Shown piece after piece: positions 1-64,000 of a DNA stretch of 64,000 nucleotides (positions are counted from its first letter, which is position 1; the number at the start of each line of letters is the position of its first letter). The position numbers and the translations under genes are program-made. This DNA comes from Pseudomonadota bacterium. GTDB lineage: Bacteria > Pseudomonadota > Alphaproteobacteria > Puniceispirillales > Marisalimonadaceae. The notes beneath the pieces were generated by a model, which was not told where the DNA came from, did not search any database, and saw nothing but the letters and a program-made list of their open reading frames with translations. The stretch is taken from contig JAOESH010000007.1 of the NCBI GenBank assembly GCA_028382005.1, positions 1 through 64,000 on the forward strand. Direction: 5' to 3'.

Positions 1-2
1 AC

Positions 3-47
3 CGTAAAAGATTTGTGCGGGAAGTGATCCTAGAGATTTTTATATGA
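3..47 (+). CDS. C-terminal end of an upstream gene (partial), possibly holB
   Basis: An open frame enters from the window edge and stops with TGA at 45-47, overlapping the metG start in an ATGA junction, the usual sign of translational coupling. Only about 14 residues are present (RKRFVREVILEIFI), too few for a family assignment. In many alphaproteobacteria the gene just before metG is the DNA polymerase III delta-prime subunit, whose tail is of this basic-hydrophobic type. That identity is inference from gene order; the overlap is seen directly. Confidence 0.4.
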   Translation, partial: RKRFVREVILEIFI

Positions 48-1561
48 AAAACAGTTATTATATCACTACTCCTATCTATTACGTAAACGATGTCCCTCAT
101 ATTGGTCATGCCTATACAACTTTGTCATGTGATATTATAGCAAGATTTAAACGTTTAGACGATTTTGATGTTTTTTTCTTAACCGGAACTGATGAACATG
201 GTCAAAAAGTAGAGATGGCAGCTAAAAATAAAAATATTGAACCATTTGATTTTGTAGACGAAGTGTCAAAAAACTTTAAAAATCTTTTAAATTGTATGAA
301 TTTTTCATCTGATGATTTTATAAGAACTACAGAAAAAAGACATATAGACTCTTGTCAAAAAATTTGGAAGAAACTCATTGATAATGGTCATATTTATTTA
401 GGCAAATATTCTGGTTGGTATGCAGTAAGAGACGAAGCTTTTTTTTTAGAATCTGAAATTATTGATGGAAAGGCACCTTCTGGTGCACCAGTTGAATGGG
501 TTGAAGAGCCTTCTTATTTTTTTGATTTGTCAAAATGGCAAAACAAACTACTTTCTTTTTATGAAGAAAATAAAAGTTTTATCTCTCCTGCTTCAAGAAG
601 AAACGAAGTAATTAGCTTCGTTAAAGGAGGATTGAAAGATCTTTCAGTAAGCAGGACAAGTTTTTCATGGGGTGTTAAAGTTCCCAATGACGACAATCAC
701 ATCATGTATGTATGGCTTGATGCTCTTACAAATTATTTGTCAGCTTGTAATTATTCAGAAGGTAAAAATCAAGAATCTTTTGCAAAATTTTGGCCTGCAG
801 ACATTCATATGGTAGGAAAAGACATTATTAGGTTTCATGCTGTTTATTGGCCAGCATTTCTTATGGCGGCTAATTTGCCGCTACCAAAAAAAATTTTTGC
901 ACATGGATGGTGGACTAATGAAGGGAATAAAATATCTAAGTCACTGGGTAACGTTATTAATCCTTTTGAATTAGTAGAAAAATATGGAGTTGATCAAGTC
1001 AGATATTTTTTAATGAGGGAAGTGCCTTTCGGTAATGATGGCGATTTTTCAAATTCTCAACTAATTAATAGAGTCAATAGTGACCTTGCAAATAGTTACG
1101 GAAATCTTTTCCAACGTGTAGTCTCTATGATTTGTAAAAATTGTAATGAAGTAGTACCATTGAAACCAAATAATTATAAAAATGAAGACTTATTTTTAAT
1201 TAACTCAATTAAGAATTCTATGGATGATTACAGGTATTTAATTGACAATCAAAAATTTGACCAGTATCTAAAAAATATTTGGATTACAATTGGTAATGCA
1301 AACAAATATGTAGACGAACAAGCTCCTTGGTCATTAAAGACAAGTGATTTTTCTAGAATGGAAGATGTATTATATAATTTATTAGAAACAATTAGACAAA
1401 TATCTATTTTACTTCAACCTTTTATGCCTGACACATCTAAAACAATTCTTGATCATATCAAAGTTGAACATCAAGACAGACATTTTACGTCAATCAATAA
1501 AATGTATCAAGGTGGTATTACAATTACAAAGCCAACACCAATGTTCCCAAGAATAGTTTAA
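44..1561 (+). CDS. metG: Methionyl-tRNA synthetase
   Basis: Charges tRNA(Met) with methionine in the cytoplasm, an essential step of initiation and elongation. It is a class I aminoacyl-tRNA synthetase: the HIGH signature is at residues 19-22 and the KMSKS-type loop (KISKS) at about 296-300, on either side of the Rossmann fold, followed by the helical anticodon-binding domain. At 505 residues it is the compact form without the C-terminal EMAP-like tRNA-binding domain. The ATG overlaps the stop of the preceding frame (ATGA). It leads a tight run with tatD and a metallo-hydrolase, an arrangement common in alphaproteobacteria. Confidence 0.97.
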   Translation: MKNSYYITTPIYYVNDVPHIGHAYTTLSCDIIARFKRLDDFDVFFLTGTDEHGQKVEMAAKNKNIEPFDFVDEVSKNFKNLLNCMNFSSDDFIRTTEKRHIDSCQKIWKKLIDNGHIYLGKYSGWYAVRDEAFFLESEIIDGKAPSGAPVEWVEEPSYFFDLSKWQNKLLSFYEENKSFISPASRRNEVISFVKGGLKDLSVSRTSFSWGVKVPNDDNHIMYVWLDALTNYLSACNYSEGKNQESFAKFWPADIHMVGKDIIRFHAVYWPAFLMAANLPLPKKIFAHGWWTNEGNKISKSLGNVINPFELVEKYGVDQVRYFLMREVPFGNDGDFSNSQLINRVNSDLANSYGNLFQRVVSMICKNCNEVVPLKPNNYKNEDLFLINSIKNSMDDYRYLIDNQKFDQYLKNIWITIGNANKYVDEQAPWSLKTSDFSRMEDVLYNLLETIRQISILLQPFMPDTSKTILDHIKVEHQDRHFTSINKMYQGGITITKPTPMFPRIV

Positions 1562-1574
1562 AATTAAAAAAAAT

Positions 1575-2357
1575 ATGAATTATTTAATAGACACACATGC
1601 ACATTTAGATTTTCCAGAATTATACTCAAATCTTAGTGAAATAATAGAAAACGCTAAAAATAATAATGTTTTAAAAATTATAACTATCTCAACAAATTTA
1701 AATAAGATTGAAAAAATTATTCAAATTTCAAATGATCATGAAGTCATATATTTTACAGTAGGGGTTCATCCAAACGAAGTTTTAAAAGATGATAATTATG
1801 ATAATTATAGCTTAATATCTAATATTTCTAATAACTTAAAATGTGTTGGAGTAGGAGAGTGTGGCTTAGATTACCACTTTGGTAACGAAGATAAAGAAAA
1901 GCAGAAATTATCATTTATAACTCAAATAAAAGTAGCAAGAGATAATAAGCTTCCATTAATTATTCATTCAAGAGATGCAGATGATGACATGATTAATATA
2001 TTACAAGATGAATATAAAAAAGGACCGTTTAAAGCTATTCTTCATTGTTTTAGTTCAGGTAAAGATTTAGCATTATGTGGTATTGAACTAGATTTTTATA
2101 TTTCTTTTTCTGGAATAGTAACTTTTAAATCTGCAAAGTTAATACAAGAAATTGCATGTATTGTTCCTAAAGATCGAATATTAGTTGAAACAGATTCTCC
2201 TTATTTAGCTCCAACACCTTTTAGAGGAACTATTAATGAACCAAAAAATTGCTTTCATACAGCAAAATTTCTATCCACAATAAGAAATAGTGACTTTAAA
2301 GAATTTACAGGTCAATTATGTATGAACTCTTTAAAGATTTTTGATAAGATATTGTGA
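1575..2357 (+). CDS. tatD: TatD family metal-dependent hydrolase (DNase)
   Basis: TIM-barrel metal-dependent hydrolase; characterised members act as 3'-5' DNases or in RNA quality control. The metal-binding set is complete: the HxH pair near the N-terminus (H8, H10), E95 in GECGLDYH, H131 in HSRDAD, H157 in HCFSSG and D207 in ETDSPYLAP. Length (260) is normal. It starts 13 bases after metG and its TGA overlaps the ATG of the next gene, so the three genes look co-transcribed. The family call is secure; its substrate in this organism is not shown by the sequence. Confidence 0.93.
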   Translation: MNYLIDTHAHLDFPELYSNLSEIIENAKNNNVLKIITISTNLNKIEKIIQISNDHEVIYFTVGVHPNEVLKDDNYDNYSLISNISNNLKCVGVGECGLDYHFGNEDKEKQKLSFITQIKVARDNKLPLIIHSRDADDDMINILQDEYKKGPFKAILHCFSSGKDLALCGIELDFYISFSGIVTFKSAKLIQEIACIVPKDRILVETDSPYLAPTPFRGTINEPKNCFHTAKFLSTIRNSDFKEFTGQLCMNSLKIFDKIL

Positions 2358-3145
2358 TGATAGATAATTTTAAAGTAACAGTCTTAGGTTCAGGCACATC
2401 AGTAGGTATACCTGCTTTAGGTAAGTTAGGCTGGGGTAAATGTGACCCTAACAATCTTAAAAATAAAAGACAAAGATGTTCAATATTAATTCAAAATGAA
2501 AATACGACTATATTAGTAGATGCTGGGCCTGATATTAAAAACCAGTTGATAGGACATAACATTAAAAAAATTGACGCTGTACTCATTACTCATCAACATT
2601 CAGACCATATAGCTGGATTAGATGAATTAAGGCCTTATTATTTTTATAATAGAGAAAAAATTAAGCTGTACACAAATCTAGAAACTGCTAATTTTCTTTT
2701 AAATAGATATGATTATCTATTCAAAAAAAACAAAAATTCACAATCTTATTTTGAGCCACCATTAGAAATCATCAATATAGATTATTTTCAAAACTTAATG
2801 ATTAAAGATATATCTATTCAAACAATTAAGCAACATCACGGCGTTATAGACACACTTGGTTTTATTTTTAACAATAGATTTGCGTACTGCACAGATGTTG
2901 TAGATTTTCCAAAGCAAAGTTTTGATTTTTTATATAACCTTAAGGCTGTTATTATTACTGGTTTAAGAGCTGCTCCTCATACAGCTCACGCTCATTTTGA
3001 TTTAACTTTTAGCTGGATTGCTGAATTAAAGCCTTCTATTGCATATTTAACTCATTTAAGTCCTGAGTCTGATCATGATATTGTAACAAAATTATGTCCT
3101 TTGGGAGTTTATCCAGCCTATGATGGCTTAGTTATTGATATATAA
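2357..3145 (+). CDS. Metallo-beta-lactamase fold hydrolase, PhnP-like phosphodiesterase
   Basis: Soluble metallo-hydrolase of 262 residues. The diagnostic motif THQHSDH lies at about residues 78-84, and there are later metal-ligand candidates (HH near the TIKQHHG segment, D in YCTDVVDF, and a C-terminal H in YLTHLSPES). The N-terminal GSGTSVGIPA is typical of the PhnP/cyclic phosphodiesterase branch found beside tatD in alphaproteobacteria. I prefer the ATG at 2357, which shares its A with the tatD stop (TGATG), over the GTG at 2354. No phosphonate genes are nearby, so a C-P lyase role is not implied. Confidence 0.88.
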   Translation: MIDNFKVTVLGSGTSVGIPALGKLGWGKCDPNNLKNKRQRCSILIQNENTTILVDAGPDIKNQLIGHNIKKIDAVLITHQHSDHIAGLDELRPYYFYNREKIKLYTNLETANFLLNRYDYLFKKNKNSQSYFEPPLEIINIDYFQNLMIKDISIQTIKQHHGVIDTLGFIFNNRFAYCTDVVDFPKQSFDFLYNLKAVIITGLRAAPHTAHAHFDLTFSWIAELKPSIAYLTHLSPESDHDIVTKLCPLGVYPAYDGLVIDI

Positions 3146-3191
3146 GTTACATAATATATATTATGCGACAAAGGTACTTAATTAATTATAA

Positions 3192-4185
3192 TCATTTTGA
3201 ACCTCCCTCAGTATTTTTCTTACCACTGCAACCATATTGTATAAGAAATGATTTGTGGAATTCTATCTTTTATCTTTAAGTCTTTGGACTTTTGGTTGAG
3301 ATGTAAATCATAATTCAAGATTACTTACAGAATTGTCTAATTCATTTCCATTAATGTGATGTAATTTAATTAGGTTAAAAATATCTACCAGGTTTAGTCC
3401 AAACAACATAAATATGTTTTAAAATCATTCCTCTATTATTTAAATGTTTGAGTTTTTGATTTTAAGAATATATTAGCTGATAACCATGATAATTAACTCT
3501 AGACTTAGGCTTGTGTCTGCATTTCATACAATAATCATTATAAGGCTTTCAGAGACCCTAAATTGTCTTCTTACGCTTATTGCTAACCGCCATTCTGTAT
3601 TTCCACATATACATTTTAGTCAACATTAAGCTTTATTCCATAGTATTAATTTATTAGTAGAAAATTTATATTTTTAATCTATTACTACTCTTGGATCAGA
3701 TTTCTTTCCTAACAAGTCACTCCAATTTTCATTTAGTTATAATTTTAAGTTACATCTTTTACATTTAAATTTATTTTCCTTCTATATCTTAATATTTCAT
3801 TAGATCTCTGTATGATGACGCTACATATACATTTTAGTAAAACAAAGTATTTGTTTTGATATGACAAATAACAATAATCAACTATTGTTAAATTATCCAT
3901 GTTAGTTCCAAGAAAATTAATTTTATTTGAAATAACTCTAGATTGTTAAACTGTTCTTATTTTCACATTATTTTTATTATAATGATATTTAAAATTTCAA
4001 TATAACACATTGAAATATTTGGCTATATTTTCTGAAGAAGCACCCTTTTCATACATAGAAACTGCTGAATTTATATTCTTATTAAAGTTTTTAGTTTCAT
4101 TCCAAGACGTATATGCACATTTGGTTGATAATTTGTTAATAAATTCACATAAAATATTATGAAAGTATTTACAAAAATTAAAATA
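3192..4185 (-). pseudogene. Decayed HTH / zinc-ribbon / HNH endonuclease-type gene
   Basis: Reading the minus strand through stops and frameshifts gives a recognisable order of parts. A helix-turn-helix-like stretch (MYEKGASSENIAKYFNV, about 4063-4013) is followed by IR-rich and Cys-pair segments (KCIC, KCKRC, KCICGNTEW, CMKCRH) resembling short zinc ribbons. It ends with an HNH-like tail (HHINGNELDNSVSNLEL, then TSQPKVQRLKDK, then IEFHKSFLIQYG) closing at TGA 3192-3194. The HHxNGxxLDN...NLEL...QPxxQR pattern is typical of phage and homing HNH nucleases. A conserved Trp position after NLEL is a TGA and several other stops are present, so no intact product is possible. The 5' boundary is uncertain. 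The rest of 3146-4217 shows nothing else I can name. Confidence 0.65.
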
Positions 4186-4223
4186 ATATATAAAAATTAC
4201 ATATATTTTAAATAAGGTTGGTT

Positions 4224-4859
4224 ATGACAATATTTACTCCTGCTTCAGACAAACAATTTTTTTCACCATTCGGCCCAACTGTTGGATACTTTAAAATGCC
4301 AAATCTAATGGTTGATAAGCTAAATTCATCAGTAGAGAAAAATTTGAGTGATCACTCTAATAGATTAGTCGGAAAGGTATCAGAAGAATTAAGTTTTGAT
4401 AATGAGTCAAAAAAAATTGCAGGAGATAATTTGATAAATTTTATAACTGAATATCATAGTTATACAAAATTAAGAAATTCAATGAATAAAGAAGATTTAG
4501 ATCCTACAGAAAAATATAAGTTAGAAATTATTTCTGCTTGGTTCGTTAGGCAATATGAAAACGAGTATAATCCTTTGCATATTCATACTGGTTGTACATT
4601 GTCATGTGTAGGGTATTTATCGTTACCTGAAGGAATAGAAAATGAATGGGAAGATGATTACAAAAACCATTATCCAGCAAATGGACATATTAATTTTGCT
4701 CATGGTACTCATGGTTCTCATAGTTGTTCAAACTTTTTAGTTAAGCCTCAAGTAGGTGATTTTTATATTTTTCCTTCTTATTTATCTCATTGTGTATATC
4801 CATTCTATACACCCGGTGAACGTCGTTCATTTAGTATGAATATGATCTTTTCAAAATAA
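4224..4859 (+). CDS. Putative 2OG-Fe(II) oxygenase, phage-type family
   Basis: Predicted 2-oxoglutarate/Fe(II)-dependent oxygenase of 211 residues, matching by pattern the small family found in marine phages and their hosts. Visible are an HxH pair in PLHIHTG (H119, H121), a hydrophobic strand (LSCVGYLSLP), GDFYIFPSYLSH with H189 as the likely distal ligand, and ERRSFSMN supplying the arginine that normally holds 2-oxoglutarate. I start at ATG 4224, with AAGG at 4214-4217 as ribosome binding site; the TTG at 4218 is too close to it. It stands alone next to the decayed endonuclease gene, consistent with acquired phage cargo. Substrate unknown. Confidence 0.75.
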   Translation: MTIFTPASDKQFFSPFGPTVGYFKMPNLMVDKLNSSVEKNLSDHSNRLVGKVSEELSFDNESKKIAGDNLINFITEYHSYTKLRNSMNKEDLDPTEKYKLEIISAWFVRQYENEYNPLHIHTGCTLSCVGYLSLPEGIENEWEDDYKNHYPANGHINFAHGTHGSHSCSNFLVKPQVGDFYIFPSYLSHCVYPFYTPGERRSFSMNMIFSK

Positions 4860-5184
4860 ATAATTAAATATAATCTTTGAAATGTTAAATCAGTTTTACT
4901 TTATTTTTTTATCACTTTGTATCATCAATATATATTAATTAGTTTGAAACGGAATTTTCATTAACGCTGATGATGGAATTTCAAATGGTCCTAATAAGTA
5001 ACCTAATTGTATGTTTTATTGTCTCGTTGCTAATATTTTTTTAGTAAACTTTATTATCTCAAGCATAGAAAACTCAAAATAATTACGAGATCTTTAGTCT
5101 CACTTTATATAAAAATAAATATTACTTTATAAGAACAGTTATTGAATTTATTAAGAAAATGTAATAACTCATTGTTAAATAATA
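4860..5184. other. Gene-poor stretch with a possible decayed frame
   Basis: About 325 bases with no intact gene. On the minus strand a frame with two stops can be read from roughly 5090 to a TAA at 4935-4937. It ends in protein-like text (LGYLLGPFEIPSSALMKIPF) preceded, after a stop, by FEFSMLEIIKFTKKI. I do not recognise the family, and chance cannot be excluded in such AT-rich DNA. No clear promoter, terminator or repeat was seen. Confidence 0.3.
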
Positions 5185-5364
5185 TTAAAACCAAGAAAAA
5201 GGATTCCACCATGAACCACTATCATTTTTAGTTTCTGATGTTGTGGCTTGGCTAGAAGATGAACCAATATAAGCCCAATCTGGAAGAATAGAATTATATG
5301 TTGAACATCCTGAACCTAATGTCATAAATGTAAAAATCAATAAAACACTTACTTTTTTTAACAT
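5185..5364 (-). CDS. Small lipoprotein, 59 residues
   Basis: Short gene on the minus strand with a good ribosome binding site (AAGGAA, about 7 bases before the ATG at 5364). The product has a classic lipoprotein leader: MLKK, a hydrophobic stretch VSVLLIFTFMTL, then lipobox LGSGC with Cys20 as the predicted lipid anchor. The mature part is about 40 residues, Ser/Thr-rich in the middle, ending in the aromatic tail SWWNPFSWF. I do not recognise a family. Small lipoproteins of this sort usually sit in the inner or outer membrane of marine alphaproteobacteria; the role is unknown. It is divergent from the amidohydrolase gene at 5481. Confidence 0.75.
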   Translation of the reverse strand: MLKKVSVLLIFTFMTLGSGCSTYNSILPDWAYIGSSSSQATTSETKNDSGSWWNPFSWF

Positions 5365-5480
5365 TTAATTTCCTTTAAATACTTATAATAATTTATCGTA
5401 TTATATTTATTGAATTTGATAAAATTAAAATCTATTATTTTAATATAAAGTTAAATTAAAATTCTATTTGGAGACTTTTT

Positions 5481-6548
5481 ATGGATATAACGCCTTATGG
5501 TAGCACAGCAGCACGAATTCATGGTGAACCAGGTCATACAGTTCGTCCAGCTACTAAAACAGTTGACGCTCACTGTCACTTACACGTTCAAGAAGCAGCT
5601 GATATTGTTCAAGGCTTGTTTGATCAACATGACGTCCCTGCTTTTAGGCATTCTAATTTAATAACGACTAATCAAAATATTCAACAAATTAAAGATAGGT
5701 TTATGGACTTAACAAATGTTGAGACAAGATTAAAAAAAATGGATTCACAAGGGATTGATATGCAAGTTCTTATTCCAGTTCCTTTCCAACATTACTGTAA
5801 TATTAGATCTGATGCGGCAATTAAAGCTATTGAAACAATCAATAATAAACTTTCTGCAACAGCAAATGCAAGAAAAGATAGATTTGTAGCTTTAGGTCAT
5901 TTGCCAATGCAAAATGGGGACTTAGCAGCTAAAGAAATGAAACGTTGTGTAAATGAACTAGATATTAGAGGCTTTCAAATAATAACATTTCAAGATGGTA
6001 AAGAATTATCACACTCTTCATATGATCCTGTATGGGAAATGGCAACAAAATTAGATGTTCCAATATTCTTGCATCCAAATGGTTATCCAGAAGGTGAAAG
6101 ATTAAAGAATCACTATTTTATAAATATAATTGGTAACCCAATGGATACCACAGTGGCATTGCATCACTTAATTTTTGACGGTACAATGGAAAAATTTCCA
6201 TCTTTAAAAATATTTGTAGCTCATGGTGGTGGTTATCTTCCAGCATATTCAGGAAGAATAGACCATGCATGGGGCGCCAGACCTGATTGCAGAGGACATA
6301 ATTTAAAACATAAACCATCTGACTATTTAAAAAGAATGTATTTTGATACTGTTGTGTTTTCTTTTGATCAACTAAAATACTTAATTGATAAATTTGGTTC
6401 AGATCATATTGTGATGGGAACAGATTATCCATACGACATGGCTGAAGACGACCCAATCGAGCATGTCATTGGAACTAAAGGTCTTTCAAAAAATGATATT
6501 GAAAAGATTACAGGTGCAAATGCATGTTCTCTATTTAAGATTTCATAA
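5481..6548 (+). CDS. Amidohydrolase family protein (ACMSD-like metal-dependent hydrolase)
   Basis: TIM-barrel amidohydrolase of 355 residues resembling the 2-amino-3-carboxymuconate-semialdehyde decarboxylase branch, which carries out non-oxidative decarboxylation or hydrolysis of aromatic-derived acids. Metal-site residues seen are H31-x-H33 in DAHCHLH, H198 in FLHPNGYP, H248 in VAHGGGYLP and D315 in GTDYPYD. A good GGAG ribosome site precedes the ATG. The next gene follows after a single in-frame stop and nine bases. The exact substrate cannot be read from sequence; a role in breakdown of a ring-cleavage product is a reasonable inference. Confidence 0.85.
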   Translation: MDITPYGSTAARIHGEPGHTVRPATKTVDAHCHLHVQEAADIVQGLFDQHDVPAFRHSNLITTNQNIQQIKDRFMDLTNVETRLKKMDSQGIDMQVLIPVPFQHYCNIRSDAAIKAIETINNKLSATANARKDRFVALGHLPMQNGDLAAKEMKRCVNELDIRGFQIITFQDGKELSHSSYDPVWEMATKLDVPIFLHPNGYPEGERLKNHYFINIIGNPMDTTVALHHLIFDGTMEKFPSLKIFVAHGGGYLPAYSGRIDHAWGARPDCRGHNLKHKPSDYLKRMYFDTVVFSFDQLKYLIDKFGSDHIVMGTDYPYDMAEDDPIEHVIGTKGLSKNDIEKITGANACSLFKIS

Positions 6549-6557
6549 GATAATACT

Positions 6558-7451
6558 TTGATTAAAGAAATATCGATTGCCGGGTATCAAGGTTCTAACT
6601 CTATCCATACTAAATCTATTAAATATTTCATAGATAATTTAAAAAACGAATTTAATGTTGATTATACTATGGATATAACAGCTAACAATGAAAAAGCTTC
6701 AAGCTTAATAGAAAAAACTATTGATCAAAAAATAGATATTTCTTACTTATTATCAAGTTATTACGAAAATATATTGCCCGAAATTAAAATATTAGATCTG
6801 CCCTATTTTTTTAATTCAAGAATTGAAGCGTATAATTTATTAAGATCAGATTTTTTTGATTTTATTAATAGTAAACTATTAAAAAAAAATATTAAGCTTT
6901 TAGGTTTTTGGGATAACGGAATTAGGCATTTTAGTTCCCAAAAAATTATAGAACAACCTCAAGATTGTATTGGACAAATATTAAGAACTACTCCTAGCCC
7001 TCTTCATGTTGAAATTTTTAAATCACTCGGTTTTATACCTAATCCGCTAGATGTTAGAGATTTTAAAGTCGCAATTAAAGATAATACAATTAATGCTCAA
7101 GAAAACCCTCTTACTAATTATTGGAATTTTGAAATATATAATTATCAAAAATTTGTTACATTATCTGCACATATGTTTGGTTTTTGTCTTTTTGTAATAA
7201 ATAATAATTTTTTTAAAAGTTTAAATTTAAAAGAACAAAACAAAATACTCGATATAGCATTCAAAAGCACTGAATTTCAAAGAAATTTGGCAGTAAAAGA
7301 AGATGATATATTAATGAAAAAAATTAAAGTAAAAGGAATTAAAGTAGTCAAACCACAAACAAAAAATTTAGATGAATTCAAAAGAATGACTAAAGTTTTT
7401 CATGAAAGTTATTTTAATGAGAACCCACATATGAAGAAATTTATATTATAG
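6558..7451 (+). CDS. TRAP-type (DctP-like) binding protein lacking a signal peptide
   Basis: The 297-residue product has the DctP layout: LPYFFNSRIEAYNLL, LGFWDNGIRHFSS, LRTTPSPLHVEIFKSLG, then AQENPLTNY (the segment before the last ligand-binding strand), and a C-terminal helical part. Family members are periplasmic and begin with a leader, but here the protein starts directly in the mature fold (IKEISIAGYQ) from a TTG at 6558. The reading frame is the same as that of the amidohydrolase, separated only by its TAA. No TRAP membrane subunits are adjacent. It could be a cytoplasmic solute-binding protein, a protein losing function, or a gene whose true start is missing. Confidence 0.78.
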   Translation: MIKEISIAGYQGSNSIHTKSIKYFIDNLKNEFNVDYTMDITANNEKASSLIEKTIDQKIDISYLLSSYYENILPEIKILDLPYFFNSRIEAYNLLRSDFFDFINSKLLKKNIKLLGFWDNGIRHFSSQKIIEQPQDCIGQILRTTPSPLHVEIFKSLGFIPNPLDVRDFKVAIKDNTINAQENPLTNYWNFEIYNYQKFVTLSAHMFGFCLFVINNNFFKSLNLKEQNKILDIAFKSTEFQRNLAVKEDDILMKKIKVKGIKVVKPQTKNLDEFKRMTKVFHESYFNENPHMKKFIL

Positions 7452-7466
7452 TTTATTACAATTTTG

Positions 7467-9167
7467 TTATTTGACAGGCCTTAAAAAATCAAAATCAACA
7501 CCTTTGTCAGCTTGTAAAACGGTATCGTAAAACATTTTATTATAACCACGTCTTTTTATTATTTTTTTATCTTTTTTATTATTATGTCTTATTTTAATTT
7601 CTTCATCTGTTAATTTTAATTCAATTAACCTTTTGTTAACATCTAATTTAATTACATCACCACTTTCAACAATATTTAAATTGCCTCCAGCTGCTGCTTC
7701 AGGGCAAACATGTAGCACAATCGTACCAGATGCCGTTCCACTCATTCTACCATCTGAAATTCTAACCATATCTTTAACACCTACTTTTGCTAATTTCTTA
7801 GGAATTGGAATTAATCCAGCCTCAGGCATACCTGGGGCGCCAAGTGGCCCGATATTTCTTAAAAGTAGAATGCTGTCCTTAGTAACGTTTAAATCTTCAG
7901 AATCAATCCTATTGGCCAAGTCTTCCAAGTCTTCAAATACTTCCACGATACCTTCGTGGACTAAAAGATCTTTTGAAGCTGCAGATTGTTTAATAATTGC
8001 TGAACCAGGAGCTAAATTGCCATTTAAGACTGCAATGCTCCCTTTATCAAATATAGGATCATTGGTTTTTCTAATAATCTGTTGCGGCCAGTCATAATTA
8101 TTCTTATCTATAACTTCTTTTAAACTTATACCTGATACGGTCATTGTATCTAGATGAAGATAATCTCTTATTTCATTTAATATCCTTGGAAGACCTCCAG
8201 ATTTAAATAAATCTTCCATATATCCACTACCAGAAGGCTTTAAATCAACTATCATGGGTGTGTCTTTTGTCATTTGATCAAAATCATTTAGATTTATATC
8301 TATTCCTAATCTACCGGCCATAGCAGTTAAGTGAACTATTCCATTTGTTGACCCTCCAATAGCAGAAAGAACAGTTAAAGCATTTTGAAAGTTTTTAATT
8401 GTTAAAAAATCTTTAGGTTTATATGATTTATTTGCAATTTCTACAGCTACCCTCCCTGTTTCTTCAGCAATTCTTCGTCTTTCAGCTGAAACAGCTGGAG
8501 CAGAAGCACCATTCGTAACCATCATACCTAATGCTTCAGTAATTAAAGCCATAGTGCTAGCAGTTCCCATTACTCCACAAGTCCCAACAGTAGGCACTAA
8601 TTGATTATTAACTTCATTTATTTCATTCTCATCAATTTCTTCAGCCCTAAACTTTGCCCAATACCTTCTACAATCTGTACATGCCCCTACCCTTTCGCCT
8701 TTGTGAGATCCAGTAAGCATAGGACCTGTAACTAATTGAATTGCCGGCATTTCTGCACTAAAAGCTCCCATAATTTGAGCAGGAACAGTCTTGTCACAAC
8801 CTCCAATTAGAACACATGCGTCCATAGGTTGAGCTCTTAACATTTCTTCAGTATCTATAGACATAAGGTTTCTTAAATACATTGAGGTAGGGTAAGCAAA
8901 TGATTCATGTATTGTTATAGTAGGAAATTCTAAAGGTATAGCACCAGATGAGAGGATGCCAGCTTTTACACTCTTAATTAAATCAGGAACATTGCCATGA
9001 CAAGGGTTATAATCACTATAAGTGTTAGTTATGCCTATTATAGGCTTGCCTAACATTTCTTCTGAGTGACCCATTCCTTTAATAAATGCTTTACGCAGAA
9101 AAATTGAAAAACCACTATCACCATAACTAGTTAAATTTTTATACATACCTTTTTTTTTGTTGCTCAT
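7467..9167 (-). CDS. IlvD/Edd family dehydratase, probably sugar-acid type
   Basis: Iron-sulfur dehydratase that removes water from a 2,3-dihydroxy acid. The three cluster cysteines are in place: C56 (NPCHGN), C124 (GGCDKTVPA) and C197 (GTCGVMGTAS). The segment GACTDCRRYW at about 161-170 is characteristic of the pentonate/aldonate branch (arabonate-dehydratase type) rather than branched-chain amino-acid IlvD, as is the 566-residue length. It is last in a minus-strand run with oxidoreductases and a two-subunit molybdenum hydroxylase, which favours a catabolic job on a polyhydroxy acid. The exact substrate is inferred only to class. Confidence 0.85.
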   Translation of the reverse strand: MSNKKKGMYKNLTSYGDSGFSIFLRKAFIKGMGHSEEMLGKPIIGITNTYSDYNPCHGNVPDLIKSVKAGILSSGAIPLEFPTITIHESFAYPTSMYLRNLMSIDTEEMLRAQPMDACVLIGGCDKTVPAQIMGAFSAEMPAIQLVTGPMLTGSHKGERVGACTDCRRYWAKFRAEEIDENEINEVNNQLVPTVGTCGVMGTASTMALITEALGMMVTNGASAPAVSAERRRIAEETGRVAVEIANKSYKPKDFLTIKNFQNALTVLSAIGGSTNGIVHLTAMAGRLGIDINLNDFDQMTKDTPMIVDLKPSGSGYMEDLFKSGGLPRILNEIRDYLHLDTMTVSGISLKEVIDKNNYDWPQQIIRKTNDPIFDKGSIAVLNGNLAPGSAIIKQSAASKDLLVHEGIVEVFEDLEDLANRIDSEDLNVTKDSILLLRNIGPLGAPGMPEAGLIPIPKKLAKVGVKDMVRISDGRMSGTASGTIVLHVCPEAAAGGNLNIVESGDVIKLDVNKRLIELKLTDEEIKIRHNNKKDKKIIKRRGYNKMFYDTVLQADKGVDFDFLRPVK

Positions 9168-9232
9168 AGAAGATGACCCTTCGAATAAATATTTTTATAT
9201 ATAAAGTATATTTTTAGTTTTTTAAAAGTTAT

Positions 9233-11383
9233 TTAATTTAACAGCTCTTTAGTAATATTTTCTTTAGTAAAAGGCATAGTTTTAATTCTCTCTCCTAACG
9301 CCTCATGCAATGCATTAGATATTGCTGCACCAGTTGGACCCGCTACTGCTTCACCAACACCAAGATACGGTAAACCTTTTTGGTCAATAATATTTGTATT
9401 TATATCAGGAATATTATCAAATCCTATTATTTTGTATGTATCCCAATCTTTAGAAATAATTTCTTTAGTATCAAAACGTACTTCTTCATATAAAGCCCAA
9501 CTTGCAGCTTGTATAAAACCTCCTTCAACTTGAGCTTTAATACCACCCTCAAATGCTATTTCTCCAGCATCTACAGTAATCCATGCATTATTCAATTTAA
9601 TCTCTAAATCATCATTTATTTTTAATTCCACACCTACCGCGCAATAAGCAGCAGAATTTTTGTATCTAGCAAACCCTATACCTCTATGAAAATCAATTTC
9701 TTTAGTTTTTTTGTTCATATCAGATTGTAACATTTGAAGAACATCTATAGCCCTATCATCATTTAAGTGATTTATTCTAATTTCAAATGGATCAATATTT
9801 TTAAGAGATGCTAATTCATTAATAAAACATTCAGTAGCGGTAACATTTGCAAAAGCACCTAAGGTTCTTAAGGCAGATGTCCTAAGTGGTAAATTATGAA
9901 CTAAATTTTTTACTAACCTAGTTTCTTGGAAATCATACAAAGGGTCTAGATTTCTATGTATCCCCATATGCGCAGATGTCTTAGGAGTAGATTTTTTTTC
10001 AGCAAAGTCATTAGTTAAGAACTTAAAGCTTATAAAATTAAATAGCTCACTTTCTGAAGGTCTTGATAAGTAGGTATCTGCATAAGCTTCGTTAGACCAA
10101 TAAATTATTTTACCTTGACTATCAATCACACCTTTAATCTTATTTATTGAAGCGCTTCCATATGGTTCCCAGCAATGTTCATCTTCTCGTGTCCATTTAA
10201 GCAAGATATGATTTTTTGGAAATTCTTTAGATAATACTGCAGCTTCAAAAGCTACATCATCCGCTCCATTATGACCGTAACACCCGGATCCAGGAACATG
10301 CTTTAATGTTACTCTATCTTTATCAATATCAAAATATGTACTTAGGGATTTCTTAAGGGCAAAAAGTGCCTGACTATGAGAAAAAACTGTAAGATTTTCT
10401 TCAAAAAAAGCACAAGCAGCAGATGGCCCAATTGGTGCATGCATTAAGTAACTTTTTTTATATTCGCTTGATAAAGAAAAAGTTTTTGAGTCATTAAAAT
10501 CTTTAATATTTGGAATTTTTTCTTGATGAGCTTCGCCACCTGCCTTAACTAACAAAGAGTTTTTTTGGTTATTAGATAAAGAAATAAAAATATTTTCATT
10601 AGATAAATCTTTAACGTCTTTCCAAATTATTTGTTTTTTTATTATATCTAAATATTTAACTACTAAAAATTCTTCAATTGACAGCAATGCAATGAAAGAA
10701 CCTTTTATAAATAATTTCACATTATTCTGATTTAATATCTGAATAAAACTTTCATTAATTTTAACAAATTTTGAATGATAATTAGGTGGCCTTACAATCC
10801 TAGCATGCAACATATTAGGAAAATTCATGTCATGAACATATTTGTAATGACCTGTAACAATGTCGTGAATAGTTTTAATCTCTATTGATTGAGTATTTTT
10901 ATTAATGTATTCAGTAAGTTCGCTATCTATCAAATTATCAGATATTTCTAGCTCTTTAAATTCATTCGTTGTTGCAAAATCCCAATATGTAACACTTTTA
11001 TTTGACAGTTTATCTTTAATAACACCGTTTTCGAAAAGTATATTGTCTTCTAGGATATTATAGTTGTTAATTGCATAATTATAAAATTCTTTTCTTAATG
11101 TAAAAGATGCTGCTTTAATAGCAGTTCCTGAAACAGCTACTGATAAACTACTAGCAGTTATACCTTCATCAGGCGATATATCTGTATCTAATTTAATAAT
11201 TTCTATTTGATTGTAGTTAACCCCTGTTATTTGCGAACAAATTAAGGCTAAGGTAGAACTTATATGCTGACCAATATCAACTTTACCTGAATAAATCTGT
11301 AAAACATTAGATTTGTCAAAATTAAACCAGAGATTTAGTTTTTTGTAAGACTTAATGCTAGGTCCAGTGTTTACAGTATTCAT
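9233..11383 (-). CDS. Molybdenum hydroxylase large subunit (IorB/NicB-like)
   Basis: Molybdopterin-binding subunit of the xanthine dehydrogenase family, 716 residues. The N-terminus (LQIYSGKVDIGQ, then SPDEGITASSLSV) matches the isoquinoline/nicotinate oxidoreductase type, and the conserved catalytic Glu is at about residue 678 in LGVGEAVAGPTGAA. IorB proteins are often longer with a Tat leader and NicB carries cytochrome c domains; neither is present here, so the enzyme should be cytoplasmic and pass electrons to an unlinked acceptor. It lies 6 bases after the 2Fe-2S subunit. Hydroxylation of an aldehyde or N-heterocycle is likely; the substrate is not determinable. Confidence 0.86.
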   Translation of the reverse strand: MNTVNTGPSIKSYKKLNLWFNFDKSNVLQIYSGKVDIGQHISSTLALICSQITGVNYNQIEIIKLDTDISPDEGITASSLSVAVSGTAIKAASFTLRKEFYNYAINNYNILEDNILFENGVIKDKLSNKSVTYWDFATTNEFKELEISDNLIDSELTEYINKNTQSIEIKTIHDIVTGHYKYVHDMNFPNMLHARIVRPPNYHSKFVKINESFIQILNQNNVKLFIKGSFIALLSIEEFLVVKYLDIIKKQIIWKDVKDLSNENIFISLSNNQKNSLLVKAGGEAHQEKIPNIKDFNDSKTFSLSSEYKKSYLMHAPIGPSAACAFFEENLTVFSHSQALFALKKSLSTYFDIDKDRVTLKHVPGSGCYGHNGADDVAFEAAVLSKEFPKNHILLKWTREDEHCWEPYGSASINKIKGVIDSQGKIIYWSNEAYADTYLSRPSESELFNFISFKFLTNDFAEKKSTPKTSAHMGIHRNLDPLYDFQETRLVKNLVHNLPLRTSALRTLGAFANVTATECFINELASLKNIDPFEIRINHLNDDRAIDVLQMLQSDMNKKTKEIDFHRGIGFARYKNSAAYCAVGVELKINDDLEIKLNNAWITVDAGEIAFEGGIKAQVEGGFIQAASWALYEEVRFDTKEIISKDWDTYKIIGFDNIPDINTNIIDQKGLPYLGVGEAVAGPTGAAISNALHEALGERIKTMPFTKENITKELLN

Positions 11384-11389
11384 AATAAT

Positions 11390-11860
11390 TTATGCCAACT
11401 CATTTTTAATTGACTCAATTGCTTGAAATATAGATTTGTGTGAACCGCAACGGCATAAATGCCCTTCTAAAGAAGAGTTAATCTCATCTTTAGTTGGGTT
11501 AGAGTTTTTATTGAATACAGAAGTAAGAGTAATAATAATTCCACTAGTACAATATCCACATTGAGCTGCATTATATTTTTTAAATGCATCTTGAACAATG
11601 TTTAAATAATTATCAGTTTTTAAGCCTTCAATAGTAATTATTTCGGATTTTTGATATTCTTTTGCTAAAATATTACAAGAAAGTTTTTTCTTTCCATCAA
11701 TTAAAATTGCACAACTGCCACATTGTTCTAAGCCACATCCTAATTTAGTTCCAGTTAAACCAAACTCATCTCTTAAAACATATATTAAGGGTTTATCTTC
11801 GTGAATAGTTACTTTTTTAGATATTCCATTGATATTTAAGTCACATTCTATTTTAGCCAT
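11390..11860 (-). CDS. (2Fe-2S) subunit of molybdenum hydroxylase (IorA/NicA-like)
   Basis: Small electron-transfer subunit of 156 residues. The ferredoxin-like N-terminal cluster is held by C42, C47, C50 and C62 (GCGLEQCGSC...SC). The C-terminal helical-domain cluster is held by C101, C104, C136 and C138 (QCGYCTSG...LCRCGS). It sits directly upstream of the large subunit. No FAD subunit is found here, so this is the two-subunit type, unlike the three-subunit enzyme at 27719-31440. Confidence 0.93.
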   Translation of the reverse strand: MAKIECDLNINGISKKVTIHEDKPLIYVLRDEFGLTGTKLGCGLEQCGSCAILIDGKKKLSCNILAKEYQKSEIITIEGLKTDNYLNIVQDAFKKYNAAQCGYCTSGIIITLTSVFNKNSNPTKDEINSSLEGHLCRCGSHKSIFQAIESIKNELA

Positions 11861-11877
11861 ATATTTTTATGAACCTA

Positions 11878-12864
11878 TTAATTTATTAGTAAAATTAATT
11901 TACCAAAGTGTTTGTTATTATTCATTATATTTAACGCTTCTTTGGCTTCTGTTAATGGAAATGATTTAAAAATAACATGTCTAATTTCACCATTTATAAC
12001 GTGTTCCCAAAGATCATCATTTGCAACTTTAGCTACTTCAAAATTTTCAGCAACTGATCTCGTTCTACCCGTAGTTCCAACATAATGAAGCCTTCTTTTT
12101 GCATGCAGATCATAGTCAAATGATCCATTCATACCTGCAAGTCTTCCAATATTTATTAAATATCCATTAATTTTTGTAGCTTTCATGTTTTTGTTAACAT
12201 AGTCTCCAGAAAGCATATCAATCAGAATGTCTACACCTTCTCCATTTGTTGCCTTTAAAACATCGTCCAACCAATCTTCATTAGAGGTGTTAATTAAAAC
12301 ATCTGCTCCATAATTTGATAGTTTTGATAATCTACTTTTGTTAGTTGAAGAGCCTAAAATTTTACTTGCGCCTAAAGCTCTTGCAATTTGTAAACCTATT
12401 AATCCTACACCACTGCTAGCGCCTTGTATAAAAACACTCTGACCTACAACAAAGTTTCCATTGGTTACTATTGCATCATGCATAGTTTGCATATTACCTT
12501 GAATAGAAGCAGCCTGTTCCCATGAAAAATTATGAAGATTGAATTTTATAGACCTTTTTGAATTAGCTAATGCATACTGTGCCCAACCAGAGCCACCTCG
12601 ACACATTACATTATCCCCAATTTTTAGGTTATCTACTCCTTCACCTAATTGAACAACTTCTCCAGCAAATTCACCACCTATTATTTTAGTTTCTCCACTA
12701 GTGTGACCAAAGAATTGTCCCTGTGTTTCTAGCAAATCAGATCTATTTATCCCACAAGATTTAACTTTTACTAATATCTGTTGATTTCCTGGAATTGGTT
12801 CAGGTAAATTTTTGATTTCAATCCCATTTTTTCCAAGTGTTACAGCTTTAATTGTCTTCTCCAT
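11878..12864 (-). CDS. Medium-chain dehydrogenase/reductase, quinone-oxidoreductase-like
   Basis: NAD(P)-dependent MDR protein of 328 residues with an N-terminal GroES-like fold and a Rossmann domain showing QGASSGVGLIGLQIARALGA. The early segment GGEFAGEVVQLGEGVDNLKIGD is the family hallmark, and the zinc-ligand set of true alcohol dehydrogenases is not obvious, so it is closer to quinone oxidoreductase/enoyl reductase proteins. It lies between an SDR and a molybdenum hydroxylase in one transcriptional run. In DHPS-degrading bacteria an hpsN gene is accompanied by SDR and MDR dehydrogenases, so it may serve that role here; this is context inference. Confidence 0.8.
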   Translation of the reverse strand: MEKTIKAVTLGKNGIEIKNLPEPIPGNQQILVKVKSCGINRSDLLETQGQFFGHTSGETKIIGGEFAGEVVQLGEGVDNLKIGDNVMCRGGSGWAQYALANSKRSIKFNLHNFSWEQAASIQGNMQTMHDAIVTNGNFVVGQSVFIQGASSGVGLIGLQIARALGASKILGSSTNKSRLSKLSNYGADVLINTSNEDWLDDVLKATNGEGVDILIDMLSGDYVNKNMKATKINGYLINIGRLAGMNGSFDYDLHAKRRLHYVGTTGRTRSVAENFEVAKVANDDLWEHVINGEIRHVIFKSFPLTEAKEALNIMNNNKHFGKLILLIN

Positions 12865-12938
12865 GAAAAATAAAAATATAATACTTTATAATGTGCATTA
12901 GTATTAAAATTTTAATTTGTTACAACAACAAAAATTTA

Positions 12939-13703
12939 TTATCTAGATGTCCAACCCCCATCTACCATCAAACTTGAACCTGTCATTAAAGATGATGCCT
13001 CGGAGGCTAAAAACACAAATGGACCCATCAAATCTTTAACTTCTCCAAGTCTTCCCAAGGGTATCATTCCTATAGTGCTTTTCTTAAATTCTTCATCTTT
13101 TAAGAACGGTTCTGTCATAGGAGTCTGAATAAAAGTTGGACAAACTGTGTTAACTCTTATGCCGTTTGGAGCTAACTCAATAGCAAGAGCTTTTGTGAAA
13201 CCTTCAATTGCAAATTTGCTTGAGCAATACGTAGTCCTATTAGGCCCCCCTACATGTCCCATTTGTGAAGAAACATTTATAATTGAGCCTTTAATATTAT
13301 TATTTAGCATCTTTGCAACTACATTTTTTGAGAGATTAATTACGGATCTAACATTCAAAGACATAACGTAATCAAAATCATTTAAATCAGTATCTACTAA
13401 TTTTGCTGGTTTGTTTGTGCCAGCATTGTTAATTAAAATATCAAAAGGATCTGATTTATCTATTAAATCAGATACATCTTTTTCATTATTTACGTCTAGA
13501 GCAAAATAAGTAGCTTTATGACCTTGTGAAATAATATGATTGGTTAAATCCTTTAATTCGCTGTCAGTTCTTGAGACTAAAGTCACATTTGCTCCAGATT
13601 CAGCTAATGCAATAGATGCGCCCATTCCTATCCCTCTACCAGCACCAGTAACTAAAGCATTTTTACCATCTAATCTAAAGCTTGGTAATTTTGGATAATT
13701 CAT
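12939..13703 (-). CDS. Short-chain dehydrogenase/reductase (SDR), possible HpsO-like role
   Basis: Classical SDR of 254 residues: cofactor motif TGAGRGIG (G20-G26), NNAG at about 92-95, catalytic S146, Y159 and K163 (YCSSK), and a C-terminal MTGSSLMVDGGWTSR typical of the family. It starts 8 bases after the HpsN-like gene. NAD-dependent oxidation of a secondary alcohol is expected. Pairing with hpsN suggests oxidation of one enantiomer of dihydroxypropanesulfonate or a similar polyol; the family motifs are seen, the substrate is inferred. Confidence 0.88.
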   Translation of the reverse strand: MNYPKLPSFRLDGKNALVTGAGRGIGMGASIALAESGANVTLVSRTDSELKDLTNHIISQGHKATYFALDVNNEKDVSDLIDKSDPFDILINNAGTNKPAKLVDTDLNDFDYVMSLNVRSVINLSKNVVAKMLNNNIKGSIINVSSQMGHVGGPNRTTYCSSKFAIEGFTKALAIELAPNGIRVNTVCPTFIQTPMTEPFLKDEEFKKSTIGMIPLGRLGEVKDLMGPFVFLASEASSLMTGSSLMVDGGWTSR

Positions 13704-13711
13704 ATTCTCTC

Positions 13712-15019
13712 CTATTCAGCTGACGAGTATGGTTTAATATTTCTTCCACCAAATCTCCTTACTCTAACATTTGCTTGCTCTCCATGACCAGCAAATCCTT
13801 CAAGTGCGCATAATCTTGAACAATATTCACCAACAAGTGCAGAGGCTTCATCAGTTAAAACTTTTTGATATGTACAAGTTTTTAAAAATTTACCAACCCA
13901 TAGACCTCCGGTGTATCTTGCTGCTTTTTTTGTAGGTAAAGTGTGATTTGTTCCGATTACTTTATCACCAAAAGCTACGTTAGTTCTAGCACCCAAAAAT
14001 AAAGCGCCATAATTACTCATATTTTTATGAAAATAATCAGGATCTTTTGTCATAACTTGAACATGTTCAAAAGCAAGGTCATCTGCGACACTTACCATTT
14101 CGTCAATACTGTCACATACAATGACCTGGCCATATTCTTTCCAAGACACTCGAGCAATGTCAGCAGTAGGTAGAATATCTAGTTGTCTCTCTATTTCATC
14201 AATAGTGTCTGTTGCAAGTTTTTGGGAATTTGTAAGTAATATTGCCGGACTAGTTGGACCATGTTCAGCTTGTCCTAATAGATCAATAGCACAAATTTCA
14301 GGATCTGAAGTATCATCAGCAATTATAAGTGTCTCGGTAGGGCCTGCAAATAAATCTATCCCAACACGACCAAACAACTGACGCTTTGCTTCTGCCACAA
14401 ACATGTTGCCAGGTCCTACAAGCATATCAACACCTTTAATAGTCTCAGTTCCTATGGCCATAGCTGCAACAGCTTGAATTCCTCCAAGGCATAAAATTTT
14501 GTCTGCTCCACCCATATGCATTGCAGCGACAATTGCTGGATGAGGAGCACCTCCCTGTGGTGGTGCTGAAGCCGTAATATTTTTTACTCCTGCTACTTTA
14601 GCTGTTAAAACTGACATATGTGCAGAAGCTACCATTGGATATTTACCACCAGGCACATAACATCCAACAGCATTCATAGGTATGTTTTTATGACCTAAAA
14701 TAACACCAGGTAAAGTTTCTACTTCTAAATCTTTGATACATTCTAATTGCTTTTTTGCAAAGTTACGAACTTGAGTTTGTGCAAACTTAATATCTTCCAA
14801 ATCTCTTTTTGATACGTTGCTGATTGCATTTTCTATATCTTGTTCACTTAAAATAAAACTATCAGGTTCGTAATTATCAAATTTTTTAGATAATTCTTTT
14901 ACTGCAACATCACCTCTTTTACTTACATCAGATAGAATTGTTTCAACCGTTTTTCTAACTTCGGCATCATATTCAACGATTTCATTTTCTGATTTTCCTT
15001 CTTTTAACCACTTTGCCAT
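13712..15019 (-). CDS. hpsN: Histidinol-dehydrogenase family protein, HpsN-like (sulfopropanediol 3-dehydrogenase)
   Basis: Zinc-dependent, NAD-linked four-electron alcohol-to-acid dehydrogenase of the HisD fold, 435 residues. Catalytic and zinc residues are visible: Q250 and H253 in [10 protein letters not shown], and E318-H319 in AFEHVQVM. The stretches [30 protein letters not shown] and [18 protein letters not shown] match what I know of HpsN, which converts 2,3-dihydroxypropane-1-sulfonate to sulfolactate, rather than biosynthetic HisD. No histidine genes are nearby, and SDR and MDR dehydrogenase genes follow. No sulfolyase was seen in this window. Relatives acting on other polyols remain possible. 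Confidence 0.75.
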
Positions 15020-15084
15020 TCATTCCTCTTTAAAAAAAATTTATTTACTTTCTTGGATCCTATTAATTTTTATAAATATATCAA

Positions 15085-15552
15085 TTAAGAAATTTGACCA
15101 TTCCAAAAAGTTAATGGTTCCATATCATTTAAATCAAATGATGTTACTTCTCCTACTAATATTTTATGGTCACCACCAGCATAATCATTCCACTTCACAC
15201 AATCAAACCAAGCTAATGTATCAGCAATTATAGGAAAACCATTTTTACTTAATTTCCAATCAATATTATCAAATTTATTTTCTAATGATGATGCAAAATG
15301 ATTGCAAAGCTTTATTTGTTTATTTGATAATATATTTACAGCATACCCTTTTGCATCCAAAAAAGATTCATAACTAGGTTGTTTCTTTCCTATACTCCAA
15401 AGAACAAGTGGAGGATCAAGAGACACTGAAGAAAAACTATTAACAGTCATTCCAATAGGATTTTTATCCTTATCAGTAGCCGTAACAATCGTAATTCCAG
15501 TTGAAAACATGCTAAATGCTTTTCTCAATGCTTCATTATTCTTCTTGGTCAT
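15085..15552 (-). CDS. Flavin reductase family protein
   Basis: 155-residue flavin reductase-like (FMN-binding split barrel) protein. Diagnostic text: AFSMFSTGITIVTATD, GMTVNSFSSVSLDPPLVLWSIG, YAVNILSNKQ and GGDHKILVGEV. Such proteins reduce FMN/FAD with NAD(P)H for a two-component monooxygenase or accept flavin themselves. It is the promoter-proximal gene of the minus-strand catabolic run and is divergent from the LysR gene. A possible partner is the luciferase-like monooxygenase at 22675, but that is a guess. Confidence 0.85.
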   Translation of the reverse strand: MTKKNNEALRKAFSMFSTGITIVTATDKDKNPIGMTVNSFSSVSLDPPLVLWSIGKKQPSYESFLDAKGYAVNILSNKQIKLCNHFASSLENKFDNIDWKLSKNGFPIIADTLAWFDCVKWNDYAGGDHKILVGEVTSFDLNDMEPLTFWNGQIS

Positions 15553-15649
15553 TTTATTTAAACTCTATTTTTATTTATTAAATTTTTAATTTTATTTTAT
15601 TTAACATATATTTGTGTATAAGAAGTAATTATTTATTTATATGATTTCT

Positions 15650-15664
15650 ATCATTTTAAATGAT
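15650..15664. promoter_or_regulatory. Perfect palindrome in the LysR/catabolic divergent promoter
   Basis: ATCATTT-T-AAATGAT, seven-base arms around one base, lies 14 bases before the lysR start and is overlapped on its left by a second repeat, ATGAT-ttct-ATCAT (15641-15654). Position and symmetry suit an operator for the divergent LysR gene and the 15552 operon. Regulator binding is inferred. Confidence 0.5.
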
Positions 15665-15678
15665 ATACGAGGTTTTGA

Positions 15679-16605
15679 ATGTCTATTTCTATAAAACAAA
15701 TAAAAGCATATGTCGCAGTTGTTGAAGAGAACTCTTTTAGTCTAGCAGCTCAAAGGTTAAATGCCACTCAGTCTGGAATGTCTATGTTAGTTCAAAATTT
15801 AGAATTAAGTATTGGTAAAAAACTGATATCTAGAGCACCAGGAAAAATGTTGTTAACTGAAAGTGGCAAAAAGTTTTATGAACATTCTCTTCAAATTTTA
15901 AGCTTAATGGAAAAAGCTGTTATTGATGCTAAAACAGAAACTAAAGAGCCTTCAGGTACATTCAACTGCGGATTAATGCCAACATTTACAAGATCTGCAC
16001 TTCCATCAACTCTATCAAAGTTTTTAAGTGAATTTCCAAAAGTTAATGTCAAAGTTACAGAGGCTTACTCAGGTGTCTTAGAAGAAATGGTAAGGTCAAA
16101 TAAATTAGAATTCGCTATAGTACCATCAATTAAAAATACAACTGGCTTAAAAGTAGAATTTATTTCTAGTGATTTAAATTTTTTAGTTACTAATAAAGAA
16201 TCTTCATTCAAACACTTAGAGCCAATAATTTTATCTAAACACGAAAAACTAAAAGTTATTGTTCCAGGTCCTGATAACTCTAGAAGAGTTGCCTTAAACG
16301 AATATTTTACAACTCATAATGTAAATATTGCAAAAACATTAGAGATGGATGGAATGATAGGAACATTAGAGATGATTGCTTCAAGTGACTGGTGTGCTGT
16401 TTTACCAGCAGTATTGTGTGATCTAGATTTAAACGGAACTTCTAGAACGTTATCGCCCCTTATTTCCCCAACACTAACAACAGAATACGTATTAATTACT
16501 TCAGCTAGTAAGGAATTAAGTTCAATCAGTAAACTATTTAGTCAAAGAATTTCATCTGAAATAATAACTATTACTTCTAAAATGAACAATAAATTAGATT
16601 GTTAA
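15679..16605 (+). CDS. LysR family transcriptional regulator
   Basis: 308-residue LysR-type regulator. The N-terminal winged HTH (about residues 1-60) has AYVAVVEENSFSLAAQRLNATQSGMS, followed by the linker helix and a periplasmic-binding-like effector domain. It lies between the 15552 minus-strand catabolic run and the TRAP transporter genes at 16693, so it probably controls both in response to their substrate or an intermediate. LysR proteins usually bind T-N11-A dyads; a palindrome is seen just in front of this gene. Confidence 0.92.
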   Translation: MSISIKQIKAYVAVVEENSFSLAAQRLNATQSGMSMLVQNLELSIGKKLISRAPGKMLLTESGKKFYEHSLQILSLMEKAVIDAKTETKEPSGTFNCGLMPTFTRSALPSTLSKFLSEFPKVNVKVTEAYSGVLEEMVRSNKLEFAIVPSIKNTTGLKVEFISSDLNFLVTNKESSFKHLEPIILSKHEKLKVIVPGPDNSRRVALNEYFTTHNVNIAKTLEMDGMIGTLEMIASSDWCAVLPAVLCDLDLNGTSRTLSPLISPTLTTEYVLITSASKELSSISKLFSQRISSEIITITSKMNNKLDC

Positions 16606-16692
16606 TTTAAATCATGTAAGCTGATTTATTATATTCGATTTAATGATTTGATAGGAAATCAAGTAACATTATAGTAAACTTAACAATAATTA

Positions 16693-17181
16693 ATGGGGAA
16701 TATATTGTTGAATTTTTTAAAAAAAACTCCTGAATTTTTGCAGTCTATTGCTGCGATTTGGCTAATATTAGTAGCTTTAACAATTTTTGCTGAAGTAACA
16801 TTTAGAAACCTTGGTATATTTCTAGGTGCTGATCAAGTTGTTCAAAACTCTGTCCCAGCAATTGTGTTTCTTCAAGTGCCATTCGCTATTGCATCTGGTA
16901 CGATGTTGAGAACAACATTAATTTTTGATTTTTTTAAAAGTAGAGGTAAAAAAATCATTAATATAATTTCATATTTAATTGGAATAATGCTTTTTATCGG
17001 TATAGCTGTGGGGGGATGGACCGACATGATAAAAGGTTGGGAAATTGGAGAATATCAAGGAATTGGTGCCATTGAATTTCCAGTATACCCAATAAGAACA
17101 GTCATAATATTTTGTTCAATTATTGTAGTGTTTATATATATATCGTTGATAGCAAAATTATTTTTATCTAAAAATAAATAG
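16693..17181 (+). CDS. TRAP transporter small permease subunit (DctQ type)
   Basis: Four-helix membrane subunit of a tripartite ATP-independent periplasmic importer, 162 residues. Hydrophobic helices are apparent at about 15-35, 50-70, 90-110 and 130-155, with the conserved-like RNLG and TMLRTTLIFD segments between them. It leads a complete DctQ-DctM-DctP set. A start at ATG 16693 is used; the TTG at 16705 is better spaced from the GGGGA that follows that ATG and could be the real start. Confidence 0.88.
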   Translation: MGNILLNFLKKTPEFLQSIAAIWLILVALTIFAEVTFRNLGIFLGADQVVQNSVPAIVFLQVPFAIASGTMLRTTLIFDFFKSRGKKIINIISYLIGIMLFIGIAVGGWTDMIKGWEIGEYQGIGAIEFPVYPIRTVIIFCSIIVVFIYISLIAKLFLSKNK

Positions 17182-17203
17182 TTACTTAAAAGGAAATATT
17201 ACA

Positions 17204-18520
17204 TTGGGAATTGATCTAGATACATTAATGATTTTAACTTTAATTGGTATGCTCCTTGCTATTTTTTCTGGTGTTCATATTGCACTAGCTCTTGGAGCAA
17301 CTGCTATGATAGGCACTTATTTTATTTTTGAAGATTTATATATGGCTGCCAGTCAAGTTGGTGGAGCTGCTTATGAGTTAATAAGAGACCATATTTTTAT
17401 GACAATACCTCTATTTGTTCTCATGGGAGATTTTTTATCTAGGAGTGGCGCAGCTGGAGACTTATATACATTAATAAATAAAGGGTTAAAAGGTGTGCCG
17501 GGTAGATTGGGCGTAGCAACTGTTACTGGAAACGCTGCTTTTGCTGCAGTTACAGGGACATCAATAGCTTCTGCAGCTGCTTTTTCTAGAATTGCATGGC
17601 CTGAAATGAAAAAAGCTGGATATGATCCACAACTTGCTGCTGGATCAATTGCTGGTAGTGCTTGTCTTGGAATGCTAATACCTCCAAGTGTTTTATTAAT
17701 AGTCTGGGGCATCATTACAGAAGACTCCATAGGCAAACTATTTGTCGCTGGCGTTATTCCTGGTATTATTCTTTCTTTAATGTTTGCTTTTTATAATTTA
17801 TCAAAAGCAGTTATAAACCCTAAATTAGCTCCTGAACCAGATAGTATTGGTGATACAGCAAAAATAACCAGAAAACAATTTTTGTCTGGTATGTCAATTA
17901 TAGGGTTAATTGTTGTTGTTCTTGGAGGAATTTGGGGCGGTATATTTACTCCAACGGAAGCCGCTGGAATGGGAGCACTAGCAAGCTTTGCTATTGCACT
18001 TTTTAAAGGTATGAGATGGAAAGGAATTGTAGAATCAGTTATTGATGCTGGTAAAACATCTGCACCAATCATGATACTGTTAATAACTGCCGGTATGTAT
18101 TCACGTTTTTTATCATTATCTGATATTGATTCAGTAATTGTTGATGCCATGACTTCCTACGGTCTTAATGACACTATGATATTAGTGATGATGGTAGTGA
18201 TTTGGCTAGTCCTAGGTATGCTTTTAGATTCAATATCTATAATATTATTAACAGTACCTTTGTTTATTCTTATGGCTGGAGATATGAATCCTTATGCTTT
18301 TGCAATTTTTGGAATTCTCGCTATAGAAGCAGGTTTACTTACGCCGCCCTTTGGGCTTATAGTTTATACAGTTAAAGGTGTTTTAGCTGCTGGTGGAGAC
18401 AATGTCTCTTTAGGAACAATTTTTAAGGGATCTATTCCTTATTGGATAATGATGCTTATAGTCATGTTACTAGTTGCATTTTTTCCTGAAATTGCCAGCT
18501 GGCCAACGCAATTTGTTTAG
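17204..18520 (+). CDS. TRAP transporter large permease subunit (DctM type)
   Basis: Multi-helix membrane subunit of 438 residues that forms the sodium-coupled transport channel. Family features: FSGVHIALALG, DHIFMTIPLFVLMGDFL, a small-residue-rich FAAVTGTSIASAAAFSRIAWPEM, ACLGMLIPPSVLLIVWG, and PPFGLIVYTVKGV near the end. It begins at a TTG (17204) preceded by AAAGGAAA. It lies between dctQ and dctP, as usual. The substrate is unknown; with the HpsN-like gene nearby a C3 sulfonate is a candidate. Confidence 0.94.
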   Translation: MGIDLDTLMILTLIGMLLAIFSGVHIALALGATAMIGTYFIFEDLYMAASQVGGAAYELIRDHIFMTIPLFVLMGDFLSRSGAAGDLYTLINKGLKGVPGRLGVATVTGNAAFAAVTGTSIASAAAFSRIAWPEMKKAGYDPQLAAGSIAGSACLGMLIPPSVLLIVWGIITEDSIGKLFVAGVIPGIILSLMFAFYNLSKAVINPKLAPEPDSIGDTAKITRKQFLSGMSIIGLIVVVLGGIWGGIFTPTEAAGMGALASFAIALFKGMRWKGIVESVIDAGKTSAPIMILLITAGMYSRFLSLSDIDSVIVDAMTSYGLNDTMILVMMVVIWLVLGMLLDSISIILLTVPLFILMAGDMNPYAFAIFGILAIEAGLLTPPFGLIVYTVKGVLAAGGDNVSLGTIFKGSIPYWIMMLIVMLLVAFFPEIASWPTQFV

Positions 18521-18569
18521 TAGAACATGGGGTTAAATACTAAACTTAACACTACCTAAGGAGGAAATT

Positions 18570-19670
18570 ATGATTAGGTATTTTAAAAAAGCCATACCAC
18601 TGAGCATTATAGCCACGGGTATAATGGCGTCTGCTTCTTTTGCAGATACGTTTACTTTAAGAGTTGGGTCTGGACACCCATCTAAGCCGACAGCATATGT
18701 TACAAATATGGAAAAAGTTTTAGTTCCAAATATTAAAAAAAGAGTAGCCGCTGAAACAAACCATAAAGTTAGAATTATAGAGGCTTATGCGGGTAAAATT
18801 GCTAAAGTCCATGAAACTTTAGAAGCTGTTGAAAAAGGTCTTTTAGACATTGGTTCTTATTGTGTTTGCTTTGAAACTGCAAAGTTATTACCGTGGAACT
18901 TTGATTATTTTGTTCCTTTTACGACCACAAATTTAGAAACTAGTTGGGCTGTAAAACATAAAGTGCTTAAGCAGTTTCCATATTTAACAAAAATGCTTGA
19001 AGATAAGTACAATCAAAAATTCATTGCTATGCAAGGTTTTGACGATTATGGTCTTGGTACTGTAAAACAGTGGCAGAAAGCTAGTGAACTTAAAGGCGTA
19101 AAAGTTATTGCAGCTGGTCCTAACTTACCATGGGTTTCACTATTTGGATCTATTCCTGTTACTTCTACACTTCCAACTATGTATAATGATTTAGCAACTG
19201 GAGTAGCTAAAGGAGTTATAATTTTCCCATCAGCTCATGCAGGTGGATTTAAGTTTTATGAACAAGCACCTTATTGGAAAGTAATAGGTTTTGGTGCTAT
19301 GGCTCAGACTATAACAACAATTAACCTTGATACTCTAAAAAAATTACCTCCAGAAGTTGCTAAAATTATCATGGAAGAAGCGCAAAACTATGAAAAAGCA
19401 GCTATCAAAGATGGCCAACAAAGGTATCAAAAAGGCTTAACAGACTTGGTTAAATTAGGTAAGAAAAAGGGTATTAATGATGCTGTAACTTATCTTCCTT
19501 TAGATCAACAGAAAATATGGGCAGAAACAATTAAAGATTGGCCTAACTCTAGAGCTAAAGACATCTCTAAAGATTATGACATAGATGGTGCAGCTCTAAT
19601 GAAAGCATACATGAGTGAAATGGAAAAGACAGGCCATAAATTTCCTGTGCGTTATAAAATTGGCGGTTAA
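18570..19670 (+). CDS. TRAP transporter substrate-binding protein (DctP type)
   Basis: Periplasmic solute receptor of 366 residues with a clear Sec leader (positively charged start, hydrophobic core, cleavage after A25 in ASASFA/DTF). Mature-domain features include LRVGSGHPSKP, FDDYGLGTVKQW, LKGVKVIAAGPNLPWVSLFGSIPV and TGVAKGVIIFPSAH. The ribosome site AAGGAGG is near perfect, suiting the high output needed for a receptor, and a strong hairpin terminator follows. It completes the transporter with the two permease genes upstream. Confidence 0.93.
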   Translation: MIRYFKKAIPLSIIATGIMASASFADTFTLRVGSGHPSKPTAYVTNMEKVLVPNIKKRVAAETNHKVRIIEAYAGKIAKVHETLEAVEKGLLDIGSYCVCFETAKLLPWNFDYFVPFTTTNLETSWAVKHKVLKQFPYLTKMLEDKYNQKFIAMQGFDDYGLGTVKQWQKASELKGVKVIAAGPNLPWVSLFGSIPVTSTLPTMYNDLATGVAKGVIIFPSAHAGGFKFYEQAPYWKVIGFGAMAQTITTINLDTLKKLPPEVAKIIMEEAQNYEKAAIKDGQQRYQKGLTDLVKLGKKKGINDAVTYLPLDQQKIWAETIKDWPNSRAKDISKDYDIDGAALMKAYMSEMEKTGHKFPVRYKIGG

Positions 19671-19696
19671 CTAATTATTAAAATTATTTAAATCAT

Positions 19697-19732
19697 AAAA
19701 AAGACGATCAAATTTAGGATCGTCTTTTTTTT
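19697..19732 (+). terminator. Rho-independent terminator after the TRAP operon
   Basis: Stem AAGACGATC / GATCGTCTT with a short A/T loop, flanked by A-run and T-run (TTTTTTTT). It lies 27 bases after the dctP stop and just before the DUF2798 gene. Confidence 0.85.
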
Positions 19733-19745
19733 ATAAGGTTAAAAC

Positions 19746-19979
19746 ATGAAAAAAGAAAATTTTTTACTTTATTTTTCAACTTTAATTTCTGGAATTTTAA
19801 TTACTATGTTTATCAGCTCGCTTGTAACTTATATGGCATTATCTGATATTTCTATATTTTTTGAAGTTTGGCCTAAAAACTGGTTTTATGCCGCTTTAGT
19901 AGCTTTTCCAACCATTCTGTTTGTAAGGCCAATAGCTACAAAATTTACTAATAAAGTAGCTAATTTATTATATAAATAA
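19746..19979 (+). CDS. DUF2798-like two-helix membrane protein
   Basis: 77-residue protein with two predicted membrane helices (about residues 10-32 and 45-62). The pattern (a first helix with MFISSLVTYMAL, WPKNWFYAALVAFPTILFVRPIA, then a short basic tail) matches small DUF2798 membrane proteins. No function is known for the family. It has its own start just after the TRAP terminator and is convergent with the cyclase gene, with one base between the stops. Confidence 0.7.
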   Translation: MKKENFLLYFSTLISGILITMFISSLVTYMALSDISIFFEVWPKNWFYAALVAFPTILFVRPIATKFTNKVANLLYK

Positions 19980-19980
19980 A

Positions 19981-20754
19981 TTATTCAAGTATAGCTACAA
20001 CCCTAACAAATCCTGCAGAACCTTTTTTAATTTTAAATGGAAAAGCAGATATGGTGAAACCATAGTCTGGTAATTTATCAAGGTTAGCGAGTTTTTCTAT
20101 ATGTGAATAACCTTTAATCATACCTGCTCTGTGCCCTTCCCAAATAATTGATGGATCTTGATCTAATTTATATTTCGCTGCAGTATGAACAAAAGGAGCA
20201 TCCCAACTCCAAGCATCTGTGCCAGTAAGCCTAATACCTTGATCCAGTAAAAAAATAGTTGCTTCTTTCCCGATACCACAACCTTTTGATAAAAAATTGT
20301 CTTTACCATAACATTCACCAGCAGAAGTATTAACTAAAATTATATCTAAAGGTTTAATTTTATAATCAATTTTTTTAAATTCACTCTTAAAATCATCTTT
20401 AGTTAAAACATAACCATCATCATAATCTCTTAAATCAAGTTTTACACCATCACTAAAACACCATTCTAAAGGAACTTCATCTATTGTGATTGCTCTTTCA
20501 CCATTATCCATTGTTGAATGATAATGGTAAGGTGCGTCCATATGTGTACCATTATGAGTACTAACAGTAATTGTTTCCATTGCCCAACCTTCTCCGTTAG
20601 GCAAATCCTCCTTTTTTAATCCTGGGAAAAAACTAATCATTTCTTCAGCTGTTTCGTTATGATGATGATAATTAATTTTAGGCAACATGAAATCTGGGTC
20701 TGATTTTATGCCTTCTTGTAAACTAACAGACAAGTCTATAAATTTTTTTGTCAT
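19981..20754 (-). CDS. Cyclase family protein (kynurenine formamidase-like hydrolase)
   Basis: 257-residue metal-dependent hydrolase of the cyclase/KynB fold. The metal-binding motif HNGTHMDAPYHYH at about residues 67-79 and later LTGTDAWSWD fit the family. Members open formamides, lactams or cyclic imides, or act on polyketides. It is last in a minus-strand group with YciI, cupin and hydroxyacid dehydrogenase genes. A second member of the same fold lies at 25039, so two hydrolytic steps may occur in one pathway. Exact substrate unknown. Confidence 0.85.
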   Translation of the reverse strand: MTKKFIDLSVSLQEGIKSDPDFMLPKINYHHHNETAEEMISFFPGLKKEDLPNGEGWAMETITVSTHNGTHMDAPYHYHSTMDNGERAITIDEVPLEWCFSDGVKLDLRDYDDGYVLTKDDFKSEFKKIDYKIKPLDIILVNTSAGECYGKDNFLSKGCGIGKEATIFLLDQGIRLTGTDAWSWDAPFVHTAAKYKLDQDPSIIWEGHRAGMIKGYSHIEKLANLDKLPDYGFTISAFPFKIKKGSAGFVRVVAILE

Positions 20755-20764
20755 TACATCTCCC

Positions 20765-21064
20765 CTATTTTATAATTGGCGATAAATTATCTACTCTTTT
20801 ATTAAATGGAGAAATTGTTATTTCACTCCATATTCCAGCTTTATAAATTGGGTCATTAACTTGAAATTTTTTAATTTCCTCTTCTGAGGATGCTTCGACC
20901 ATAAAAAAAGAACCATTCATTTTTATTCCTGAGATATCTGTCAATGGCCCAGATAAAAGAGTTTTAATAGGTTTTGTAGACAGATATTTTCTATGTTCAT
21001 CAATTACTTCCATTCTTTTTTTGTAAGAATTTGGTTTGTCTTTACATAATATTACCCATATCAT
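20765..21064 (-). CDS. YciI-like protein
   Basis: 99-residue protein of the YCII-related fold, a ferredoxin-like alpha-beta barrel dimer. Family text: MIWVILCKDKPNSYKKRMEV at the start, LLSGPLTDISG in the middle, FFMVEASSEEEIKKF, then DPIYKAGIWSEITISPF. Members are often isomerases or decyclising enzymes in aromatic degradation (muconolactone-isomerase-like). It is 10 bases upstream of the cyclase gene, so probably the same pathway. Confidence 0.8.
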   Translation of the reverse strand: MIWVILCKDKPNSYKKRMEVIDEHRKYLSTKPIKTLLSGPLTDISGIKMNGSFFMVEASSEEEIKKFQVNDPIYKAGIWSEITISPFNKRVDNLSPIIK

Positions 21065-21084
21065 TTTTATATCTCTTTTTTGTT

Positions 21085-21648
21085 TTAATCACTTTTATTT
21101 TCAAATTCAGATATTCGTTTATACGCTAAATCTGTAAATTCAGCTTTTGGGGCATTGCCTGCTATTACGACTAACAAAAGATGTTCTTCATCTTTTTCAT
21201 TTTTTGTAATATTCATAAAACGTCTGGAACTCCCTGGTGGAAAAGAAATTACGTCGCATGGGCCTAAATCTTCATAATCTAATTTATCACCTTCATTCCA
21301 TTCGCATCTCCATTTACCTGTTATAGGCATAAACGTCTCGTTTGTATCATGATTATGCATTAAGGGACCCTTTCCTGGTTTACACCTACAAAAAGCAAGA
21401 TTAAAGCCTTCTGAGATATTAATTGCAGGCATTTGAGCATTATCATTGCCTAATGGGGACACATGCTTACTATCTCCCTTTGGAGGTTCAAATCCAATTA
21501 TATTAATTAATTCCCTTGTGCATTCAGGTAATTTACTATCGGGCAAACCTAACTTTGAGCCGCTTTGATTTGCAAAAAAAGCAATACGTTTGTCCATATC
21601 ACTTCTTGATAGAGTTTTAATCTCAGGTAATTTTTGTTCTTGTTTCAT
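21085..21648 (-). CDS. Cupin domain protein
   Basis: Cupin-fold protein of 187 residues. First motif GKGPLMHNHDTNETFMPITG (His, His and Glu metal ligands) and second motif region CDVISFPPGSSRRFMNI; the usual second His is replaced (RRF), so metal binding may be altered. The start ATG at 21648 is preceded by AAAGGAG with five bases of spacing, better than the in-frame ATG at 21666 that overlaps the previous gene. Its place in a catabolic group suggests a dioxygenase or isomerase role; this is not proven. Confidence 0.82.
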   Translation of the reverse strand: MKQEQKLPEIKTLSRSDMDKRIAFFANQSGSKLGLPDSKLPECTRELINIIGFEPPKGDSKHVSPLGNDNAQMPAINISEGFNLAFCRCKPGKGPLMHNHDTNETFMPITGKWRCEWNEGDKLDYEDLGPCDVISFPPGSSRRFMNITKNEKDEEHLLLVVIAGNAPKAEFTDLAYKRISEFENKSD

Positions 21649-21658
21649 AATAACTCCT

Positions 21659-22549
21659 TTATTCATTATTTATTTTTAGTTGTTCAAAAATAGCAGCTGT
21701 ATCATATGTTGTTGGAATATTTTCTTTAGATTCATTATACAGATTTGCCGCAGCTTCAAAGGTAGGTGAATTGAGATTATTACTTTTTAAAAATTTAGTA
21801 ATAACATCAATATCTTTTAAAAAAATCCTCATTGAGGCTGTGGCAGGCTCATATTCCTTATTTATCATTAATGGCATTCTTTTATCTAACATTACAGAAG
21901 TCGCTGCTCCAGCATTTAAAACGCTATATATCATTTTCTCGTCAAGACCAGCTCTTTGACCTAAAAGCAATGCCTCAGCAGTAACTGTATTATGAACTGT
22001 TACTAACAAATTAGCTAAAATTTTAAACTTTATACCATTACCAAATTCACCCACATAAATGTTCTTTCTTGCAAAACTATTAAATATTTCTTCACAATCA
22101 CTCACTATTTTCTCTGAACCACTTGACATAACTACAAGATCTTTTGATTTAGCTTGTGCTCCAGTACCACTCACAGGAGCATCAATTAGTTCTATATTTA
22201 ATTTACTGAGTTTGTTTTTTGCGTCTAACTTGTCTTCTAATGAAATTGTGTTCATATCAATGACTACTTCAGTCATTGAAACAGAATTATTTTTTTCAAA
22301 TTGATTAACAACATCTTTAAAAATTGGAACAGTTGGCAGACTTAAAATTATTGCTTTACATTTTGACATTAAGTCATTGATATCGCTTACAATTATACCT
22401 CCTGACGAAACAAATAAACTACTATTTGATTTATCTGGATCAACTCCAAACACTTCATAACCACTAGAGAGCAGGTGTTTTGCATAAGAACCTCCCATAG
22501 CACCTAAACCAATTAAACCAATAACCTTCAAAAACCCATACCCCCACAT
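21659..22549 (-). CDS. NAD-dependent beta-hydroxyacid dehydrogenase (GarR/MmsB family)
   Basis: 296-residue dehydrogenase: Rossmann motif VIGLIGLGAMGGSYAKHL, substrate loop DAPVSGTGAQAKSKDLVV, and the NLLVTVHNTVTAEAL helix with FKILANLL supplying the conserved Lys. It oxidises beta-hydroxyacids such as 3-hydroxyisobutyrate or tartronate semialdehyde-type substrates. The ATG at 22549 has no ribosome site; a TTG at 22531, preceded by GGGGG, fits the conserved fold start better. It heads the minus-strand group opposite the luciferase-like gene. Confidence 0.87.
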   Translation of the reverse strand: MWGYGFLKVIGLIGLGAMGGSYAKHLLSSGYEVFGVDPDKSNSSLFVSSGGIIVSDINDLMSKCKAIILSLPTVPIFKDVVNQFEKNNSVSMTEVVIDMNTISLEDKLDAKNKLSKLNIELIDAPVSGTGAQAKSKDLVVMSSGSEKIVSDCEEIFNSFARKNIYVGEFGNGIKFKILANLLVTVHNTVTAEALLLGQRAGLDEKMIYSVLNAGAATSVMLDKRMPLMINKEYEPATASMRIFLKDIDVITKFLKSNNLNSPTFEAAANLYNESKENIPTTYDTAAIFEQLKINNE

Positions 22550-22674
22550 TTAAGTTTATGTTAACTATATATTAAACATAATTAAATCATACTTTCTGAT
22601 AGAGACAATAAAAAATTATCATTTAATATTTTTTAATCATTAATTTAAAGTTAATAATTAAATGGAGGTTTGAT

Positions 22675-23772
22675 ATGGAAATTGGTTTTTTCACTATGCC
22701 TATACACCCGATTGATAAAGATTATAAAAAATCTCTATCAGAGGATCGTCAGGCTTTTTTATTAGCAGATAAAATAGGTTTCTCTGAAGCTTATTGTGGT
22801 GAGCACGTAACAGATTCTGCTGAAAACATTACTTCTAGTGCTCTTTTTATTGCTTCTATAGCTGCATCTACTAAAAATATTAGATTAGGCACTGGTACAG
22901 TAAATATGCCTAATTCACACCCAGCTGCTATAGCTGGTCAAATTGCTATGCTTGATCATATGCTTGACGGTCGTTTTAACTTTGGAATTAGTCCGGGCGG
23001 TCTTGCATCTGATGCTGAAGTGTTTGGAAATCTTGATAAAGATAGAAACGAGATGTTTGTTGAATGCATAGATATGGTTTTAGAAATCTGGAAGCGTGAT
23101 GCTCCATACAATATCAAAGGCAAATATTGGAATATATCAACTGAAAAAACTCAGATGACCGAAATTGGTCAAGGCATAATGCAAAAACCTCTTCAAAAAC
23201 CATATCCACCAATCATATGTACTGTAGTTGCTCCATTCTCAAAAGGGTTAATAGCTGCTGCTGCTAGAGGTTGGCACCCAATATCAGCTAATTTTTTATT
23301 ACCTAAATGGGTAAAAACTCATTGGCCTAGTTATGTTCAAGGTTGTGAACAAGGTGGTTTTAATCCAGACTTTAAAAATTGGCGAATTGCAAAATCAATA
23401 TTTGTTTGTGAAGATAGAAATAAAGCAAAAGAATATGCTTTAGGAAATGGAAGTCCTTACGTATTTTATTACAAACAATTGCTAACTAAAATGTTAAAAC
23501 ATGGAAGAGCTAATCTATTTAAAGAAAATCAAGATATGGCTGACAGTGATTTGAAGCTAGAAGATATTTGTAATAAATTAATATTATTTGGGTCTGCTGA
23601 CGAAGTTGCCGATAAAATAATGGCATTTAGAGAAGAAGTAGGAGATTTTGGAACTTTATTATATGCTGGTCATGATTGGGCTGATGTAGATTTAGCTAAA
23701 AAGTCAATGGAATTAATGACAGAGAAGGTAATGCCAAAAATTAATCAAAATATTGGTATAGCTGCTGAGTAG
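22675..23772 (+). CDS. Luciferase-like (LLM class) flavin-dependent monooxygenase
   Basis: 365-residue F(420/FMN)-dependent enzyme of the bacterial luciferase fold. Text such as EAYCGEHVTD, LGTGTVNMPNSHPAAIAGQIA, DGRFNFGISPGGLASD and FGSADEVADKIMAFR is standard. Members oxygenate or cleave small organic compounds with reduced flavin. It leads a plus-strand set of hydrolase, VOC, cyclase, flavoprotein and OsmC genes with short gaps and a strong TGGAGG ribosome site. It likely needs a flavin reductase; the one at 15085 is a candidate. Confidence 0.9.
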   Translation: MEIGFFTMPIHPIDKDYKKSLSEDRQAFLLADKIGFSEAYCGEHVTDSAENITSSALFIASIAASTKNIRLGTGTVNMPNSHPAAIAGQIAMLDHMLDGRFNFGISPGGLASDAEVFGNLDKDRNEMFVECIDMVLEIWKRDAPYNIKGKYWNISTEKTQMTEIGQGIMQKPLQKPYPPIICTVVAPFSKGLIAAAARGWHPISANFLLPKWVKTHWPSYVQGCEQGGFNPDFKNWRIAKSIFVCEDRNKAKEYALGNGSPYVFYYKQLLTKMLKHGRANLFKENQDMADSDLKLEDICNKLILFGSADEVADKIMAFREEVGDFGTLLYAGHDWADVDLAKKSMELMTEKVMPKINQNIGIAAE

Positions 23773-23780
23773 GATAAATC

Positions 23781-24575
23781 ATGAAAAAAGTTTCTATAGA
23801 GGATGGTAATTATCTCAATGTTAAAGTAGATGGTAACGAAGAACTCCCCGCAATAATTTTTTCTAATTCCTTAGGAACTGATTTGCGTATGTGGGATGCC
23901 CAAATACCAGCTTTAACAGAGAAATTTTGTGTAATCAGATACGATACAAGAGGCCATGGTCAAAGTAGTCCTGCAGAAGGTCCCTATTCATTTAATATGC
24001 TTGAAAATGATGTTATAACTATCTTAGATGATCTTAGTATTCAAAAAGCTCATTTCATAGGCTTATCTATAGGTGGAATGACTTCTTTAGGTTTAGCATT
24101 AAAACATCAGAATAGATTTAATAAAATCATCTGTTGTGCCGCAAGAGCAGATAACCCCCCTCCCTTTATAGAAAGTTGGGATCAGAGAATTGCTGTAATT
24201 GAAGCTAAAGGAACTGCAGGTGTCGTAGAAGGCTCATTAGAAAAATGGTATAGTGGTTCATTTAGAGATCATGCTTCTAACGCAGAAATAATTAATCTAT
24301 CAAAGGAAATGATTAAAAACACTTCAACTAAAGGTTATATTGGTTGCGCACATGCTTTAAAAACTCTGAATTATTTAAAAGACTTATCAACTGTAAACAA
24401 AGAAATGTTATTTATTGCTGGTGAAAACGATATGGGTGCTCCAGCTATGGCAATGGAAGAAATGTCCCACCTTACTCCTAAAAGTAAATATGTTTGTATA
24501 CCTGGAGCTGCGCATGTTTTAAATATTGAATCTCCAGAATTAGTTAATGAAACAATTTTAAATTTTTTAGAATAA
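23781..24575 (+). CDS. Alpha/beta hydrolase, 3-oxoadipate enol-lactonase-like
   Basis: 264-residue alpha/beta hydrolase similar to PcaD. Nucleophile elbow GLSIGG (Ser at about 95), RYDTRGHGQSS upstream, acid in FIAGENDMGAP and catalytic His in GAAHVLNIESPE. PcaD hydrolyses beta-ketoadipate enol-lactone in the protocatechuate/catechol branch, but related enzymes hydrolyse other lactones and amides. It lies 8 bases after the luciferase-like gene. No full pca operon is present, so pathway identity is not settled. Confidence 0.85.
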   Translation: MKKVSIEDGNYLNVKVDGNEELPAIIFSNSLGTDLRMWDAQIPALTEKFCVIRYDTRGHGQSSPAEGPYSFNMLENDVITILDDLSIQKAHFIGLSIGGMTSLGLALKHQNRFNKIICCAARADNPPPFIESWDQRIAVIEAKGTAGVVEGSLEKWYSGSFRDHASNAEIINLSKEMIKNTSTKGYIGCAHALKTLNYLKDLSTVNKEMLFIAGENDMGAPAMAMEEMSHLTPKSKYVCIPGAAHVLNIESPELVNETILNFLE

Positions 24576-24597
24576 TAGAATTGATGAGGTAAATAAA

Positions 24598-25014
24598 ATG
24601 GCTTTAAAAACATTTGAACACGTTCTTATACTTGCAGATGATGTAGATATAACTAAAGATTTTTATGTAAATATTTTGGGATTAGATGTTGGGTATAGAC
24701 CTGACTTCCCTTTTAAAGGTTATTGGCTTTATTTAAAAGATAATCCAAAAGCTGCATGCATACATTTAGCTATGAGAAAACAAGATACCGGACAAGATTA
24801 TTACATTGGAAAGAAAGATGATGTTAAATCGGGTTCAGGTGCCATAGATCATGTAGCTTTTAATGCAGAAGATATTGATGGAATGAAAGCTAAGCTTGAA
24901 AAAAGTTCTATGGAATATACACATAGAAAAATACCTAATTTTCCTTTAGAACAATTGTTTATAATGGACCCTGATGGTGTAAAAGTTGAACTTAATTATG
25001 CAACGTCTGAATAA
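24598..25014 (+). CDS. VOC family protein (glyoxalase/dioxygenase superfamily)
   Basis: 138-residue protein with the vicinal oxygen chelate beta-alpha-beta-beta-beta repeat: FEHVLILADDVDITKDFYVNILGLDVG, IDHVAFNAEDIDGMKAKLE, and LFIMDPDGVKVELNYA. Metal-ligand candidates are His in FEHV, His in IDHVAF and Glu in VELNY. Single-domain members work as lyases, isomerases or ring-cleavage dioxygenases. It lies between a lactonase-like hydrolase and a cyclase, so it may be an isomerase step. Substrate unknown. Confidence 0.86.
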   Translation: MALKTFEHVLILADDVDITKDFYVNILGLDVGYRPDFPFKGYWLYLKDNPKAACIHLAMRKQDTGQDYYIGKKDDVKSGSGAIDHVAFNAEDIDGMKAKLEKSSMEYTHRKIPNFPLEQLFIMDPDGVKVELNYATSE

Positions 25015-25038
25015 AATTTAATTTGAAGGAGTTTATAA

Positions 25039-26007
25039 ATGCCACATAAATATAGTGAAAAAATGTTTGATATTAAACACTTACGAGAGACTGCAGAAAA
25101 ATTGAAAAATTGGGGACGTTGGGGGCCTGATGATGAAATTGGTACATTGAATTTCATCACACCAGAAAAAGTTGTTGATGCAAGTAAACTTATTAAAAGA
25201 GGTAAACGTTTTAGCCTTGGTTTAAATTTTGATAGACATGGACCCCAAAAAGGTAGTTGGGGAAACAGGTTTAACCCAATTCATTTAATGTTAGCTACTG
25301 GAACAGATGCAGTGGCTGGTAGATTCGATGATTTTGGGCTTAGATACGCTGATGATATGATTTCATTACCATTACAATGTGCAACTCAGTGGGATGCATT
25401 AGCTCATATTTTTTATGATGATTTTATGTGGAATGGTTATGACGCTCGATTAGTAGATAGTGATGGAGCTCAAAAAAATGGAATAGAAAAAGTAAGAGCT
25501 GAAATGGCAGGCAGAGGTGTTCTTTTAGATGTAGCTCGTTGGGCAGGAGTTGATTTTTTTGAGGATGGAGTTGCTATTACTTCCGACGACTTGAATGAAT
25601 GTGCTAAATCACAAAATGTTGAAGTTAAACAGGGTGATTTTGTTATTGTACGAACTGGTCAAATGGAACAAAGGTTAGATTGCGGTGAATGGGGTGGATA
25701 TGCTGGTGGAGACGCACCCGGTTTGGCTTTTGACACTGCTGAATGGATTTATGATAAAGAGATAGCTGCTATTTGTACTGATACATGGGGCTGTGAGGTT
25801 AGACCAAACCAAACTAAAGATGCACAACAGCCTTGGCATTGGGTAGTAATTCCAATGATAGGTATTACTATGGGAGAAATTTTTTATCTTAGAGACTTAG
25901 CATCTGATTGTGATGACGATAAAGTCTATGAATTCTTCTTTTGTGCACCTCCATTACCAATTACTAAAGCTGTTGGTTCACCAATCAATCCTATGGCGAT
26001 AAAATAA
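25039..26007 (+). CDS. Cyclase family protein (second copy)
   Basis: 322-residue member of the cyclase/KynB fold, longer than the one at 19981. Features: NWGRWGPDDEIGTLNFI near the N-terminus (a hallmark of the long branch), LQCATQWDALAHIFYDD carrying the metal motif, RGVLLDVARWAG, and AICTDTWGCEVRPN. It is probably a metal-dependent hydrolase of a cyclic amide or ester. A GAAGGAG ribosome site precedes the ATG. The next gene starts 7 bases after its stop. Confidence 0.85.
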   Translation: MPHKYSEKMFDIKHLRETAEKLKNWGRWGPDDEIGTLNFITPEKVVDASKLIKRGKRFSLGLNFDRHGPQKGSWGNRFNPIHLMLATGTDAVAGRFDDFGLRYADDMISLPLQCATQWDALAHIFYDDFMWNGYDARLVDSDGAQKNGIEKVRAEMAGRGVLLDVARWAGVDFFEDGVAITSDDLNECAKSQNVEVKQGDFVIVRTGQMEQRLDCGEWGGYAGGDAPGLAFDTAEWIYDKEIAAICTDTWGCEVRPNQTKDAQQPWHWVVIPMIGITMGEIFYLRDLASDCDDDKVYEFFFCAPPLPITKAVGSPINPMAIK

Positions 26008-26014
26008 AAATCTA

Positions 26015-27241
26015 ATGAAACCTACTGCTACTATAATTGGTGGATCAATGGCAGGATTATTTGCTGCCAATGCCCTCACACAAAAAGGCTGGGACGTATC
26101 AATTCATGAAAAAGTTCCAGTTCCACTATCTGGACGTGGGGCAGGAATTGCTACATACGATGATCTGGCTGAATTTGTTTTTAAAGCAACAAATAATAAC
26201 AATGTTCTAGGTACAACAGCCAGATCTAGAGTTTCTTTAGATTTAGATGGCAATATAAATGCTAGTTATGATTACCCACAAATTTATACAAGTTGGCAGT
26301 ATTTATTTTCAGTATTAAGAGATAACATAGATGATAGAAATTACTGCATGGGAGATGATTGTGTCGACATTAAGCAAGTTAATGATAAAGCAATAGCTGT
26401 ATTTGACTGTGGAAAAGAAAAAAAATCTGACTTAATAATTATTGCTAACGGTATTAAATCTGAACTTAGGTCATATGTTGATAATACTGCTAATCCAAGA
26501 TATGCTGGCTATGTTGGGTGGAGAGGAGTTGTTAACGAAAACCAACTCTCTGCAAAATCATTAGAAATATTATCAAATTACTTTATTGTCGTCCTTCCAT
26601 ATAATCAACAAATAGCCTCATATCCAATTGCTGGAGAAGGAAAAGATCCTTTTAAAAAGGGAAATAGGAGAATTAATTGGATTTGGTATAAACCTGCATC
26701 TGATAAAGATTTAAAATCATTATTATTAGGAAAGTCTGGAGAACAATATAATGATGGTATTCCTCCCAATGAAATACGTATGGATATTGTTCAAGATTTA
26801 TATGAAGAAGCAAACAGTAAGTTACCGCCTCAATTAAAAGAATTAGTTGAAAAGACAAATCAGCCACTTATTCAGCCAATATTTGACTTAGAAAGTCAAA
26901 GAATGCGAAATAATAGAGTTTTAACAATTGGTGACGCTGCTTTTACAGCTCGTCCACATGTTGGAATGGGTGTAACAAAAGCTGCTAAAGATGCTTTTAC
27001 ATTATCAGAACATTTAGACCATAATAATTATTTAGAAAATTTGAATAATTGGGAAAATAGTAGGTTAAGTGAAGGCAAATTTATTGTTAATAGAAGTAGA
27101 TATTTAGGGAAGTATCTTTGTAGTTTAACAGAAAATGATTCACTACAAATGCCTAATGTAATAGACGTTTTAAAAGATACAGCTATTAGTTTAAATGATA
27201 TTAACAGCAACATTAATAATTATGGAGCATTAAATGGCTAA
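26015..27241 (+). CDS. FAD-dependent monooxygenase (dihydroxypyridine hydroxylase-like)
   Basis: 408-residue flavoprotein hydroxylase. FAD-binding GGSMAGLFAANALTQKGWDV at the N-terminus, PLSGRGAGI shortly after, and IGDAAFTARPHVGMGVTKAA at about residue 305 (the GD motif). The PLSGRGAGI segment and overall layout resemble 2,6-dihydroxypyridine 3-monooxygenase-type proteins. With a CoxLSM-type molybdenum hydroxylase just downstream on the other strand, a pathway for an N-heteroaromatic compound is plausible but inferred. Confidence 0.82.
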   Translation: MKPTATIIGGSMAGLFAANALTQKGWDVSIHEKVPVPLSGRGAGIATYDDLAEFVFKATNNNNVLGTTARSRVSLDLDGNINASYDYPQIYTSWQYLFSVLRDNIDDRNYCMGDDCVDIKQVNDKAIAVFDCGKEKKSDLIIIANGIKSELRSYVDNTANPRYAGYVGWRGVVNENQLSAKSLEILSNYFIVVLPYNQQIASYPIAGEGKDPFKKGNRRINWIWYKPASDKDLKSLLLGKSGEQYNDGIPPNEIRMDIVQDLYEEANSKLPPQLKELVEKTNQPLIQPIFDLESQRMRNNRVLTIGDAAFTARPHVGMGVTKAAKDAFTLSEHLDHNNYLENLNNWENSRLSEGKFIVNRSRYLGKYLCSLTENDSLQMPNVIDVLKDTAISLNDINSNINNYGALNG

Positions 27242-27713
27242 TAAATCATTCTCTTTAAAATTTAAAGGTGATGCAAGAAATACTGGGTCAATGAGAAATG
27301 ACATAGATGTTTCATTTGAATCTATGAACGAGAATTTTAAACTTGCAACAGATGAAGGAGCTTTTCATGGAGGCAAAGGAACAGCTCCACCTCCATTAGC
27401 CCTCTTTACCGCTTCGTTGTGTGGTTGCGTAATGACACAGATTAAAGCTTTTGGAAAAAAATTAAAAATTGAAGTTGATGAAATTAAAATTGATGCATCA
27501 ATGAATTGGAATGGTGAGATCACAGAAGAAGGACCTTATATAGCTAGTTGTGAAGGATATAATTTAGATATTGATATCATCAGCAATGAAAAAATAGAAA
27601 ATAAAATAAAATTATTAATGGCTGCTATTGATGGTTGTTTTATAGAAGCATCATTAAAACCTGGTATAGTTAAACATAGACTAAAAGATAATGAAAGTTG
27701 GATAACTATCTAA
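27234..27713 (+). CDS. OsmC family protein
   Basis: 159-residue OsmC-like protein. Its ATG overlaps the end of the flavoprotein hydroxylase by eight bases and is preceded by GGAG. Family features: GGKGTAPPPLALFTASLCGCV (the conserved-Cys helix) and a second reactive Cys in the AIDGCF segment. Well-studied OsmC/Ohr proteins reduce organic hydroperoxides; here the catabolic context suggests protection from, or handling of, a reactive intermediate. A second OsmC gene lies at 31609 on the other side of the molybdenum hydroxylase genes. Confidence 0.86.
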   Translation: MANKSFSLKFKGDARNTGSMRNDIDVSFESMNENFKLATDEGAFHGGKGTAPPPLALFTASLCGCVMTQIKAFGKKLKIEVDEIKIDASMNWNGEITEEGPYIASCEGYNLDIDIISNEKIENKIKLLMAAIDGCFIEASLKPGIVKHRLKDNESWITI

Positions 27714-27718
27714 TTTAT

Positions 27719-30112
27719 TTATATTTTATTCATTGATCTCAATATTTTTTCTGGTGTGATAGGTTGTGATGTTACTTCAGCATCAACTTTGGCTAAGGCG
27801 TTATTAATAGCATTCATTAATACAGCTGGGGCACCTCCAGTACCAGCTTCGCCAGCCCCTTTAGCTCCAATAATACTTCTTCCAGAATTAGTCGTGACGT
27901 GATCAACAATTATATCAGGCATTTCATAAGCCATAGGAACCAGATAATCTGCCATTGTAGCGTTTTGCATATTTCCTTGGTTATCATAAACACATTCTTC
28001 AAAAAGAGCTCCACCTATCCCTTGAATAACTCCACCTCTAATTTGTTCTTCTACTAATTTAGGGTTTATTTGTGTACCACAATCCTCTACCACCCAAAAT
28101 TTATTAATTTTAACAATTCCGGTATCCTGATCAATAGATACATGACAACCCATGGCACTATTAGTAAAAACAAATGGGACCCCTTCAATTAAAAAACTAG
28201 CAGTTGCTAATAGTTCAGGATTTGTACCTTTAGGAATTTCATGCCCCCTATAATAAACAATTTCAGCCAATTTTTGTAACGAAATACCTTCTTCTCCATT
28301 TTTTCTAATGACGTTGTTATTGGCAATATCTAAGGAATCTATATCAGTTTGCATAATGGCTGCAGCAATATTTAAAATATTAGTTTTAAGGGTCCTTGCT
28401 GCTTTTAAAACAGCCTCTCCTCCAATACCTGCTCCTCTTGATGCCCAAGTCCCGCCACCATATGGTGTAGCATCAGTGTCACCTAAGGTAACTCTTACAG
28501 TATCCATTGAAACACCTAGCTGATCAGCTGCTATTTGCTTCATTATAGCTTCTGTACCCTGCCCCTGTTCTGTAATAGATGAAGAAAGATGAACGGCTCC
28601 AGAGCCTTCAAGCCTTATAGACGCTCCGTCTTGAGACGAAATATGAGCCCCACCTACTCCATAAAAAAGTGGGCTTGGATTTGTTACTTCTGACATACTT
28701 ATCACGCCAATTCCACTTATAGTCCCAGGAATTAAATCATCTTTATTTAAATTTTCAATATTATCTATATCCATAATAGATAGTAATTTATCCATAGAAG
28801 CCTGATGGGACAGATCTTCTAACGGAACACCAGATGGAGTTTTGTTAGGATACGAATTATCTGGTATAAAATTAATTTTTCTAATTTTAGCAAGACTTAA
28901 ACCAATTTTCATCGCGGCTTTATCAATCAATGCTTCTGTAATTGCAACAGCAATAGGATGTCCAACTGCTCTGTATTGACACATTGGTGTTTTATTTTGA
29001 AATACTACCGTTCCAATTGCTTTATAATTAGGAATAACATAAGGAGCACCTGATAAATTTAACACTTGGTTTGTCTCAATTGCGGATGTTCTAGGATACA
29101 TACTAAAAGGACCAATACCGCTTAAATCATTTACCTCCATAGCAGTAATTTTGCCGTCTTTATCAACGGCTAATTTACCACTTATTTTATGACATCTCGC
29201 GTGAATATCCGTTGTAAAACTCTCTAATCTGTCTGCAATAAATTTCACTGGTCTACCGATTTTTTTTGATACAGCGACAGCTGCCATTTCATCAGGATAA
29301 ACATGAACTTTAATTCCAAAAGAACCACCAACATCTCTACTGACAATCCTAACGAGACCTTCATTAACATTGAAATGCTTAGCAATTATATGTTGCATCA
29401 TATGAGGTGCTTGACCGTTATGATACACAGTCATCTTTTCTTCAGCTTTATTCCAGTCAGCAACAATCCCCCTAGATTCAAGAGTAACTCCAGTATGTCT
29501 CGCAAAATCAAGTGTCGTTTCGACTACTGTTTCAGCTTCTTTAAAAGCATTTTCGACATTCCCTTGTTCAACTGTCCTAGTCCAAAAAAGATTGCTACCT
29601 AATTCCTCATGTATAATAACTGCATCGTCATTTAACGCAGTTTCCATATCTACTTGAGCTTCTTTTTCCAACCACTCAACTTCGATTAACTCTAAAGCAT
29701 CTTCTGCCTGCTCTCTTGTCTTAGCAATGACAACCGCAATAGCTTCTCCTTGCCATCTAGCAACAGATTTTGCTAAGGGAGTTTGTTCTGGTGATTTCAT
29801 TTCACCCAAATGACCTAATGTACCTACCCATGGCTTACATATTTCATCAATTTCATTTGCAGTAAATATATCTATGATACCAGGACATTCTTTTGCCTCT
29901 TCAAAATTAATTGAAACTATTTGTGCATGAGCAAATGGAGATCTTAGAAAAGCTACATTTACCATTCTTGGTAAGACTAAGTCATCAACGAACTGTCCAC
30001 CACCTTCAAGGTGTTTTTTTGCATTTTCTCTTGGTAAACTTCTGCCAATATAAGAATTTGGTCTATCAAAAGATCCTAATTTTGGGTTTTGATTTACTTT
30101 AATATCATCCAT
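27719..30112 (-). CDS. Molybdenum hydroxylase large subunit (CoxL-type)
   Basis: 797-residue molybdopterin subunit of a three-subunit hydroxylase. Visible are GRSLPRENAKKHLEGGGQFVDDL at the start, VGGSFGIKVHVYPDE, MCQYRAVGHP in the active-site loop region, GTWASRGAGIGGEAV and the catalytic Glu in GAKGAGEAGTGG. The active-site loop is not the AYxCSFR of true CO dehydrogenase, so CO oxidation is unlikely; hydroxylation of an aldehyde or heteroaromatic ring is expected. It completes the M-S-L operon transcribed from 31440. Confidence 0.92.
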   Translation of the reverse strand: MDDIKVNQNPKLGSFDRPNSYIGRSLPRENAKKHLEGGGQFVDDLVLPRMVNVAFLRSPFAHAQIVSINFEEAKECPGIIDIFTANEIDEICKPWVGTLGHLGEMKSPEQTPLAKSVARWQGEAIAVVIAKTREQAEDALELIEVEWLEKEAQVDMETALNDDAVIIHEELGSNLFWTRTVEQGNVENAFKEAETVVETTLDFARHTGVTLESRGIVADWNKAEEKMTVYHNGQAPHMMQHIIAKHFNVNEGLVRIVSRDVGGSFGIKVHVYPDEMAAVAVSKKIGRPVKFIADRLESFTTDIHARCHKISGKLAVDKDGKITAMEVNDLSGIGPFSMYPRTSAIETNQVLNLSGAPYVIPNYKAIGTVVFQNKTPMCQYRAVGHPIAVAITEALIDKAAMKIGLSLAKIRKINFIPDNSYPNKTPSGVPLEDLSHQASMDKLLSIMDIDNIENLNKDDLIPGTISGIGVISMSEVTNPSPLFYGVGGAHISSQDGASIRLEGSGAVHLSSSITEQGQGTEAIMKQIAADQLGVSMDTVRVTLGDTDATPYGGGTWASRGAGIGGEAVLKAARTLKTNILNIAAAIMQTDIDSLDIANNNVIRKNGEEGISLQKLAEIVYYRGHEIPKGTNPELLATASFLIEGVPFVFTNSAMGCHVSIDQDTGIVKINKFWVVEDCGTQINPKLVEEQIRGGVIQGIGGALFEECVYDNQGNMQNATMADYLVPMAYEMPDIIVDHVTTNSGRSIIGAKGAGEAGTGGAPAVLMNAINNALAKVDAEVTSQPITPEKILRSMNKI

Positions 30113-30120
30113 TTTTTACC

Positions 30121-30597
30121 TCAAATAACTTCTGTAATAGATTCTTCAATTGCGTCAACTATAGATTGGTAGCCAGTGCATCTACAATAATTCCCTGAAA
30201 TTTCTGATCTAATTTCTTCTCTGGTCAGTTTCTTTTTCTTTAAGACTATTTCTTTTGTAGTCATCAACATGCCAGGTGAACAAAAACCACATTGAAAAGC
30301 GTTATGTTTTAAAAAATTATTTTTAACAATTTTCATTATATCATCGTCAAAACCTTCAACTGTTTTTATTAAAGAACCATTCACCTGAGATGCAAGAACT
30401 AAACAAGATCTAACTGCTTTACCATCCATTTCTATAGTGCATGCACCACATGCTCCTTGCTCGCAACCAAGGTGAGTGCCCGTAAAACCTTCTCCTCTTA
30501 AATAATCAGCCAAATGTTGCCTTGCAGGAACAATTACGTTATCAAACTTCTCACCATTAAGTTCAAAAGAGACAGTAATATTTTTTTTAGCTGACAT
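30121..30597 (-). CDS. Molybdenum hydroxylase (2Fe-2S) subunit (CoxS-type)
   Basis: 158-residue iron-sulfur subunit. The first cluster is bound by the GCEQGACGAC...SC motif and the second by QCGFCSPG...YCRCTGY, both complete. It passes electrons between the molybdenum centre and the FAD subunit encoded immediately upstream; its start codon abuts the stop of the FAD subunit gene. Confidence 0.95.
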   Translation of the reverse strand: MSAKKNITVSFELNGEKFDNVIVPARQHLADYLRGEGFTGTHLGCEQGACGACTIEMDGKAVRSCLVLASQVNGSLIKTVEGFDDDIMKIVKNNFLKHNAFQCGFCSPGMLMTTKEIVLKKKKLTREEIRSEISGNYCRCTGYQSIVDAIEESITEVI

Positions 30598-31440
30598 TTA
30601 ATTCTCCAACTTTTTTAAAATTTTACTTATAAGAATAGTTGCCAAATGTAATTTCATCTCTTCACTACTGTTTAAATCACCTGCAAAATCTATTTCAGAA
30701 GATAATGATTTTTTAATTACTGAATATTCATATCCATTGTTAACAACTATTTCAGAAGTTTTTGATGTAACATTAGGTCTATCACCTGTTGCAAAAAATA
30801 CTAATTTCAACTTTTCAATCGTAGATTGATAAGTTTTAACTTTTGCAATTAAGCCAGCCATCGCATAATCACCATGACGACGACAAATTTCTTCAAATAC
30901 AATTTTTTCATTATTTTTTACAAGAGGATAATTTATTCCAATAAGAATTTCATCTGATTTTATATCTGTTTCAAAAAGCCCAAGATAGAAATCTTCAGCA
31001 GCAATAGACCTGTTACCATTTAGACCTGACACAATAATTTCTGCATTCATAGCGACTGCAAAAGCAGGTAATTCAGCTGCAGGGTCTCCATATGATATAC
31101 TTCCACCATGAGTGCCTTTATTTCTAATAGCAGCATGAGCAACCATTTTAAGTATAGAAACCAAAGAAGGAAATTTTTCTATAATTATAGAACTTTCCAT
31201 AACTTGAGTATGAGTAGCTAATGCACCAATATAAATGGAATTATCTTCAAGTCTTATATCATTTAAATCTTTTAACTTTGATATATCTATTAAACAACTC
31301 GGACTTGACAGTCTCATATTTAAAGCTGGTAAAAGTGATTGACCTCCGGCTAAAATAATAGCCTCATCATCTTGTGATTTAAACTTAATGGCATCAGATA
31401 AAGTTTCTGCTTCATAATATGAAAAATCTGGTGCTTTCAT
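30598..31440 (-). CDS. Molybdenum hydroxylase FAD-binding subunit (CoxM-type)
   Basis: 280-residue flavin subunit with the two standard FAD motifs: LAGGQSLLPALNMRL (residues about 31-45) and AIRNKGTHGGSISYGDPAAELPA (about 104-126). It is first in the M-S-L operon; its promoter region is shared with the divergent OsmC gene and holds a palindrome at 31510. Confidence 0.94.
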   Translation of the reverse strand: MKAPDFSYYEAETLSDAIKFKSQDDEAIILAGGQSLLPALNMRLSSPSCLIDISKLKDLNDIRLEDNSIYIGALATHTQVMESSIIIEKFPSLVSILKMVAHAAIRNKGTHGGSISYGDPAAELPAFAVAMNAEIIVSGLNGNRSIAAEDFYLGLFETDIKSDEILIGINYPLVKNNEKIVFEEICRRHGDYAMAGLIAKVKTYQSTIEKLKLVFFATGDRPNVTSKTSEIVVNNGYEYSVIKKSLSSEIDFAGDLNSSEEMKLHLATILISKILKKLEN

Positions 31441-31509
31441 TATTATATTCTCCCTTAAATTGTAATAATTTTATTTAATCATTATTTATAATCTCTATCA
31501 ATAATTATT

Positions 31510-31528
31510 AAATCATATTTAATGATTT
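31510..31528. promoter_or_regulatory. Palindrome AAATCAT-n5-ATGATTT in a divergent promoter
   Basis: Perfect seven-base arms around five bases, midway between the divergent CoxM-type gene and the OsmC gene. The half-site resembles the ATCATTT/AAATGAT palindrome before the LysR gene at 15650. It is a candidate operator for both units; no binding data can be seen. Confidence 0.42.
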
Positions 31529-31608
31529 ATATTATTGAATTAAATAATTTCATATACCAAATAAATGTATTATCTTTAATTTTAATCAATTTAATTGGGG
31601 TTTAAAAA

Positions 31609-32058
31609 ATGAGTGCAAATGTTGTCCATATGAAATTAGAAGGTTCTTCAAAAAGTCATTCTAGAGCTGACATAATTGCTAGAGACGTAGAAAGCGTAAT
31701 TGACGAACCTATTGCAAGAGGTGGCACTAACCTCGGCTTATCTCCAACTGAAACACTCATATCGTCACTGATAGGTTGTACCAATGTTATAACTCACAGA
31801 ATAATGGAAAAAATGGGTTTTAAAATACATAGTTTAGATATCAAATCCAAGACTTTATTCAATAAAGACGGTGCTAGTTTGGTTCAAGAGGTTGATATAC
31901 CTTTTCCTGAGGTAACTCTGGATATTGCAATTTCTACTGACGCATCTGAAACAGACTTAGATGAAGTTAAAAAACAATTAGCGATGTATTGCCCTATAGC
32001 CAAAGTAATTAGAAATAGTGGCACTGTCATTAATGAAAATTGGAACAAAATAAATTAA
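31609..32058 (+). CDS. OsmC family protein (second copy)
   Basis: 149-residue OsmC-like protein: PIARGGTNLGLSPTETLISSLIGCTNVITHRIMEKMG holds the first conserved Cys, and YCPIAKVIRNSGT near the C-terminus holds the second in the classic position. Peroxide reduction is the known activity of the fold. It is divergent from the molybdenum hydroxylase operon and followed, 8 bases later, by a deacetylase-like gene. Sequence differs clearly from the OsmC at 27234, so it is not a recent duplicate. Confidence 0.87.
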   Translation: MSANVVHMKLEGSSKSHSRADIIARDVESVIDEPIARGGTNLGLSPTETLISSLIGCTNVITHRIMEKMGFKIHSLDIKSKTLFNKDGASLVQEVDIPFPEVTLDIAISTDASETDLDEVKKQLAMYCPIAKVIRNSGTVINENWNKIN

Positions 32059-32066
32059 GGTGATTT

Positions 32067-32948
32067 ATGAACCGAAGGGACAGGCTATATCATCAGCCCA
32101 TTATTGATAGACCTAAATTATTACTTAAAAATAATAAAAAGATTATCTTATGGGTAATAGTAAATTTAGAGGTTTGGGACCCAAATATAGCTCAACCTAG
32201 AAATATTCTACCACCACCAATGAATTTACCAATGTTACCTGACCTCCCAAATTGGGCCTGGCATGAATATGGAATGAGAGTTGGCTTTTGGAGAATACTT
32301 AAAGCTTTAAAAGAAAGACAAGTTCATTCTACTTTGGCATTAAATGCTACTGTAACAGACTTTTATCCTGAAACTGTTGAGGCATCTATAAAAGCGAATT
32401 GGGAACCCATGGGACATGGTTATATTCAAAGGCCAATGCATAAAGTTGACAATCAATTTGTCGATATTAAATCAGCAATAGATAAAATAGAAAACTTTAC
32501 TAAAGAAGAAGTAATTGGCTGGGAAAGCCCAGGCTTAACTGAAACTGATGATACACTAGATATATTATCAGAACTTGGAATAAAATATACTGCAAATTGG
32601 CCCATTGATGACCTTCCATTAGACTTAAAAGTAAAAAGTGGAGAGAGAATGATAACACTTCCCTATCCTATTGAAATCAATGACGTTGTAATGACTTCTG
32701 TGCAAGTTCATAAATCTGATGAACTTTTCGCTAGAGGTAAGTTACATTTTGATCGACTTTACAAAGAATCTGAAGAAAATACTAAAATTATGGCTATAAG
32801 TGTTCATCCATATTTAACTGGTGTTCCTCATAGAATATCGTTTTTTGAACAATTATTAGATTATATTTTGCAACATCAAGATGTTGAGATTATGACTGGT
32901 AAAGAAATTTATAATTGGTATACAAATCAAATTCCTATCCCATCGTAG
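32067..32948 (+). CDS. Polysaccharide-deacetylase-like protein (PuuE-type branch)
   Basis: 293-residue NodB-fold hydrolase. Visible landmarks are VNLEVWDPN, WHEYGMRVGFWRILKAL, ALNATVTDFYPE, MGHGYIQRPM, GWESPGLTETDDTLDILSELG and SVHPYLTGVPHR. This pattern matches the branch that includes PuuE allantoinase and relatives, not cell-wall deacetylases, and no signal peptide is present. A second member is at 58860. It is therefore more likely to hydrolyse a small amide or ureide in the cytoplasm; exact substrate unknown. Confidence 0.8.
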   Translation: MNRRDRLYHQPIIDRPKLLLKNNKKIILWVIVNLEVWDPNIAQPRNILPPPMNLPMLPDLPNWAWHEYGMRVGFWRILKALKERQVHSTLALNATVTDFYPETVEASIKANWEPMGHGYIQRPMHKVDNQFVDIKSAIDKIENFTKEEVIGWESPGLTETDDTLDILSELGIKYTANWPIDDLPLDLKVKSGERMITLPYPIEINDVVMTSVQVHKSDELFARGKLHFDRLYKESEENTKIMAISVHPYLTGVPHRISFFEQLLDYILQHQDVEIMTGKEIYNWYTNQIPIPS

Positions 32949-32954
32949 AATGAT

Positions 32955-33692
32955 CTAAAATATGATTTTATAATATAATCTTCCTAATATTTCTCTAATA
33001 AATGTAGAAGTTTTGTTTAAAGCTCCAATAGATGGTATAAAATCTAAAATTGTTATTCTTGAATTAGATTGCTTAAAATCAACTGGAAATGCACTGACTT
33101 TAAAACCTTGCTTTTCAAACAAATATTTTGATCTTGTCATATGAAATGCAGATGTAACAAGTATTATAGATGAATTGTTGTTAATCATTTCTGTAACTTT
33201 TATACTTTCGTCATAGGTATTTTTAACTATATCAGTAACTAATATTTTCTTCTGACTAACTCCTAACTCCAATGCTTTTTCTTTTAGAACATAACCTTCT
33301 GGTTTCCAATTATTGTCCCAAGGTAATTGCCCAGCAGTAAATATTAACAGATCAGCCTTCTCATTTTTTAATAAATTTACTCCAGCAAAAAATCTGTTGG
33401 GAGCTCCCCATTGATACCTTTTAACACCATTTCGTTTGATTTGAGTTATACCACTACTAAGAACAATAATTGCGTCAGATTTTTTTATAGTATCAAATGA
33501 AATAGGTCTATGTGGATGCTCTAAATAAGTAAACAAAAAATTTCCTACAAATGAATTTGAAGAGATTAACAATATTAATAAACTTAGAAGCACAAAAACT
33601 TTTTTTCTATAAAAGAAAAATAGAATTAATAATATTAAAGAAACACCCAGTGGAGAAAGAAAAAAAGGTAATATTTTATGTAAATAAATCAT
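32955..33692 (-). CDS. YdcF/ElyC-like DUF218 membrane protein
   Basis: 245-residue protein with two N-terminal membrane helices (about residues 8-27 and 32-52) and a DUF218 domain: AIIVLSSGI, LLIFTAGQLPW, TYDESIKVTEMI and LVTSAFHMTRSKYLFEKQG. Homologues SanA/ElyC affect envelope or peptidoglycan integrity in Enterobacteria. It is 59 bases downstream of phoB on the same strand and may be a late gene of that unit. Confidence 0.85.
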   Translation of the reverse strand: MIYLHKILPFFLSPLGVSLILLILFFFYRKKVFVLLSLLILLISSNSFVGNFLFTYLEHPHRPISFDTIKKSDAIIVLSSGITQIKRNGVKRYQWGAPNRFFAGVNLLKNEKADLLIFTAGQLPWDNNWKPEGYVLKEKALELGVSQKKILVTDIVKNTYDESIKVTEMINNNSSIILVTSAFHMTRSKYLFEKQGFKVSAFPVDFKQSNSRITILDFIPSIGALNKTSTFIREILGRLYYKIIF

Positions 33693-33751
33693 TTATAAAA
33701 CTTTAAAAATAAAAATTAATCATTTACGAAAATTTTATAAATAGCAATAAT

Positions 33752-34453
33752 CTAAATAATTTTATTTGTTAACAAGCCATAACCGCCATCTCTTACTGTC
33801 CTGATGGGATCTTCGTTATTTTCTGATTTAGATTTAAGAGCCTTTCTTAGTCTGCTCATATGGACATCAACTGTTCTTTCTTCAACATAAACACCATGAC
33901 CCCAAACAAGATCTAAAAGTTTACTTCTTGAAAAGACATGACCAGGTCGTTCCATTAAAAAAGATAATAATTTAAATTCTTTAGGACCTAACTTTACATT
34001 CTTATTATTATAAGTAACTACTAATTCAGTTAAGGACAGCTTTAATTTCCCATGCTCTAAAACTTCGTTAATTAAATTAGGTCTAGTGCGCCTTAGAAGA
34101 GCATTCACTCTGGAAATTAATTCCTTCGGAGAAAATGGCTTAGAGATGTAATCGTCGGCACCACTATCAAGACCCAACGATTTATCTGAGTCTTCGCTTC
34201 TAGCACTTAAGATAATTATTGGTAGATATTTAGTTTCAGATCTAGACCTCAAAGATCTGCAAAGATCAATTCCAGACATATTTGGCATCATCCAATCTAA
34301 AATAACTAAATCTGGAGAACTGTCTTCTATTAGCTGTAAAGCTTCTTCTCCATTTCTCGCTTTTATACAAATAAAACCAGTACTATTAAGATTAAAGGCC
34401 ATTAACTCTAACTGATTAGGTTCGTCGTCAGCTATTAAGATTTTAATTCCCAT
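33752..34453 (-). CDS. phoB: Phosphate regulon response regulator PhoB
   Basis: OmpR-class response regulator of 233 residues. Receiver domain with acidic pair D9-D10 and phospho-acceptor D53 (VILDWMMPNMSG), Thr/Ser and Lys in the switch region (ILSARSED, YISKPFSPKEL), then a winged-helix DNA-binding domain from about 135 (GPKEFKLLSFLMERPGHVFSR, VDVHMSRLRKAL). Its placement after pit and in the same unit direction as phoR supports PhoB over other OmpR regulators. It would activate Pho-box genes at low phosphate. Confidence 0.9.
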   Translation of the reverse strand: MGIKILIADDEPNQLELMAFNLNSTGFICIKARNGEEALQLIEDSSPDLVILDWMMPNMSGIDLCRSLRSRSETKYLPIIILSARSEDSDKSLGLDSGADDYISKPFSPKELISRVNALLRRTRPNLINEVLEHGKLKLSLTELVVTYNNKNVKLGPKEFKLLSFLMERPGHVFSRSKLLDLVWGHGVYVEERTVDVHMSRLRKALKSKSENNEDPIRTVRDGGYGLLTNKII

Positions 34454-34547
34454 TATTTACCTGTTTTCAATAGTAATTAAATTTAAGGTAAGTTTTAAAT
34501 ATATTTAAACTATGATAAAAAACTAACATTAAGTATAAAATATGTAA

Positions 34548-35996
34548 TTAAAAAGCAGTAATACTAAACAAATAATAAATAGAACCAGCAAGAGTAGCAG
34601 ATGCAGGGACCGTTACAATCCAAGCAGCAGCTATTGAAAATAAGAAATTTCTTCTAACTAATTTTCTTTTTGATTTTGATTTTGATATATTTGATTTAGA
34701 AGGATTTTCAAGGAACTCTCTTAAAAAACCAATACCAAAAATAGCTCCTATTGCAATATGAGTTGAACTTACAGGTAAACCGAGTGTTGTCGCAATTAAG
34801 ACAGTGATAGCTGATGATAAAGCTACACAATAAGCTCTTGGAGCGTTTAATCTTGTAATTTTTTGTCCAACAGTATTAATTAATTTAGGCCCAAACAATA
34901 ACAAACCTAGAGCAATTCCTATAGCGCCGATTGTCATAACCCAAAGTGGAATTGAGACTTTTGATTCTATTCCACCACCATCATATAATGTACTTACAAT
35001 TGCTGCAAGTGGACCAACTGCATTAGCTACATCATTTGCTCCATGAGCAAAACAAAGTAAGGCTACTCCAAATAATAATGGTAAATGGAAAAGTTTATAA
35101 ATATCTTCTTTTTTGTTTTCTAAAAGCTTTATTTTACTATTAATAAATGGTCTTGATAAAAAGTATGCAGTACACATGAATAAGGGCGTGTAAATAAAAA
35201 CTTCATTAGAACTAAATTTATATATTTTTTTCAATCCTTTTAGAGCCATGTAAGCTGTGAAAGCGCCTGCCATCAATGAAATCAAAATTGGAACCCATTT
35301 GGATGCAGCACTTTTTTTGTCTTTAACATTTAAAACTTTAATTTGAATGATTAACAAAAGTAACGCTGCCACTATACCACCAAATACAGGAGATATAACC
35401 CAACTTGCTGCAATTGCAGCCATTGTACCCCAATTCACAATAGATAAGCCTGCTACCGTTAAGCCAGCACCTAAAATTCCTCCAACTATTGAATGAGTAG
35501 TTGATACGGGTGAATTAAAAAAAGTTGCCAAATTTATCCATAGTGCAGCTGCTAATAATGCACTCAGCATTAAATATCTAAAACTGGTAACTGAAACATC
35601 ATTACCTGGTGATATGATACCTTTAGAGACAGTGCTTACAACATCACCACCAGCTAATAAAGCTCCTGAACTTTCACATACAGCAGCAATTAAGACGGCT
35701 GTTCCAACTGAAATAACTTTGCCTCCAACAGCAGGACCCATATTATTAGCAACATCGTTGGCACCAATATTTAAAGCCATATAACCGCCAATAATAGCTG
35801 CTGCAACCAATATAAAAGTTTGTTCACTTCCTAGAGACACAAATTGTTCAACTAATACAGCTACTAGTACCAAGAATATAGCAGAAATACCGAGTAATAT
35901 TAAAAACTTCTTCTGTTCAACTAACTTTCCCTGTGAATAAGCAAACCTCCTTAAGTCATTAACGTAGCGGTAATCTGTATTCTCTTTTTTAACCAT
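34548..35996 (-). CDS. pit: Inorganic phosphate transporter, PiT family
   Basis: 482-residue multi-span membrane carrier that imports phosphate (as metal-phosphate, driven by H+ or Na+). Both halves carry the family signature GANDVANxxGP (ALNIGANDVANNMGPAVGG and FAHGANDVANAVGPLAAI), and each half has a TTHSIVGGILGAG / STHIAIGAIFGIG repeat. About ten or more membrane helices can be seen. A Pho-box-like repeat lies 47-64 bases upstream, so induction by PhoB is likely. Confidence 0.95.
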   Translation of the reverse strand: MVKKENTDYRYVNDLRRFAYSQGKLVEQKKFLILLGISAIFLVLVAVLVEQFVSLGSEQTFILVAAAIIGGYMALNIGANDVANNMGPAVGGKVISVGTAVLIAAVCESSGALLAGGDVVSTVSKGIISPGNDVSVTSFRYLMLSALLAAALWINLATFFNSPVSTTHSIVGGILGAGLTVAGLSIVNWGTMAAIAASWVISPVFGGIVAALLLLIIQIKVLNVKDKKSAASKWVPILISLMAGAFTAYMALKGLKKIYKFSSNEVFIYTPLFMCTAYFLSRPFINSKIKLLENKKEDIYKLFHLPLLFGVALLCFAHGANDVANAVGPLAAIVSTLYDGGGIESKVSIPLWVMTIGAIGIALGLLLFGPKLINTVGQKITRLNAPRAYCVALSSAITVLIATTLGLPVSSTHIAIGAIFGIGFLREFLENPSKSNISKSKSKRKLVRRNFLFSIAAAWIVTVPASATLAGSIYYLFSITAF

Positions 35997-36042
35997 AACA
36001 AACCTATTTAAAAATTAAGATTTATGTTAAATAATTCACAAA

Positions 36043-36060
36043 TATTACAGTTTTATTACA
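36043..36060 (-). promoter_or_regulatory. Pho-box-like direct repeat upstream of pit
   Basis: On the minus strand TGTAATA-AAAC-TGTAATA: identical seven-base units at an 11-base period, the spacing and length of a PhoB box (consensus unit CTGTCAT-like). It lies about 47 bases before the pit start, downstream of the flavoprotein gene stop, where a promoter-linked operator would be expected. PhoB control is inferred from this and the neighbouring phoB. Confidence 0.6.
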
Positions 36061-36087
36061 TTATAAAATATTATAAAAAATAAAATT

Positions 36088-37512
36088 TTATCTTCTTAAG
36101 TTATTGAACTTTTCTAATACTTTTATTAAAAATGATGGTAGGTGTGCTCTTTTCCATTCACCTGCCACAAATTTATTAGCTTCACTATAGGTAGGATAAA
36201 CATGTATTGTACCTAAAATTTTATTGAGCCCTATAGAATGCTTCATAGCAAGAATATACTCAGCTATCAAATCTCCTGCATGTGTACTAACAATTGTTAC
36301 ACCAAGTATTTTATCTTTATCAGGTTTTGTTAGAACTTTAATAAAACCTGATCCTTCTGAATCTGTAATGGCACGATCTAAATGATCAATGCCAAAAACT
36401 GATGTCTCGTAGGGAATATTTAGCTCTTTTGCTTCTTTTTCATTCAAGCCAACTCTTGCTATTTCAGGATCAAGAAATGTAGTCCAGGGAATAATTGAGT
36501 AATCAACTTTAAACTTCTTAAAGGGTGAAAACAATGCATTGACCGTAGCATACCAAGCTTGATGAGCAGCAGCGTGAGTGAATTGATATGGTCCAGTAAC
36601 ATCTCCACAAACAAAAATATTTGAAATATTAGTTTGTAGAAATTGATTAGCTTGAATAGTTCCGTTATTACGAATTTTTACTCCAAGTTCTGATAAACCA
36701 AATCCATTAACGTTAGGACAACGTCCCAAAGCCAATAAAACTTGATCAAATTCTATGGATTTTTCTTTACCTTTATTATCACAAATAAGTTTATTTAATT
36801 TAAATCTTATTGCCTTATGATTAACGAGAACCTTTATACCTTCTTTCTTAAATCTTTCTTTCACAAATTGTACAACATCATTATCTTCACGAGACATGAT
36901 TTGTGAAGACATTTCTACAACAGTAACTTCAGATCCTAAGCGACTAAAAGCCTGTGCCATTTCAGATCCAATGGGACCTCCACCTAATATAACTAGTTTT
37001 CTTGGTAATTTTTTTAAATCCCATATGTTGTCACTGGTAAGGTAATTAATTTTATCTAGACCTTGTATATTGGGTACCATAGGGTCTGCACCAGTTGCTA
37101 TAATAATGGAGCGAGCAGTTAGTACTTTTCCATTTACTTCAACACTATGAGGCGAAACTAATTTTCCAGTTCCATCAATACAATCAACTCCAAGCTTTGT
37201 GTAACGATCCCTGGAATCATTAGGCTCGATACTCTTAATAATTGACTGAACACGTTTCATTATATCTTGAAATTCAAATTTTACTTCCGTTTTTTTGAAT
37301 CCAAATTCTTTAGCACGCCTTGCGTATGATAACATTTTAGCAGAACGAATAAGGGCTTTACTCGGTATACAACCAGTATTAAGACAATCACCACCCATTT
37401 TGTATTTCTCAATAAGTAGAACTTTAGCCTTAACTGCAGACGCAATATAACTTGATACTAAACCAGCAGAACCAGCACCTATAACAATAATGTTATAATC
37501 GTATTTACTCAT
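36088..37512 (-). CDS. FAD-dependent disulfide oxidoreductase (MerA/Lpd-like)
   Basis: 474-residue class I pyridine nucleotide-disulfide oxidoreductase. N-terminal FAD motif VIGAGSAGLVSSYIA, redox cysteines C43 and C48 (GGDCLNTGCIPSKAL), NAD motif LGGGPIGSEMAQAFSRLGSEV, and the partner catalytic His in IHVYPTYSEA. It lacks the heavy-metal domain and the C-terminal Cys pair of mercuric reductase, so Hg(II) reduction is not indicated. It overlaps the upstream TVP38 gene by eight bases, a widespread pairing in bacteria whose function is unclear. Confidence 0.87.
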   Translation of the reverse strand: MSKYDYNIIVIGAGSAGLVSSYIASAVKAKVLLIEKYKMGGDCLNTGCIPSKALIRSAKMLSYARRAKEFGFKKTEVKFEFQDIMKRVQSIIKSIEPNDSRDRYTKLGVDCIDGTGKLVSPHSVEVNGKVLTARSIIIATGADPMVPNIQGLDKINYLTSDNIWDLKKLPRKLVILGGGPIGSEMAQAFSRLGSEVTVVEMSSQIMSREDNDVVQFVKERFKKEGIKVLVNHKAIRFKLNKLICDNKGKEKSIEFDQVLLALGRCPNVNGFGLSELGVKIRNNGTIQANQFLQTNISNIFVCGDVTGPYQFTHAAAHQAWYATVNALFSPFKKFKVDYSIIPWTTFLDPEIARVGLNEKEAKELNIPYETSVFGIDHLDRAITDSEGSGFIKVLTKPDKDKILGVTIVSTHAGDLIAEYILAMKHSIGLNKILGTIHVYPTYSEANKFVAGEWKRAHLPSFLIKVLEKFNNLRR

Positions 37513-38212
37513 TTACTTTACCTTTACGAATATATTGTAAAAATTTCTTTGTTATTAATGGGAAAAGACCTAACAACGTAAATGCAAATATTAATGAAGG
37601 AGAAGTAATGTCAGATATTTCATTTATTTGAGCTAATTGTGTTCCAGCATACACAAAGACTGCAGTACCTGGAAACATACCTATCTGACTTACCCAATAA
37701 AATGTCCATGTTTTAATAGGCAGTAATGACATAATGATATTAATAATGAAAAAAGGAAATATTGGAACTAAACGTAAAGCAAATAAGTAAAATGCACCTT
37801 CGTTTTGAAAACCTTTATTAATATTTAATAACTGTTTCTTAAAATATAGCTGGACATATTCTCGAGCTAAAAATCTTGCTATTAAAAAAGCTAAAGTAGC
37901 TCCAAATGTGCTTACAAATGATATTATAACCAAAGCAATGGAAAAACCAAATAATGCACCACCTAGTAAAGTTAAGACCACTGCTGCAGGCAAAGAAAGC
38001 GCTGTTACTAAAAAATAGCTTAATGCAAAAATAATTAAAGCCGTAATAGGGTTTTTTTCATAAAAACCTTCTATGATTAATTGTTTATCTTTAATAAAGG
38101 CAAGATCGGTATATTGATTAAAATCAAAAGCAAAAAAGAGTGGAATAAATGTTATTAAGAGTATTAAAACAATTATTTTAAATAATTTTTTATCCAAAAT
38201 TTTAACTTTCAT
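37505..38212 (-). CDS. TVP38/TMEM64 (DedA-like SNARE-associated) membrane protein
   Basis: 235-residue integral membrane protein with about six hydrophobic segments. Family features: ALSLPAAVVLTLLGGALFGF (the reentrant-loop motif), ARFLAREYVQ, and FALRLVPIFPFFIINIIMSLLPI. Homologues are proposed lipid scramblases or carriers. The gene lies 7 bases after phoR and overlaps the disulfide oxidoreductase gene, and it would probably be part of the phoR-to-phoB block. Confidence 0.88.
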   Translation of the reverse strand: MKVKILDKKLFKIIVLILLITFIPLFFAFDFNQYTDLAFIKDKQLIIEGFYEKNPITALIIFALSYFLVTALSLPAAVVLTLLGGALFGFSIALVIISFVSTFGATLAFLIARFLAREYVQLYFKKQLLNINKGFQNEGAFYLFALRLVPIFPFFIINIIMSLLPIKTWTFYWVSQIGMFPGTAVFVYAGTQLAQINEISDITSPSLIFAFTLLGLFPLITKKFLQYIRKGKVNE

Positions 38213-38219
38213 TCAGTTT

Positions 38220-39263
38220 CTATTTAACATTAACTAATGGAAAAGTTAGAGAAAATGTGGTTTCTTCATCAGGAATACTATTTATAGATAATTGAGCTCT
38301 GTGCCTTATTAGAATGTGTTTTACAATTGCTAAACCAAGACCAGTTCCTCCAATCTGCCTGGATCTTGCTTTATCCGCCCTAAAAAATCTTTCGGTTAAT
38401 CTGTCTATATATTTTTGAGGAATTCCTTCACCTTTATTTATAACTTTTACAATCACTTCATAGTCTTGGATCTGTTCAATATTTACAACAACATCAGTCT
38501 CATCAAATCCATATTTAATAGCATTTTCAAGTAAATTTACAAAAACTTGGTTAATTTCATCTGTATTTCCTGAAATAAAACACTGCACATCGGAATTAAT
38601 TCTTAAATCTTTGAAAACAATTTTTTTAGAACGGTTTAAATCTCTCTCATTGATAGAAGTTATTATATGCTGGATGGGATCAATTAAAGAAATTGTTGTG
38701 TTTGGAGTTATGTGCTCCTCTGTTTCGACTTTAGAAAGAGATAAAATATCATCTATCAATCGGTTCATTCTTTTTGCTTCTTCATCCATTATTTTTAGAA
38801 ATTTGTTTCTATCTACATCATTGTGAACTTTTCCAGATAACAACGTTTCTATAAATCCAACTAAACTAGTAAGGGGTGACTTTAACTCGTGACTTACATT
38901 AGCTACAAAGTCACGTCTGACCTTTTCTAAGTTTCTCTGAAGCGTCATATCAAGAAGAAGGATTGCATATAAATCATAATCAATTTTTTTAACTTTTATA
39001 ATAAGTGCTCTTTTTATTAAATCATTTATTTGAAAGTGAAACTCGTCATTTAAATCTCCATTAAGATCACTTTCTTCTAAATTTTTAAACTCACTTATTT
39101 CAATAAAGTCAAAGATGTTTTTATTAATTATCTTTTTACTTAAAAAATTTTGAGCAATAGCATTAGAGGATAAGACAATACCGTTTTTATCACACAAAAT
39201 AAGCCCGTCATCCAAAAGTTGGCTTAAATTAGAGATATTTGATGGAATTGTAATTTTATTCAT
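38220..39263 (-). CDS. phoR: Phosphate regulon sensor histidine kinase PhoR, no membrane anchor seen
   Basis: Histidine kinase of about 347 residues. It has an N-terminal PAS-like sensor (about 10-110), dimerisation H-box FVANVSHELKSPLTS with His at about 125, and N, G1 and G2 boxes (NLLENAIKYG, GEGIPQKYI, GGTGLGLAIVKHI). Usual PhoR proteins start with one or two membrane helices; here the N-terminus (NKITIPSNISNLSQLL) has none, so the kinase looks soluble or loosely attached. I use ATG 39263; the TTGs three and two codons upstream are weaker. It leads the block that contains pit and ends with phoB. Confidence 0.85.
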   Translation of the reverse strand: MNKITIPSNISNLSQLLDDGLILCDKNGIVLSSNAIAQNFLSKKIINKNIFDFIEISEFKNLEESDLNGDLNDEFHFQINDLIKRALIIKVKKIDYDLYAILLLDMTLQRNLEKVRRDFVANVSHELKSPLTSLVGFIETLLSGKVHNDVDRNKFLKIMDEEAKRMNRLIDDILSLSKVETEEHITPNTTISLIDPIQHIITSINERDLNRSKKIVFKDLRINSDVQCFISGNTDEINQVFVNLLENAIKYGFDETDVVVNIEQIQDYEVIVKVINKGEGIPQKYIDRLTERFFRADKARSRQIGGTGLGLAIVKHILIRHRAQLSINSIPDEETTFSLTFPLVNVK

Positions 39264-39385
39264 TAACAACAAACCCTTAATGTATAATAAATTTGAAATA
39301 ATAGTAATTTATATAAACTTTATATTAATTTATAATATAAATAAATATCTCTTGAAAATTGATTACTATTCAATAGGTTTGTAAA

Positions 39386-40384
39386 ATGACTAATATAGCA
39401 ATAAACGGGATTGGAAGAATTGGGAAACTTGCATTAAAAATTCTTGTTTCTAATAATTTTGATGTAAAATATATAAATGAATTAAATGGAAACTCTTCAA
39501 ATTTATTACATAGTTTAGAGTTTGACAGTGTTCATGGTAAATGGGCGGCAGATTTTAAAGAAAATGACAATTCTATAAATATTAATGAAAAAGTTATTAA
39601 AACAACGTTCTATAATAAAATTGAGGATATGGATTTAAATGAAATCGATATAGTAATAGATTGTACTGGAGTAAATAACAATAAAATCGCCTTAAAAAAA
39701 TATTTTGATAAAGGTACAAAAAAAGTAATAGTTTCAGCACCAATTAATGAAGAAAACATAGCGAATATAGCTTACGGTGTTAATCAACAAACATATATAC
39801 CCTCAAAGCATAACATTATCACAGCTGCAAGCTGCACAACAAATTGCATAGCTCCTATTATAAAAGTACTACATGAACAAATTGGTATAAACCACGGTTC
39901 TATAACAACAATTCATAACATAACAAATAGCCAGACATTAGTCGACCTTCCTCAAAATAATCTTAGAAGAGCAAGATCAGCTATTAATAATTTAATACCA
40001 ACTACTACAGGTTCGGCAAAAGCTATTTCTTTGATTTATCCAGAATTAAAAGGAAAATTAAATGGCCATGCTATTAGAGTTCCTTTATTGAATGCATCTC
40101 TAACTGATTGTGTTTTTGAAATGAACAGTCCAGTTAATGAAAACCAAATTAATGCCCTGCTAAGAAATGCCAGTGAAAATGAGCTTAAGGGTATACTTGG
40201 GTATGAAGATAGAGCATTAGTATCAACTGACTTTGTAAACGATCCTAGAAGTTCTATAATAGACGCCCTTTCCACAATGGTAGTCAATAAAACACAATTA
40301 AAATTATATGCTTGGTATGATAATGAATGGGGATATGCAAACCGGCTAGTTGATATTGTTAGCATGGTAAGCAATACTATTTAA
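39386..40384 (+). CDS. gapdh: Glyceraldehyde-3-phosphate dehydrogenase, arsenate-detoxification partner of ArsJ
   Basis: 332-residue GAPDH. NAD-binding start IAINGIGRIGKLALKIL, catalytic C150 in AASCTTNCIAP, and substrate-loop text TTTGSAKAISL and WYDNEWGYANRLVD. It is followed after only 2 bases by an ArsJ exporter; in characterised gapdh-arsJ pairs the enzyme makes 1-arseno-3-phosphoglycerate from arsenate and glyceraldehyde-3-phosphate for export. Its position next to phosphate genes fits, since arsenate enters by phosphate carriers. A glycolytic role cannot be excluded. Confidence 0.85.
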   Translation: MTNIAINGIGRIGKLALKILVSNNFDVKYINELNGNSSNLLHSLEFDSVHGKWAADFKENDNSININEKVIKTTFYNKIEDMDLNEIDIVIDCTGVNNNKIALKKYFDKGTKKVIVSAPINEENIANIAYGVNQQTYIPSKHNIITAASCTTNCIAPIIKVLHEQIGINHGSITTIHNITNSQTLVDLPQNNLRRARSAINNLIPTTTGSAKAISLIYPELKGKLNGHAIRVPLLNASLTDCVFEMNSPVNENQINALLRNASENELKGILGYEDRALVSTDFVNDPRSSIIDALSTMVVNKTQLKLYAWYDNEWGYANRLVDIVSMVSNTI

Positions 40385-40386
40385 TA

Positions 40387-41622
40387 ATGATTAAATCTCT
40401 GAATAACAATGAAGTATCTTTTATTCTAGTAACCTTATCTTACTGGTTCTTTATGCTTACGGACGGCGCAATAAGAATGATAGTACTTCTTCATTTTCAC
40501 ACAATTGGCTATACCCCTCTACAATTAGCTTATTTATTCTTATTATATGAGTTTTTTGGAATGATAACAAACCTTACAGCGGGATGGATTGCTAAAAAAA
40601 TAGGTTTAAATATTACATTATTCACTGGAATAATTTTACAAATAGTTTCATTGCTACTTTTAACTCAACTTGATAAAAGTTGGAATTTAACCACATCAGT
40701 CATTTTTGTTATGGCTACACAAGGCGTTTCTGGTGTAGCAAAAGATCTAACTAAAATGAGTTCTAAAAGTTCTGTAAAGTTATTAGCTCCAGATAAAAAT
40801 AATAAATTATTTCAGTGGGTTACAATAATGACCGGATCTAAAAATGCTGTCAAGGGATTTGGTTTTCTACTTGGATCTCTTTTACTTGCGACTCTTGGCT
40901 TTCAGATATCCTTAATATTAATGGCAGCATTGCTATCAATTATTTTATTGCTACTTTTTATTTATTTGAATAATGATTTTTCATATATTAATAAAGATAC
41001 AAAATTTTCAGATATATTTTCAAAAAATAAAAATATTAATTATCTCAGCCTCGGAAGAGTTTTTCTTTTTGGAGCAAGAGATACATGGCTAGTTGTGGGA
41101 CTACCTGTTTTTTTATATTCAACACTTTCTAATGGAACAAATGACGATAACAAACAAGCTTTTTTTATAATTGGAATGTTTATGGCTTTATGGACTATTT
41201 TTTATGGTTTTATACAATCTTTAACTCCAAAAATTTTGTCTAAAAATCAGTCAATAGGAAAACAAACAAAAAATTGGGCTAGCTTGCTTATAGCAATTCC
41301 CATTTTATTATTAGTCTTAAGTTCATATTTTAAAGATTATAGCCTCTATATAACTATATCTCTCCTCTTTGTTTTTGGTTTTGCGTTTGCTATAAACTCA
41401 TCCTTACATTCCTTTTTAATACTAAGGTATACAGATAAAAAAAGAGTAACGCTTGATGTAGGCTTTTATTATATGTCCAATGCTTTTGGAAGATTAATAG
41501 GTACTTTTTTGTCAGGATTATCGATACAGCTTGGAGGTTTTATAACTTGTATTTTTATAACAGCACTGATGCTTACACTAAATAGACTATCAATGGAAAA
41601 ACTTGATTTAAAAAATATATAA
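40387..41622 (+). CDS. arsJ: Organoarsenical efflux MFS transporter ArsJ
   Basis: 411-residue major facilitator protein with about twelve membrane helices. Characteristic ArsJ text: LTDGAIRMIVLLHFHTIGYTP, LLYEFFGMITNLTAGWI, VSGVAKDLTKMSSKSSVKLL, and VTIMTGSKNAVKGFGFLLG. It begins 2 bases after the GAPDH stop. In characterised systems ArsJ exports 1-arseno-3-phosphoglycerate, which then releases arsenate outside. The pairing makes the assignment strong; transport itself is inferred from the family. Confidence 0.9.
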   Translation: MIKSLNNNEVSFILVTLSYWFFMLTDGAIRMIVLLHFHTIGYTPLQLAYLFLLYEFFGMITNLTAGWIAKKIGLNITLFTGIILQIVSLLLLTQLDKSWNLTTSVIFVMATQGVSGVAKDLTKMSSKSSVKLLAPDKNNKLFQWVTIMTGSKNAVKGFGFLLGSLLLATLGFQISLILMAALLSIILLLLFIYLNNDFSYINKDTKFSDIFSKNKNINYLSLGRVFLFGARDTWLVVGLPVFLYSTLSNGTNDDNKQAFFIIGMFMALWTIFYGFIQSLTPKILSKNQSIGKQTKNWASLLIAIPILLLVLSSYFKDYSLYITISLLFVFGFAFAINSSLHSFLILRYTDKKRVTLDVGFYYMSNAFGRLIGTFLSGLSIQLGGFITCIFITALMLTLNRLSMEKLDLKNI

Positions 41623-41630
41623 TTTCGAAG

Positions 41631-42641
41631 TTAATTAAAACTTTCTACATCGACAGATTTTTTAGATAAACTTGATGCATAAATAGCTTCTAATACTGCA
41701 ATATTTTGAAATTTTTCAATATCTTTAAATAAATATTCATCTTTTTTATTTATTGCATCAACAAAATTATTAATATTTGCAGACACAGTATCAGACCATT
41801 CAAAATTTTCTTCGTTAACAGATCCATCACTCATTACAGTTTTCATGTATGAGGGTCCAGGCGTGTCAGGATGTGAACTATCAGTTAATTCAACCCAGCC
41901 AATTTCACCCCAAATTGTTATTCTTTGATAATGAGGAGTTTTTAAGATAGCAGTAATCTGAGTGCTTAGGCCTGATTTATGATTTAGACTTGCAGTTACA
42001 ACATCACCTGTTTTAAATTTCAAAACTCTATTTGCAGTTGAGGCAAAAACCTTATCAACTGGACCAAACAACCATATCATTAGATCCGTTAAATGCACGC
42101 CCATTCCTGTCATACCTGCAGCAGGAGCATATTCAGGATCGGCTCGCCAATTATTAGGAGGTAAATTTGCCAATTTGTTATGACTAAAATGCCCTTCAGC
42201 ATACATTATTTTGCCCAATAATTTTTTATTTATTATTTCTTTAAGCCTCTGCCATCCTTTTTCAAATCGTCTTTCATGACCAACACCTAGGATTAACTTG
42301 TTTTTATTACAAGTATATATCATCTTTTTAACTTCTGATGATTTTAATGATAATGGTTTTTCACAAAAAACATGAATTCCTAAATTTGAAGCTTTAATAG
42401 TTTGATCCATATGAAATAAATTTGGAGTACACAAAATTATTGCATCAATTTTTTGATGTGCTACTGCTTCATCAAATTCTTTAAAAATTATTAAGTTTTT
42501 GTCGTTCGCAAGTTTTATAGCGCTATCGTCTGGACACGGGTCAATGAAATTTACAATTTTATACTTGGTAGAAGATGACAATCTATTAATCATCACCTTT
42601 CCCCACCAACCTAATCCAGCAATTGAAATATTAATTTTCAA
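41631..42641 (-). CDS. Gfo/Idh/MocA family oxidoreductase
   Basis: 336-residue NAD(P)-dependent oxidoreductase. N-terminal Rossmann start INISIAGLGWWGKVMI; the family EKP motif in HVFCEKPLSLKSSE; substrate-domain stretch GHERRFEKGWQRLKEI and GMTGMGVHLTDLMIWLFG. Members act on sugars, inositols or related ring alcohols. It stands in a minus-strand group with a GST and a quinone oxidoreductase gene. Substrate unknown. Confidence 0.87.
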   Translation of the reverse strand: MKINISIAGLGWWGKVMINRLSSSTKYKIVNFIDPCPDDSAIKLANDKNLIIFKEFDEAVAHQKIDAIILCTPNLFHMDQTIKASNLGIHVFCEKPLSLKSSEVKKMIYTCNKNKLILGVGHERRFEKGWQRLKEIINKKLLGKIMYAEGHFSHNKLANLPPNNWRADPEYAPAAGMTGMGVHLTDLMIWLFGPVDKVFASTANRVLKFKTGDVVTASLNHKSGLSTQITAILKTPHYQRITIWGEIGWVELTDSSHPDTPGPSYMKTVMSDGSVNEENFEWSDTVSANINNFVDAINKKDEYLFKDIEKFQNIAVLEAIYASSLSKKSVDVESFN

Positions 42642-42654
42642 AGCTTAAAATTTA

Positions 42655-43293
42655 TCATATAGAAGGAATTAACTGGTCATTTTCTGGAACTAACCAACCC
42701 TTTTGAACTGCTGGCCTATCAATCATTTCTTTATACCATCTAGCAACATTGGGAAATTCATTTAAGTCAATCTCCTGCCAGTCAAACCTTGCCGTCCAAG
42801 GCCATATCGAAATATCTGCTATACTATACTCTTTTCCAGCTATATATGGATTTACACTTAGACGCTTGTCCATAACACCATATAATCTTCTTGCTTCTTT
42901 TGAGTATCTTTCTTCAGCGTAAGCAGATTTTCCTTTATTATATTTAACAAAGTGATGAACCTGACCAAACATAGGTCCTACTCCACCCATTTGCCACATT
43001 AACCACTCCATAGTTCTAAAATACTCATCTGAATTTGACTTATTTATTAGTTTTCCACTTTTTTCAGCTAAATACATTAAAATTGCACCAGATTCAAAAA
43101 GTGAATAATTATTATTATCTTTGTCTATAATTGCTGGAATTCTATTATTTGGAGAAATTTTTAGAAAATGTGGTTGAAACTGTTCGTCTTTAGCAATATT
43201 GATTGGAAAAACTTTATAGTCCATCCCAATCTCTTCTAGCATAATGGACACCTTTCTTCCATTAGGCGTATGCCAAGTATATAAATCTATCAT
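42655..43293 (-). CDS. Glutathione S-transferase family protein (YfcG/Ure2-like)
   Basis: 212-residue GST. Thioredoxin-like N-terminal domain LYTWHTPNGRKVSIMLEEIG, with the Asn in TPNGRKV typical of the Nu/YfcG-type, NRIPAIIDKDN (cis-Pro), and SLFESGAILMYLAEKSG; the C-terminal helical domain follows with SIADISIWPWTARF. Such enzymes often act as disulfide-bond reductases rather than as conjugating enzymes. It lies between oxidoreductase genes and may be part of a stress unit. Confidence 0.9.
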   Translation of the reverse strand: MIDLYTWHTPNGRKVSIMLEEIGMDYKVFPINIAKDEQFQPHFLKISPNNRIPAIIDKDNNNYSLFESGAILMYLAEKSGKLINKSNSDEYFRTMEWLMWQMGGVGPMFGQVHHFVKYNKGKSAYAEERYSKEARRLYGVMDKRLSVNPYIAGKEYSIADISIWPWTARFDWQEIDLNEFPNVARWYKEMIDRPAVQKGWLVPENDQLIPSI

Positions 43294-43308
43294 CTTTTAA
43301 TCCTTTTT

Positions 43309-44292
43309 CTATAACGTGATTACGATAGCACCCTTAGTTTTTCTTCCTTCTAATAAATTGTGAGCTTCAACAATTTTCTCTAATGGCATTTTATCGTGTA
43401 TTGCTACTTTTAATCTACCATCAGCTATTCTACTATATAACTGGTAGGAAGCGTCATCATATTCTGCCCTATTCGCTATATAAGAAAATAAAGTAGGTCT
43501 AGTTACGAAAAGTGATCCTTTAGCTGATAGCAAACCTAAATTAAAATCTACAATTGGTCCAGAGGCTTGACCAAACAAAGCCCACATTCCTCTTGGCTTC
43601 AAACAATCCATGGAGCCTGGAAAAACAGATTTCGCTACACTGTCGTAAACAACATCGCATTTTTGGTTATTAGTAATAGCCATAACTTCACTTACAAAGT
43701 CTTTGTCATTATAATCAACAACATGATGATAACCTGCTTTTTTCGCCGCTTCAGCTTTTTCTGGCCCACCAACTGTTCCGATCATAGTCGCGCCAATTTC
43801 GCTTCCCCATTGACCCATTAATTGACCAACTCCTCCAGCAGCTGCATGAACAAGTGCTGTCATTCCACTTTCAAGTTTAAAAGTTAAATGAAGAAGATAA
43901 TGAGTGGTTAAACCTTTAAGTGTACTCGCTACTACGTCATGATCATTAACTTCAACTTTTAATTGAACAGCGTGAGCAGCGTTAATAAGAGCATATTCTG
44001 CATATGCACCGACAGGTGTAACATATGAAACTTTGTCACCTTCTTTATGAAAAGTAACGTCAGATCCAACAGCATGAACATGACCAACGCCTTCAGATCC
44101 AGGTATTTTAATATTTTCTTGATTAGGCCAAGGATATAGACCACTGCGAAAATATGTATCTAAATAATTTAAACCTATAGCATTATTTTTTACAACAATT
44201 TGTCCAGGGCCAGGTATTGGAATGTCAGCTTCAATAAGCCTCATATTTTCTGCTGCACCGAATTCAGTAAGTTCAACTACTTTTTGTTTCAT
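43309..44292 (-). CDS. Quinone oxidoreductase (MDR family, QorA-like)
   Basis: 327-residue zeta-crystallin type NADPH:quinone oxidoreductase. Landmarks: NAIGLNYLDTYFRSGLYP, GSEGVGHVHAVGSDV, and the NADPH motif HAAAGGVGQLMGQW at about 147-160. Zinc ligands are absent, as in the family. It reduces quinones or enones for detoxification. A GAGGA ribosome site precedes the ATG. It is divergent from sodB, so both may be oxidative-stress genes. Confidence 0.92.
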   Translation of the reverse strand: MKQKVVELTEFGAAENMRLIEADIPIPGPGQIVVKNNAIGLNYLDTYFRSGLYPWPNQENIKIPGSEGVGHVHAVGSDVTFHKEGDKVSYVTPVGAYAEYALINAAHAVQLKVEVNDHDVVASTLKGLTTHYLLHLTFKLESGMTALVHAAAGGVGQLMGQWGSEIGATMIGTVGGPEKAEAAKKAGYHHVVDYNDKDFVSEVMAITNNQKCDVVYDSVAKSVFPGSMDCLKPRGMWALFGQASGPIVDFNLGLLSAKGSLFVTRPTLFSYIANRAEYDDASYQLYSRIADGRLKVAIHDKMPLEKIVEAHNLLEGRKTKGAIVITL

Positions 44293-44460
44293 AAAAAAAT
44301 CCTCGTCAAATTAAAAAATAAATAATTTTTTTATAATACATACGTTTGTACATTGTGTGTAATAATTTATTTGTATGTTTTATATAAAAATATCTGATAG
44401 TAGTTTTTAAAATATAAATCAATATTATATAGCTAATTCACTTGTAATAAAGTTTTTTAA

Positions 44461-44475
44461 TACTATTTAATAGTA
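44461..44475. promoter_or_regulatory. Perfect palindrome TACTATT-T-AATAGTA before sodB
   Basis: Fifteen-base inverted repeat with seven-base arms, ending 20 bases before the sodB start and just before its AGGAGAG ribosome site. It is a candidate operator for a redox or iron regulator. Function inferred from place and symmetry only. Confidence 0.4.
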
Positions 44476-44494
44476 AACTAATCAGGAGAGTTTA

Positions 44495-45094
44495 ATGAGT
44501 TTAGAATTATCTGACCTACCATATCCTATAGATGCATTAACTGCACATGGAATGAGCCAAGAAACAATGGAATATCATCACGACATCCATCATAAAGCCT
44601 ATGTAGATAATGGCAACAATCTATTAAAAGATACTGCTTGGGAAAATAAAAGCTTAGAAGAAATAATTACTGGTACATATGATGCTAATAGCATCGCACA
44701 AAACGGCATCTTTAATAATATATCTCAACACTGGAACCACGAACAATTTTGGCAAATGATGAGTCCCACTCAAGTGAAAATGCCGTCTGAACTAGATAAG
44801 GCTATAACTGATTCTTTTGGATCAATTGATAAATTTAAAGAAGAATTTTATAACGCAGGTGCGACCCAATTTGGATCAGGTTGGTGTTGGTTAGTTAAAG
44901 AAAAGAGTGGCGGCTTAAAAGTTACCAAGACTGAAAATGGTGTCAACCCAATTTGTTTTGGACAAACTGCTCTATTAGGATGTGATGTTTGGGAACACTC
45001 TTATTATATTGATTTTAGAAATAAAAGGCCTGTCTATCTTAAGAATTTTATAGATAATCTTGTCAACTGGGAATATGTGGCATCTAAATTATAA
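44495..45094 (+). CDS. sodB: Superoxide dismutase, Fe type
   Basis: 199-residue Fe/Mn superoxide dismutase. Metal ligands are visible: H28 (EYHHDIHH), H82 (HWNHEQFW), D164 and H168 (DVWEHSYY). Gln78 in NISQHWNH is the iron-type Gln position, so iron is favoured over manganese. Length matches the family, and there is no export signal, so it is cytoplasmic. It stands alone, divergent from a quinone oxidoreductase and convergent with an intradiol dioxygenase, with a shared terminator after it. Confidence 0.95.
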   Translation: MSLELSDLPYPIDALTAHGMSQETMEYHHDIHHKAYVDNGNNLLKDTAWENKSLEEIITGTYDANSIAQNGIFNNISQHWNHEQFWQMMSPTQVKMPSELDKAITDSFGSIDKFKEEFYNAGATQFGSGWCWLVKEKSGGLKVTKTENGVNPICFGQTALLGCDVWEHSYYIDFRNKRPVYLKNFIDNLVNWEYVASKL

Positions 45095-45117
45095 TATATT
45101 GATTTTAAAAATCTTAA

Positions 45118-45157
45118 TTAGAAAAAGTACTTTATAAGAACTTTTTCTAATTTTTCT
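45118..45157. terminator. Bidirectional terminator between sodB and the dioxygenase
   Basis: Stem TTAGAAAAAGT / ACTTTTTCTAA (45118-45128 with 45140-45150), an 11-base loop, then a T-run on the plus strand and A/T flank on the minus strand. It overlaps the last codon of the dioxygenase gene, so it can serve both convergent genes. Confidence 0.7.
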
Positions 45158-45977
45158 CCATTATTATATCAAAATTTAACTTGAAATATTCTTGTTTATT
45201 TTCATCAATATTTTTTTCAAGTTTTCTTATTAAACTCTGTTTGACGGCAAATACCGTATCACTTTCTAAATACTTATCTCCATCTATAAAAACATGAGTA
45301 ATAAGATCTTTAAAACCTTTAGCTTTAACCATAAAATGTATATGTGCAGGCCTATATGGATGCCTGTCTAAATTTTTCAAAAGATCACCTACCGGACCAT
45401 CTACAGGTATTGGATAATATTGTGGTTTTACTGTTCTAAATAAATAGGACCCATCATCAAGTGACAATAATGTTGCTCTTAAATCAACAACTCTGTCTTC
45501 TTTTTGAACATCATATAGACCATCAGGACCTGATTGCCAAACTTCTAATGACGCACCTGGAATAGGAATATTATTATTATCTGTAATAATACCAGAAACG
45601 ACACAATTTTCACCTTTTACGAAATTGGCAATATTGGTACCATTTTCAATCATTGGAGATGTTGTATGAAAAGGTCCTAAAACAGTTGTCTCTGTTTCAT
45701 TTTTAGATTTTCTATTATTAATTGAATCAAGTAACATTGATACTCCTAAGACATCTGATAAAAGTATAAACTCCTGTCTTCTATCATCGCACTTTTGTCC
45801 AGTTTTTGTTAAAAACATAATAGCCTTAATCCATTCTTCTTCAGTGGGTTCAACTTCTTTAACAACTTGATGAAGGTTTCTAATTATAGAACTCATTATT
45901 TTCTTAAGTCTTTCATCTTTAATTTTTGAAAAACTATTTAATACAGCTTCTGTTGCATTATTTTCATTAAAGTCCAT
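45147..45977 (-). CDS. Intradiol ring-cleavage dioxygenase (hydroxyquinol/catechol 1,2-dioxygenase-like)
   Basis: 276-residue Fe(III) dioxygenase that opens a catecholic ring between hydroxyls. The iron ligands are all visible: Y155 (GLYDVQ), Y188 (PQYYPIP), H212 and H214 (RPAHIHF). The N-terminal helical domain and the TETTVLGPFHTTSP segment are typical of hydroxyquinol and related 1,2-dioxygenases. It is the clearest evidence for aromatic ring degradation in this window. Neighbours are not standard muconate genes; a CMD-like protein lies at 51874. Substrate inferred to class. Confidence 0.9.
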   Translation of the reverse strand: MDFNENNATEAVLNSFSKIKDERLKKIMSSIIRNLHQVVKEVEPTEEEWIKAIMFLTKTGQKCDDRRQEFILLSDVLGVSMLLDSINNRKSKNETETTVLGPFHTTSPMIENGTNIANFVKGENCVVSGIITDNNNIPIPGASLEVWQSGPDGLYDVQKEDRVVDLRATLLSLDDGSYLFRTVKPQYYPIPVDGPVGDLLKNLDRHPYRPAHIHFMVKAKGFKDLITHVFIDGDKYLESDTVFAVKQSLIRKLEKNIDENKQEYFKLNFDIIMEKN

Positions 45978-46065
45978 AAGTCTACTCTCCCAAAGATAAG
46001 TATTTCATTACCTAGAATATTAATTATACTAATCAATAAATGTAAAGATTAATATGGAGTGTTTA

Positions 46066-46944
46066 GTGATAACAAATTTAGGCATTATTGGAGGTTCTGG
46101 GTTATATCATTTACAAGGTCTTAAATATCAAAAATGGATAAAAGTAGAGACGCCTTGGGGGAACCCTTCTGATGAAATATTATCTGGTGAAATTAATGGT
46201 ATCAAAATTAATTTTTTACCAAGACATGGCAGAGGTCATTATCATTCTCCATCAACTGTTCCTTATAAACAAAACATATATGCATTAAAAAAGTTAGGTG
46301 TAACTGAAATATTATCAGTGTCTGCTTGTGGAAGTCTAAGAGAAGATTTAGCGCCTGGTGATTTTGTTTTAGTAGATCAATTTATAGATAAAACCTATTT
46401 AAGAGATAAAAGTTTTTTTGGTGAAGGATGTGTTGCTCATGTAAGTTTAGCAAATCCTACGTGCAACAGACTAAGCAATGTAATTTTAGACATTGGAAAG
46501 AAATTAGATATTAAAATTCATTTGGGTGGCACATATTTGACTATGGAAGGTCCTCAATTTTCTACACTTGCGGAATCAAAACTTTATAAAGATAACTGGA
46601 AATGTGATATAATCGGAATGACTAACATGCCTGAGGCTAAATTAGCAAGAGAAGCTGAAATTTGCTATTCATCACTTTCTATGGTGACAGATTTTGATTG
46701 CTGGCATCCAAATCATGATTTTGTTGAAGTTACTGATATTATTAAAACGTTGACTAACAATTCTTCTAAAGCTCAAAAAATTATTGAATTATTACCGTCA
46801 AAATTATTAAAAGATAGAGATCCATGTGAATCTGGCTGTAATACTGCCCTCGATAATGCTATAATAACTTCACATGAAAAAAGATCTTCAAATATACTAA
46901 AACAATTGGATATTATACTTGAAAGAACTATCCGGAAATCGTAA
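46066..46944 (+). CDS. mtnP: S-methyl-5'-thioadenosine phosphorylase
   Basis: Phosphorolyses 5'-methylthioadenosine to adenine and 5-methylthioribose-1-phosphate (5'-deoxyadenosine may also serve). 292 residues from a GTG at 46066, which is preceded by GGAG; an ATG four codons upstream has no ribosome site. Landmarks: LGIIGGSGLYHLQGL, LPRHGRGHYHSPSTVPYK, SVSACGSLREDLAPGDFVL, TMEGPQFSTLAESKLY, and IIGMTNMPEAKLAREAEICY. Its neighbours apt (takes the adenine) and mtnA (takes the sugar phosphate) complete the salvage logic. Confidence 0.92.
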   Translation: MITNLGIIGGSGLYHLQGLKYQKWIKVETPWGNPSDEILSGEINGIKINFLPRHGRGHYHSPSTVPYKQNIYALKKLGVTEILSVSACGSLREDLAPGDFVLVDQFIDKTYLRDKSFFGEGCVAHVSLANPTCNRLSNVILDIGKKLDIKIHLGGTYLTMEGPQFSTLAESKLYKDNWKCDIIGMTNMPEAKLAREAEICYSSLSMVTDFDCWHPNHDFVEVTDIIKTLTNNSSKAQKIIELLPSKLLKDRDPCESGCNTALDNAIITSHEKRSSNILKQLDIILERTIRKS

Positions 46945-46956
46945 GGAAGCCTTTTA

Positions 46957-47487
46957 ATGAGTGAAATCAAAGATACCATAAGAACAATTCCAAATTTTCC
47001 TATTGATGGAATAATGTTCAGAGATGTTACAACTTTATACTCTAACCCTAATGCAATGAAAGAGGTTGTTAACCTAACTGCTAATTTTTGGGAAAATGAA
47101 GGTTTAACATGTGTCGCAGGGATAGAAGCAAGAGGGTTTGTTACAGGCAGTCTAATTGCTAATTACTTATCATTACCATTTATTCCAATTAGAAAAAAAG
47201 GTAAGTTACCTCATCAAACCATTAGTCAAGATTATGACTTGGAATATGGCAAAGCGACTTTAGAAATACATATTGATGCCTTAAATAAAAGCGACAATGT
47301 CCTAATTGTTGATGATTTAATAGCTACTGGTGGGACTGCGATAGCGAGTGTTGAATTAATAAAAAGATTAGAAGCAAATGTTCAAGGTTGTTCATTTATA
47401 ATTGACTTACCAGAATTAGGTGGCAGAAAAAAATTAGAAAATATTGGTATCAAAGTACAAACGTTATGTGCTTTTGAAGGTCATTAA
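46957..47487 (+). CDS. apt: Adenine phosphoribosyltransferase
   Basis: 176-residue type I PRTase that makes AMP from adenine and PRPP. The PRPP loop VLIVDDLIATGGTAIASVEL lies at about 112-131; AGIEARGFVTGSLIA and IPIRKKGKLPHQT are further hallmarks. It starts 12 bases after mtnP and would recycle the adenine released by that enzyme. Confidence 0.94.
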   Translation: MSEIKDTIRTIPNFPIDGIMFRDVTTLYSNPNAMKEVVNLTANFWENEGLTCVAGIEARGFVTGSLIANYLSLPFIPIRKKGKLPHQTISQDYDLEYGKATLEIHIDALNKSDNVLIVDDLIATGGTAIASVELIKRLEANVQGCSFIIDLPELGGRKKLENIGIKVQTLCAFEGH

Positions 47488-47489
47488 TA

Positions 47490-49532
47490 TTATCTTAAAC
47501 TAGCCTCTATGTTTCCTCCATCAACGGTTAATATATGAGCAGATGTTCTTTCAGTTTTAGATAAAGACAAAAATCCTTCTGCTACATGTTTTGCTTCTAC
47601 TTCTAATGCAAGAAGATTTCCGGTCATGTATTTTTTTTCATCTATTCCCCTACTTTTTGATCTTTTTTTAATCATATCAGACGTCAAAATACCAGATCTA
47701 ATTTTATCTGCATTTATGCCATTAACACTAATATTATATTTACCAAGTTCTAAAGCCATTTGCTTTAAAAGAAACATTAAGGTTGATTTAGGTAAACCAT
47801 ACGATCCAAAATTCTTACCAGGATTAACAGCTTGCTTAGATACATTAAAAAGAATTTTTCCACCAATCCCTTGATTAATAAAAATTTTAGATACTTCTTT
47901 AGAAATATTAAAATGGGCAAAAAAATTAAGTTCGAAGCTTTCTTTTAATTGTTTAATGTCTAAATCTAAAATTGACGATTCAAATGCAACGCCTGCATTA
48001 GAAATTAAAATATCAATTCCACCAAAGTTTTGTAAACAGCTATAAACAATTTCTTCGGCTGAATTTGAATTAGTTAAATTTGATAGAAGATAAAATGAGT
48101 TTTTATTCATCAAACTATAAGTTTTTTTTAGAGATTCTATATCTTTATCTACTAGAAAAACATTTGCACCATTACCGTTAAATAATTTAGCAGTCTCTCT
48201 TCCAATAACACCTCCTGCTCCAGTTATAATTACTGTTTTACCTTTAATTGTAGATGGGGTGATTTTTTGAATTTTAGCTTGTTCTAAAGACCAGTACTCA
48301 ATATCAAATTGATCTTTTTCTGATATTGGAAAATAACCACCTAGATTTTCACCTGAGTTAATTACTTTAATATTTTGAACAGCTATATCTGCAACTAAAG
48401 AGGCTCCTGATTTATCTCCACCAATACCTATTATACCAATACCTGGAGCCCAAATAACATTTGGGTTAGGATTTAACATTGTTAGTTTATTTAAAGATAT
48501 TTTTTGATTTTTTTTAAAATATTTTAAATATTCTTTTCTATATTGATCTAGTTTATTATTTAATTCTTTTTGGCCAATGGTTTGAGACAAAATAATTGGA
48601 TTACCTTTTATTCTTATAACATGATCTGGAGATGCCACCCCTCTTTTTGACAAATACAAAAGATCTTTTCTAAATAAAAAATTATTAATTTCTTCATCAA
48701 TTCTAATGTCAAATGTTGGATTAAAATTATATTCAATGCTATTTTTTTGAATATTACCTCTTATCTTTGCTAGTAAGTTTAATTTATTAAAATTTAATGA
48801 GTAATCTATTTTTTTTACAACATATTTTTTCTTTTTAACTTTTTTTTGAATCCAACTGTCTACTTTATTAGTTTGATCAATTACTTTATCATAAGATTCT
48901 TTAGCAGTTCTACCCCAAGTAAAATGACCATGATTAACGAGAAGCAAACCTTCACAATTTTTATTGGAGTCAAAAATATTTGCTGCACATTTAGCCAAGT
49001 CAAAGCCAGGCATTATATAAGGAACAATTGCGAGTTTCGAACCAAAAATTTCATCAACAATTTCTTTATAATTTGGTAAATTAGCCAAAATCAAAAATGG
49101 TGTAGCATGAGTATGATCTATAAACTTATGAGGCAAAAACGCATGCAATAATGTCTCAACAGATGGATTAGGAGAATTAGATTTTAATAAGTTTGATCTT
49201 TGTTGATTAACCATTTCTTCATCAGTTAATTTATCTAACGTTCTTAACTTCAAAAGAGGTTCTAATTTTATTGAGGGCAATCCTTCAGCTTCAATTGTAC
49301 CTAGATCCCAACCAGACCCTTTGACAGATATAACATTTATATCTTTACCAAAAGTGTCCTTTTTAATAGATTTACATGAAGTATTTCCACCACCGTGCAT
49401 TACTAAATCAGGAATTGAACCAATAAGCCTCGAAGTATAAACTCTAGAGCCTAAATCAAAATCAAAATCAGTATTTCCTAGATTGTTAACAAATATTTTT
49501 TGATCTTTCTCGTTCCATTTATTGCTAAACAT
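47490..49532 (-). CDS. Class II aldolase fused to a short-chain dehydrogenase
   Basis: 680-residue two-domain enzyme. The N-terminal class II aldolase/adducin domain (about 1-400) shows HGGGNTSCK, H140 and H142 in IDHTHATPF and H201/H203 in VNHGHFTWG as zinc and phosphate-site candidates; the C-terminal SDR domain begins near residue 430 with VIITGAGGVIGRETAKLF and ends ILTVDGGNIEASLR. Similar fusions act on rhamnulose-1-phosphate, with the SDR handling lactaldehyde. Here the gene starts one base after the mtnA stop, so the likely substrate is the ketose-1-phosphate made by MtnA, giving DHAP plus an aldehyde that the SDR could reduce or oxidise. This step assignment is inference. Confidence 0.85.
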   Translation of the reverse strand: MFSNKWNEKDQKIFVNNLGNTDFDFDLGSRVYTSRLIGSIPDLVMHGGGNTSCKSIKKDTFGKDINVISVKGSGWDLGTIEAEGLPSIKLEPLLKLRTLDKLTDEEMVNQQRSNLLKSNSPNPSVETLLHAFLPHKFIDHTHATPFLILANLPNYKEIVDEIFGSKLAIVPYIMPGFDLAKCAANIFDSNKNCEGLLLVNHGHFTWGRTAKESYDKVIDQTNKVDSWIQKKVKKKKYVVKKIDYSLNFNKLNLLAKIRGNIQKNSIEYNFNPTFDIRIDEEINNFLFRKDLLYLSKRGVASPDHVIRIKGNPIILSQTIGQKELNNKLDQYRKEYLKYFKKNQKISLNKLTMLNPNPNVIWAPGIGIIGIGGDKSGASLVADIAVQNIKVINSGENLGGYFPISEKDQFDIEYWSLEQAKIQKITPSTIKGKTVIITGAGGVIGRETAKLFNGNGANVFLVDKDIESLKKTYSLMNKNSFYLLSNLTNSNSAEEIVYSCLQNFGGIDILISNAGVAFESSILDLDIKQLKESFELNFFAHFNISKEVSKIFINQGIGGKILFNVSKQAVNPGKNFGSYGLPKSTLMFLLKQMALELGKYNISVNGINADKIRSGILTSDMIKKRSKSRGIDEKKYMTGNLLALEVEAKHVAEGFLSLSKTERTSAHILTVDGGNIEASLR

Positions 49533-49533
49533 T

Positions 49534-50631
49534 TTAGAGATTACCTTCTGAAAAGTTTTTAATTTTTTTTATGGAATTATAATTTGCATCACATATACCA
49601 TGTTCTGTAATTAAACCAGATACTAACCTTGATGGAGTAACATCAAATGCAGGATTTCTACTTTTTGTTCCTCTAGGAGCTATATCAACAGAAATGATAT
49701 TATTATTTTTATCTTTTCCTTGAACAAAGTTAACTTCTTTAGGATCTCGTTCTTCAATTGGTATTTCTTTAATACCGTCTGTAATATTCCAATCAATAGT
49801 TGATGAAGGTAATGCTACATAAAAGGGAATATTATTATCAAAAGCTGCTAAAGCTTTTAAATATGTTCCTATTTTGTTACATACGTCACCAGTTGATGAT
49901 GTTCTATCAGATCCAACTATTACTAAGTCTATTTCTTTATGTTGCATTAAATGACCACCAGCATTATCTACAATTAAATTATGACTTATATCATTATGAA
50001 ACAATTCCCAAGTTGTTAGTTGAGCTCCTTGATTTCTTGGTCTTGTTTCATCAACATAAACATGAACGTCTATTCCTTTTTCTTTAGCAAAATAGATAGG
50101 CGATGTAGCTGTACCCCAGTCAACCGTAGCTAACCAACCAGCGTTACAGTGAGTAAGAATATTTATAGAATTTGTTTTTTTTGTGTTTGCAATATCTTCA
50201 ATTATTTTAAAACCATGCTCTCCAATTTTACGATTTGAATAAATATCGTCACTTAGAATTTGATTTGCTTTTTTAAAAACTTCATGAGCTCGATGATCAA
50301 TTGGAGTTTTAATTAAAAAATTAAACATTTTTTTAACTGCCCAATGTAAGTTAACAGCTGTTGGCCTAGTAGATAAAAGAATTGATTTTGTTTGATTTAA
50401 CATATCATTTGAACTATCCAATTGCATTGTTTTTGCAAATGCAAATGCCGTAGTAACTCCAATTAGAGGCGCACCTCTCACCCACATATCTTTAATTGCA
50501 TTTGAAAAATCATTTATGGTCTTAAGCTCTACTATTTTAAATTCATGCGGCAACCATCTTTGATCAATTATAAAAACTTTGTTATTATCTTCCACCCATA
50601 TTGATGTGTAATTTTTTCCATTTACTTTCAT
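49534..50631 (-). CDS. mtnA: S-methyl-5-thioribose-1-phosphate isomerase
   Basis: 365-residue aldose-ketose isomerase of the eIF2B-like fold. Landmarks: MWVRGAPLIGVTTAFAFAK, LTHCNAGWLATVDWGTA with the catalytic Cys, VYVDETRPRNQGAQLTTWEL, and VGSDRTSSTGDVCNKIGTY with the catalytic Asp. It converts 5-methylthio- (or 5-deoxy-) ribose-1-phosphate to the ribulose form. One base separates it from the aldolase-SDR gene that follows, and mtnP is on the opposite strand nearby. Confidence 0.94.
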   Translation of the reverse strand: MKVNGKNYTSIWVEDNNKVFIIDQRWLPHEFKIVELKTINDFSNAIKDMWVRGAPLIGVTTAFAFAKTMQLDSSNDMLNQTKSILLSTRPTAVNLHWAVKKMFNFLIKTPIDHRAHEVFKKANQILSDDIYSNRKIGEHGFKIIEDIANTKKTNSINILTHCNAGWLATVDWGTATSPIYFAKEKGIDVHVYVDETRPRNQGAQLTTWELFHNDISHNLIVDNAGGHLMQHKEIDLVIVGSDRTSSTGDVCNKIGTYLKALAAFDNNIPFYVALPSSTIDWNITDGIKEIPIEERDPKEVNFVQGKDKNNNIISVDIAPRGTKSRNPAFDVTPSRLVSGLITEHGICDANYNSIKKIKNFSEGNL

Positions 50632-50713
50632 AGTAACTCCATCTTACAATAGTTTAACTATTTAAATAATTATCTAAATAAAAATATAAACTCATTAATC
50701 AACGAGATTTAAA

Positions 50714-51862
50714 TTGACATACTTTGTTCCGCACACTCCAAATAATGATATTATTACATGCAATACAGGTTTATTAAAAGATCTTACATTTGTTGTTAAG
50801 GATATGTGTGATGTAAAAAATTTTCAATCATCTTGTGGAAATCCAGATTTTTATAAGAAAAGTAAGCCAGCAAAAGATTTTGCTCCTTTTTTAAAAAAAA
50901 TTTTAAATCAAGGTGCTAATTTAAAAGGAATAACAATTTGTGATGAATTTTTCTATTCAGTCATTGGTGAAAATAGTCATTACGGAACTCCTGTAAATTT
51001 AAATGCTCCCAATTGTGTTCCAGGTGGATCAAGTTCAGGCTCTGCCGCTGCATTAACCACAAATCTGTATGATTTTTCTATTGGCTCCGATACTGGTGGG
51101 TCGGTCAGAGTTCCAGCATCTTTTTGTGGATTATATGGAATTAGACCAACGCATGGAAGAATTGATGCAACCGGAGTATATCCAATGGCACCGAGCTTTG
51201 ACACTATTGGCTGGTTCTCACGTGAGGTTGATGTTTTTAAAAGGGTTGGAAGCGTTTTATTAAAAAAAGATAAATCATCAAATATAACTTTTAATTCGTA
51301 TGTTATAGCAGAAGATCTTCTTGAGTTAGTCGAAGAAAATTTAAAAAGAAAATTTATTGAATATTTAGATACAAACTTACCGAACTTATTAAGAATAAAA
51401 ATTTCTACAAAAGACAAAGCAGAAATAGCTGATTATTTTAGAATTCTTCAAGGTGGAGAAATTAAAGAACACGTTATTCCATGGATTGAAAAAAATAATC
51501 CTGAAATTTCTAAAGAAATAAATAATAGAATTAAAATGGCTTCTAATATAACAAAAGATGAAATTAATGTTGCTAATAAATTTAGAAAAGACTTGATTTC
51601 TGAAGTTAACATTTCTTTACCAAAAGGTAATATAGCTATTTTTCCAACAACACCTTTTTCTGCACCTATATGTGGTCAAGATGAATATGCTCTTGGGGAA
51701 TCAAGAAAAAAACTAATGGCTATGACTTCTATTACTGGAATGACATCTAGACCACAGATATCTATTCCAAAATTAAAAGACAAAACTGGTCCCGTTGGTA
51801 TCTCTTTATTAGGATGGGAAAACAGTGATGAAATACTATTAAATAAATTAACAGAAATATAA
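50714..51862 (+). CDS. Amidase (amidase signature family)
   Basis: 382-residue amidase. The Ser-cisSer-Lys triad can be placed at S130 (GSDTGGS), S106 (GGSSSGS) and K29 (VVKD). The TTG start follows a GAGA ribosome site. It hydrolyses a small amide or amidated ring product; substrate not known. The next gene, a CMD-like protein, follows after 11 bases. It differs from the amidase at 57574, so the window has two such enzymes. Confidence 0.9.
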   Translation: MTYFVPHTPNNDIITCNTGLLKDLTFVVKDMCDVKNFQSSCGNPDFYKKSKPAKDFAPFLKKILNQGANLKGITICDEFFYSVIGENSHYGTPVNLNAPNCVPGGSSSGSAAALTTNLYDFSIGSDTGGSVRVPASFCGLYGIRPTHGRIDATGVYPMAPSFDTIGWFSREVDVFKRVGSVLLKKDKSSNITFNSYVIAEDLLELVEENLKRKFIEYLDTNLPNLLRIKISTKDKAEIADYFRILQGGEIKEHVIPWIEKNNPEISKEINNRIKMASNITKDEINVANKFRKDLISEVNISLPKGNIAIFPTTPFSAPICGQDEYALGESRKKLMAMTSITGMTSRPQISIPKLKDKTGPVGISLLGWENSDEILLNKLTEI

Positions 51863-51873
51863 AAGGAAAATAA

Positions 51874-52452
51874 ATGACTAGAATTAAAGATTGGGAATTA
51901 GCTAACTTAACAAATGAACAAAAAGAAATTCATGATACTATTGTTAATGGACCAAGAGGTCATGTAGTTGGCCCTTTAAGAATTTGGTTAAATAATCCTG
52001 GTCTTGCGAAAAGCGCTCAAACAGTTGGCGCTTACGCAAGATATGGTACAAGTTTACCTCAAGCGCTTTCTGAACTTGCTATTTTAACAACTGGAAGGGT
52101 ATGGTCTTCTGAATTTGAATGGGAACATCACGCTCCACTAGCTATTGAGGGTGGTATTGATCCTAAACATGTTGAAACAATTAGTTTAGGAAAAAGACCT
52201 GTGTTTGAAAATCAAAATGAGCAAGTAGTTTTTGATTTTGCCGCAGAAGCAAATATCCTTAAAAATGTAACTGACAAAACTTATAAAAAATTAACAGATA
52301 TCTTAGGTGAGAATGCAGCAATTGATATTGTAGGGATATGCGGATACTACAGCCTAATTTCAATGACATTAAATGTGTTCAAGGTACCAAGAGATACTGA
52401 CAAGTGGCTTTTACCAAATGTACAAAATTTTAATAATATGTTAAATACTTAA
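51874..52452 (+). CDS. Carboxymuconolactone decarboxylase-like (AhpD-fold) protein
   Basis: 192-residue protein of the CMD/AhpD fold: ALSELAILTTGRVWSSEFEWEHHAPLAIEGGID. The peroxidase CxxC of AhpD is replaced by EFEW, with a nearby HH, as in the decarboxylase-like branch. It may decarboxylate a ring-cleavage lactone or act on another acid. It lies 11 bases after the amidase, and convergent with mmsA. Function is inferred. Confidence 0.8.
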   Translation: MTRIKDWELANLTNEQKEIHDTIVNGPRGHVVGPLRIWLNNPGLAKSAQTVGAYARYGTSLPQALSELAILTTGRVWSSEFEWEHHAPLAIEGGIDPKHVETISLGKRPVFENQNEQVVFDFAAEANILKNVTDKTYKKLTDILGENAAIDIVGICGYYSLISMTLNVFKVPRDTDKWLLPNVQNFNNMLNT

Positions 52453-52460
52453 TATAAAGA

Positions 52461-53957
52461 TTAACTGTTACTAGGAAAAGTATATTGTGCACCTGAATAA
52501 TTGCCTGATGGCCACCTTCCAGTAACAGTCTTTAATCTTGTATAGAACCTCACGGCTTCCATTCCATAAACTCCGTGACCACCAAAAGCTGATCTCTTCC
52601 AACCACCAAATGAATGATAAGCAACAGGTACTGGTATTGGAACGTTCACCCCTACCATCCCGATTTGACATTCACTTGAAAATTTTCGTGCCACACCACC
52701 ATTTGAAGTGAAAATAGAAGTTCCATTACCATATTCATGTTTATTAACTATATCTAAAGCATAATCAAAGGTTTTAGATCTAACCATTGATAAAACAGGT
52801 CCAAAGATTTCTTCTTTATATATAGACATATCTGTGGTGACATTGTCGAAAAAAGAACCTCCTATAAAGAAACCATTTTCATAACCTTGCAGCTTTAAAC
52901 CTCTTCCATCAACAAGCAAATCAGCACCTTCTTGAACTCCTTGATCAATATATTTCTTAACTTTTTGTAAGTGATCTGCAGTAACTAAGGGACCCATTTC
53001 AGAATCAGGATCTAAGCCTGGACCGATTTTTAAGTTTTCAATTTTAGGCTTTATGATCTCTTTAATTTTATCTCCAGTATCGTCACCAACTGCTACTACT
53101 ACAGAAATTGCCATACACCTTTCTCCAGCTGAACCAAAGACGGAACCCATAATTGCATCACCTACCATTTCCATATCAGCATCTGGCATAACAACCATAT
53201 GGTTTTTAGCGCCTCCCATTGCTTGTACTTTTTTCCCATACTTAGCTGCTTCAGTATAAACATAATGTGCTATAGGGGTAGATCCAACAAAACTTACACC
53301 AGCAATATCTTTATGCTGTAAGATAGCATCTACAACTTCTTTTCCTCCATTAACCATATTCAAAACTCCTGGAGGTATCCCTGCCTCGAGAACAATTTCA
53401 GATAAGAGTCTAGTTGAACTAGGATCACGCTCTGACGGTTTCAAGATAAAACAGTTACCACATGCAATAGCTACTGGAAACATCCACATAGGAACCATTA
53501 TTGGAAAGTTAAAAGGTGTAATTCCTGCGCATACACCCATTGGTTGATAATCTGACCAGCTATCAATAGATCTACCTACATTGCTTGTAAAATTACCAGC
53601 TAAATGAGAAGGGATACCACAAGAAAACTCAACAACCTCCAACCCCCTTCCAATCTCTCCTAATGCATCATCGAATGTTTTGCCGTGTTCTTCAGAAATT
53701 AATTTTGCTAATTCATTTTGTCTTAACTCTATAATTTCCTTTAACTTAAACATTTTTCTAGATCTTGCTAAAGGTGTCATATTTGACCATTCTGGAAAAA
53801 CCTCAAGTGCTGATTTAACTGCTTCATTTACACAATTAGTTGTTCCAGATACAACTCTGGATACTTCTTCACCTAAAGCTGGATTGTAAATTGGTGTAGA
53901 AGTTAAGTTTGAAAAACCAGCATTCTTTCCATTAATTAAATGATCTACAAGTTTCAT
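52461..53957 (-). CDS. mmsA: CoA-acylating methylmalonate-semialdehyde dehydrogenase
   Basis: 498-residue aldehyde dehydrogenase. Family marks: FNFPIMVPMWMFPVAIACGN, FVGSTPIAHYVY, catalytic Cys281 in GSAGERCMAISV and GGWKRSAFGGHGVYGME near the C-terminus. The GERCMAISV and GGHGVYG segments are typical of MmsA/IolA, which convert (methyl)malonate semialdehyde to propionyl- or acetyl-CoA. It stands alone here and is a general outlet for valine, pyrimidine or inositol breakdown. Confidence 0.93.
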   Translation of the reverse strand: MKLVDHLINGKNAGFSNLTSTPIYNPALGEEVSRVVSGTTNCVNEAVKSALEVFPEWSNMTPLARSRKMFKLKEIIELRQNELAKLISEEHGKTFDDALGEIGRGLEVVEFSCGIPSHLAGNFTSNVGRSIDSWSDYQPMGVCAGITPFNFPIMVPMWMFPVAIACGNCFILKPSERDPSSTRLLSEIVLEAGIPPGVLNMVNGGKEVVDAILQHKDIAGVSFVGSTPIAHYVYTEAAKYGKKVQAMGGAKNHMVVMPDADMEMVGDAIMGSVFGSAGERCMAISVVVAVGDDTGDKIKEIIKPKIENLKIGPGLDPDSEMGPLVTADHLQKVKKYIDQGVQEGADLLVDGRGLKLQGYENGFFIGGSFFDNVTTDMSIYKEEIFGPVLSMVRSKTFDYALDIVNKHEYGNGTSIFTSNGGVARKFSSECQIGMVGVNVPIPVPVAYHSFGGWKRSAFGGHGVYGMEAVRFYTRLKTVTGRWPSGNYSGAQYTFPSNS

Positions 53958-54034
53958 TTTGTCTCCTAAAAATAATGAATATAAAAATATTTAATTTTTG
54001 TATAATATAATGTAAAAACTCATTTTAAAGCAAA

Positions 54035-54580
54035 TTGAAAGTTAAGATTTTCGTGAATAAAGTTAATTCTAAATATATAAAATATACAGTCACATATCTT
54101 GAAATGACAGACTTGCCTAATTTCCATTGGCCCAAGACATTTAAGCAAAAAATTAATATCTTATTAGCAGAAAAAATTCCTTCTTGGTATTTCATATATT
54201 TATATAACCAAGTTGGAAAAGATTTTTATTGGACGGATTGGTTGCATAAAAGTGAGAATGAAATAAATAACTTTATCAATGATAAAAATATTTTTTTTTA
54301 TAGTTTAATTAAAGATGGTTGGACGGCAGGTTTTTATATTTTAGATTACAGGCAAAAAGATATCTGTGATTTAAGTTATATTGGACTAGTTAAAGAGGCA
54401 ATTGGAATTGGTCTTGGAAAATACCTTTTAAAAACAGCAATATTAACAGCTTGGGAAAAAAGGAAAATTAAAAAACTTACAATCAATACATGTACCTTAG
54501 ATCATAAGAATGCTCTATATTTGTATCAAAAATATGGTTTTAGACCAATTGGTTATAAAGAATTTGATAAATACGTATAG
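54035..54580 (+). CDS. GNAT family N-acetyltransferase
   Basis: 181-residue acetyltransferase with the acetyl-CoA pyrophosphate-binding loop EAIGIGLGKYLLKTAI at about 125-140 (R/Q-x-x-G-x-G/A type) and the closing NALYLYQKYGFRPIGYKEF. The N-terminal half is unusual for the family and not recognised. The start is uncertain: TTG 54035 has only AAAG before it, and a GTG at 54053 is an alternative. Acceptor unknown. Confidence 0.78.
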   Translation: MKVKIFVNKVNSKYIKYTVTYLEMTDLPNFHWPKTFKQKINILLAEKIPSWYFIYLYNQVGKDFYWTDWLHKSENEINNFINDKNIFFYSLIKDGWTAGFYILDYRQKDICDLSYIGLVKEAIGIGLGKYLLKTAILTAWEKRKIKKLTINTCTLDHKNALYLYQKYGFRPIGYKEFDKYV

Positions 54581-54586
54581 TATTCA

Positions 54587-56074
54587 CTAACTAAAGTTTT
54601 TGCCTGATAAGAATTTTCCGGGTCTATTACTTGTAGGTTTATCATTTTCCCACACAAGCATACCGTTCACAAAAACATTTTCAATGCCCTCTGAACGAAG
54701 TTTTGGAGATTGATATGATGCATTATCATTTACTGTTTTTGGATTAAACACAACTAAATCTGCATAATTGCCTACTTCAATAACACCCCTCGATTCTAAT
54801 CCAAAAACTGAAGCACTTTTACCTGTCATCTTATATACAGCTTCTTCTAAAGGAAATAATTTCATTTCTCTTGAGTATTTTCCTAAAACTCTAGGAAAAG
54901 TACCCCATAATCTAGGATGTGGATGTCTATCACCCGGTATACCGTCGGATCCAATCATTGTTCCAGGAAATTGTAAAATTCTGTTTAAATCTTGATCATC
55001 CATTTGAAAGTAAATAGCCCCAGCTGGGTAAAGTTTATCTATTGTGTCATCAATATTTAAATTAAATTTTTTTGCTAAGTCATTTAAGTCTTGTCCTGAG
55101 ACATCAGAATATTTGTCAGACCAAGTGACTAATACTTTGTCAGCGCGTTTCACAAAACTTTTTAACAACATGGTAGAACTAGCCGTGTAAGGATAACAAT
55201 CTAAATCTAAGCAGTTGTTTTTCTTAGCTTCTTCGATTAATTGAAGTGTTTTTTCACTTTTACCCCAATTTTCTCTACCAGCGCATTTATGATGTGAAAT
55301 CACTGTTCTTACATTTGATGAAGAAGAAATTTCGATAGTTTCTTGCACAGACTTGATTACGTCTATAGCTTCATTTCGCATGTGAGTTGTAAAGATACCA
55401 TTTTGTGGTGGTAAAACTTTTGCAAGTTCAATTATTTCAGAAGTTGGAGCAGCATTTGCCGCAGGATATGCTAAACCAGTTGACAGACCAATAGAGCCGT
55501 CTTCAAGAGCAATTTGAAGATTATCAACCATTTTTTTAATTTCAGTAGAATTTGCAGGCCTGTCAAATTCACCATTCATAGCTTCTACTCTAAGCATTGA
55601 ATGGCCAGTTAATAAAGCAACATTCACTGAACTAGGGTTGTTATTAAAATGATTTTTATAATCCTTAACTCTTGGAAATCGAAACACATCAGATTTTCCT
55701 AAAAGAGCTATAGGTGCAGGAACTTCTCCATTGTAAGAAAATGGAGCTAAACTTATACCACAATTACCTGCTATACATGTTGTAACTCCCTGACTAACCT
55801 TTGAAGACATAGAAGGGTCTAAAAATACATTGTCATCATCATGAGTATGAACATCTATAAAACCAGGTGAAATAATTTTGCCATCCGCGTTAAAAGTATG
55901 TTTAGCTGTGAAACTAGATAAAAAATGATTATCTGAGACATTTCTTACGTCACCATTTTCTGGAGGAAATATTCCAATAATTTTACCTTTATGAATGACA
56001 ACGTCTGACTTAAATTTAGGTGCGCCAGTACCATCAATTATTTCACCATTTTTTAAATGAATATCATATTCCAT
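54587..56074 (-). CDS. N-acyl-D-amino-acid deacylase (D-aminoacylase) family amidohydrolase
   Basis: 495-residue amidohydrolase-superfamily enzyme. Metal motif GFIDVHTHDDD (H76, H78), TTCIAGNCGISLAPF with the Cys ligand typical of D-aminoacylases, THMRNEA, ISHHKCAG and GSDGIPGD with the catalytic Asp. It deacylates N-acyl-D-amino acids or related D-glutamate/ureido compounds. No signal peptide. It is divergent from the PuuD-like gene; the two may serve nitrogen acquisition. Confidence 0.9.
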   Translation of the reverse strand: MEYDIHLKNGEIIDGTGAPKFKSDVVIHKGKIIGIFPPENGDVRNVSDNHFLSSFTAKHTFNADGKIISPGFIDVHTHDDDNVFLDPSMSSKVSQGVTTCIAGNCGISLAPFSYNGEVPAPIALLGKSDVFRFPRVKDYKNHFNNNPSSVNVALLTGHSMLRVEAMNGEFDRPANSTEIKKMVDNLQIALEDGSIGLSTGLAYPAANAAPTSEIIELAKVLPPQNGIFTTHMRNEAIDVIKSVQETIEISSSSNVRTVISHHKCAGRENWGKSEKTLQLIEEAKKNNCLDLDCYPYTASSTMLLKSFVKRADKVLVTWSDKYSDVSGQDLNDLAKKFNLNIDDTIDKLYPAGAIYFQMDDQDLNRILQFPGTMIGSDGIPGDRHPHPRLWGTFPRVLGKYSREMKLFPLEEAVYKMTGKSASVFGLESRGVIEVGNYADLVVFNPKTVNDNASYQSPKLRSEGIENVFVNGMLVWENDKPTSNRPGKFLSGKNFS

Positions 56075-56229
56075 TACTTCAATTAATCCCTAAAATTACT
56101 TATTAAGCAAGCATATATAAAATATAAAAAAAATAAACTTTGATTAAATTTATTTAAATTACATTTATTTGTAAAAATACCTTAAATATAATAAGATTGA
56201 ATTTGAATTACATAATCTTGGGAGTAAAC

Positions 56230-56811
56230 ATGTCAATTATATTAACTAATTTAAGAAACACTATAATTGTTGGATTCATTTTAGCTTTTATTTTAATATT
56301 CGCTTTAGCACAAGGATCCTTTGATCAAACTGCTTTTAATATGTGGTTATTAAGATGGTTTCATGTTTTGTCAGCAATTATGTGGGTTGGAATTCTATAT
56401 TATTTCAATTTTATACAAATTCCTAATATGGGAAAAATTCCTGATGAGCAAAAACCAGCTATCAGTAAAGTAATTGCTCCAGCTGCACTTTGGTGGTTTC
56501 GTTGGGGCTCTGTAGCTACTGTAGTGACTGGATTAATACTAGCTCATTTAAATGGTTACCTTCATAAAGCAATGACTTTTTCTGATGTGTTTTGGCCAAT
56601 TGGTGTAGGAATGTGGTTGGGCTTGATAATGTTTCTAAATGTTTGGGGAGTTATCTGGCCAAGTCAAAAAAGAGCTTTAGGAATTATTGAAGTGGATGCT
56701 GATACAAAAGCTAAGGCTGCTAGGAAAGCAATGTTGTTTTCAAGAATAAATACAATGTTATCAATTCCAATGCTTGTAGCAATGACAGTTCAGCAAAATA
56801 CTTTCTCTTAA
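56230..56811 (+). CDS. PuuD-like urate hydroxylase membrane domain, short form
   Basis: 193-residue integral membrane protein with about four or five helices. WLLRWFHVLSAIMWVGILYYF, IAPAALWWFRWGSVATVVTGL and VWGVIWPSQKRAL match the N-terminal domain of PuuD, an inner-membrane urate oxidase/hydroxylase. Full PuuD carries a C-terminal cytochrome c domain; this protein ends before it, so electrons would need another acceptor. The ATG at 56230 is preceded by GGGAG. A strong hairpin follows the stop. Urate as substrate is probable but not proven. Confidence 0.75.
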   Translation: MSIILTNLRNTIIVGFILAFILIFALAQGSFDQTAFNMWLLRWFHVLSAIMWVGILYYFNFIQIPNMGKIPDEQKPAISKVIAPAALWWFRWGSVATVVTGLILAHLNGYLHKAMTFSDVFWPIGVGMWLGLIMFLNVWGVIWPSQKRALGIIEVDADTKAKAARKAMLFSRINTMLSIPMLVAMTVQQNTFS

Positions 56812-56821
56812 TTATGAAATT

Positions 56822-56860
56822 AATAGAGGGTACTTCAGTAATTAGTACCCTCTATTTGAT
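56822..56860. terminator. Bidirectional terminator between puuD-like and tenA genes
   Basis: Long stem AATAGAGGGTACT / AGTACCCTCTATT (56822-56834 with 56844-56856) with a 9-base loop, flanked by A/T. It overlaps the end of the tenA-like gene and lies just after the puuD-like stop, so it can end transcripts from both sides. Confidence 0.75.
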
Positions 56861-57525
56861 TTTAAAGCCATATTCCAAAAATCTATTTCTAATAATGTAG
56901 CCTTGTTAAATATCTTATTAACTTTATTCCACTTATAAGTATTAACAAAATCACTTCCTAATCTAAGTACAAACGCTTCATCTATTAGTTTAGCTACATT
57001 TTTACAAACATCTTGATATTCATCACTAGAATATGTGTCAATCCACTTTTGATACATTATAGTTTCAAGTTTTAAATCTTTACCGTTGTAACCAATTTCT
57101 CCATAACCGAGTACACATGGTGCTAACGCTGATAATAAATCAAGAAAATCACCTGAATATCCTAATTCTAAAACATACCTAGTATAGGCAATATTTTCAT
57201 TTTCTTCATTAGCAACTTCAAGTTGATCTTTAGTAATGCCATATGAACCACATAAACCTATATGCAATTCTATTTCAAAATTAATTAAGTCATTTACAGT
57301 ATTTGCACAAATTTTCATTTCATCAAGAGTGTCAGATTTAAGTATAGCAAGTGACCAAGCTTTAGAAAACTGTATTAGAAATAAATAATCTTGAATTAAA
57401 TAATTTAAAAAATATTTTTCTTTAAGATTATTGTTTGATAATAAATTAATAAAATCATGCTTTGTATACAGCAACCAATTATTAATATTTTTTTCTTTTA
57501 AAAGATTAAATACTTTGCCATACAT
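56842..57525 (-). CDS. TenA-like aminopyrimidine aminohydrolase / thiaminase-II family protein
   Basis: 227-residue all-helical protein of the TenA fold: KYFLNYLIQDYLFLIQFSKAW, LINFEIELHIGLCGSYGI, and SALAPCVLGYGEIGYNG, where the Cys in APCVLGYGEI is the catalytic nucleophile position. TenA hydrolyses aminopyrimidine breakdown products of thiamine so the base can be re-used. No thiamine genes or TPP riboswitch are near, so scavenging or another amidohydrolase use is likely. I start at ATG 57525 with AAAGGAAA upstream; a longer version to 57561 has poorer signals. Confidence 0.8.
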   Translation of the reverse strand: MYGKVFNLLKEKNINNWLLYTKHDFINLLSNNNLKEKYFLNYLIQDYLFLIQFSKAWSLAILKSDTLDEMKICANTVNDLINFEIELHIGLCGSYGITKDQLEVANEENENIAYTRYVLELGYSGDFLDLLSALAPCVLGYGEIGYNGKDLKLETIMYQKWIDTYSSDEYQDVCKNVAKLIDEAFVLRLGSDFVNTYKWNKVNKIFNKATLLEIDFWNMALKSNRGY

Positions 57526-57573
57526 CTTAACAATTTCCTTTATAAATTTATGTAATAACAATACATTAACAGA

Positions 57574-58833
57574 ATGAAAAATAAGATTAAATCAGTTTCA
57601 AAAATATTAATTTTTTTTCAAAAGTTAAATACCTATAAAAATAATAGAATATTTGTATACACCGACAAACAAAGTGCCTTGGATCAAGCTAATATATGTG
57701 ATCAAAGACAGAACACACTATCAAAAATTGATGGTAGTTTAGTTGCAGTTAAACCTAATTTAAAAGTTAAGTCATTTCCTTTTTCAGGAGGAATTGAAGA
57801 ATTTAAGAATATAATTTCTGAATTTGATGATCCAATTATAAAAATCATAAAAAATAATGGAGGTATAATTATTGGTTTAACCAATATGGATGAGGCAGCA
57901 TTTGGTGGAGATACTTCATCTAGTTTTTTTGGTAGATGCTTAAATCCAATTAATGAAAAACTGTCTGTTGGAGGCTCTTCTGGTGGGTCCGCTGCTGCTA
58001 TTTCATCTGGATTAGTTAATTATGCTTTAGGTACTGATACAATGGGATCAGTAAGAATACCTGCATCATATTGTGGTATTGTTGGTTTCAAGCCCTCCTC
58101 GTTAATTTTTAATAATAAAGAACTTAAATTACTAAGTCATTCTTATGATACAATTGGATTAATGGGGAAAAATACTAAATATATCAGAGATTTATTCGAA
58201 TTAACTAAAAGTTTACATAAAAATAAAATCAAAAAGGACGAAGCTACAAAAAATATTAAATGTTTTATTCCAAAACAAATTTTTGAAAATGAATTAAATG
58301 AAGATGTATTTAGTGGTTTTAAATATATAATCTCAAAAATGAAAAAAAATAATATTCTTGTTGAAATTGATTATTTAAATTCCTGGAAAATTTGCAAACA
58401 TAGAAGATCACTTTTGAAAATAGTTGAAAATGAAGGAGCCCTTAATTTAGAAAAAATACTTGAAAATGAACAAAGTAAAATAAGCAAAAGTTTACGAAAA
58501 AATCTCTTATATGGAAAAAATCTTGATAAAAAGGAAATTAAACAAATAAAACAAGATTTAAAATTACTAAAAGATCAAATTTCAACTCTTTTAGAAAATT
58601 ATGATTTGATTATCATGCCAACAACACCACAAACTGCTTTCAATATAGAAAAAGATACACCTGAAAACCAGGCAAATTTAACTTCTGTTGCTAATATTTG
58701 TGATTTACCTTCAATATCTTTACCTTATTATCACAAAGAAATATCACCTCATTCTCTCCAACTTATAACATCTAATATGAATGACGAATTTTTATTAAGA
58801 ATGTCTTCTGTTTTTGAAAAAATATTGCAATAA
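57574..58833 (+). CDS. Amidase signature family protein (GatA/allophanate hydrolase-like)
   Basis: 419-residue amidase. The triad can be placed at K60 (AVKPNLK), S135 (GGSSGGS) and S159 (GTDTMGSVR). The usual Gly before GS in GTDTGGS is Met here, an uncommon change near the nucleophile. The body is shorter than GatA and no GatB/C is nearby, so a free amidase is more likely. It is divergent from tenA and followed by a PuuE-like gene after 26 bases, consistent with amide/ureide use. Confidence 0.85.
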   Translation: MKNKIKSVSKILIFFQKLNTYKNNRIFVYTDKQSALDQANICDQRQNTLSKIDGSLVAVKPNLKVKSFPFSGGIEEFKNIISEFDDPIIKIIKNNGGIIIGLTNMDEAAFGGDTSSSFFGRCLNPINEKLSVGGSSGGSAAAISSGLVNYALGTDTMGSVRIPASYCGIVGFKPSSLIFNNKELKLLSHSYDTIGLMGKNTKYIRDLFELTKSLHKNKIKKDEATKNIKCFIPKQIFENELNEDVFSGFKYIISKMKKNNILVEIDYLNSWKICKHRRSLLKIVENEGALNLEKILENEQSKISKSLRKNLLYGKNLDKKEIKQIKQDLKLLKDQISTLLENYDLIIMPTTPQTAFNIEKDTPENQANLTSVANICDLPSISLPYYHKEISPHSLQLITSNMNDEFLLRMSSVFEKILQ

Positions 58834-58859
58834 TAAATAATTTAAGGGAGAAACAATTC

Positions 58860-59777
58860 ATGTGGCCAAACCCTAGAGTTCCTTATGAACTAGCTTCAAG
58901 TAGAAAAAGATTATTGCCACCAAATGGTAAATCTTTAATTGTTCATGTTGTAATGAATATAGAATACTGGCCATTTGATAAAAATATGCCAAGAGGAATT
59001 TTACCTCCACCTCATGGAAAAGTATCAGATCCACCTGATTTACCCAATTACTCTTGGGTTGAATATGGTATGAGGGTAGGATTACCAAGATTAACAAAAT
59101 TATTTCTCGAAAATAACATTCCTGTATCTTCCTTTATAAATGCCCAAGTAGCTGAAATTTATCCAGCAGCTTTTGACGAAATTTGTAGGCTTAATTGGGA
59201 ATTAGTAGGACATGGATGGTTTCAAGAATCTTTAAGAGTTGCAAGTAATGAAGAAGATATAATTAAAAAAAGTTTAAAATTACTTAGAGAAAGATCTGGA
59301 CAAAAAGTAAGAAGTTGGTTTGGTCCAGGAGGAGGAGAAACTGAAAACACTCCTGAATTATTAAAAGATAACGGTATAGATTTTTTGCATGACTGGCAAT
59401 TAGATGAGCTTCCATGTTGGATGAGAACAAAATCTGGTCCACTTTTAGCTATGCCCTACACATTTGAGTTAAATGATGTACCTATTTGGACAGTTCAAAA
59501 CAACTCATGCGATGAAATGTATAAAAGATTGAATGCTACATTAGATGTATTTGATGAAGAAAAATTATTAAATACTAAAATTATAACAATAGCTTTACAT
59601 CCTCACGTAGTGGGGGTTCCACAAAATTTCTATTATTTAAAAAAAATGATTAGTGATCTTAAGATGAGAGAAGACGTTATTTTCATGACATCAAGTCAAA
59701 TTGGGGACTGGTTTATTAAAGAAGATGCTACTAAAGGTAGTGCTATTTTTCCGTTTTTAGATAAGCCTCCAGTTTAA
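58860..59777 (+). CDS. Polysaccharide-deacetylase-like protein (PuuE-type branch, second copy)
   Basis: 305-residue NodB-fold protein clearly related to the one at 32067: VVMNIEYWPFDKNMPRGILP, WVEYGMRVGLPRL, LVGHGWFQESL, RSWFGPGGGETENTPELL, and LHPHVVGVPQNF. No signal peptide or membrane segment. In purine users, PuuE of this fold is an allantoinase; with the PuuD-like gene 2 kb upstream, a ureide role is reasonable. The two copies differ enough to suggest separate substrates. A GGGAGAAA ribosome site precedes the ATG. Confidence 0.82.
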   Translation: MWPNPRVPYELASSRKRLLPPNGKSLIVHVVMNIEYWPFDKNMPRGILPPPHGKVSDPPDLPNYSWVEYGMRVGLPRLTKLFLENNIPVSSFINAQVAEIYPAAFDEICRLNWELVGHGWFQESLRVASNEEDIIKKSLKLLRERSGQKVRSWFGPGGGETENTPELLKDNGIDFLHDWQLDELPCWMRTKSGPLLAMPYTFELNDVPIWTVQNNSCDEMYKRLNATLDVFDEEKLLNTKIITIALHPHVVGVPQNFYYLKKMISDLKMREDVIFMTSSQIGDWFIKEDATKGSAIFPFLDKPPV

Positions 59778-59778
59778 A

Positions 59779-60861
59779 CTATTTTTCATGAAGTAAAAAA
59801 TCTTCTAAATCCCAACTTAAAGAAACGTTATCATTTAGTTTAATATTTTTTGATTCATGAGAAGTTCTAACTTGAATTTCTTGACCATTTTTTAATAATA
59901 TTAAGTATCTAACAAATTGTCCTAAAAAAGTAATTTCTGTAACTTTACCTTGTAATTTATTAACTTTATCAGTTACTTTTTTATTTATACCTATTTCAAT
60001 ACTTTCAGATTTGACTGATAGACTAACTTTCTGATTTTTCTTAACATTATAATTTTTATTTAAAATATTAATTTGATCTTCGATAATATCAACAGTAATA
60101 CTGTTTTTATTAAGTTCGGTTATTAACCCCGTAAAAATATTATTCTCACCTATGAATTCAGCTGTGAATTTATTTTTAGGATTACTATAAATTTCTTGAG
60201 GAGTGCCTTCTTCAATCATTTCTCCGTCAGCAATTATTGCTATTCTATCAGCTACAGACATAGCTTCTTCTTGGTTGTGTGTTACATGAACAAAAGTAAT
60301 ACCCACGGTCTTTTGTAATCTTTTTAATTCTATACACATGTCTTTTCTAAGTTGTGCATCAAGAGCTGATAAAGGTTCATCTAACAATAAAACATCATTT
60401 TCAAGAATTAGAGCTCTAGCTAATTGAACTCTTTGTTGTTGACCTCCTGATAATTCGTGAGGCATTCTATTTGATAAACCAGTTAAACCGACTAAATCCA
60501 TCATTTTATTAACTTTTGAAATAATAATCTCTTTCGCAATAGACTTTAATTTTAGACCGTAACCAATGTTTTGGGAAACAGACATATGTGGAAAAAGAGC
60601 GAAACCTTGGAAAACCATAGAAGTAGGCCTTTTATCGGGCGGTAAATTATCAACATTATTTCCTTTAATTGAAACATTCCCACTATCAGGACGAATGAAC
60701 CCGCCTATGGACCTTAGAAGAGTAGTTTTTCCACCACCGCTAGGTCCTAATAAAACAAAGTATTCACCTTCAGCAATATTAAGATTAACATTATTTAAAG
60801 CGTAAACATCACCATAAGTTTTAACTAAATTTTTAACTTCAATTGCATTTTTGTTAGCCAA
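59779..60861 (-). CDS. potA: ABC transporter ATP-binding protein (PotA-like)
   Basis: ATPase of about 360 residues for a polyamine/opine-type importer. Walker A GPSGGGKTT, Q-loop FQGFALFPHMSV, signature LSGGQQQRVQLARAL, Walker B VLLLDEPLSALD, and a switch His in VTHNQEEAM; a C-terminal TOBE-like part follows. The start TTG at 60861 is preceded by GGAG with 8 bases; the GTG at 60870 overlaps that site. It is last in the order binding protein, permease, permease, ATPase. Confidence 0.93.
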   Translation of the reverse strand: MANKNAIEVKNLVKTYGDVYALNNVNLNIAEGEYFVLLGPSGGGKTTLLRSIGGFIRPDSGNVSIKGNNVDNLPPDKRPTSMVFQGFALFPHMSVSQNIGYGLKLKSIAKEIIISKVNKMMDLVGLTGLSNRMPHELSGGQQQRVQLARALILENDVLLLDEPLSALDAQLRKDMCIELKRLQKTVGITFVHVTHNQEEAMSVADRIAIIADGEMIEEGTPQEIYSNPKNKFTAEFIGENNIFTGLITELNKNSITVDIIEDQINILNKNYNVKKNQKVSLSVKSESIEIGINKKVTDKVNKLQGKVTEITFLGQFVRYLILLKNGQEIQVRTSHESKNIKLNDNVSLSWDLEDFLLHEK

Positions 60862-60882
60862 TATTATCACTCCAATAAAAAA

Positions 60883-61770
60883 TTAGTTAGGTTCTTTTAC
60901 AACTCTAGTTAACTTTTCTAGTTGTTCAGTTCGTACTGCAGTAACTATTAATATTACAGACACAATTACAATAGCTACTAAACTTACTATAGAAGCCATA
61001 GCATAAGATTCTTCAGACATTCCGGTATTTAGCATCTGTGAAATAAGAACTGATGTGAATGTATCAAATCCACCTTTTAATAAACTTGTTCTAGTATATT
61101 CATTAAAAGTTAATATAACAACAAAAGCACAAGCACTAAAAACACCAGCACGTATTTGTGGAAACTCTACTTCCCAGAAAGCTCTCCAAGCTGAAGCTCC
61201 AAGATCTCTTGCCGCCTCAGTTTGTTCAGGCCGATATCTTGCCATAGTTATCATTACAACAACAAAAACATATGGAAGAGTATAAACTATTAATCCTATG
61301 ACTGCAGTCATTATTCCAAGGTCAAACCAAGTCTCAAACATATAAATACCTGTATACTCAGAAATAAATGTAAAAAATTTATTTAAATTTTTAAAAAAAA
61401 CTAATAAAGCAGACCCTAAAATATCGGCAGGCACAAATAAAGGTGATAATAATACAAAGACTATCCAAACTTTTTTAGTACTTTGTTTATATAATTTTGC
61501 CGAAAGAAGACCAAAAGGAATGACTATTGGTAAAGTTATTAAAGCTAATAACATAGTCCAACCCAATGCATTAATTAATTGTTTATCTGAAAAAACATTT
61601 TCATACCATTGAAAAGTAAATACATAATATTTAGCTCCAAAACCAAGCTCATTAAAAGATATATACATTGTATAAAAAACAGGAGCCATTAGTATAAAAA
61701 CAGCAAAAGATAGCCATCCCCATTTTAAAAATAGCTTCCATTTAGGTTGAAAATCATCTCTTAAAGACAT
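60883..61770 (-). CDS. potC: ABC transporter permease (PotC-like)
   Basis: 295-residue inner-membrane permease with about six helices. The EAA loop is visible as EAARDLGASAWRAFWEVEFPQI. Its start overlaps the stop of the upstream permease by one base (ATG/TAA type junction), so the pair are translationally coupled and probably form a heterodimer with it. Confidence 0.92.
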   Translation of the reverse strand: MSLRDDFQPKWKLFLKWGWLSFAVFILMAPVFYTMYISFNELGFGAKYYVFTFQWYENVFSDKQLINALGWTMLLALITLPIVIPFGLLSAKLYKQSTKKVWIVFVLLSPLFVPADILGSALLVFFKNLNKFFTFISEYTGIYMFETWFDLGIMTAVIGLIVYTLPYVFVVVMITMARYRPEQTEAARDLGASAWRAFWEVEFPQIRAGVFSACAFVVILTFNEYTRTSLLKGGFDTFTSVLISQMLNTGMSEESYAMASIVSLVAIVIVSVILIVTAVRTEQLEKLTRVVKEPN

Positions 61771-62621
61771 TAACTTATTGGCTCCAACAGTTTAGTTAAA
61801 TTAAATAACCTATGACCAATATATAGTAATCCCATTAACGTACACATCATTATTGCACTAACTGCCATAGCTAATGGAAAGTCTAAAGCGATAATAGCTT
61901 GTGTAGCTATTAATCCAGCGTTAACTGAACCAGGGCCACCGAGTATTGTTGGAATAAGTGCTATACCTATACCATTAACAAAAATAAAAACGCTACCTGC
62001 AAATAAACCTGGGGCAGCAAGAGGTAAATAAATATCAGCAAACATTTTACGTCTATTAACACCCAAATCAGAACAGACTTCAAAGATATAATTTGGAATA
62101 GCTTCTAAAGCAAGAAAAGTAGAAAATATCATAAATGGAAGAAAAGAGACGATTTCACCAATTACAACCCCAGTAGGCGTAAATACAAAAGCAGATATTG
62201 GACTATCAATAAAGCCAAAATTAATAAGGAGATCGTTTAAAACGCCATTTCTGGACAAAATAGGTCTTAAAGCAAAAATTCTTATTATTTCAGACACCAT
62301 AAAAGGAAGTATGAATAATAGCATAACTCTATGTTGAGCAATTTTTTTTACTCTTCGTCTAATAAAAATAGCAATAGGAAAACCAATTAAAAAAGAACAA
62401 AAAACAGATACAGAAGAATGTAACATAGACACAACAAAGTTTTCTAATCGTGCTGAAAAGAAAAAATTTTCATAAGAAAATAAAGTAAAACCTGGTTCCA
62501 TCCAGAACATAGTTCTTTCAAAAACACTCCAAACAACTGTTAATGATAAAGGTAAAACAAAAAAAATTATCATAAAAATAACAGGAACTTTAAACAAAAT
62601 ATTATTTTTAGAAATAAACAT
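61770..62621 (-). CDS. potB: ABC transporter permease (PotB-like)
   Basis: 283-residue inner-membrane permease with about six helices. EAA loop: EVCSDLGVNRRKMFADIYLP, with related but degenerate residues. It lies directly upstream of the PotC-like gene and 62 bases after the binding-protein gene, with a hairpin terminator between them that may set a lower dose for the permeases. Confidence 0.92.
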   Translation of the reverse strand: MFISKNNILFKVPVIFMIIFFVLPLSLTVVWSVFERTMFWMEPGFTLFSYENFFFSARLENFVVSMLHSSVSVFCSFLIGFPIAIFIRRRVKKIAQHRVMLLFILPFMVSEIIRIFALRPILSRNGVLNDLLINFGFIDSPISAFVFTPTGVVIGEIVSFLPFMIFSTFLALEAIPNYIFEVCSDLGVNRRKMFADIYLPLAAPGLFAGSVFIFVNGIGIALIPTILGGPGSVNAGLIATQAIIALDFPLAMAVSAIMMCTLMGLLYIGHRLFNLTKLLEPIS

Positions 62622-62637
62622 TAAATACTCTTATAAT

Positions 62638-62668
62638 AAAAACAACCCTGTAAAACAGGGTTGTTTTT
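62638..62668 (-). terminator. Hairpin terminator/attenuator between potD-like and potB-like genes
   Basis: Perfect stem AAAAACAACCCTG / CAGGGTTGTTTTT with a 5-base loop, which gives a T-run on either strand. It follows the binding-protein stop. Incomplete termination here would allow much more receptor than permease, a common plan in ABC operons. Confidence 0.85.
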
Positions 62669-62683
62669 CAAGTTAAGTTAAAA

Positions 62684-63850
62684 TTAAGCAGCTTGTACTT
62701 TAGACCACCAATCTTGATAAGCTCTCATCTCTTTAGGATAGAGATTTTGCCAAGAATTACCTTTGACCGCCATTCTTGCAGCCTTATTTTTTAGTCTTTT
62801 AGCTATGCCAGCTTTTTTCTTTGCATCAAAATCTTTAGGATTTGCGTCAACATATTCATTAACTCCTGTCATCTGAGGCGTAAAACCAAGACCGGATAGT
62901 GTTCTTGCTCCAAACCATGGAGACAAGTAAAGGTCCATTAATTTATAAAAATTATCTTCTTGGCCTCTTTGTTTTCCACCTTTTGTTAACATCCATACAT
63001 TATTCCATGTTTGATGACCTTCTTTCATTGTGCCATAATGAATATCCGCTCCCTTTTTTGCAGCAATAACAGCGATTGGTTCCCAACAAGATGAAACTAA
63101 AACTTCTTCACTTGCTAATAAATCAACACCATTTCCAAATCCATCCCAGAAAGTTCTAAATTGACCTTTCTTTTTCATGTTTATTAAAAATTCACAAACT
63201 CCTTTAACTTCAGATTTAGACATATCAGAAGGATTAACAATATCTTGCTTGCCAGATTCTTTTAAGTAAACAGCTGTTGTTGTCAATGTAGGTCCAGAAT
63301 CATTTTGCATTGCCGCATAACCTTTAAATTGGCTATCAAAAAGAGCATCCCAAGTATCAATGTCACCTCCAACTTTAGTTTTATTGTAGGCCATTGAATC
63401 TGCATTAGAAATGTAAGGAACACCTACTATTTCACCTTTTTTGTTACGGATTGTATTGGCAGCAACATTACCCTCATTATATGCTGGAATTAAATTTTTC
63501 CAATTTTTTATCTTTGAAACATCAAGTGGAACAATGGCTTTATTATCTGACATAGCGTCTTCCTGACCACCACCATTATCAGTAATAGCGTCATAAAGTT
63601 TTTGACCATCTCCAACAAAAAACTTTTGAATAGCTTGATCAGCTGAACCACTTTTAGCAGAATATACAAGTGGAACTCCAGCTTGTTTACCCATTTCTTC
63701 CCAAGTTTTAGTAACTTTAGCAACACCTATTGTCCAAATTTTAAGAGGATCAGCAGCAAATGCGTCTGCTATAAAAGATTGACTTAAAGAAGCTGAAGCT
63801 GCAACTAAAGCCGAATTTTTTAGAAAATTACGTCTTGTTGTTTCAAACAT
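62684..63850 (-). CDS. potD: ABC transporter substrate-binding protein (PotD-like), Tat-exported
   Basis: 388-residue periplasmic receptor. It has a twin-arginine leader (TTRRNFLKNSALVAASAS, ending near FAADP), so export is by Tat, unlike Sec-exported PotD of E. coli. The mature part shows KTWEEMGKQAGVPLVYSAKSG, GVPYISNADSMAYNKTKV, FWDGFGNGVDLLASEEVLVS and a C-terminal helical cap. Together with PotA/B/C-like genes it forms an importer for a polyamine or related cation. The substrate is inferred from the family only. Confidence 0.9.
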   Translation of the reverse strand: MFETTRRNFLKNSALVAASASLSQSFIADAFAADPLKIWTIGVAKVTKTWEEMGKQAGVPLVYSAKSGSADQAIQKFFVGDGQKLYDAITDNGGGQEDAMSDNKAIVPLDVSKIKNWKNLIPAYNEGNVAANTIRNKKGEIVGVPYISNADSMAYNKTKVGGDIDTWDALFDSQFKGYAAMQNDSGPTLTTTAVYLKESGKQDIVNPSDMSKSEVKGVCEFLINMKKKGQFRTFWDGFGNGVDLLASEEVLVSSCWEPIAVIAAKKGADIHYGTMKEGHQTWNNVWMLTKGGKQRGQEDNFYKLMDLYLSPWFGARTLSGLGFTPQMTGVNEYVDANPKDFDAKKKAGIAKRLKNKAARMAVKGNSWQNLYPKEMRAYQDWWSKVQAA

Positions 63851-64000
63851 TTAATATCTCCATTTGTTTATTTATAAAAATTTTGTATTTTTAAAATTAA
63901 GGCTTAATATAATTTACTTAATCATCTTAGTAATTTAATAGCAAAGAATTGTTAATTAATATGTTAAACATAATGAACTAAAATCCTTTGTCTATTTAAT

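Follow-up and report, generated by a model that had tools for sequence, protein, structure and literature searches.

Phages are well known to harbor free-standing HNH endonuclease genes in intergenic spaces (PMC2988022). The closest described counterparts of the gene considered here are phage HNH endonucleases of the PF13392 type (phrog_10730, phrog_7545, and phrog_20891), exemplified by Microbacterium phage Roman gp67, Gordonia phage FlyingTortilla gp49, and Pseudanabaena phage Pan2_29. They share with it the HNH core and the motif order GY...EH...GR...HHxNG...DN...NLELW..QP.GQR, whereas the copy described here is dead (stops, a frameshift, and a lost Trp) and resides in a bacterial chromosome. 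An N-terminal helix-turn-helix (HTH) preceding an HNH_3-type nuclease, as in our remnant, is also present in viral proteins encoded in L200 (HTH-Cys-HTH-Cys-HNH) and L215/L216 (HTH-HTH-HNH) of IMG/VR; these, however, are intact, and the likeness that could be shown covers the HTH and HNH parts. A third comparison is offered by phage T4, whose free-standing homing endonucleases (mob genes; PMC2988022) are each encoded by a stand-alone HNH gene in intergenic space, as here, although the present gene is not in a phage genome and homing would be attributed to it by analogy.

The window, i.e., the whole analyzed stretch of 64,000 nt, belongs to an uncultured marine low-GC SAR116 alphaproteobacterium, whose IlvD protein shares 83-86% identity with its counterparts in single-cell and metagenome assemblies of SAR116. 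The draft genome comprises 65 contigs, with a completeness of 81%. The following features were delineated near the left end of the window:

3144-3171, unstranded: chromosomal dif (XerC/XerD dimer-resolution site), the 28-mer AAGTTACATAATATATATTATGCGACAA, left neighbor of the insert
3266-4140, minus strand: pseudogene of an HTH + (Cys-rich) + HNH endonuclease, recognizable remains with an approximate span
3272-3488, minus strand: HNH domain remnant (HGYQLIY...NRGMILKHIYV...GRYF...LHHINGNELDNSVSNLEL, a stop, FTSQPKVQRLKD), from frame-tolerant alignment and shuffles
3545-3850, minus strand: Cys-pair segments spread over several frames, seen in translations; possible zinc ribbons
3955-4068, minus strand: HTH remnant (SAVSMYEKGASSENIAKYFNVLY, a stop, NFKYHYNKNNVKIR), from a small HTH profile and shuffles
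4224-4859, plus strand: intact 2OG-Fe(II) oxygenase (phrog_81, E=5e-28; PF13759, E=5e-18), divergent from the pseudogene
4860-5184, unstranded: AT-rich right part of the insert, no long ORFs, right border approximate

With 1,072 bp, the region 3146-4217 ranks first in length among the stretches of the window that lack an ORF of at least 90 aa; the runner-up, 4860-5480 (621 bp), contains a 59-aa lipoprotein ORF. An earlier sequence-only reading had singled out this region as the only long gene-poor stretch and had described it as a decayed HTH/zinc-ribbon/HNH gene on the minus strand, proposing a frame-tolerant search against phage proteins. That strand was translated in three frames, with stops replaced by X in single-frame scans. 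The pieces joined in order matched phrog_10730 (E=4e-7) and phrog_7545 (E=3e-6) in the PHROG search, and in tblastn they matched annotated phage HNH endonucleases across the frame join (best E=7e-5). The frame-tolerant search was made with an HNH profile of 71 positions that allows frameshifts and comprises 78 domains, at least 73 of them from viral contigs and the remainder from phage records (one phage protein, GAL1, whose annotated ORF does not follow the reading frame of the HNH match, was excluded from the second alignment). The profile scored 145 at minus-strand positions 3488-3272, far above 300 dinucleotide shuffles (mean 28.4, SD 3.5, maximum 42); elsewhere in the window no score exceeded 41.5. 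The similarity to phage HNH endonucleases anticipated by the earlier reading is therefore present.

By its core similarity and motif residues the remnant belongs to the HNH_3 type (PF13392). Conservation extends to the His of EHR and to the HH, N-G, and DN columns, whereas the Glu before HH and the conserved Trp are lost; the latter, which should follow NLEL, is replaced by a TGA at 3310-3308 in the frame-tolerant alignment, as had been noticed in the raw sequence. The 217 bp of the HNH part are interrupted by four in-frame stops, carry a net frameshift, and thus do not constitute the open reading frame of a functional HNH endonuclease; further stops and frame changes, consistent with the several frameshifts claimed earlier, are seen upstream in the translations, and the flanking genes are intact. 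The single-frame Pfam match to HNH_3 (E=0.0028) remains below the curated cut-off (17.7 vs. 24.8 bits), as expected, because the frame is broken; the single-frame scan also matches several PHROG HNH families.

For the upstream part, a profile was made of four hand-picked HTH segments from viral and phage HNH proteins. It scored 25.6 at 4068-3955, a value reached by none of 400 shuffles (mean 13.4, SD 2.0, maximum 21.5); this evidence is good, though not fully independent, since the segments were picked after the reading had been seen. Weak single-frame Pfam matches in the same part (HTH_7, E=0.12; Recombinase, E=0.079) lie in a frame other than that of HNH_3. No homologue of note of the Cys-rich middle was found in the viral and phage searches. 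Of the proposed HTH/zinc-ribbon/HNH make-up the two outer modules were borne out, and the Cys pairs visible between them may plausibly be zinc ribbons. The minus-strand reading itself is real. Together with the tblastn and PHROG matches, the HNH and HTH profile scores strongly support, at the level of sequence, the assignment of 3266-4140 to a decayed gene for a modular HNH endonuclease of phage type. No Rfam family matched the window at gathering thresholds.

PF13392 was detected at E<=0.001 in none of the 39 other genomes of the genus; a DNA-level search of 60 relatives revealed no intact copy, the dif segment being the only widely conserved part, and the joined reading used as a protein query in the relatives matched solely the window itself. 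The alignment-based viral scan, on the other hand, yielded 261 viral relatives of the domain with variable Cys- or HTH-bearing N-termini, including one with the order HTH-Cys-HTH-Cys-HNH, while the joined C-terminal part taken as a single protein gave no confirmed match in the viral scan. Since the domain was not found in the other genomes of the genus and hundreds of viral contigs carry its relatives, a phage origin is the best reading. As HNH_3 domains were also present in bacterial genomes outside the genus in a control scan, the donor may alternatively have been such a bacterium.

The dif site is where a bacterium resolves joined copies of its chromosome, and phages and other elements that use Xer recombination are known. 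The site at 3144-3171 is the best of the window (37.4 bits, the next independent site having 9.6 bits) and has the properties of a chromosomal dif, a 28-bp motif occurring once per chromosome: 35 of 61 genomes contain one exact or near copy, never two, and a reversed-pattern control gave none. The final bases of the stop codon of an MBL-fold gene fall within it, and the site adjoins the same gene wherever the neighborhood could be read, its position being conserved across the genus. Near-identical letters have been published for dif of Bartonella quintana and Magnetospirillum magneticum (PMC2731167). A dif would be expected at the maximum of the cumulative GC skew; the skew of the window is mostly negative from approximately 7 kb, with only 3 kb of contig upstream of dif in a draft genome. 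Among the tyrosine recombinases of this genome, XerC and XerD were not distinguished from one another.

Within approximately 20 bp of dif begins an insert of about 1.9 kb, extending from about 3190 to some point before 5184 and comprising the HNH pseudogene (minus strand), the oxygenase gene (plus strand), and approximately 300 bp without long ORFs. A small lipoprotein gene (5185-5364) is thereby located 2.0 kb past dif, whereas in relatives from the genus the next readable gene, which encodes a lipoprotein, an amidohydrolase, a DctP-type protein, or IlvD, is found about 100-600 bp past dif. Among the genus relatives in which the gene after dif is readable (other genera have different neighbors), the insert is missing in nearly all. 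The clear exception to the short spacing is G021 (locus L059), which has an unrelated 954-aa ORF at about 140-3000 past dif; this ORF is without relatives in the analyzed set and represents a second case of extra DNA beside dif. Compared with its counterparts in several relatives, the lipoprotein of the window is extended at the C-terminus. Gene erosion is also seen in the neighborhood: the dif-adjacent amidohydrolase is reduced to short fragments in G006 (L056), G015 (L060), and G009 (L062) and is absent from some relatives, e.g., G002, G004, and G007.

The phage-type character of the neighboring oxygenase, suggested earlier, was upheld by its membership in phrog_81. The tree places nine sequences from viral contigs as its sister group (support 97/91), and both are nested in a larger clade to which copies from cellular genomes of the genus also belong. 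Its viral counterparts are flanked by scaffold-like and capsid-like genes (sequences judged by eye), and in three cellular relatives the gene occupies one conserved locus elsewhere in the genome. Being found in both viral contigs and cellular loci, the oxygenase appears to move between phages and hosts; and because genomes of the genus carry it at other loci, the window gene could have come from a cellular copy. Its pairwise dN/dS is 0.18-0.21 against two other copies from the genus, a value not specific to the window lineage. In two viral contigs, L107 (~2600-4589) and L109 (~3656-5645), there are apparently, as judged by eye, three oxygenase-type genes in a row that adjoin capsid-region genes; the first two oxygenase-type genes make up a cluster of their own.

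We consider it very probable that a phage-derived free-standing HNH endonuclease gene was transferred with or near the oxygenase gene to the position beside dif and has since decayed. Phage DNA would have entered the spacer just past dif by horizontal transfer, a route that we infer, bringing in the nuclease gene together with or near the phage-type 2OG-Fe(II) oxygenase; with no selection on the nuclease, stops and frameshifts would have accumulated in it while the oxygenase remained intact. In the ancestral enzyme, the HTH and zinc modules would have bound DNA and the HNH site nicked or cut it, the cut target then being repaired by copying the nuclease gene into it, so that the intact enzyme presumably acted in homing.

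That the two genes arrived at once is a guess, unproven because they are not neighbors in the viral data: no HNH motif was found near the oxygenase in 80 oxygenase-bearing viral loci, nor in the cellular loci. Two independent arrivals into a permissive spacer would account for this, as well as for the variable content of the dif-adjacent spacer among relatives, and such a history has a real, if somewhat less than even, chance of being correct; it has to contend with the presence of both genes in one insert that is absent from nearly all comparable relatives. The earlier suggestion of a dead phage element holds for the nuclease gene, which is dead and phage-type; for the pair, there is no sign that the two once formed one mobile element, and "element" is better described as an insert of about 1.9 kb beside dif, missing from nearly all comparable relatives.

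The proximity of the insert to dif, and the existence of Xer-using phages and elements, would fit a decayed integrative element of the IMEX type integrated at dif by the host XerC/XerD. Such an element has dif-like sites at both ends, whereas one dif alone was found here: no second dif-like site was detected in the insert or at its far end, the best candidates being within the shuffle range, and Xer integration is therefore unsupported. Homology to the relatives, moreover, seems to extend approximately 17 bp beyond dif (the border is AT-rich and not sharp), which is unexpected from an Xer insertion inside dif unless these bases were borne by the element, and we regard this origin as unlikely. 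The broader proposal that phage-derived genes repeatedly land in the SAR116 dif-adjacent spacer, where the HNH endonuclease itself would have driven the insertion, is in our estimate highly unlikely. An intact gene broken by assembly or sequencing errors, conceivable in a draft of this completeness, is barely credible given the density of stops in the HNH part, the additional lesions upstream, and the intact flanking genes.

The reading of raw sequence alone correctly picked out a frameshifted phage-type nuclease, to which the present analysis adds the dif neighbor, the finding that nearly all comparable relatives are free of the insert, and the viral clade to which the oxygenase is sister. 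The pseudogene is real and of a known kind, and its place is interesting, not unusual. The locus is a clear example of a pair of phage-type genes beside dif, one of them dead and the other retained, in an uncultured marine SAR116 member; apart from this, it represents the expected debris of gene flow between phages and hosts, the ordinary remains of horizontal transfer.
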